This document shows, piece after piece, positions 1-26,382 of a stretch of DNA of 26,382 bases. The stretch comes from a virus. Within the stretch, counting starts at the first letter, position 1; each line of letters begins with the position of its first letter. The translations under genes and the position numbers were made by a program. The stretch spans positions 1 through 26,382 of the IMG/VR virus record IMGVR_UViG_3300027848_001004; one strand, 5' to 3'. The notes below the pieces were generated by a model. That model had not been told where the DNA came from. It searched no databases and saw only the letters and a program-made list of their open reading frames with translations.

Positions 1-41
1 ACAATATCGTCAGAAAGCGGTGTCTTCGAAGGCATAACCAT
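1..41 (-). CDS. Start of an unidentified downstream late gene (partial, runs off the left edge)
   Basis: An ATG at 41-39 on the minus strand opens a frame of 13 codons (MVMPSKTPLSDDI) that runs off the left edge. A GGAG Shine-Dalgarno element lies about 9 bases upstream, inside the last codons of the BR0599-type gene, whose stop lies 30 bases further on. The overlap is the same arrangement seen between other genes of this late operon. In related phages the gene here is often an NlpC/P60-type tail peptidase, but too little is visible to say so. Confidence 0.45.
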   Translation of the reverse strand, partial: MVMPSKTPLSDDI

Positions 42-702
42 GGGTTCGTTCTCCTACACCCTCAAGTGTAAACTTCAGCCACTCAATTGTCTCACTCGTA
101 TTGGCACGGAGGGCGCCGCCACGGAACCAGCCGTCGGGCATTTCCGCCGCCTGCGGGATCGTCACTGCATTCGCCGCAACGATGGTTATCACATCGCTTT
201 GCCAATGGAGCGCGATGTCGAGCCCACAGCCACGCCCGTAAAGCGCATGGCGGCAGAGGCGCTGGTACTTCGCGCGTACGCCCGCCCGGCGCAGCGTGCT
301 GAACACGGACTCGGCGTGCAGGATGATCCGCTGCCCCTCCACCTCGGCGCCGACCACGCGACCCTTCCAATGCGCGACCGTCTCGCCCAGTACCTGTTCA
401 TGGCCGCGGAAGATCGTCAGGCTCGTGGGCGTGTTCCCCAAGGGTGCAAGGAACCGCCGCGCGAAGGGATGCGACAGTGGCCAGGTCAGTTCCAGCCGCC
501 CGCGCTCGATCTCGCTGGTCTGCACCACATCGCCATGGGCCACCGCCGCGGCCTCCCAAGTGATCGTGTCACCGCCGCTGCCCGCGCTGGTCCAGTCTCC
601 GGCCCGGCTGGTGAAGCGCCAGACCTGCGTGGCCTCGATGAACTGGTAGAGGAAGTACGGGCGGCCCTCGGCAGGCGAGTACTCGATGCTGGCGTAACTC
701 AT
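10..702 (-). CDS. BR0599/DUF2163-family phage tail protein, apparently C-terminally short
   Basis: Predicted structural protein of the tail tip, 230 residues. The N-terminal part (MSYASIEYSPAEGRPYFLYQF) and the central stretch YQRLCRHALYGRGCGLD followed by DGWFRGGAL match the usual layout of Phage_BR0599 proteins, where the two cysteines mark the start of the C-terminal domain. Family members normally continue past this point into a second cysteine-bearing segment with a glycine/proline-rich FGN..GFP motif. Here the reading stops about 25 residues after DGWFRGG, and the last stretch (TIEWLKFTLEGVGERTHGY) does not look like the family. Either this is a short variant or the 3' end was replaced by recombination. 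No clear ribosome binding site precedes ATG 702. It lies downstream of the tape measure and distal tail genes, as expected for tail-tip genes, but separated from them by the cargo at 843-3404. Confidence 0.75.
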   Translation of the reverse strand: MSYASIEYSPAEGRPYFLYQFIEATQVWRFTSRAGDWTSAGSGGDTITWEAAAVAHGDVVQTSEIERGRLELTWPLSHPFARRFLAPLGNTPTSLTIFRGHEQVLGETVAHWKGRVVGAEVEGQRIILHAESVFSTLRRAGVRAKYQRLCRHALYGRGCGLDIALHWQSDVITIVAANAVTIPQAAEMPDGWFRGGALRANTSETIEWLKFTLEGVGERTHGYAFEDTAF

Positions 703-842
703 GATGGGGGTGTTCCGCTCGTGGGGTCAGGTGAGCCCGCTGCACCCTAGACCAAGTGGTGGCGCATCATAGGGCAACACGGCGTGTGCAGGCGCGCGTC
801 CCCCGTCGCTCCGGTGGTCTATCTGCAATGGCCTATGGAACA

Positions 843-1082
843 CTAAGCATAATAGCGGCGAGTGTCATCGGTTGCGTGCCGAATCCGGTGGGTAAAAGGC
901 AAATCGAATACGCGCCGAGGATAGGGATGTTCCCAAACTTCTCCGTTGCAAACGTTCTGCCCGCTGCATCGCGGCGCATAGTACCAGTTCTGATGGACCT
1001 GCTCCAAGTTGCGGATTTCTTGCACTATCTCTGGCGTGCCATCCAACGTCTCAATACGTATTTCTCCCATAGAAATCGTCAA
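843..1082 (-). CDS. Small hypothetical protein (cargo block), start uncertain
   Basis: I do not recognise this 79-residue protein. The frame opens with TTG at 1082; an in-frame ATG at 1070 (MGEIRIE) is the alternative. Neither has a good ribosome binding site of its own. The TTG overlaps by two bases the stop (TTGA) of a 14-codon frame starting at ATG 1123 behind a good AAGGAA element, so translation could be coupled. Alternatively the two frames are one gene of roughly 93 residues split by a one-base shift. The middle is rich in aromatic and basic residues (NWYYAPRCSGQNVC, WEHPYPRRVF) and has two cysteines. No signal peptide or membrane segment is visible. It is the last gene of the cargo block before the tail-tip gene. 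Confidence 0.35.
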   Translation of the reverse strand: MTISMGEIRIETLDGTPEIVQEIRNLEQVHQNWYYAPRCSGQNVCNGEVWEHPYPRRVFDLPFTHRIRHATDDTRRYYA

Positions 1083-1167
1083 TTGGGTGGTAGAAAGCCA
1101 AATTTTGCAGAGCCTTCTGGCATCTTCGTTTCCTTGCTCTCAGGCCATGATCAACTGGGGCTGAGGG

Positions 1168-1746
1168 TTACTCGATCGCGCTGACGATCCAGGAAGGCAG
1201 GACCACCTCGTTGTTGGCCTGCAGGACGCGCTGAGTGTCGCCGAGAAGCGATCCGTTCAGACCGCCAACCACGGGTTGATCGGTCTCAAAAAAATAGAGG
1301 TTGCTGTAGAAGTCCCGCATCAGCGCAATCGGGTTCTCGCCTGCCTGACGACGCCAGATGAAGCGGCACCCTACGGAACGAATATCCGGCTCAGAGATGT
1401 AGAAAAGCGGTACACCCTCATCCACAAGGACGAGGCGGTCGTAACTTTCGTCCGAAAGTCGCCCGATCATGAATACGACGCGCAAAGCCGCCGCAGCCGT
1501 TACGCCGCCGGGGTAGTGGAGAACATCGAGTTGCAGTTCGCGACCTACCAAGTCCGCTGCGATCTCGATACCTTCGAGATCGATAGATCCATTGAGGTGG
1601 TTGTCGATGTCCGAGGCGGGCACCGAGAGAGGCTGGAGGTATGCCTCGCTCGATGCAAACCGGGGCCAACGCGAGCAATCGGTCGCTTGGGATACTGCTG
1701 GGGCGAGAAGCAAAGCCAGCAGCGCCGGGAAAAATAAAGCTTTCAT
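1168..1746 (-). CDS. Secreted hypothetical protein (cargo block)
   Basis: An exported protein of unknown function, 192 residues. ATG 1746 was chosen over the TTG two codons upstream because AGAAGAGA lies at a suitable distance. Residues 1 to about 22 (MKALFFPALLALLLAPAVSQA) form a classical signal peptide: lysine, hydrophobic core, then an AVSQA cleavage site. No lipobox is present; the first cysteine follows two residues after the cut. The mature part has two cysteines that could pair (near residues 24 and 125) and mixed alpha/beta character, with no motif I can name. It follows the larger secreted protein at 1838-2923 with an 85-base gap and the same strand, so the two are probably co-transcribed. 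It has no obvious role in tail assembly and is best read as a lysogenic-conversion type gene. Confidence 0.6.
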   Translation of the reverse strand: MKALFFPALLALLLAPAVSQATDCSRWPRFASSEAYLQPLSVPASDIDNHLNGSIDLEGIEIAADLVGRELQLDVLHYPGGVTAAAALRVVFMIGRLSDESYDRLVLVDEGVPLFYISEPDIRSVGCRFIWRRQAGENPIALMRDFYSNLYFFETDQPVVGGLNGSLLGDTQRVLQANNEVVLPSWIVSAIE

Positions 1747-1837
1747 ATTCAATCTCTTCTCAAGGACTTTCTATCGGCACATCGGGGCTAAAGCCGAAAC
1801 TAAACGCGCCGCTACGGCATCCGCAAGGTTGACACCG

Positions 1838-2923
1838 CTACTCGGCCGAGATCACCTCCCACATCGCCAACATCTCGCGTATCACCCGTTTGTCGGTCTC
1901 CGATAGGACGTAGTCGTCGTAGAACTGCTGACCGTCGAAGCGGATTACCGCCCGGTCTGCCTCCGCGATCTGATGCGCGATGGTAAGCGCGCTTGATCCA
2001 GTTATTCCGCCATACTCCCAGATTTCGGTGTCGTTGTCCCTGAACCAGTTTGGAACGGGCAAGCGGCTCGTCTCGCCATCGATGTTGATTGAGGCGCTCT
2101 GAACGAAAAGCCAGCCATCGCGTGATGTGTAGTTGATGAAGAGCTCCAGACTCTGCCGCCCTGACGCTGTCTCAAGCAGGTATAGCGTGACGTAATCTCG
2201 GATATCTTGATAGCGCGGCGACGATGGGTGCCGTGCCCAAGACGATCCATCGAACTCTGCGACAGTCCGGATCAGCCGACCCTCGAGCTGCCGCGCAGTC
2301 CGCTCCAACTGTTCTCGTGCCGCCTCAAGCGCACCTTCGTAGCGTTCGAGCCTATCCTGGTATCGCGACTCATCCGGGCTCACCCGAGCCAGAGCCTGGT
2401 ACGCGGTGAGGTTCTGTTGGGCACGCGAAGCTGGGATCGGTGCCACATACGCATTCAGCGCAGCCTCGAGCGCATCGCGCTCGGCGCCTGCGGGCGGTGC
2501 GAAGCTTTCATCGGCGGCGATGTCGACCGCGAGGGCTGCCATGTCGGCGCCCGCGGCTTGGGCGCGGGCCAGGTATTCTGCGAGGCGCCCGCCATCGGCG
2601 GTCGGCGCGGCAGGGTCTGATGTAGCGATATCCTTCTCGGCGAGCGCGGCCGCCCGGGATCGGGCCTGCTCGAGATCCGCGCCCTCAATAACGTCGGAGA
2701 AGGCAAGGCATAACTCGACCTCCGGCGCGACGTCCGGGTTTTCGACCGCTCCCCAGCTGATCATCCTCGCGGCTGCGTCCAGATAGGCCTCCGCGTCGCG
2801 CGCGATGAAGGCGTTGCGGCAGGCATCGCGGGTGTCTTCGAATTCGGCTGTTGAGAGGTCGGCTAAGGCTGGCGCGACCAGAAAGGCGAGACTGGCAGGC
2901 GCTAGAAGCGTTATGCGTGTCAT
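1838..2923 (-). CDS. Secreted hypothetical protein with coiled-coil segment (cargo block)
   Basis: Unrecognised 361-residue exported protein. ATG 2923 is preferred over the more upstream in-frame ATG 3010, because AGAGGC lies upstream of it and a signal peptide (MTRITLLAPASLAFLVAPALA, cut before DLS) follows directly. The mature N-terminal half is alanine-rich and helical (repeated A/E/D-rich helices, two cysteines near residues 33 and 71). At about residues 190-225 is a likely coiled coil (YQDRLERYEGALEAAREQLE). The C-terminal third looks like a beta-rich domain with many aromatic residues, ending YDDYVLSETDKRVIREML. It shares strand and probable transcript with the secreted protein downstream. 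The pairing of two signal-peptide proteins inside a tail operon suggests a periplasmic or envelope role in the lysogen, which is inference. Confidence 0.65.
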   Translation of the reverse strand: MTRITLLAPASLAFLVAPALADLSTAEFEDTRDACRNAFIARDAEAYLDAAARMISWGAVENPDVAPEVELCLAFSDVIEGADLEQARSRAAALAEKDIATSDPAAPTADGGRLAEYLARAQAAGADMAALAVDIAADESFAPPAGAERDALEAALNAYVAPIPASRAQQNLTAYQALARVSPDESRYQDRLERYEGALEAAREQLERTARQLEGRLIRTVAEFDGSSWARHPSSPRYQDIRDYVTLYLLETASGRQSLELFINYTSRDGWLFVQSASINIDGETSRLPVPNWFRDNDTEIWEYGGITGSSALTIAHQIAEADRAVIRFDGQQFYDDYVLSETDKRVIREMLAMWEVISAE

Positions 2924-3047
2924 TAAAAGCCTCTGCTGAGAATTCGGTTTCCATAAATAGTCCCATCGGTTGGCCGACCCGTCAACCGACATTCCCAAGT
3001 GGATTTCCACCTAACGGGATTACCGCTCGAGACGGCTGGTAGGTCAG

Positions 3048-3404
3048 CTACCGATCATCTCTGCCCACGCCGCATCTACAGCGAACTTGTCCCGCACAAT
3101 AGACATTGGTCTTCCAAATTGCTGCGGCAAGCCTGAACGACCGGTCTGGTGCAGCTGCACCGCAGCATTCATCGACGTAGACTGGAAGTTTAGGGCCGGT
3201 CACGTCGTGAAGAACGTGCCTCGTCTGCAACTTTGCACTGACGGCTTGCTGCGCATAGCTGCCGCAACAACGCCGCGCAGTATTTGGCGCTCTGAGCTGG
3301 ACCGGTCCTCCGCTGCGCCGAGCACGAAGGTCTGGTTTATAATCGGCGTCGTTGTGTGTGACACCGCCAACGGCCTTTTGGAGCCTTCGTTGAGCGCGTT
3401 TCAT
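3048..3404 (-). CDS. Hypothetical cysteine-rich protein (cargo block)
   Basis: A 118-residue frame starting at ATG 3404 behind a strong GGGAGGCGGAG ribosome binding site. It begins 35 bases downstream of the stop of the distal tail gene. The product is basic, with seven cysteines, two of them adjacent pairs (RRCCGS, DECCGA) and a final cluster NVYCAGQVRCRCG. No signal peptide is seen. The plus strand is also open across this stretch, and codon use is less GC-rich at third positions than in the tail genes, so coding is plausible but not certain. The good ribosome binding site and operon position favour the minus-strand reading. No family is recognised. Confidence 0.4.
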   Translation of the reverse strand: MKRAQRRLQKAVGGVTHNDADYKPDLRARRSGGPVQLRAPNTARRCCGSYAQQAVSAKLQTRHVLHDVTGPKLPVYVDECCGAAAPDRSFRLAAAIWKTNVYCAGQVRCRCGVGRDDR

Positions 3405-3438
3405 ATTGCTCCGCCTCCCTTGATGGGGTTGCCCGCCC

Positions 3439-4605
3439 TCACCCCGCAACCTCCACGACCGGCAGGGTCACTTCGCTTGCGACGGCCCCATGCTGGATCT
3501 CCACCCGGTCGGCGTCTGCGCGGACCGCCATTAGAAAATGCACTCTGGTCCCTATTGGCACTGGTTCGCCAAGGTTCGAAGACAGCGTCAGCCGATGGTT
3601 GAGCCCGTCCGCGATGGCAGCAGTAATCGTCCGGAACCGCAACGCACCGGGCATTTCCAGCATGATCGGGCGCCCAACATAAGCCGCAAGCGCTGCGACC
3701 GGCACCACACGCATGATCACGGATCCCGAGGTCATCGCGACGCGCAGCTGCAGCTCACGCCCCCAGGTTGGCAGCCAGAAGCTGGTCTGCCGCCCGCGCA
3801 GGGACCAGAGCCAGCGGCGCAGGGCATGATGTGCGGTGGGACCTTGGGCCTTCAGCGTAATCGCCTCACTGCGTTCGAACACGTCACGCAGCGGCTCGAT
3901 CATCACCGGGCCGAAGCCGTTGTCGACATACTCGACGGCGCGCCGCAGGCTGGCGCTCAGCGGTCCACGGACGATGCTCGGATCGGTCTGGACAGGACGG
4001 CCAAGATAGGTGGGCAGTGTCGGGGCCGCGAGGTCGGGCGCATCGCGCAGCAGGAAACTTGCGGTCACCGTGCCGTCACCTTGGCGTCGGCGTGCGATCT
4101 CCACGGCCGAGGTCAGCACACCGGCGCGGACCGGCACGACAGTGATCCGGCGGGCGGCCACAGTCAGGGCGGGCAGATGCTGTCCCAGCGGCTCCGCAAG
4201 GATCAGCCGGTCCGCTTGAACGGCAGTGATTTCCACCACCGCTGCTTCCCCACCATCCACCGCGATCGCTACCAGACCACCCGCCCGGAAGTCCGACACG
4301 CCGGTGTCGATCAGGATCTCCGCAGCCCCCTGTGCCAGATCGGCGTCCGGCTGCAGTGCCATGTGCCAGAGCGGTACCAACCATTCCCCGGCAAAGCCCG
4401 CCCGCGCCAGTTCCGCCGCCCGCGCCATGCCGAGTGCATCCAGCCTGTGCCTGAACGTCACGATCTCACGCGGACGGGCGCGCAGCGCGATCCGCTGTTC
4501 GCCAGCCCGCGCCTGCAGCACATCAGTGCGCCATTCCAGCACCTCCTTGATCTCCTGCGCCGTTGCAAAGGGCCAGAGCGGCAGCTGGCCATTGGGATCA
4601 GGCAT
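3439..4605 (-). CDS. Phage distal tail protein (downstream of tape measure)
   Basis: Predicted tail structural protein of 388 residues. Its ATG (4605) overlaps the end of the tape measure gene by 8 bases, so translation is coupled. The N-terminal stretch with EVLEWRTDVLQARAGEQRIALRARPRE resembles the start of siphovirus tail proteins that form the distal tail or hub, which often carry an E-W-x-T-D-V...EQR.ALR pattern. The middle has predicted beta-rich segments, a conserved-looking WLWSLRGRQTSFWLPTWGREL, and a C-terminal beta domain. Position directly after the tape measure and before the BR0599-type protein fits a distal tail (Dit) or hub component. I cannot assign the exact tail position. 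No transmembrane or signal segment is present. Confidence 0.7.
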   Translation of the reverse strand: MPDPNGQLPLWPFATAQEIKEVLEWRTDVLQARAGEQRIALRARPREIVTFRHRLDALGMARAAELARAGFAGEWLVPLWHMALQPDADLAQGAAEILIDTGVSDFRAGGLVAIAVDGGEAAVVEITAVQADRLILAEPLGQHLPALTVAARRITVVPVRAGVLTSAVEIARRRQGDGTVTASFLLRDAPDLAAPTLPTYLGRPVQTDPSIVRGPLSASLRRAVEYVDNGFGPVMIEPLRDVFERSEAITLKAQGPTAHHALRRWLWSLRGRQTSFWLPTWGRELQLRVAMTSGSVIMRVVPVAALAAYVGRPIMLEMPGALRFRTITAAIADGLNHRLTLSSNLGEPVPIGTRVHFLMAVRADADRVEIQHGAVASEVTLPVVEVAG

Positions 4606-7075
4606 TGATCGCCCCGCGATTGCGGCGGATGACGTTCAGGATCGCGCGTTCGCCAGAGGGCGTGGCGAGGTAGTCGCCAACAATCGAGGGGTCGAGCACG
4701 TTGATGATCCGAGTGGACATTGCGGGGGCTGCAGATGCCGCGCCATCGCCGTTGATCTGGCCGTTCATCTCGACGCCGAGCCGTCCACCCCGGCCACGAC
4801 GCAGCGGCAGGATCGCCTCAGGTCCCGCCTCACCCATCAACCCGATCCCGCGTGCAAACGGAAACACCGTCGGGCGATCGACGACCCCACCCCGGGCAAA
4901 GGCCGTGAGTTCCTGGCCACCACCAAAGACACCGCCCCGCGCAAACCCGAACAGGCTTGCGAAAAAACCGCCGCCGCCACTCCCACCCGCGCCACCGCCA
5001 GAAAAGGCACTGATCAGTGCGTTCTCGATCGGCTTGAAGGCGAGATCAATCAGCCGGTTGGCGAGGTTGCCCGCGATACCTGCAATGGCACTGGCGAATG
5101 TCTGCCAAGTGAACTCGCCAGCCTTCAGGGCGTCCTTGATGGGTCCGGTGATATCCTGCGCGAGGCCTTGTGCAATTTCACGCGAGCGGTCTTGTGCCGC
5201 GCGCAGCGCGTCCGCGGTCGCCTCCCAAGCCGTGCGCGCGGTATCGGCGCCCTCGCGCAGCGCGTCACCAGCGCTCCGACCGGCGCCGCCTGCACTGCCT
5301 GCTGCCTCTTCTGTGGCCTCCAACGTCTCTTCCAGCGCCTCGGCAGCCGCACGCGCGCCATTCAGCCCGGCCTCCGCCGCCACCCCGCTCGCCGTGACCG
5401 CCTCCCGAAGTGCTGCAACAGACTGGAGTGGAGCCGTCGCGGCACTGACAACACCGGCCATCATCTCGCGCAGCGCCGCGGCCTGCGCGCGGGCATCAGA
5501 TGCGTATTGGTCGAGCCCGAGATCGGGCGGTGCAATCGGATCGGAGTTGAAGGCGGCCGCGAACGCGTCGCGTGCCTCGGTGCCTGCCTCTGCTGCGGAG
5601 CCTGCAAACGGGTTGTCGATCCGGCCTAGCTCCAGATTGCCGATCAGCGACACCCGGCGCTCCACGCCCAGCGCCTCGAGCCCCGTGTTGATCCCCTCCA
5701 GAAACCCGTTGATGCGCTCACCGACACCATTGAGCATGGCCTCAACACCCGCGATCAGCGCATTGGCCGCTTGGAATGCGAAATCCCCAATCGTGCCCGG
5801 CAGCGCGCCCCAAAGCACCTTGATCGCCTCAAACGCGCCTTGGAATGTGTTGAGCACGGCATTGCCAAAGCCGACCACGGCCGCGAGCGAGGTCTGCAGT
5901 GCCTCGGCGATGGCGGCTTTGATCTCGGACCAGCTGGCGATGATCCGCAGACCCATGGCAAGTGTGCCCAGCGCCATGCGTTCCGCGACCTCGCGCGCAA
6001 GATCGCCCAGCAGCGACAGCGCGGTGCCAAAGCCGCCCGCGCCGCGCACGAGGCGACCGAACCAGTGGACCAGTTCTCCCGCCCCAACGATCAAGGCGAT
6101 AAAGGGTAGGCGCAGCAGTGCCCCGCGCAGGATCACCAGTGCCATGGCGAGCCCCCGGACCGAGACAGCTGCCGCGATCTTGGCCGTCACGAACCGGCCT
6201 GCCATCAGGGTTGCGATACCGGTTGCGTAGGCCGTCAGACGCCCGAGGTTCTCGAAGAGTGTGCGGATCGCAACACCCAGCGGCCCTGTGGTGCGCGCAA
6301 CAGCAGCCATCGCACCAGCCACGGCCTCGAGCGCAGGGGCGGCAGCCACTGCCAACTGGTTTGACAGCCCTCGCCAGATCAGACCCAGCCGCGAGATCGC
6401 ATCGTTGGTCCGCTCGATCTGCGCGGCATCCTGATCGGAGACCACCACCCCGAAGTCGCGCACATCTTGCGTGGCCTGGCGGAGCGTGACCGTGTCAATG
6501 CGGGTGAACACCAGACCAGCACGATCACCAAATAGCTGCGAGGCGACTGCGGCGCGCTCGGCTTCGGGCACGAACTCTGCCAGTCGATCCTGAATAAGCG
6601 CGATACGCTGATCGAGCGGCAGCGCTTGCAACTCGGCCGCCGACAGGCGCAACCGGTCAAGCGCGTCCGCAGCAGGCCCGGTGCCCGCAGCGGCCTGGCT
6701 CAGCCGCCGCGTCAGCTGCATGGTGGCCTGTTCGATCTGCCCCATCGACACGCCCGCCAGATCGCCCGCGCGCTCCAGAACCTGAATGCTCTCGACCGTG
6801 GTGTCGAGCGAGGCGGCCAGCTTGGCTTGCGCATCAACTGTCTGGAGCCCTGAGCGGATCATCGCTGTCGCTGCGACCGCGATTGCGGCGGCGGCAGCAG
6901 CCATTGCCACGCGGGCGCGCCGCGCAAAGACTGCCAGCCGGGCATTCGCGCTCTCCATCTCGCGCGACAGCCGCCCAAACCCGCGTGATCCAGCCTCGCC
7001 GACACCCACCAGCTCGGCCTGCACCTGTCGCCCGCCGGTGGCGGACAGCCGTACGCTGACGCGCTTCTCAGTCAT
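4598..7075 (-). CDS. Tail tape measure protein
   Basis: Sets tail length and helps DNA ejection; 825 residues, by far the longest tail gene. The N-terminus (MTEKRVSVRLSATGGRQVQAEL) leads into a helical, alanine-rich region with a hydrophobic stretch around residues 58-74 and others around 320-345, as usual for tape measures. Residues about 540-660 are rich in A/E/R and probably coiled. The C-terminal 120 residues hold the typical glycine-rich signature: GGGAGGSGGGGF, then FARGGVF, FARGGVVDRPTVFPFARG, MGEAGPEAILPLRRG. ATG 7075 overlaps the stop of the frameshifted chaperone by 8 bases, and its own end overlaps the next gene. At roughly 0.15 nm per residue the length would suggest a tail on the order of 120 nm, which is inference from family behaviour. 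Confidence 0.93.
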   Translation of the reverse strand: MTEKRVSVRLSATGGRQVQAELVGVGEAGSRGFGRLSREMESANARLAVFARRARVAMAAAAAAIAVAATAMIRSGLQTVDAQAKLAASLDTTVESIQVLERAGDLAGVSMGQIEQATMQLTRRLSQAAAGTGPAADALDRLRLSAAELQALPLDQRIALIQDRLAEFVPEAERAAVASQLFGDRAGLVFTRIDTVTLRQATQDVRDFGVVVSDQDAAQIERTNDAISRLGLIWRGLSNQLAVAAAPALEAVAGAMAAVARTTGPLGVAIRTLFENLGRLTAYATGIATLMAGRFVTAKIAAAVSVRGLAMALVILRGALLRLPFIALIVGAGELVHWFGRLVRGAGGFGTALSLLGDLAREVAERMALGTLAMGLRIIASWSEIKAAIAEALQTSLAAVVGFGNAVLNTFQGAFEAIKVLWGALPGTIGDFAFQAANALIAGVEAMLNGVGERINGFLEGINTGLEALGVERRVSLIGNLELGRIDNPFAGSAAEAGTEARDAFAAAFNSDPIAPPDLGLDQYASDARAQAAALREMMAGVVSAATAPLQSVAALREAVTASGVAAEAGLNGARAAAEALEETLEATEEAAGSAGGAGRSAGDALREGADTARTAWEATADALRAAQDRSREIAQGLAQDITGPIKDALKAGEFTWQTFASAIAGIAGNLANRLIDLAFKPIENALISAFSGGGAGGSGGGGFFASLFGFARGGVFGGGQELTAFARGGVVDRPTVFPFARGIGLMGEAGPEAILPLRRGRGGRLGVEMNGQINGDGAASAAPAMSTRIINVLDPSIVGDYLATPSGERAILNVIRRNRGAINA

Positions 7076-7756
7076 GCTGTCCTCCCAATTGTGTGTCCGT
7101 TTGCTCTTTGAGTTTGCGCACCATCACGGCTTCGATGACCGGGAGGAGTTCCACAGCCGCGCGCGGATCGATGCCCAGTGCATCCGCCATGGCCAAGGCC
7201 GCGCTCATGTCCCAGCCCAGCACGAGACTTGGCAGTGCGCCCGGCATTGCGCGGATCTGACCACCCAGCCGCCCGGCCAGGTCCCAGACCTGCCAGCCGT
7301 CCAGCGTGCGTGGGGCGTTCAGGATTTGCGGGCAGTCCTGGCAGTTTTGCGTGCACGCTGCACAGTAGTCTGCGCCCCCGCCGTAGACCCAGTCGGCAAG
7401 GGCGCGGAGACGTTTTTTTCCGCTTCCAGCTCCAGACCCTTCGCAACATAACCCATCTGGAAACGCTCGAAGATCGGCCAGATGTCGAGCAGTGCGGTGA
7501 TCCCCTCGGGACTGATCGGCATTGGAGTGTCCTCGGCATCGCCGACACCTTCCCAATCGAGGATGGCACGTTCGGCCAGCGCCTTGCCGAAGATCACGGC
7601 GATCTCGTCATCGCTGGTGCCCTCAGGCAGGCCGCGCACGGCCGGGTCGCTGCGCGCCGCCACCATCAGCGCGGTGGTCAGCGGTTCGACCCGGACGCGC
7701 ACGCCAAGGCAAAGAGCGAGCCAGTACGGCTCGCGGGCAAGGTTCAGGCGCAGCAT
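7068..7756 (-). CDS. Tail assembly chaperone, frameshifted long form (gpGT-like)
   Basis: A 229-residue fusion made when ribosomes slip -1 at the A AAA AAC heptamer (7418-7412). Residues 1-115 are shared with the short form; residues 116-229 come from the -1 frame, which ends at the TGA overlapping the tape measure start. Long and short chaperones hold the tape measure soluble and recruit tail tube subunits during siphovirus tail assembly. The -1 part begins RLRALADWVYGGGADYC and contains four cysteines spaced CxxC-x3-CxxC (CAACTQNCQDC), which could bind a metal. The rest is helical and ends in KLKEQTDTQLGGQHD. The -1 frame has no good start of its own after the slip, and its coding quality is as high as the neighbours, so fusion is the natural reading. 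Confidence 0.85.
7319..7756 (-). CDS. Tail assembly chaperone, short form (gpG-like)
   Basis: Unshifted product of 145 residues, made by most ribosomes. ATG 7756 lies 3 bases after the stop of the tail tube gene, so it is coupled to it. Residues 1-115 form the chaperone domain (MLRLNLAREPYWLALCLGVRV, then a helical body with DIWPIFERFQMGYVAKGLELE). After the slippery site the zero frame continues for 30 residues of low-complexity, basic sequence (VSAPLPTGSTAGAQ then RARKTARTARKS) that looks like read-out rather than selected protein. That pattern is what known lambda G/GT-type genes show. Position between tail tube and tape measure is the conserved place for this gene. Confidence 0.85.
   Translation of the reverse strand: MLRLNLAREPYWLALCLGVRVRVEPLTTALMVAARSDPAVRGLPEGTSDDEIAVIFGKALAERAILDWEGVGDAEDTPMPISPEGITALLDIWPIFERFQMGYVAKGLELEAEKNVSAPLPTGSTAGAQTTVQRARKTARTARKS
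7412..7418 (-). other. -1 ribosomal frameshift slippery heptamer A AAA AAC
   Basis: In the zero frame the codons are GAA AAA AAC (Glu113, Lys114, Asn115 of the short chaperone), giving the canonical X XXY YYZ heptamer A AAA AAC. Both tRNAs can re-pair after a -1 slip, and the next codon becomes CGT, which opens exactly the frame encoding the long chaperone. The seven-A run is on the minus strand (seven Ts at 7413-7419 on the plus strand). I did not establish a downstream stimulatory structure. Confidence 0.85.
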
Positions 7757-7759
7757 GGA

Positions 7760-8698
7760 TCAATACTCCTCAATGGCGTTGATCAGAGCGACGGTGCACA
7801 TCCGGCCCAGCGTGCTGTCACGCGCGGCCTGCCAGTCGAAGGTGGCCTGCACGCCCTGCGGCCCAGAGATCTCGATGCGCGGGCGCGGCAGATAGACGGC
7901 ATGGGCGGTCAGCGTCAGGCTCTCGCCCGAGGGCAGCACATAGGCAAACTCAAGCGCGCAGGGATCGCCATTGATCGCCTGTGTCACCAGCACCTGATCG
8001 GCAAACCGCACCTCGACCCGGCCGGTCAGTGCCGCGATGGACGGGTCCGCCCCATCGATGCGCCCGTCGGAGCGGATGGTCTCCACCCGATCGAGGGTGT
8101 TGGCATAGGTGATCTCGGCTGAGACGATGTTGCCAAGGGCCGTACCGTTGCGGGTGATCGATCCGTTGAAATGCCCGAACCGCTGCAAACCGAGATCGGC
8201 GAGCGTGCCCGCAGCGGATGCGGCGGCAATGCTCTCGCCCTGTGCCACGAGGCTGGCGGACGCGGTCAGCAGGCCTGAGCGCTGCATCTGCCAGCTGAGC
8301 GTATCGAGCACGCAGCCCGAGTACATTGCAAAGCGCGGGATCTCCGGCATGCCGGTCTCGATCGACAGCGACGGCAGCGTCCAGCCACCAGAGCGGAACT
8401 CATGGGTGTAGGGGCCGGTGCCGGTGGTGACCGGATCACCAAAGGCCGCCTTCAGCCAGAAGCCAAACGCCTCCGCGTCGATCGGCACGACAACGTTGCC
8501 GTCCGCCGTCACCGCATCCTTGATCGGCGGCAGTGGATCGCGTCCGTAGCCCAGCAACTCGCTGTTCAGAAGCGGCTGTTCCGATCCCAAGGATGTGCTG
8601 GCAAAGGGCATCTTGGTAAAACCGCCCACCGGCGGCGTTCCATAGGTCGTCTCGAACGCAAGCGCCATCTGCGCCCGCGCCCCTTGGGCTCGTGCCAT
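7760..8698 (-). CDS. Major tail tube protein
   Basis: Polymerises into the tail tube; 312 residues. ATG 8698 is chosen because AAGGAG stands 6 bases upstream and the family-like start MARAQGARAQMALAFETTYGTPP follows at once; the frame is open further upstream, but that stretch overlaps the divergent nuclease gene. The Y-G-T-P-P near residue 20 and the later beta-rich body with an Ig-like second half (FADQVLVTQAINGDPCALEFAY) are typical of phage tail tube proteins of this length. Gene order (tail terminator, tube, chaperone pair, tape measure) supports the call. Its upstream region is shared with a divergent plus-strand nuclease, 50 bases away. Confidence 0.85.
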   Translation of the reverse strand: MARAQGARAQMALAFETTYGTPPVGGFTKMPFASTSLGSEQPLLNSELLGYGRDPLPPIKDAVTADGNVVVPIDAEAFGFWLKAAFGDPVTTGTGPYTHEFRSGGWTLPSLSIETGMPEIPRFAMYSGCVLDTLSWQMQRSGLLTASASLVAQGESIAAASAAGTLADLGLQRFGHFNGSITRNGTALGNIVSAEITYANTLDRVETIRSDGRIDGADPSIAALTGRVEVRFADQVLVTQAINGDPCALEFAYVLPSGESLTLTAHAVYLPRPRIEISGPQGVQATFDWQAARDSTLGRMCTVALINAIEEY

Positions 8699-8748
8699 GT
8701 TTCTCTCCTTCATTATGATGGTAGTGTCGGCTTGCGATTGCTCCGACG

Positions 8749-9204
8749 ATGACGCAAACCAGCGCCATGAATGCAGAACAGACGACGTCACCCACCGGAA
8801 AGCGCGCGCGACGCTTGATCGGTGCCGCGCTGCTGGGGGTCCTCGCCAGCTTCCTTTCGTGGCATGGCTCCGCGTTCGCACAATCGAATACTGTCAGCGG
8901 GACGGTGAGCCGTGTCACGGACGGAGACACATTCCAGATCCGCGGGCTAGATCGTGCAATCCGTGTCTGGGGGCTTGATGCACCTGAACGCAATGAGGTC
9001 GGTGCGGCTGCGGCAACAACCACCATGACCCGACTGGTTTCTGGACAAGACCTGACCTGCCGCGTTCGCGACATTGATCGATACGGTCGCATTGTCGGTC
9101 AGTGCTTTCTCCCAGATGGCCGGGATATCGCTGCGGAAATGATCCGCGCAGGTGTCGCAACTGAATACTGTCGGTTCTCCGGCGGCTATTACCGGACCTG
9201 CTGA
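8749..9204 (+). CDS. Secreted thermonuclease (staphylococcal-nuclease-like)
   Basis: A small Ca2+-dependent nuclease of the SNase/TNase fold, 151 residues. Residues 1-45 hold a basic start (KRARR) and hydrophobic core (LIGAALLGVLASFL) ending in AFAQ, so the protein is exported or anchored. The catalytic set of staphylococcal nuclease can be matched: D58/D60 in VTDGDTF, R72 and D77/E80 in IRVWGLDAPE, R114 in DRYGR. The C-terminus TEYCRFSGGYYRTC is common in alphaproteobacterial short TNases and may form a disulfide. ATG 8749 lacks a clear ribosome binding site; ATG 8767 is the alternative. It lies on the strand opposite to the late genes, between tail tube and tail terminator, and converges on the latter with 7 bases between stops. 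This looks like a moron gene with its own promoter. Confidence 0.85.
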   Translation: MTQTSAMNAEQTTSPTGKRARRLIGAALLGVLASFLSWHGSAFAQSNTVSGTVSRVTDGDTFQIRGLDRAIRVWGLDAPERNEVGAAAATTTMTRLVSGQDLTCRVRDIDRYGRIVGQCFLPDGRDIAAEMIRAGVATEYCRFSGGYYRTC

Positions 9205-9211
9205 ACGCCGC

Positions 9212-9631
9212 TCATACCAGCGGATCAGCCGTTGAATAGTTCAGCACCACCGGGATGACGGCTGCCTTCAGGCTGGCTGCGCCATCGACGGGCAGATCAA
9301 CCGGACGTGGCGCTTCGGCTTCAACCCAGTCGCAAAGGCCACCCAGCGTGCGGTCGGCGGTAATCGTCGCTCCGATGCTGGCGCAGAGGGTGTCGAAGGC
9401 GGCGTCACGGTCAGCGCCCTGCACCACTGCCTCGATCTTGGCGCGGTGTTGGTAATGGTAGCGCTGGGGCGAAAGCGTGACCTCGGGCTCTCCAGGTTCA
9501 CCATCGCGCAGGATTAGCAGACCAGCGGTCGGGACGCGCTCGGGCAGCACCTCGCCGCGCAAGGCGGTGGAGGGCAGCGTTGAGAGCAGCGCGTGCAGCG
9601 CGGCGAGGATGGTTTCTCGGGTGGTGGGCAT
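9212..9631 (-). CDS. Tail terminator / minor tail protein (gpU-like position)
   Basis: Predicted to cap the tail tube and join it to the head; 139 residues from ATG 9631 (MPTTRETILAALHALLSTLP). The frame extends 15 codons further upstream but those residues (MQIQACFRRQILES) look non-native. The motif pattern, an N-terminal helix followed by RGEVLPERVPTAGLLILRDGEPGEPEVTLSP and then YHYQHRAKIEAVV with an acidic loop, is usual for small siphovirus tail completion proteins of the gpU type. It ends QVLNYSTADPLV-like (VVLNYSTADPLV). The gene stands between DUF6441 and tail tube in gene order, the normal place. In this phage a 2.2-kb insertion (IS, WYL regulator, RidA) separates it from DUF6441. Confidence 0.7.
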   Translation of the reverse strand: MPTTRETILAALHALLSTLPSTALRGEVLPERVPTAGLLILRDGEPGEPEVTLSPQRYHYQHRAKIEAVVQGADRDAAFDTLCASIGATITADRTLGGLCDWVEAEAPRPVDLPVDGAASLKAAVIPVVLNYSTADPLV

Positions 9632-9715
9632 TGGTGATTCCAGGATTTGACGTCGAAAACAGGCTTGGATCTGCATTTCAATCGAGGTTCAGGAAGCTGC
9701 TCTAAACTCAGCTAG

Positions 9716-10551
9716 GGTCTGTTGACATTCACTGGAGTCGGATGACGGTTGCTGCGAGTGCAATGAAGGCGCTGAAACTGGTGTCAGTTTTGCAGCATCG
9801 GGTGGCGATACCCCTGTATTCCTTAAGCTTTCCAAAGAAGTTCTCGATCAGATGCCGCCACTTGTAGGTATCGCGGTCGAACTCGGCGGGAAAGCGGCGG
9901 TTAGATTTGGGCGGGATGACTGCCTCAATCCTTGCCTCCGCCAGTGCCTCGCGCAGCCAATTCGCATCGAATGCCCTATCCGCGAGGAGCTTCCCGCAGG
10001 ACAGACCTTCGATCAGCGCTGCCGTGCCCCGCAAGTCGTGGGCCTGTCCAGGCAGCAGCCGGAAGTCGATCAGATTGCCGAGCGCGTCGGTCAGTGCCAT
10101 GATCTTGGTGGTCACGCCGCCGCGAGAGCGCCCGATCGCCTGATTTTGAGTCCCCCTTTTGCGCCCTGACCGTGCCGGTGGACTTTGACGATGGTGCCGT
10201 CGATCATCGTGTATTCGAAGTCTGAATCTTCTGCCAACGCCCTGAACATACGATAGAAAGCATCTGCTTTCACCCACCTGCGAAACCGCTTGAATACCGA
10301 ATTCCACTTGCCGAAATCTTCGGGCAGATCGCGCCAGGGGCAGCCCGTGCGGGCAATCCACAGCACCGCCTCAACGAAAAGACGAGGGTCGGGTCCGGTG
10401 CGGCCGGGGTCGCATGCACGGCCAAGACAGTGCGGAGCGATGGTTGCCCACTGGGCGTCGGTCAAAGTAGTGCGGATCAAGGTTGCCTCCCATGTTGGCA
10501 ACAGTGAATCAGTCATTGCGAGATTTGGGAATCATCAAACGCCAACACGCC
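9716..10551 (-). mobile_element. IS5-family (IS427-like) insertion sequence
   Basis: An 836-base element bounded on both sides by CTAG (9712-9715 and 10552-10555), as expected for a target duplication of this group. The ends read inward from each side match imperfectly: GGTCTGTTGACATT on the left and GGCGTGTTGGCGTT on the right, 10 of 14 bases. Inside is a two-frame DDE transposase on the minus strand. The right-hand CTAG supplies the TAG stop of the WYL regulator, so the insertion leaves that gene intact. Divergence of the two ends suggests the copy is not very recent, or that the ends are naturally imperfect. Confidence 0.85.
9729..10516 (-). CDS. IS5-family transposase, two frames joined by -1 frameshift
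   Basis: DDE transposase of the inserted element. The first frame (10516-10112) starts [23 protein letters not shown]; a start at the internal TTG before [10 protein letters not shown] is possible and more usual. It carries the DUF4096-type N-terminal domain and the first catalytic aspartate in [13 protein letters not shown]. The second frame (open to 9729) carries the second aspartate in [12 protein letters not shown] and the glutamate in [20 protein letters not shown]. The frames join where the minus strand reads GCAAAAGGGGGACTC at about 10162-10148: a -1 slip on the A4G5 run yields HGQGAKGG then [16 protein letters not shown], the usual IS427-type junction. All three catalytic residues are present, so the transposase is probably functional if the slip occurs. 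Confidence 0.87.
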
Positions 10552-11274
10552 CTAGCGAGGCAAATCGCTATATGGGCAGACGTCGTCTTCGAATGGGACA
10601 TGGCGCTGCCGAAACTTCAAGCCTTCGATCGGTTCAGGCTTGCTGATCCTGTCCATGCGGAAATGCCGAAAATCGTCTCGCACAGGATCCCATGCGACCA
10701 GATACCAGAGGGGCGACAGAATCAGCATTGCTTGCGGTTCTACGTCACGGCTTGTCTGCAGTCCTTTGGCGTCGCGGTAATTGAACCTCAGTTGAAGGCG
10801 CTGCAGGAATGCTGTCTCAAAGGCAGGTAACAAATCCGGATCGATTGACCCCATTTCCGACAAGTCCTGAAGCGGCGAAAGCTTTCCAACATGTAGGCAG
10901 TCCAGAAACCGGCGCAGATCGCGCACCTTTTCGGGTGGAAGGGCCCTCTCAATCTTCGAAAGCCCGGCATCCGCCAGCCCCGAAAACGGCAGATTTCCAG
11001 CCGCACGCATCGCCGATACACTGATCAGAAGCGCGAAGACCTCGGCCACCGCAAGCCGCGCCGTTGTCTGGACCGACTGTGGATCAAGTTGCAGACCTCC
11101 GCCACGCCCGGGCTCGGAATGAATGACGAAGCCTTGGTCACGCAGCTCACTTATGTCGCGTAGAACCGTGCGCCTCGAGGCTCCGACTTCTCCAACAAGC
11201 TCATCTATCGTCGCCGTTCCCTTGCGGCGGAGGCTGCGCACGATGGCATCATGGCGGGCGCGAATGTTCATGTC
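10552..11274 (-). CDS. WYL-domain transcriptional regulator (YafY/DeoR-like HTH)
   Basis: DNA-binding regulator of 240 residues. ATG 11274 (MNIRARHDAIVRSLRRKG) is preferred over the longer ATG 11313 because the winged helix-turn-helix normally starts here. Residues 1-60 form the HTH (TIDELVGEVGASRRTVLRDISELRDQGF), and the C-terminal half is a WYL domain with LSPLWYLVAWDPVRDDFRHFRMDRI, where the conserved W-Y-L triad and the arginines of the ligand pocket are visible. The gene stands divergent to the RidA-like gene with 85 bases between starts, which hold an inverted repeat at 11293-11311. This is the usual layout of a regulator controlling its neighbour. The stop codon TAG lies within the CTAG target of the IS. 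Confidence 0.88.
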   Translation of the reverse strand, partial: DMNIRARHDAIVRSLRRKGTATIDELVGEVGASRRTVLRDISELRDQGFVIHSEPGRGGGLQLDPQSVQTTARLAVAEVFALLISVSAMRAAGNLPFSGLADAGLSKIERALPPEKVRDLRRFLDCLHVGKLSPLQDLSEMGSIDPDLLPAFETAFLQRLQLRFNYRDAKGLQTSRDVEPQAMLILSPLWYLVAWDPVRDDFRHFRMDRISKPEPIEGLKFRQRHVPFEDDVCPYSDLPR

Positions 11275-11292
11275 TGGCACTATAGCATGTTT

Positions 11293-11311
11293 GGTGACAA
11301 AAAATGGCACC
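11293..11311. promoter_or_regulatory. Candidate operator between WYL regulator and RidA-like gene
   Basis: GGTGACA-AAAAA-TGGCACC is an inverted repeat with 7-base arms (one mismatched pair) around a 5-base A run. A second copy of TGGCAC stands at 11276-11281, beside the regulator start. The site lies between the two divergent starts. It could bind the WYL regulator and control both genes. Core promoter elements are not certain. Confidence 0.4.
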
Positions 11312-11359
11312 ATTTCGAATTAGGCGGGTGCGGCAACTGTCATCAAGGAGAAACCGACA

Positions 11360-11755
11360 ATGCAACGCACTCCCGTAAACCCCTGGGACTGGTCTTTAAA
11401 GCTCGGATACAACCAAGCCGAGATCATCGAAGGCAGCTCACGCCAATTGATTTGCGCGGGTCAAACAGCCGTCGATGCTGATGGCAATCCTCAGCACCCC
11501 GGCGACATGCGAGGCCAGATCAGCCTTGCTTTGGACAACCTGGAGTCCGTCCTCGCCAAGGCGAATATGGATCTTCGCAACGTCGTGCGGCTAGGCGTCT
11601 ACACTACCGACGTAGATGAGGCCCTGAAAAACTTCGACCTACTCGGCATGCGCTTCGGGCCGATCCAGTGTGCACCACCGATGACACTGCTTGGCGTTAC
11701 GCGGCTCGCGAATCCAGGCTTGCTGTTCGAAATCGAAGCGATCGCCGCAGGTTGA
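11360..11755 (+). CDS. RidA/YjgF-family protein, lacking the usual ligand-binding arginine
   Basis: A member of the Rid superfamily, 131 residues, near the usual length of about 130. AAGGAG (11345-11350) precedes ATG 11360. Family features include ICAGQTAVDADGNPQHPGD, DLRNVVRLGVYTTDVDE, and the C-terminal LFEIEAIAAG. RidA proteins deaminate reactive enamine/imine intermediates such as 2-aminoacrylate, using an arginine in a P-x-R-[ST] stretch shortly before the last strand. Here that place reads CAPPMTLLGVTRL, with methionine where arginine is expected. It therefore belongs more likely to a Rid subgroup without canonical imine deaminase activity. The gene is divergent to the WYL regulator and sits, with it and an IS, between DUF6441 and tail terminator genes, opposite to late transcription. 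Confidence 0.88.
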   Translation: MQRTPVNPWDWSLKLGYNQAEIIEGSSRQLICAGQTAVDADGNPQHPGDMRGQISLALDNLESVLAKANMDLRNVVRLGVYTTDVDEALKNFDLLGMRFGPIQCAPPMTLLGVTRLANPGLLFEIEAIAAG

Positions 11756-11768
11756 TGATATAGAAGTG

Positions 11769-11817
11769 GAGGCGGCCAAAGGGGCAGTAACGCTGCATGG
11801 CCGCCTCGTCGGGGCAT
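11769..11817. terminator. Inverted repeat between convergent RidA-like and DUF6441 genes
   Basis: GAGGCGGCCA at 11769-11778 and its exact complement TGGCCGCCTC at 11808-11817 enclose a 29-base loop. It lies in the 67-base gap between the two converging genes, where a bidirectional terminator would be expected. No T run follows on either strand, so it is not a standard intrinsic terminator. Confidence 0.35.
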
Positions 11818-11822
11818 CAAGA

Positions 11823-12452
11823 TCATTGCTTTCCCTCCACCCAGTTCGCTACGATTAGTCCCGGCACGCCGTCCACCGCCCGCTCCGCATCCCGCGCGAG
11901 ATCCAGCCGCTTCGGCAGCTTCACCTGCGGGACCAGCAGGAAGATCGGCACAGTGGTGCGCCCGCGACCGGTCTGTGAGCGTGAGGCCACGCCTTGGCCA
12001 CGGCTGTTCAGCCGCCCCTCTGCCACTAGCAGGCTTGGACCGCTGCGCCGGTAAACAAACCGCAACCGTAGCCCGCGTCGCCGCTCCCATTCGCTTGGGG
12101 TGATCCGGCCGCCGCGCGCTCCCTTGCCAGCCGCCGCCGTCGGGATTGCCAGCCAGAACCCGTTCTTGGACCGGATCAGCGGCCCGGTGTCATGCGCGCC
12201 AATGATCACCGGTGCCTTGGACCAGACCAGCGCTGCAGCGTTCAGGCTTTCGCCCGACCTTGGGAAGTTCTGGCTCTGGATTGAGTTCGCAAGCCGCCGC
12301 CCAAGGCCCGCGCCAGTGATCTGAGTACGCCATGCAGTCTTCAGCCCGGTTCCAGCCTCGCGCATGGCGGCGGACACAGCTTTTTCGCCGGCCGCAACTT
12401 CCGCTGCCATCATCGCGACGATGTCGGGATTGATGTCGAGCTTCAGCCTCAT
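11823..12452 (-). CDS. DUF6441 family phage protein
   Basis: A 209-residue protein of the DUF6441 type found in alphaproteobacterial siphophages between head-tail joining genes and the tail terminator. Recognisable stretches are PDIVAMMAAEVAAGEKAVSAAMREAG, ITGAGLGRRLANSIQSQNFP, ALVWSKAPVIIGAHDTGPLIRSKNGFWLAIPT, and SEWERRRGLRLRFVYRR. Position suggests a head-tail connector or tail completion role comparable to the HK97 gp10-like family, although sequence alone does not prove this. Its ATG overlaps the stop of the upstream joiner by 4 bases (ATGA). The C-terminus ends in VEGKQ, just before the inverted repeat at 11769-11817. Confidence 0.8.
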   Translation of the reverse strand: MRLKLDINPDIVAMMAAEVAAGEKAVSAAMREAGTGLKTAWRTQITGAGLGRRLANSIQSQNFPRSGESLNAAALVWSKAPVIIGAHDTGPLIRSKNGFWLAIPTAAAGKGARGGRITPSEWERRRGLRLRFVYRRSGPSLLVAEGRLNSRGQGVASRSQTGRGRTTVPIFLLVPQVKLPKRLDLARDAERAVDGVPGLIVANWVEGKQ

Positions 12453-12760
12453 GCCGGTCGCAGATCCACGGTCCAGACCAACCGCTCGCGATCCCGCACC
12501 GGCTCGCCTTGAATGAGGAAGGCATCGCCATCGATCTCGACCCTGTCGCCGGGGCGCGGATTTGGCACCTCTGCCGCGTGCAGGTCGATGCGGGTGGTCT
12601 CCGACCAGAGCCGCGCCTCACCGAAGCCGGTGATCTCGTCGGCGCGGCGTGTGATCACGCGGATGAGGGTTGGGCTGCCTCCCGTGGATGTGTAGACGGC
12701 GTCGCGTGCCATATTCGGATCACCGAAGAGCGTCTCGATAGCGATAGCGAAGATCGACAT
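12449..12760 (-). CDS. Head-tail joining protein (gpFII-like)
   Basis: A 103-residue connector protein predicted to sit at the head-tail interface. The pattern MSIFAIAIETLFGDPNMARDAVYTSTGG, then IRVITRRADEITGFGEAR..., IDLHAAEVPNPRPGDRVEIDGDAFLIQGEPVRD and a terminal WTVDLRPA is typical for small lambda FII-type joiners in alphaproteobacterial phages. Gene order (major capsid, this gene, DUF6441) supports it. It starts 11 bases after the major capsid stop and its stop overlaps the next start (ATGA). Confidence 0.8.
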   Translation of the reverse strand: MSIFAIAIETLFGDPNMARDAVYTSTGGSPTLIRVITRRADEITGFGEARLWSETTRIDLHAAEVPNPRPGDRVEIDGDAFLIQGEPVRDRERLVWTVDLRPA

Positions 12761-12771
12761 GGCCTGTCCGA

Positions 12772-13794
12772 TCAGTTCGAGCTGTGCAGGCGGATCGCGA
12801 GGCGCGGGCGCTTGTTGACCGGCAGGATCGATCCTTCCGTCATCAGGTCGATCCAGCGGCCCTTGGCGTCGATCATCTGGCGGGCATAAAGTGGCAGCCC
12901 GATCGTGTTGGCGGTCTCCAGAAGGTTCGCAGGGCCACCATAGGTGGTGAAGGTGTCAAACGTGCCCATGGGAAAGGCGATGCCCTCACCGGTGGGGATC
13001 AGCCGCTCAGAGGTGCCGCCCGAGAGCGTGACTGAGCCGTTGTATTCCTCAAAGAGGACGCCAGCGAAGGGGAAGGCGCGGCGCATATCCTCGCGCAGCG
13101 GCTGGCCGCCAGTGGCCGAGAAGAACTTGTAGGCGTCCTCGGTCTTGGGGTGACTGATCAGCTTGTCGAAGAACTCCGAGCTGACCAGCGCATGCGCCGT
13201 GGTCATGGTCTCGCCCAGCAGGTTGTCCTCAATGGCGCGCAGGGTAGTGCGGACCTTGGTCTGGATATTGGTTCCGGCCGTGCCGAAGACGAAGTCGACC
13301 GAGATCTGGTCCAACCCGAACTCGGTGAAGTAATTGTAAAGCGTGGTTCCTGCGCCATCCTTCACGATGCCGCGGAGCGCATTCATCTCCATGTATTCGC
13401 GGGTCTGAGCATGCTTGCGGCGCATCAGCGTCAGCTTGCGGTTCATCACCTCGACCAAGGGATCGGCCACGTCGGACATCCCCAGCGCGGGCATGCCCTG
13501 GATATCGCCGGGCAGGATCACGTCGTCATGCGGGATCCACGGCAGGGCGAAGGACCGCATCGAGCGCGCCTCGCGGTTGCCGACGGTGGCGGGCGCGCCG
13601 AGCGGCACCGAGGGCAGCAGGCTCAGCACACCCTCGCGCTGTTCGATGACGATGGAGCGTTGCGAGACGCCCTCGAAGCGAAACAGTCCGATCTGGCCAA
13701 GGCGGGTATAGAGGTTGGGCAGGATGTTGATGGCCTGCGTCATCTCGGCAAGAGAATAACCGCCCGTGTCGAACGGGTTGCGGGTGATGGTCAT
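12772..13794 (-). CDS. Major capsid protein (lambda gpE family)
   Basis: Builds the icosahedral shell; 340 residues, the normal length for the gpE family. Diagnostic stretches: MTITRNPFDTGGYSLAEMTQAIN, IGLFRFEGVSQRSIVIEQREG, FALPWIPHDDVILPGDIQG, YMEMNALRGIVKDGAGTTLYNYF, the loop MTTAHALVSSEFFDKLISHPKTEDAYKFF, and the C-terminal LYARQMIDAKGRWIDLMTEGSILPVNKRPRLAIRL. GGAG precedes ATG 13794. It follows the decoration protein gene by 69 bases, as in lambda (D then E). Confidence 0.95.
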   Translation of the reverse strand: MTITRNPFDTGGYSLAEMTQAINILPNLYTRLGQIGLFRFEGVSQRSIVIEQREGVLSLLPSVPLGAPATVGNREARSMRSFALPWIPHDDVILPGDIQGMPALGMSDVADPLVEVMNRKLTLMRRKHAQTREYMEMNALRGIVKDGAGTTLYNYFTEFGLDQISVDFVFGTAGTNIQTKVRTTLRAIEDNLLGETMTTAHALVSSEFFDKLISHPKTEDAYKFFSATGGQPLREDMRRAFPFAGVLFEEYNGSVTLSGGTSERLIPTGEGIAFPMGTFDTFTTYGGPANLLETANTIGLPLYARQMIDAKGRWIDLMTEGSILPVNKRPRLAIRLHSSN

Positions 13795-13863
13795 GGGGGA
13801 ACTCCGGGTAAAGAGGGGAAGAAAGGCTGGTCACGCTGGCCAATAGGCGCAGTACGGGCCGGA

Positions 13864-14244
13864 TCAGGCGGTGTCGCGCGGGACGATCCCGAGGCTGGCG
13901 AGCTGGCCTAGCTTGGTGGTGATCTTCCCTGCGTCATCGACGGTGGGATCAAATGCGAGGGCCGCGCGGGACACGATCGCTGGACCGCGCACAACGACAA
14001 TGCCGACCGCGTCAGCCAGAGTTGCATCGACGGGGTAAAGCAACACGGCCGCGGCGGTCTGTGCGCCGTCTGCACCGCCGGAGGTCGCGAGCTTGTACTT
14101 GCCGCTTGCGGTGATGCGGCCAAGCACGGAGCCGACGGGATAGGCGGTGCCAGCGAGCAGGGTGACGGTCTCGCGGGTGTAGTTCGGGTTGACCTCGTAT
14201 TTGAGGACATCGCCCATCGAGGGCGGTTGGGTCAGCACGGACAT
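13864..14244 (-). CDS. Head decoration protein (lambda gpD family)
   Basis: Trimeric capsid-stabilising protein, 126 residues. The order MSVLTQPPSMGDVLKYEVNPNYTRETVTLLAGTAYPVGSVLGRITASGKYKL, then AAAVLLYPVDATL and VVVRGPAIVSRAALAFD, is typical for gpD-like HDPD proteins. GGAGCC lies just upstream of ATG 14244. Its message follows a probable intrinsic terminator at 14268-14305, so decoration and capsid genes may be produced at levels different from the protease, or by their own promoter. Confidence 0.92.
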   Translation of the reverse strand: MSVLTQPPSMGDVLKYEVNPNYTRETVTLLAGTAYPVGSVLGRITASGKYKLATSGGADGAQTAAAVLLYPVDATLADAVGIVVVRGPAIVSRAALAFDPTVDDAGKITTKLGQLASLGIVPRDTA

Positions 14245-14267
14245 GGGAAGGCTCCAGAGCAGGGGGC

Positions 14268-14305
14268 AAAAAGGTATCCCCCGCCGGGGCGGTACGGCGG
14301 GGGAT
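14268..14305 (-). terminator. Intrinsic terminator-like hairpin between protease/scaffold and decoration genes
   Basis: On the minus strand ATCCCCCGCCG, an 8-base loop and its exact complement CGGCGGGGGAT (positions 14305-14276) are followed three bases later by five Ts (14272-14268). This is a good rho-independent terminator in the late direction. It lies within the head operon, so it is probably partial and sets the ratio between upstream and capsid transcripts, or is overcome by antitermination. Confidence 0.6.
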
Positions 14306-14353
14306 CAGTCAGGCAGAGGGATGTCGCGTTTTGATCTGGGAATGACCGGGGCG

Positions 14354-14806
14354 TCAGGCGCTGGTACCTGCCGCAGCTGCCCGTTTTGCGGCCGCAACGA
14401 TCGGGCTTTCCTTCGCCTGCGGTCGGACGGCCGAGGGCGGAGCCGCGACGATGTCGCGCGCGTCTGCGGCCGCACTTGCGCGCTCAATGACGAGGCGGCG
14501 CAGGGCCTCGGGCGTGGTGCCCTCGCGGAGCGCTTTCGCCGTGTCGATTGCGACACCGAGCCTGCCTGCCTGCGCCGCGATCTCGGCGATCTCTGCCGCT
14601 GTCTCACGGAACTGCGCCGATAACTCCGCCAGGTTGCCCGGCTGCGTCGCGGCGGGGACGGCAGCGGCTGGTGGCTTGGATGCCGCCGGAGGCGGAACCG
14701 GGGCCACGGACGTGACGTCTTCAACATCAGTCTCGCCGTCTGGCGCATTCGGGGCTTCTTCGATGGCGTCCTGCAGCGGATCATCCTGATCGAGTTCGGT
14801 GGCCAT
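14354..14806 (-). CDS. Internal in-frame scaffold protein nested in the protease gene (Nu3-like)
   Basis: A 150-residue protein that would be produced from an internal ATG (14806, residue Met324 of the protease gene) in the same frame. AGGAGG, the best ribosome binding site in the window, lies 5 bases upstream. The product starts MATELDQDDPLQDAIEEAPN, is acidic, then proline/alanine-rich, and ends in helical, probably coiled segments (LAELSAQFRETAAEIAEIAAQ). This is the composition of phage scaffolds. In lambda, Nu3 is made in the same way from the 3' end of gene C. It would form the inner core around which gpE-type capsid assembles and then be cut by the protease. Confidence 0.8.
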   Translation of the reverse strand: MATELDQDDPLQDAIEEAPNAPDGETDVEDVTSVAPVPPPAASKPPAAAVPAATQPGNLAELSAQFRETAAEIAEIAAQAGRLGVAIDTAKALREGTTPEALRRLVIERASAAADARDIVAAPPSAVRPQAKESPIVAAAKRAAAAGTSA

Positions 14807-15775
14807 GTGTGCCTCCTGTTTGGGGTGGGGACGGGATGCGCGCTGAGTGCGCGGGGGTGAAAGCGTTGGAGTGCGGGCCACTATTTGCCGGAAGGCCGCA
14901 AAGCCGCGCGCCAGGTCTGTGACTTCATCGGCGAGGCCTGAGGCGATGGCATCAGCCCCACGATAGGTTGCGGCCTCTGTGGCGAGTGCGGCCTCTTGGC
15001 TCAACCGTCCGGCACGACCGGCCGCGACGGTCTCGGCGAAGAGGAACCGCAGCACGTCGATCTCGCGCTGGATGTCGTCCCGGATATCTGCGGGTAGTGG
15101 CTCGTAGGGGTTGCCATCGACCTTGTGGCTGCCGGAATGGATCAGCGTCACCCGAACCCCGTCCTGATCGAGCTGGCCGCTGAGATCGGCATGCATCACC
15201 ACGACACCGATACTGCCCACCGCGCCGGTGCGCGGCAGCAGGATGCGGTCGGCCTGCGAAGCAAGCGCATAACCTGCCGAGAAGGCATGTTCTGCCACAA
15301 AGGCCCAGACCGGCTTGTCGCGTCGGAGCGCGCGGATGCGGTCGGCGAGATCAAACACACCTGCAACTTCGCCGCCAAAACTGTCGATTTCCAATGCGAC
15401 GCCACGCACGGTCGGATCACTGGCTGCGGCCTCGATCTGGGCAGCGATCCCCTCGTAGCTGGTCTGGCCCGACGACTGACCGATCCACGCACCCCTGTGG
15501 ATCAGCACGCCCGAGATCTCGATCACGGCGATGCCTTCCACCACCGGGTAGGGCACCTCACCATGCTGGCGGTAATCGTCCAGCATCCCACCGGCCAGAA
15601 TGCTGGCGCGCGCTGGCGGGACGATGGTGCCCTCCAGCCCATCTCCCCCGTTAGCCATCTCGACCCGCCGCCCCAGAACACGCGGCCCGAGCCCAGACAG
15701 AAACGCCATGGCTTTCGAGGGTTCGACCAGCAGCGGCGTGTTGAAGGCGCGCGCGGCAATCCGGGCATGCAGCAT
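14354..15775 (-). CDS. S49-family capsid maturation protease with C-terminal scaffold (lambda gpC-like)
   Basis: Prohead serine protease of the SppA/S49 clan, 473 residues. The catalytic serine is S166 in AEHAFSAGYALASQADRI; the lysine general base is K218 in IHSGSHKVDGNPY, 52 residues further, the same spacing as in bacterial SppA. SFGGEVAGVFDLADRI and TGAVGSIGVVVMH are further S49 landmarks. Residues from about 300 form a linker and then the scaffold part, which is also expressed alone from Met324. The ATG overlaps the portal stop by one base (TGATG), so it is translationally coupled. It cleaves scaffold and portal or capsid tails during head maturation, by analogy with lambda. Confidence 0.93.
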   Translation of the reverse strand: MLHARIAARAFNTPLLVEPSKAMAFLSGLGPRVLGRRVEMANGGDGLEGTIVPPARASILAGGMLDDYRQHGEVPYPVVEGIAVIEISGVLIHRGAWIGQSSGQTSYEGIAAQIEAAASDPTVRGVALEIDSFGGEVAGVFDLADRIRALRRDKPVWAFVAEHAFSAGYALASQADRILLPRTGAVGSIGVVVMHADLSGQLDQDGVRVTLIHSGSHKVDGNPYEPLPADIRDDIQREIDVLRFLFAETVAAGRAGRLSQEAALATEAATYRGADAIASGLADEVTDLARGFAAFRQIVARTPTLSPPRTQRASRPHPKQEAHMATELDQDDPLQDAIEEAPNAPDGETDVEDVTSVAPVPPPAASKPPAAAVPAATQPGNLAELSAQFRETAAEIAEIAAQAGRLGVAIDTAKALREGTTPEALRRLVIERASAAADARDIVAAPPSAVRPQAKESPIVAAAKRAAAAGTSA

Positions 15776-17298
15776 CAGGACGGGTCCTCAGGTTCGCGCG
15801 GACGGTCTTCCGCGTCATCGGTTTGATCTGTCTGGTCGGTGTCGTCGTCTTTGTCCGCATCCTCCCCCGGGCCTGTCAAAGCCTGCACGCCTTGCGCGGG
15901 TGATCCGGGGCGGCGGAAGTCGAGGCCCAGCGCGCGTTCGCGGGCGCGTTCCGCCGCAATATCGCGGTCGACCTGTTCGGCGTCATAGCCGCGCTCAGCG
16001 ATAGCCTGCGTCCGGGATTTGAGGCCCGCCTCGATCTGGGCGATCTCGGCATTGGCGTCCTTCAGCGGATCGACCCAGTCCCATTTTGTGGGGAGCCAAT
16101 CGACAGCAAGGAGCTGGCTGCGGTTGGCCTCATAGCCCGGCAGCGTGAGGGCACCTGATAGCACGGCGGCATCCATCCATCGCGCGTAGACGGGTCGGCA
16201 GAGCTGCCAGACCATGACGGAATGTTGCCAGGCCGAGACGCGGCGGCGGAACTCGATCAGCGCCAGGCGCGAGTTCGAGAAGTTGCCCTTCACCATGTCA
16301 TTGGCGATGTACGGATAGGGAATGCCCAGTGCTGCCGAGATTTGCAGGAGGGTCCGGTACTGAAACGGCTCGTAGGTGCCACCACTGTCGGCAGGTTGGC
16401 CGATGGTGACATCTTCGCCGGGATCCAGCCGCACGATCTGACCGGGACTGATCTCGACCCCATCTGGCCCATCTTCGTCGTCCGGTGCGAGGGGGTTCTC
16501 CGGGGCAGGCGAGGTCACGAACATCGCATACATCGCCGCGACCTTCTTTCGGTCCAGCTCAGCGTCGTCGTACTGGTCGAGCAGGAACAGTTTCACGATG
16601 GCGGGCGCCAGCTTCGAGACCCCGCGCAACTGGCCGCCCTCGACCGGGTCGATCACATGGATCACCTCGGTGGCGGGCACGCGCACGATGTCGCCCGCAA
16701 GCCCCGGATCAGTGCTGTCGCCCGGGTGGCGGCGAAAGAAGTGATAGGCCACGCGCCGCCCGATCCGGTCGAACTCGATGCCCTGACGGATGGCATTGCC
16801 GTTTGCGCCAATCCCCGTCTGTTCCAATGGCAGCATTTCTGCTGGCAGCATCTGCAGCTGCACGGGCACGCGCAGGCCATCGCCCGCGCGCCGTGGCCGG
16901 AACCGAAAGAACACCTCGCCCGCGAGGAACACCTCGCGCGCGGCACGGCGCTGGAGCCCGTAGAAATCTGTCAGCCCCTCGGCATCGGCCTCGTCGGTCC
17001 AGGCAAGCCATAAGCGCTGCAGCTCCTCTTTGCGGGCAGCATCCGCGATCTTCGAGATCGGCTTGATCCCGTCGCCCACAGTGTTCGCCGCCCAGCTTTC
17101 GACCGCGTTGATGGCATAGCCGTTATTGCGCACCAGCCAGCGGGCGCGGGCGGTGATGTCAGGTCCGCTGGCCGCGATCAGCGCGTTCACATGGGCACGG
17201 GTGGCGCGGAACCCGCGCAGGCGGCGGTGGTGCTGGCCCGCATCAAACCCACCGATGAAGGCCCCGAGGCGCTGGCGCCAATTCAGAGCGCCGGTCAT
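15775..17298 (-). CDS. Portal protein (lambda gpB family)
   Basis: Dodecameric portal through which DNA enters and leaves the head; 507 residues from ATG 17298 (a GTG one codon upstream is the alternative). The ATG overlaps the gpW-like stop in TGATG, and AAGGAT lies upstream. Family stretches: GFRATRAHVNALIAASGPDITARARWLVRNNGYAINAVESW, LAGEVFFRFRPR, VIHVIDPVEGGQLRGVS, DDAELDRKKVAAMYAMFV, VKGNFSNSRLALIEFRRRV. The last 40 residues are acidic and threonine/glutamine-rich (DKDDDTDQTDQTDD), a disordered tail that may be cut by the protease. Confidence 0.94.
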   Translation of the reverse strand: MTGALNWRQRLGAFIGGFDAGQHHRRLRGFRATRAHVNALIAASGPDITARARWLVRNNGYAINAVESWAANTVGDGIKPISKIADAARKEELQRLWLAWTDEADAEGLTDFYGLQRRAAREVFLAGEVFFRFRPRRAGDGLRVPVQLQMLPAEMLPLEQTGIGANGNAIRQGIEFDRIGRRVAYHFFRRHPGDSTDPGLAGDIVRVPATEVIHVIDPVEGGQLRGVSKLAPAIVKLFLLDQYDDAELDRKKVAAMYAMFVTSPAPENPLAPDDEDGPDGVEISPGQIVRLDPGEDVTIGQPADSGGTYEPFQYRTLLQISAALGIPYPYIANDMVKGNFSNSRLALIEFRRRVSAWQHSVMVWQLCRPVYARWMDAAVLSGALTLPGYEANRSQLLAVDWLPTKWDWVDPLKDANAEIAQIEAGLKSRTQAIAERGYDAEQVDRDIAAERARERALGLDFRRPGSPAQGVQALTGPGEDADKDDDTDQTDQTDDAEDRPREPEDPS

Positions 17299-17507
17299 CA
17301 CAGATCCTTCACGGCATAGGGGCGCAGGATACGCCCAGCGCCGCGCTCAAGTTTCGCAATACGCCGCTCGATATCCCCGATCGCCGCGGCCAGTTCCGCG
17401 TCCGAGCCATAGGTGATGCTCTTGCCGTCATAGCTGACGCTGCGCGTACCGCTGTAGCGCGCGCCCAAGAGGGCGCTGTGGCGGGACTTCAGATCGTCGA
17501 GGGTCAT
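17298..17507 (-). CDS. gpW-like head-tail joining protein
   Basis: A 69-residue head completion protein. ATG 17507 (MTLDDLKSRHSALLGARYSGTRSVSYDG) begins 11 bases after the terminase stop; the frame is open upstream but overlaps terminase. The length, the start MTLDDL, the beta-hairpin YSGTRSVSYDGKSITYGSDAEL and the helix AAAIGDIERRIAKLERG match lambda gpW, which lies between terminase and portal in lambda too. It closes the head after packaging and offers the joining surface for FII. Confidence 0.88.
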   Translation of the reverse strand: MTLDDLKSRHSALLGARYSGTRSVSYDGKSITYGSDAELAAAIGDIERRIAKLERGAGRILRPYAVKDL

Positions 17508-17517
17508 CGGGGGCCCA

Positions 17518-19554
17518 TCATTCCATGTATTTCGGCGTGCTGATCTTCCAGCCACGCCGCCGGGGTGTTGCGATACGTCCAGCCTCTGGTGCGGACGGCT
17601 TCTCTGGATCAGTGCTTGGTGGTGCCACGGCGACGGTCTCCACCCCGGCCTGTTTCTCCAGCTGCCGCCACATTCGCTCGTCGAAGCGATCTGCGCCGAG
17701 GATCCAGGCGGCGGCGCGGGCATAGACGCGGGTATCAAGCGCCTCGTTGCGCGCGCGCAGCTTCTGCCATTCCTGTCGGGAATAGCCGCGCTTGTTGCGG
17801 ACCGTGACCAGCTGCTCGGCCACCAGCTGTTTCAGCCATTCGCTGTCAGCCCAGTCCGGCAGGTGGATCGTGCCGGCCGGGATCGGCGCTTCCGGTTCCG
17901 CTGGCCGCTCCAATCGCAGATACCGATAGGTCTCGGCCTTGAAGGTGGCAGTGGCCACGGTCCAGAGCCGGGCGCCGCGTTTCAGCTTCCTTCCGTTCAC
18001 CGTGGCATCGACAAAGGTCGGCCCTGAGACTGGCGTGGCCCGGTTGAACCCTTCCATGCCCTTCACGGGGGCGACCTGCGCGATGCCTTGCTTGCGGGCC
18101 CAGCCATAAACGGCAGCGGACTCGTAGCCGGTGTCGATGGCGAGTTTTGCCAATGTCATGAGAGCGCCGTTCTCATGCGTCCAGGTCTGGCCAAGAAGAC
18201 CCGTCAGCTTGTCCCAACAGGCAGGATCATCCGGCCCGCCGGGAATGACGATGTGATCGATGAGCCAGCTTGTCCCACCCCGGCCCCAGGCCCAGACATC
18301 AACCTCGATCCGGTCCTTCTGGACGTCGGCACCGGCCGTCAGGAACAGCCCGTTCGCTGGGATCTGCGCCGGGAACGCCACGCGTCGATCCGCCAACCGC
18401 TGCCATTCCGGGGCCTCACCGCTCTCGACCCAGGTCTCGCCCAAGAGCGTGTTGCGTGCTGCGCGCAGAATCTCATCCGAGCCTTGCGCCGCCAGCCAAT
18501 CGCGCGCGATCTGTTCCCAGCTTTTCCAGCCGATTGGTGAGTACAGCGCCGAGAGGTGGAAGCCGATCGCCTTTGGGTTGGCGGACACGGCTGTCGCCCG
18601 CCATTCGCCCTTTGCCAGCATGTCGGTCTTGTGGTGCTCGGCGATCGGCTTCTCGCAGCCCGCGCAATGATAGACGGCTGTTTCCGGCAGGCCCTTGTCC
18701 CAGCGCAGGCGCTCAAACTGCAGCCACTGCATCGCCCCGCACTGCGGGCAGGGGACAAAGTACCGGCGCTGGTCGGAGGCCTCAAACTCCCGCTCAATGC
18801 GCGACAACCCCCGGATTGTCGGGGTTGAGACCATGAACACCTTGCGTCGATGCGCGAAGGTTGTGGTGCGGGCCTCGGCCAGCGTGACCGGATCGCCTTC
18901 CTCATCGGCTGAGGCCGGATAGGCATCGACCTCGTCCAGAAACACATAACGCGCGGGCATCGAGCGCAGGCCTGTGGCCGAGTTCGCACCGGTCAGCACC
19001 AGGATGCCGCCGGGGAATTCCTTCGACAGCATCGAGTTCCCGGCGTCGCGTGAGCGCGCCGGTTGCACGCGTTCCTTCAGCGCCGGGCTGTCTTCAATCA
19101 GCGGGTCAATCCGACCGCGCGATGTGCGTTTTGCCATCTCCAAAGTCGGCAGCACCGCAAGCATCGGCCCGGGCGCATGGTGGATGACAAAGCCGATCCA
19201 GTTGTTGCCTGCCTCGGTGGCGCCGACCTGGGCGGCTTTCATGAACGTCACACGCTGCGCCGGGTGGCTGGGCGACAGTGCATCCATGATCTCGCGCAGA
19301 TACGGCGTGCGGGCCGTGCGATATTGCCCCGGTTCCGCGCTAGCGCGTGACGACAGCTTGCGATGCACGTCCGCCCATTGGGATACCGTCAGGTCAGGAT
19401 CTGGCCGCATGCCCCGCCGCCAGGACCGCAGGATATCCTCGGCCCCGTCAAAGGCGAGGTCGAGCCCGTCTGTCAGCTGATCTTCGGTTAGATCGCCGTC
19501 GTTACCCGAGGTTGACCCGGAGATCGGCCAAGGCGGTGAGCTGCTTTCGGTCAT
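17518..19554 (-). CDS. Terminase large subunit (GpA family)
   Basis: ATP-driven DNA packaging motor with endonuclease, 678 residues, the usual length for GpA. The ATPase N-terminal half has a Walker-A-like loop in MKAAQVGATEAGNNW (about 105-119) and Walker B VFLDEVDAYP (204-213), followed by the coupling motif MVSTPT. A zinc-like pair CPQC (269-272) and CAGC (297-300) lies between the two domains. The nuclease half includes TAGADVQKDRIEVDVWAWG and LAIDTGYESAAVYGW, as in other GpA proteins. The ATG overlaps the small subunit gene by 53 bases; a start further downstream cannot be excluded. The GpA type normally pairs with cos-type packaging. Confidence 0.95.
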   Translation of the reverse strand: MTESSSPPWPISGSTSGNDGDLTEDQLTDGLDLAFDGAEDILRSWRRGMRPDPDLTVSQWADVHRKLSSRASAEPGQYRTARTPYLREIMDALSPSHPAQRVTFMKAAQVGATEAGNNWIGFVIHHAPGPMLAVLPTLEMAKRTSRGRIDPLIEDSPALKERVQPARSRDAGNSMLSKEFPGGILVLTGANSATGLRSMPARYVFLDEVDAYPASADEEGDPVTLAEARTTTFAHRRKVFMVSTPTIRGLSRIEREFEASDQRRYFVPCPQCGAMQWLQFERLRWDKGLPETAVYHCAGCEKPIAEHHKTDMLAKGEWRATAVSANPKAIGFHLSALYSPIGWKSWEQIARDWLAAQGSDEILRAARNTLLGETWVESGEAPEWQRLADRRVAFPAQIPANGLFLTAGADVQKDRIEVDVWAWGRGGTSWLIDHIVIPGGPDDPACWDKLTGLLGQTWTHENGALMTLAKLAIDTGYESAAVYGWARKQGIAQVAPVKGMEGFNRATPVSGPTFVDATVNGRKLKRGARLWTVATATFKAETYRYLRLERPAEPEAPIPAGTIHLPDWADSEWLKQLVAEQLVTVRNKRGYSRQEWQKLRARNEALDTRVYARAAAWILGADRFDERMWRQLEKQAGVETVAVAPPSTDPEKPSAPEAGRIATPRRRGWKISTPKYME

Positions 19555-20068
19555 GGGTTTCCAGCGCCCTCTGCAGGATCGCAGTCTCGATCGTCACGGG
19601 CACGCCCGATGCCTTCTCCATCTCTGCGGATATTTGTGCGGCCATGAGGGCTGCCACGCGGGTGGGCCAGGTGACCCAGACATCGCGTTCCTGGCGCGCC
19701 AGACGGAACACCAGCGTCTCCGCCCGCGCCCGATCCACAAGCGTGCCCTTCTTTTTCTGGATCGACAGCTGGCGTTCCTGCGCCTGATACACCGTCAGCG
19801 CGGTGCGCGCCTTCAGATAGGAGGTGCTGTCGCCCGGTCCTGAGACTGTATTGCCCTCGTTCGAGGCTCCGCTACTGCCCCCAAAGCCACCCTTTGATCG
19901 CATTTGCTGATCGGGATCTGTCATCGCAACCCTGCGCGCATCCGAGGCGGCCGCGTTGATTGATCCATCGGCAAACAGCACCAGACGGCCGGTCTTGCGG
20001 GCCTTTTGCAAGGCGCCGCGTGACAGGCCGGAATGGGTCGCATAGGCGCGTTCACTTATACCTTCCAT
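19502..20068 (-). CDS. Terminase small subunit (Nu1-like)
   Basis: DNA-recognition subunit of the packaging enzyme, 188 residues. The first 50 residues (MEGISERAYATHSGLSRGALQKARKTGRLVLFADGSINA) form a winged-helix domain of the type in Nu1/HTH_51 small terminases. A low-complexity linker (GGFGGSSGASNEG) follows. The C-terminal part YLKARTALTVYQAQERQLSIQKKKGTLVDRARAETLVFRLARQERD is the oligomerisation and large-subunit binding region seen in this family. It is the first gene of the late operon. GAGGAT is the nearest ribosome binding element, about 13 bases from ATG 20068. The upstream 130 bases are AT-rich and shared with a plus-strand gene run. Confidence 0.85.
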   Translation of the reverse strand: MEGISERAYATHSGLSRGALQKARKTGRLVLFADGSINAAASDARRVAMTDPDQQMRSKGGFGGSSGASNEGNTVSGPGDSTSYLKARTALTVYQAQERQLSIQKKKGTLVDRARAETLVFRLARQERDVWVTWPTRVAALMAAQISAEMEKASGVPVTIETAILQRALETHDRKQLTALADLRVNLG

Positions 20069-20187
20069 GGCGCTTTGATGATCCTCAACATATTGAAAAT
20101 AAACAGGAAAGCTGATCTATTTGAGTTGATTACACTTCCCGATAGAGCGACTCTGATCGTCAAGAAGCGGCTGCATCGCGCACCGCC
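20069..20187. promoter_or_regulatory. Divergent AT-rich intergenic region between terminase and small-gene run
   Basis: This gap between the minus-strand terminase and the plus-strand DUF6900-type gene is much richer in A and T than its surroundings. TTGAAA (20093-20098) with TCTATT 17 bases later is a possible plus-strand sigma-70 promoter. No strong minus-strand promoter stands out. The start of the late operon must be controlled from here or by readthrough from the right. Confidence 0.35.
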
Positions 20188-20200
20188 AGGAGGAATGAAC

Positions 20201-20401
20201 ATGACCAAGCCTACCAATTCCGATGCCGCCCGCGACGCCCTGCTGCTCACGCTCGCTGAGCGTCACCTCTTCGTTGAGACCCTCGAGACCCGGAACTCCG
20301 ACAGCCTCGATTTCAACGAACACGCCGTCTGGGCGATCCGGTCTGCGCTCGAGGCGGCCTTCGAGGCCGGACGCTGTGCCGCTGCCGCACCCCAAACCTG
20401 A
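20201..20401 (+). CDS. DUF6900-like small phage protein
   Basis: A 66-residue protein starting at ATG 20201, with AGGAGG (20188-20193) at 7 bases; the ATG two codons upstream is too close to it. The stretch LLLTLAERHLFVETLETRNSDSLDFNEHAVWAIRSALEAAFEAGR matches a known small domain (which I recall as DUF6900) common on phages and plasmids: a helix, the motif ETLETRNSDSLDFH/N, and a last helix AALEAAFEAGR. Function unknown. It opens a run of closely spaced plus-strand small genes. Confidence 0.7.
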   Translation: MTKPTNSDAARDALLLTLAERHLFVETLETRNSDSLDFNEHAVWAIRSALEAAFEAGRCAAAAPQT

Positions 20402-20413
20402 AAGGATCCGATC

Positions 20414-20629
20414 ATGAGCACGACCACCATCCGCATTGAGCACGCCACGCTGCCCGACCAGTTCGACCGCTCGCGCCCAAACGCCGTGGCCGAGGCCATT
20501 GAGGCCGCGCTGCGCGAGGATGGGATTGCCGCCGAAGCCTCGGATGTGATCTCGCATCTGAAGATCGAACTGCCGACAGCGCAACTCGCCGCCGCCAGCG
20601 CCGTGCTGGCCAGCCTTCAGCTGATCTGA
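20414..20629 (+). CDS. Small hypothetical protein
   Basis: A 71-residue protein with no recognised family. AAAGGAT stands 7 bases before ATG 20414, and it starts 12 bases after the preceding stop, so it is probably co-transcribed. The centre is helical (NAVAEAIEAALREDGIAAEASDVISHLKIELP) with an acidic bias, and the end is alanine-rich and hydrophobic (QLAAASAVLASLQLI). No cysteines, no signal peptide. Its codon use agrees with its neighbours. Confidence 0.65.
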   Translation: MSTTTIRIEHATLPDQFDRSRPNAVAEAIEAALREDGIAAEASDVISHLKIELPTAQLAAASAVLASLQLI

Positions 20630-20643
20630 GGGAGGGCAGGCCC

Positions 20644-20949
20644 ATGAGCACCCGCGCGCAGATCGCCATTCAAACCGGACCCGACCAGTGGGCCCATGTG
20701 TACTGTCATTTCGATGGGTATCCTTCGCATATGCTTCCTGCGTTGGTTCGCTGGACGCCCGAAGACATCCTCGCAGCAAAGGAAATCCGGCAAGTCCGCG
20801 CAGACGCGATCGACTGTTTTGATCTGCCGCGTGAACCTCCCATCCTGCAACGCCCGACCTGCCAATTCTGTCACCTGTATGTCTGGCACGACGGGGTGTG
20901 GGTCGAACGCGATCCCGAAGCCATTCAGCCCGAAAGGACCCAGCCATGA
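20644..20949 (+). CDS. Small hypothetical phage protein (STRAQIAI-type)
   Basis: A 101-residue protein starting MSTRAQIAIQTGPDQWAHVY behind GGAGGG (20630-20636). The pattern STRAxIAI followed by VYCHFDGYPSHML recalls a small family seen on many phages and plasmids, in which a similar CHFDGYP motif occurs; its function is not known to me. A second motif, CQFCHLYVWHDGVWVE near the end, has a CxxC pair. The stop codon overlaps the next ATG (ATGA), so the two are translationally coupled. Confidence 0.68.
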   Translation: MSTRAQIAIQTGPDQWAHVYCHFDGYPSHMLPALVRWTPEDILAAKEIRQVRADAIDCFDLPREPPILQRPTCQFCHLYVWHDGVWVERDPEAIQPERTQP

Positions 20950-21311
20950 TTGACCTGCCCCTCAACTGCCTGTCCGAGGGCGAGACCCTTGGCGATCTCG
21001 TCCGCCGCAACTGCGCTATCGGCTTTGACCTACGCTTTTGCCGCAGTGTTGCCGTCACGCCCGAGGACCGCGACACCATCACCTGCGACCCGTCCGAGGC
21101 GGAATTCGCGACGCTCTATGCGCTGACCGATCTGGGCGAGGCTATCGCCATCCATGATGTGGACCTTTCCAGCACAGGAGCGGACGAGGCGGCAGCCGTC
21201 AGCCGCGCGCTTTTCGTCGCCATAGTCAATGCGCGGCGCGATCCACCCGACGTGGCGCAGCGGCACGAGGCCGAGCAGACGGCGCTGACCGAGCCTGACC
21301 GGATCATCTGA
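20946..21311 (+). CDS. Hypothetical protein, third in small-gene run
   Basis: A 121-residue acidic protein with no recognised family. ATG 20946 overlaps the previous stop and has GAAAGGA upstream. Visible segments are LNCLSEGETLGDLVRRNCAIGFDLRFC, EAEFATLYALTDLGEAIAIHDVDLSSTGADE and a helical C-terminus AVSRALFVAIVNARRDPPDVAQRHEAE. Three cysteines lie in the first third and one near the middle (TCDPSEAEF). No signal peptide or membrane segment. Confidence 0.65.
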   Translation: MIDLPLNCLSEGETLGDLVRRNCAIGFDLRFCRSVAVTPEDRDTITCDPSEAEFATLYALTDLGEAIAIHDVDLSSTGADEAAAVSRALFVAIVNARRDPPDVAQRHEAEQTALTEPDRII

Positions 21312-21430
21312 CGCGCCGCGCGGAGCGATCATAAAGCCATGATATTTCTATGATTTGGCTACGATAATCAGCCCGGCAGAGCGATGGTTGTCACAAGGAA
21401 ACGATGCAACTCACCCCCGGAGACCAAGCC

Positions 21431-21658
21431 ATGACCACCCGCCGCGCCACCGACAATACCAAACCGCTCGACGCCTTCCTTGCCACCAAGTTCCAGATCG
21501 ACGCGATGCTTGAACGGCTGCAGGCCCTCAGCGACGACCATTTTGAAGCGCACCCCGACGAGATCAACTGGTGCGATGTCGGCACCTTGAACCACTACGC
21601 CAGCCTGCTGCTCCAGATCACCGACAGCGCCTTCAAGGAGGGCGAGCATGCCGCTTGA
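21431..21658 (+). CDS. Small hypothetical protein
   Basis: A 75-residue protein starting MTTRRATDNTKPLDAFLATKF. GGAGACC is upstream of ATG 21431. An alternative ATG at 21404, preceded by AAGGAA, would add 9 residues (MQLTPGDQA) and cannot be excluded. The body is helical: FQIDAMLERLQALSDDHFEAHPDEINWCDVGTLNHYASLLLQITDSAFKEG. No family recognised. Its stop overlaps the next ATG region by 11 bases, so it is coupled to the DUF3489 gene. A new AT-rich leader (21312-21403) with CATGATATTT suggests its own promoter. Confidence 0.62.
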   Translation: MTTRRATDNTKPLDAFLATKFQIDAMLERLQALSDDHFEAHPDEINWCDVGTLNHYASLLLQITDSAFKEGEHAA

Positions 21659-22229
21659 TCCCGCACAGCAACACCAAATCGAACAGGACCTCGCCATGCC
21701 GAAACTCACCGACACACAGACCATCATCCTGAGCGCCGGAGCCCAGCGCCCCGACAACATCGCCCTGCCGCTGCCCAAGGGGCTGCACGGAGCAGCGGCG
21801 AAGATGGCCGTCACCAAAATGATCGCACGCGGCTGGCTCGAGGAGGTCGACGCCGACATGCGCAAGGGCGAGCCGCTCTGGCGCGAAACCGGCGATGGCC
21901 ATGGTACGACGCTGGTCGTGACCGACGCGGGCCTGCTGGCCATCGGGATCGAACCTGTGGTCGTCAAGACCGGGGTCGCAATCCTCGACCATACAGCCAA
22001 GGCTGCGGCTCCAAAGCCGTCGTCTCAGCGCGCTGGCACCAAGCAGGCCATGCTGATTGCAATGCTGCAGCGCCCCGAAGGCGCGTCCATCGCAGAGATT
22101 GTCGAGGCGACCTGCTGGATGGCGCACACCGCGCGTGGGGTAATTTCGGGTGCGTTGGGCAAGAAGTTGGGACTGGTTGTAACGTCGACGAAAGAAGATG
22201 TCCGGGGCCGGGTGTATCGCATCGGCTGA
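21648..22229 (+). CDS. DUF3489 domain protein (predicted DNA-binding winged helix)
   Basis: A 193-residue protein with two recognisable parts. The N-terminal part (LTDTQTIILSAGAQRPDNIALPLPKGLHGAAAKMAVTKMIARGWLEEV) looks like a winged-helix domain. The C-terminal part AGTKQAMLIAMLQRPEGASIAEIVEATCWMAHTARGVISGALGKKLGLVVTSTKED matches DUF3489, a helix-turn-helix-like domain frequent on alphaproteobacterial prophages. A basic linker (AKAAAPKPSSQR) joins them. ATG 21648 overlaps the previous gene by 11 bases. A second ATG at 21696 would give a shorter protein beginning MPKLTDTQ, which is closer to the usual family start. Likely a regulator, by fold only. Confidence 0.8.
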   Translation: MPLDPAQQHQIEQDLAMPKLTDTQTIILSAGAQRPDNIALPLPKGLHGAAAKMAVTKMIARGWLEEVDADMRKGEPLWRETGDGHGTTLVVTDAGLLAIGIEPVVVKTGVAILDHTAKAAAPKPSSQRAGTKQAMLIAMLQRPEGASIAEIVEATCWMAHTARGVISGALGKKLGLVVTSTKEDVRGRVYRIG

Positions 22230-22342
22230 TTTCGCAAAGTGCCCAAATTCTAGGATGCCGCAGCGCGGTTCAATGTCGACTTTGGAGTAAATGCGGATGG
22301 GTGAATGTTTTAATATTTGCGTTCTCCCATAAAATCACTGTT

Positions 22343-22392
22343 CCATGCATGGCGATGCAAGTTTACGCATGATATTTACATTTCATGCATGA
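22343..22392. promoter_or_regulatory. Three-site operator-like array, 20-bp period
   Basis: GCATG recurs at 22347, 22367 and 22387, exactly 20 bases apart. The outer sites are perfect 10-base palindromes (CCATGCATGG at 22343 and TCATGCATGA at 22383), and the middle one (TTACGCATGA at 22363) matches the last in 8 of 10 bases. Copies two and three extend to GCATGATA.TTAC.TT. A 20-base period places all sites on the same DNA face. It is located just upstream of the unknown gene starting at 22435. Confidence 0.55.
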
Positions 22393-22434
22393 TAGTTACT
22401 TTACATGTATATTTTGGATGTAGGGAAGACCAGC

Positions 22435-23103
22435 ATGGCATTTAGAGCGGACGAGGCGGCACAGGATGGCCAAGACCGGGCAAGGCGAACATTCGTGCGG
22501 TCGCCCGGTGTTGAAGACTCACAACGTGAGCTGGCGGATAGAGCGTTGCAAGAACTTATCGACGCCCATGGTCCAGTTGTCCGGGCCTATCCGACGTGGC
22601 ATCCCCTAGTGCCCCAAAAAGACCCGCAGTTGCCTGTCACCTATCCCAGCGACCGCTGTGGTTATGCGGGACTTGATCATACAGTGTTCTTTGCTCACGC
22701 GTTCGTATCTTGTCCATACGGCGACGGCGCATCGATCATCGAGTCGGTTGGGGCGATGAAACCCCATGCCTGCGCTGCGATCACAGCGGAGCGGTTGGAC
22801 GTTCCCTTCTATAACTCGGCCACAACACCGATCCTCGTGCGTTGCGACTGGCACGAACTCTTCCCCGAACGTCACATGGTGCCCAAGCGTCTCGCTGTGC
22901 CGCTTATGATCCAACAAGAGATGCGCATGTGGCACCGCGCGCAGGTGGGTGAGCGGTGGGAAACGATGCGTCCCTACTTCCTCGGTGACCCGCATGGTGC
23001 GCGCTCTTCTCTATTCGTGACGCAGGACACGGCCCTCGCGATGAAGCGCGTCTACATGGCGATGGTGGAGTCGGGCATGTTCGGACCCCTGCACATGGAT
23101 TGA
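22435..23103 (+). CDS. Unknown 222-residue protein behind an operator array
   Basis: I do not recognise this protein. ATG 22435 (MAFRADEAAQDGQDRARRTF) is preferred because AGGGAAGA lies upstream; the frame also contains ATG 22405 ten codons earlier. The first 50 residues are charged and likely disordered or helical. The core has several histidines and cysteines in aromatic surroundings: YPTWHPLVPQ, DRCGYAGLDHTVFFAHAFVSCPYGDG, KPHACAAIT, LVRCDWHELFPERH, WHRAQVGERW. Such spacing could make metal ligands or an enzyme pocket. No signal peptide. The gene is set apart from the small-gene run by a 205-base AT-rich leader and shows weaker GC bias, suggesting separate acquisition and separate regulation. 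Confidence 0.68.
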   Translation: MAFRADEAAQDGQDRARRTFVRSPGVEDSQRELADRALQELIDAHGPVVRAYPTWHPLVPQKDPQLPVTYPSDRCGYAGLDHTVFFAHAFVSCPYGDGASIIESVGAMKPHACAAITAERLDVPFYNSATTPILVRCDWHELFPERHMVPKRLAVPLMIQQEMRMWHRAQVGERWETMRPYFLGDPHGARSSLFVTQDTALAMKRVYMAMVESGMFGPLHMD

Positions 23104-23280
23104 CATGCGGTTCCAACATCATGTCGCCATGAAAGATGCACTGGAACGAGTTGGAGCGCTTCTTCGCCATTGACGGTTCCCCGGCAGCTTTCTGACCATC
23201 ATTCGATGGCCAACGGCACCTTCGAAAGTGGGTCCTCGGCCGTTTTCTCAAGGTGGCATTGGCGATTTTGCAGGGAAGCG

Positions 23281-24604
23281 TCAGTTCGGAGCATTCGTGG
23301 CCTTCCTGCCCGTCGCCATTTCCCACCGTCGCACGGCCACGTCGCAATAGACCGGGTCCAGATCCATCGCAAAGCAGCGCCGCCAGCTGCGTTCGGCGGC
23401 GACCAGCTGGGTGCCAGAACCGCAGAACGGCTCGTAGATCAGATCGCCCGGATCCGAGAACGCGGTCAGCACTGCCTCGACCAGTGCAACCGGGAACACG
23501 GCCGGGTGTGATCCCGCAGCACCGAGCCCTCCCTTGTGCCGCATGATCCGGAAGACGCTATCGGGGATGCGGTGGCTTTGGATCGCGTTGCCGGTGCCGG
23601 TCTTGGCATGGACGGTGCCGTCGGCCCCGCGCAGTCCACCGCCGCCAAGGGTTTCGCCCGCGTGCTTGGATGGGACGGTCTTGTGCGGCTTGCGGGGCGC
23701 GCGGTTGAAGTGGAAAATGAACTCGTGCGAAGGGGCCAGACGGCCGTTCCAGTCGCCCGGCAAGCCCGGGCCCTGATCCCAGACATACCAGCCAAAGCGT
23801 CGCCAGCCAGAGCTGCGCATCCATTCGACCCATCCAATAGGGCTGCCACTCACTGTCGCGATGCACGAGACCGAGGTTGACCAGCAGCTGCGCGTCGGCC
23901 GTGACCGGGGCGGCAGTGAACACGCCCTGCATCAGCGCATCCCAGTCGCCGACCTTCTCCTTCGCCGCGCCGTAGTCGCGCTGCTGGGCATAGGGCGGCG
24001 AGGTGAACATCAGCGTCGCTTGTTCGCCCTGCATCAGCTTGGCCACGGCGGCGGGGTCGGTGGCGTCGCCACAGCACAGGCGGTGTTTGCCCAGCGCCCA
24101 AATATCGCCCGGGCGGGTGATGGGATCGGCTGGCGGTTCGGGAATGGCGTCGGCGTCGTCGTCAGAAATCACCGGGCGGTCGTCCGCGTCTGCCAGCAGG
24201 GCGTCCAGTTCATCCTCGGGGATCCCGATCAGCCCGAGATCGAAATCCTCGGCCAGCAGCGCCTGCAATTCTTGCAGCAGCAGGGCCTCGTCCCAGCAGC
24301 CCAATTCGGTCAGCTTATTGTCGGCGATCCGATAAGCCCGGCGCTGCGCCAAGGTCAGATGACCTAGCACGATGACCGGAGCCTCGGTTAGCCCGAGGTG
24401 GGCAGCGGCCAGGACGCGACCATGGCCAGCAATCAACTCCCCATCTGCCGCGACCAGCACTGGCACGGTCCACCCAAACTCGGCCATGCTGGCGGCGATC
24501 TTCGCCACCTGATCGGCGTCATGGGTCTTGGCGTTGCGGGCGTAGGGTTTCAGCCGGGCGAGCGGCCAGTGTTCGATCCGCCCGGGCAGCAGGGGCGCGT
24601 TCAT
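23281..24604 (-). pseudogene. ParB-domain/DNA methyltransferase fusion, frameshifted
   Basis: Second of two tandem ParB-methyltransferase genes, whose ATG overlaps the stop of its neighbour (ATGA). Residues 1-100 form a ParB/Srx-like domain (GHGRVLAAAHLGL, RRAYRIADNKLTELG). A methyltransferase follows with catalytic motif TSPPYAQQRDYG in the first frame and the S-adenosylmethionine motif EPFCGSGTQLVAAE in another frame. The frames meet near 23831-23836, where the minus strand reads TATTGGATGGGTCGAATGG: removing one base restores ...EWQPYW-GWVEWMRSSGWRRFGWYVWDQGPG. Uncorrected, the first frame continues in non-native, arginine-rich sequence to 23558. A corrected protein would have about 440 residues, comparable to its neighbour. 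It is probably inactive unless the shift is a sequencing error or is bypassed. SPPY would favour cytosine-N4 or adenine-N6 methylation. Confidence 0.82.
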
Positions 24605-25860
24605 CCCGCCAGCCTCTTCGCCTTCAGATCGGCGAAGGTCTCGCCCGTTTCTGCCAGTACAGCATTGGCGCCGGTGAATTGCTGCCAGCGCTCAACGGCT
24701 ACATCGACATATGTGGGATTCAACTCGATCCCGAAGCAAACGCGCCCGGTGGTTTCCGCCGCGATCAGCGTGGTGCCCGATCCCATGAACGGCTCAAACA
24801 CCGCCTGGCCCGGGCTGGAGTTGTTCAGGATCGGACGGCGCATGCATTCGACCGGCTTTTGCGTGCCGTGCACGGTGGCCGCGTCCTGGTCCTTGCCGGA
24901 GATGTTCCACAGCGTCGTTTGCTTTCGGTCGCCCGCCCAATGGCCTTTGCCGGTCTTTTTGACCGCATACCAGCAGGGCTCATGCTGCCAGTGGTAATCG
25001 CCCCGGCTCAGGACGAGGCGATCCTTTGCCCAGATGATCTGCGAGCGGACGTTGAAGCCAGCCGCCATGAGGCTTTCGGCCACCGTCGCCGCATGCAGCG
25101 CGCCGTGCCAGACGTAAGCCACGTCGCCGGGGAACAGCGCCCAAGCCTCGCGCCAGTCGGCGCGATCATCGTTCATCACCTTGCCGGTGCGTTTGGTTTT
25201 GGCCGCGCCCACCTGGTTACGCCAGGAGGGATCATACTCGACGCCATAAGGCGGATCGGTCACCATCAGCAAAGGGCGAACATCGCCCAGCAGCCGCCCG
25301 ACCACATCGGCGGAGGTGCTGTCACCGCAGATCAGACTGTGCGATCCCAGCTGCCATAGATCGCCAGCCACCGAGACCGGCATGACTGGTGGTTCGGGGA
25401 TATCGTCTTCGCCCTCGACTGCACCGCCTTCTACCTGATCCGGGTCGCGCAGCAGGGCATCCAGGTCCTCGTCGGCGATCCCGAGCAGCGACAGATCGAA
25501 ATCATCGGCCAGCAGCCCCGCGATCTCGTCGCGCAGCATGGCGTCGTCCCATTCGCCAAGTTCCGTTAACTTATTGTCGGCGATGCGATAGGCGCGGCGT
25601 TCGGCCTCGTCGAGATGGCTCAGCCGGATCACCGGCACATCCTTCAGCCCCAGCATCGCCGCCGCCAGCACCCGACCATGCCCCGCGATCAGCTCGCCGT
25701 CATCGGCCACCATGCAGGGCACTGTCCAGCCGAACTTCGCCATGCTGGCGGCGATCTTTGCCACCTGGTCCGTGCCATGGATCTTGGCGTTGCGGGCATA
25801 GGGGCGCAGCCGGTCAATCGGCCAAGTCTCGATCTGGCTCGGCGCAAAGACCAGGTCCAT
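24601..25860 (-). CDS. ParB-domain/DNA methyltransferase fusion (DPPY type)
   Basis: Intact orphan DNA methyltransferase of 419 residues with an N-terminal ParB/Srx-like domain (PIDRLRPYARNAKIHGTDQ, GHGRVLAAAMLGL at 60-72, RRAYRIADNKLTELG). The catalytic motif DPPYG stands at 202-206 and the S-adenosylmethionine motif FEPFMGSGTTLIAAE at about 355-369; this order (catalytic before cofactor) is that of beta-class N6-adenine/N4-cytosine enzymes such as CcrM. VHGTQKPVECM between them is also usual. No restriction gene is adjacent, so it is likely a phage orphan enzyme that protects or regulates phage DNA. ATG 25860 lacks a strong ribosome binding site. A hairpin with a T run lies in its leader at 25954-25983. 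Confidence 0.92.
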   Translation of the reverse strand: MDLVFAPSQIETWPIDRLRPYARNAKIHGTDQVAKIAASMAKFGWTVPCMVADDGELIAGHGRVLAAAMLGLKDVPVIRLSHLDEAERRAYRIADNKLTELGEWDDAMLRDEIAGLLADDFDLSLLGIADEDLDALLRDPDQVEGGAVEGEDDIPEPPVMPVSVAGDLWQLGSHSLICGDSTSADVVGRLLGDVRPLLMVTDPPYGVEYDPSWRNQVGAAKTKRTGKVMNDDRADWREAWALFPGDVAYVWHGALHAATVAESLMAAGFNVRSQIIWAKDRLVLSRGDYHWQHEPCWYAVKKTGKGHWAGDRKQTTLWNISGKDQDAATVHGTQKPVECMRRPILNNSSPGQAVFEPFMGSGTTLIAAETTGRVCFGIELNPTYVDVAVERWQQFTGANAVLAETGETFADLKAKRLAG

Positions 25861-25953
25861 GGAACGGTTCTCATTTGGGGCAGGGCGGACGTGCCGATGC
25901 GCGCGGGCAACATGTCCAGCGACAGGATCGGGGTCAGCGATGTGGGGGAAACG

Positions 25954-25983
25954 AAAACGCCCGCGAGGGGATACCTGCGGGCG
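25954..25983 (-). terminator. Terminator-like hairpin in the leader of the methyltransferase pair
   Basis: On the minus strand CGCCCGC and GCGGGCG (25983-25977 and 25964-25958) enclose a 12-base loop and are followed directly by TTTTCGTTT. It lies about 95 bases before the methyltransferase start. A TTGACA element stands further upstream at 26031-26026 on the same strand. It may end transcription entering from the right, or act as an attenuator. Confidence 0.45.
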
Positions 25984-26093
25984 CTATTCTTCGATGATCA
26001 ATAGGTAGGTCAAGGGGGCTAGAAATGTCAACGCAAAATGTGAATCGGAGTCACATGCTTCTTGCCTGGCTTTCAATGTGGCTCTTGGCCAGG

Positions 26094-26239
26094 GTGGCTT
26101 CCTCAAACTGGCTAAGGTGGCTTCCAAAAGGAAGCCACCTTAGCCAGCGAGGTGAGCGGGTAAGCCTCTGTTATTGTGATAAAGTTCTGACCAGAACGGC
26201 GCAGGTGGCTTCCAAGTGGCTTCCCCGGTGAAAAAGCCA
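26094..26239. repeat. Cluster of GTGGCTTCC repeats with a perfect long hairpin
   Basis: GTGGCTTCC occurs at 26094, 26117, 26205 and 26216 on the plus strand, and in inverted form at 26130; a partial copy GTGGCTC stands at 26078, and AAGCCAC at 26233 pairs with the last direct copy. Positions 26108-26125 (CTGGCTAAGGTGGCTTCC) are perfectly complementary to 26130-26147 around an AAAA loop: an 18-bp arm without mismatch. GTTCTG-AC-CAGAAC at 26184-26197 is a further short palindrome. The stretch from 25861 to 26298 has no convincing gene. The repeats resemble iterons or a protein-binding control region. Confidence 0.7.
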
Positions 26240-26298
26240 CGCGCTAGCGAAATGCCGCGCTGCGCCCCCCCGCATACGTCCGAGGTTGGGAAGGAACC

Positions 26299-26382
26299 AT
26301 GCCAAGGGGGGGGCGACGCACTCAGCCCTTTGCTGTCAGTTGCAAGAACCTCGGCCCTCCCGAGAATGGTCGATCCGACTGG
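26299..26382 (+). CDS. Start of an unidentified gene running off the right edge (partial)
   Basis: AAGGAA at 26291-26296 precedes ATG 26299, which opens 28 codons without stop to the window end. The product begins MPRGGRRTQPFAVSCKNLG. The run of eight Gs near its start could invite sequencing or replication slippage, so the frame is not fully secure. No family is recognisable from so few residues. Confidence 0.4.
   Translation, partial: MPRGGRRTQPFAVSCKNLGPPENGRSDW

Follow-up and report, generated by a model that had tools for sequence, protein, structure and literature searches.

Repeats at the right end of the window

The window (26,382 bp, an entire IMG/VR virus record) carries a cluster of short repeats and a perfect hairpin near its right end, and the question is what these elements are for. 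The initial annotation had described four direct copies and one inverted copy of a 9-mer within 131 bases, and they were found exactly so: GTGGCTTCC is present on the plus strand at 26094-26102, 26117-26125, 26205-26213 and 26216-26224, and on the minus strand at 26130-26138. The hairpin of 18 pairs with a four-base loop was also present; its arms (26108-26125 and 26130-26147) were 100% complementary and separated by a centre of 4 nt. That this is more order than chance would give was borne out, because the whole 26,382-bp window contained five copies of GTGGCTTCC, none of them outside 26094-26224, against 0.21 expected, and none of 100 dinucleotide shuffles reached five copies. The core of the interval first proposed (26078-26239) was correct, but its start at 26078 added only degenerate half-matches, and the feature extends to 26298, taking in the predicted cosN and the cosQ-like heptamer.

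Four functions had been suggested for this region: a packaging site, a replication origin, a partition site, and a control region for the gene starting at 26299. Only the packaging site was upheld. The repeats are very probably the cosB part of a lambda-type cos region that occupies 26094-26298 on the minus strand, and this is the best explanation of the locus. Four lines of evidence agree on it: the repeats lie at fixed distances from the predicted cosN, the site matches the ends mapped in RcC phages, its layout resembles that of lambda, and it is conserved among 87 relatives. The word iteron used in the initial annotation was not suitable, as the repeats resemble terminase R sites.

Predicted cos region on the minus strand

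The predicted elements are as follows, with plus-signed distances counted from the predicted cut.

26292-26298, minus strand: cosQ-like heptamer GGTTCCT, first base 28 nt from the predicted cut; the lambda heptamer is GGGTCCT, at 30 nt.
26260-26270, minus strand: predicted cosN, TATGCG^GGGGGGCGCAG^CGCG, with an 11-nt 5' cohesive end, matched by alignment to the ends of the RcKemmy and RcDormio records.
26242-26259, minus strand: conserved block immediately within the left end, CGCGGCATTTCGCTAGCG; the lambda equivalent is CGCGGGTTTTCGCTA.
26216-26224, minus strand: R-like site 1, GGAAGCCAC, +47 to +55; counterparts are the lambda R3 core (+54 to +59) and the first RcKemmy repeat (+47).
26205-26213, minus strand: R-like site 2, GGAAGCCAC, in the same orientation as site 1 and 11 bp beyond it, +58 to +66.
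26161-26173, minus strand: IHF-like position (I1 analogue), TAACAGAGGCTTA with 2 mismatches, at +98, before the inverted copy.
26130-26138, plus strand: R-like site 3, inverted copy, +133 to +141; counterpart is lambda R2, also inverted (core +114 to +119).
26117-26125, minus strand: R-like site 4, +146 to +154; counterpart is lambda R1 (core +156 to +161).
26094-26102, minus strand: R-like site 5, +169 to +177.
26108-26147, strand-neutral: perfect inverted repeat of 18 bp, made of R-like sites 3 and 4 plus flanks.

The junction on the minus strand reads ...GTATGCG GGGGGGCGCAG CGCG..., and GGAAGCCAC begins 47 bp inside it. The nicks were predicted at 26271/26270 on the minus strand and 26259/26260 on the plus strand, and the sequence has CG at both of them (CG^GGGGGGCGCAG^CG), in the window as in most relatives. 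The heptamer GGTTCCT upstream of the predicted cosN is a cosQ-like element, and the sites at +47, +58, +133 (inverted), +146 and +169 have the form of a complex cosB. The overhang was predicted to be 11 bases, as in the RcC phages, and alignment with lambda requires a 1-nt gap. The site was not classified as a strict lambda-like cos because the predicted overhang is 11 bases and not 12. For this phage itself, cleavage, the binding of the terminase small subunit (TerS) and of IHF, the exact nicks and the packaging direction are what we infer from these sequence features.

Comparison with Rhodobacter capsulatus RcC phages

Among isolated phages, the large terminases closest to that of the window, about 60% identical, were those of the RcC phages, whose virion DNA ends in 5' overhangs of 11 bases, as established from read ends and stops (PMC8601537, Table 3). 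Both RcKemmy and RcDormio have records that end in ...CTATGCG/GGGGGCGGAAGCGCG (the slash marks the record end), with three GTTTCCAC repeats that start 47 bp inside. Alignment of the window junction with the RcC junction gave a score of 53, while the maximum among shuffled sequences was 44 (0/2000 shuffles reached the score). The two have in common the TATGCG/GGGGG.. junction, the 11-nt overhang, the CGCG that follows, repeats from +47, and the order of the left end, which runs from cos to a ParB gene, opposite-strand genes, TerS and the terminase large subunit (TerL). However, the RcC phages have three direct GTTTCCAC repeats, with no inverted copy seen; their TerS is only about 32-35% identical, and their annotated ParB protein is short and has no methyltransferase fusion. 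The deposited RcOceanus record begins elsewhere, at its ParB gene, which counts against the cos reading. The record of Aurantimonas AmM-1 gives no evidence on ends because it starts at the TerS ATG.

Comparison with lambda, N15 and Paracoccus loci

In lambda cos, R2 is opposed to R3 and R1, IHF lies between R3 and R2, and CG is present at the nicks; cosQ is defined, and the right half of the overhang is variable among lambda relatives (PMC4669245). Alignment of the lambda and window junctions scored 38 against a shuffle mean of 18.8, a score reached by 2/2000 shuffles, and it covered cosQ, the nick flanks, CGCGG..TTTCGCTA and the R site at about +50. The direct alignment of RcC and lambda ends was not significant (460/2000 shuffles). 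The order in lambda was that of the window: cosQ, cosN, the conserved block, an R site at about +50, the IHF position (IHF-like in the window), an inverted R site and a further R site. The surroundings of cosN were similar, the 5' overhang was G-rich in its left half in both, and both have terminases of the gpA and Nu1 PHROG families. Lambda has GGGTCCT at -30 and a 12-nt overhang followed by CGCGGGTTTTCGCTA, whereas the window has GGTTCCT at -28 and a predicted 11-nt overhang. There are three lambda R cores (+54, +114 inverted, +156; GTTTCC) and five R-like sites in the window (core G(C/A)TTCC). Two arrangements in the window differ from lambda: a second direct copy that follows the first at 11 bp, and two closely opposed sites with 4 bp between them. 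Its cos region is separated from TerS by about 6 kb containing ParB-methyltransferase genes, while in lambda TerS follows directly.

The simple cosB of N15 shares with the window the cosQ/cosN principle and has an R site close to where R3 lies (PMC4669245). A single R site is critical in N15, in contrast to the complex cosB of several sites in the window. The ParB-Tls locus of Paracoccus prophages resembles the window in having ParB-fused methyltransferase genes before the terminase genes; in the available part of that source the locus is described for its genes, with no cos site (PMC6536676). The same part reports that some mitomycin-induced Paracoccus phages, which are not known to carry the site of the window, lack cohesive ends, and calls them headful (PMC6536676), a point against the cos reading.

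Conservation in relatives

The initial annotation had proposed looking for the same cluster in related prophages and for its placement relative to replication genes and cos sites. The site was found again in about a hundred related virus sequences, with R-like sites next to the predicted cosN in a family of 87 relatives. Eighty relatives of the ParB-methyltransferase were collected and their upstream regions were compared; most of these carried GGAAGCCA or GGAATCCA, each in several copies. A scan of viral contigs with a cosQ-cosN pattern returned at least 119 stretches, which together with the earlier loci gave 132 distinct regions. The family of the window comprised 87 of them, which are related to each other, so that counts among them are not independent. 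R-like sites were present in these 87 relatives at 5.7 per 300 bp, against 0.043 expected from simulated sequence. The sequence (G/A)CG^GGGGGGCGCAG^CGCG was exact in 59/87, and the overhang was GGGGGGCGCAG in most relatives, with a constant left half and almost all variation in the right half. The spacing of cosQ and cosN was 13-14 nt in 126 of the 132 distinct matches, in a search whose pattern itself demanded GGTTCCT; the pattern with a spacer of 17-25 gave few matches, spread over unrelated organisms, which were taken as chance. The IHF consensus was found with at most one mismatch in 49/87 relatives, in 46 of these 49 at +90 to +99, and TATCAAAGGCTTG, perfect or near-perfect, occurred in relatives at the IHF-like position of the window (+98), which itself has 2 mismatches.

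The long hairpin was not a general property of the family. Arms of at least 15 bp were found in 3/87 relatives, and in the others the arms mostly measured 4-8 bp. By contrast, 81/87 had two opposed sites, with an inverted half-site preceding a direct one. Because long perfect pairing is rarely kept and the opposed sites are, the comparison argues for reading the hairpin as two binding sites that face each other in DNA, with no need for a folded RNA or a cruciform. The hairpin as an RNA was rejected, as perfect pairing is seldom kept among the 87 relatives. A search of Rfam with the hairpin gave no family, only sub-threshold microRNA-type matches at chance level; BLASTN of the region against phage records gave no match, and the exact hairpin pattern was not found in viral contigs.

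Other TerS lineages kept cosQ and cosN and had different repeats, of the TGCAAACC type or the GGTTTCC type. Such lineage-specific repeats fit recognition by TerS, as with lambda and 21, in a grouping of few lineages that is not statistically separated from ParB type. Contig ends of the relatives clustered near the predicted cut and not exactly at it, and for this reason the pile-up was not taken as proof of the cut. These phages and prophages have known relatives in Rhodobacterales, and hosts are known from two plasmid records only, Roseicitreum antarcticum and Paracoccus aminovorans.

Terminase and neighbouring genes

The window is a late-gene arm read leftwards. The order is a ParB-methyltransferase (25860-24601), a second ParB-methyltransferase, a small opposite-strand block, TerS, TerL, a lambda-family portal, an S49 protease and phage major capsid protein E; a long tape-measure-like ORF lies further along. 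Three of these genes are relevant to the cos region.

24601-25860, minus strand: ParB-domain DNA methyltransferase, the first gene inside the left end, in a ParB-terminase locus.
19502-20068, minus strand: TerS, phrog_57 like lambda Nu1 and RcKemmy TerS, candidate reader of the R-like sites.
17518-19554, minus strand: TerL, lambda gpA family with ATPase and endonuclease, candidate cosN nuclease.

TerL was placed in the gpA family by PF05876 (E 7e-102) and PF20454 (E 4e-90). The AlphaFold2 model of TerS (mean pLDDT 78) predicted a helix-turn-helix at the N-terminus as well as an extended helical region. Foldseek with this model gave no significant PDB match, only insignificant ones to MerR/Xis-like wHTH proteins; a PDB profile search with TerS gave nothing significant, and hhalign of TerS against Nu1 alone was not significant.

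The ATG at 26299 adjoins cosQ, and its frame leaves the window after 28 codons. This ATG was kept in 44/87 relatives, in frames of 5 to more than 300 codons with unrelated sequences. Control of a gene at 26299 was unsupported, because no gene is conserved there.

Several other observations were made in the window. The second ParB-methyltransferase (23281-24604) appears frameshifted: its 348-aa frame loses methyltransferase similarity after about residue 215, C-terminal methyltransferase-like motifs are in the overlapping frame 23281-23853, and plasmid pRA03 has at this position a longer gene annotated as a single methyltransferase. The palindrome ATGTGAATCGGAGTCACAT at 26038-26056 contains two GANTC (CcrM-type methylation) sites beside a -35-like TTGACA of the leftward methyltransferase promoter region and may be a methylation-sensitive operator; it was also present in the relatives L020, L037, L049, L067 and L071. 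Soon after the promoter-like elements, a terminator-like GC hairpin and a T run (GCGCCCGCAGG...CCTCGCGGGCGTTTT, minus strand, 25952-25985), present also in the relatives examined, form a possible leader attenuator. A DDE transposase in two overlapping frames (9729-11755), IS5-like by Pfam match, is inserted in the head-tail gene region and is followed by ORFs that by eye resemble a WYL/HTH-like regulator and a RidA-like protein. A plus-strand ORF opposite the late genes (8749-9204) resembles, by eye, a secreted thermonuclease-type (SNase) protein.

Alternative explanations

The repeats could be a parS-like partition or loading site recognised by the ParB domain of the adjacent methyltransferase, instead of or besides a packaging site. 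Going inward from the end, the next gene indeed has a ParB domain in nearly all relatives and in the RcC phages, and clustering of ParB-methyltransferases with terminase genes is known (PMC6536676). However, the repeats hold lambda-like distances to the predicted cosN, and they remain beside cosN in L196, L205 and L252, where the ParB gene is 1.8-2.5 kb off. In the 9 loci of TerS group T, cosQ-cosN lies immediately before TerS, and no ParB gene was seen. A partition site was neither needed nor supported, and we give this explanation a slight chance. It is highly improbable that the cluster is a control region or an RNA leader (an attenuator or antiterminator hairpin) for the leftward ParB-methyltransferase operon, although it may have a secondary regulatory role. 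A leftward promoter-like TTGACA, a GANTC palindrome and a terminator-like hairpin (about 25952-25985) are all placed just downstream and recur in relatives examined, but the promoter elements sit outside the repeat cluster, the arm of the 18-bp hairpin is at most 8 bp in most relatives, and Rfam had no matching family.

The 9-mers, arranged in tandem and in both orientations in a non-coding stretch, do look like the iterons of an origin bound by an initiator. Against this, the repeats are anchored at a fixed distance to a sequence that matches mapped phage ends, and the lambda layout fits without any origin. The neighbours are ParB-methyltransferases and packaging and head genes. Scans of window proteins with Pfam and PHROGs recognised neither an adjacent initiator nor any other replication protein; they covered one side of cos, as the window does not reach beyond it. 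A replication origin was likewise neither needed nor supported, and we regard it as next to impossible.

Proposed function and significance

In the packaging-site reading, TerS (gene 20068-19502) would bind the five GGAAGCCAC/GTGGCTTCC R sites of cosB, and IHF would probably bend the DNA between the first two R-like sites and the inverted one. The bound TerS would position the nuclease of the large subunit to nick the two strands of concatemeric phage DNA at offset positions around GGGGGGCGCAG (26260-26270). Nicking would leave 11-nt 5' cohesive ends, and GGTTCCT (cosQ) would serve the final cut. cosB would then lie at the left end of the virion DNA, ahead of the genes for the ParB-methyltransferase and the terminase, and this end would be the first to enter the capsid. 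We also consider, as a rather unlikely extension, that this is a distinct cosB, in which tandem R sites spaced by one helical turn and the closely opposed pair (4-bp centre) would allow dimers of TerS to bind along one face or head-to-head, with no need for the strict IHF-bent R3-R2 geometry of lambda, and in which the neighbouring ParB-fused methyltransferase would also load at cos and mark or protect the DNA end during packaging.

This cosB layout is not described in the available parts of the literature found on these phages. With the predicted cosQ-cosN-cosB, the genome end could be recognised from sequence in a large group of phages, prophages included, that is mostly seen only in contigs, so that ends and orientation could be called without virion DNA. 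Terminase lineages with a common cosN but different R repeats would also form a natural data set for co-change between the TerS recognition helix and the R sites.
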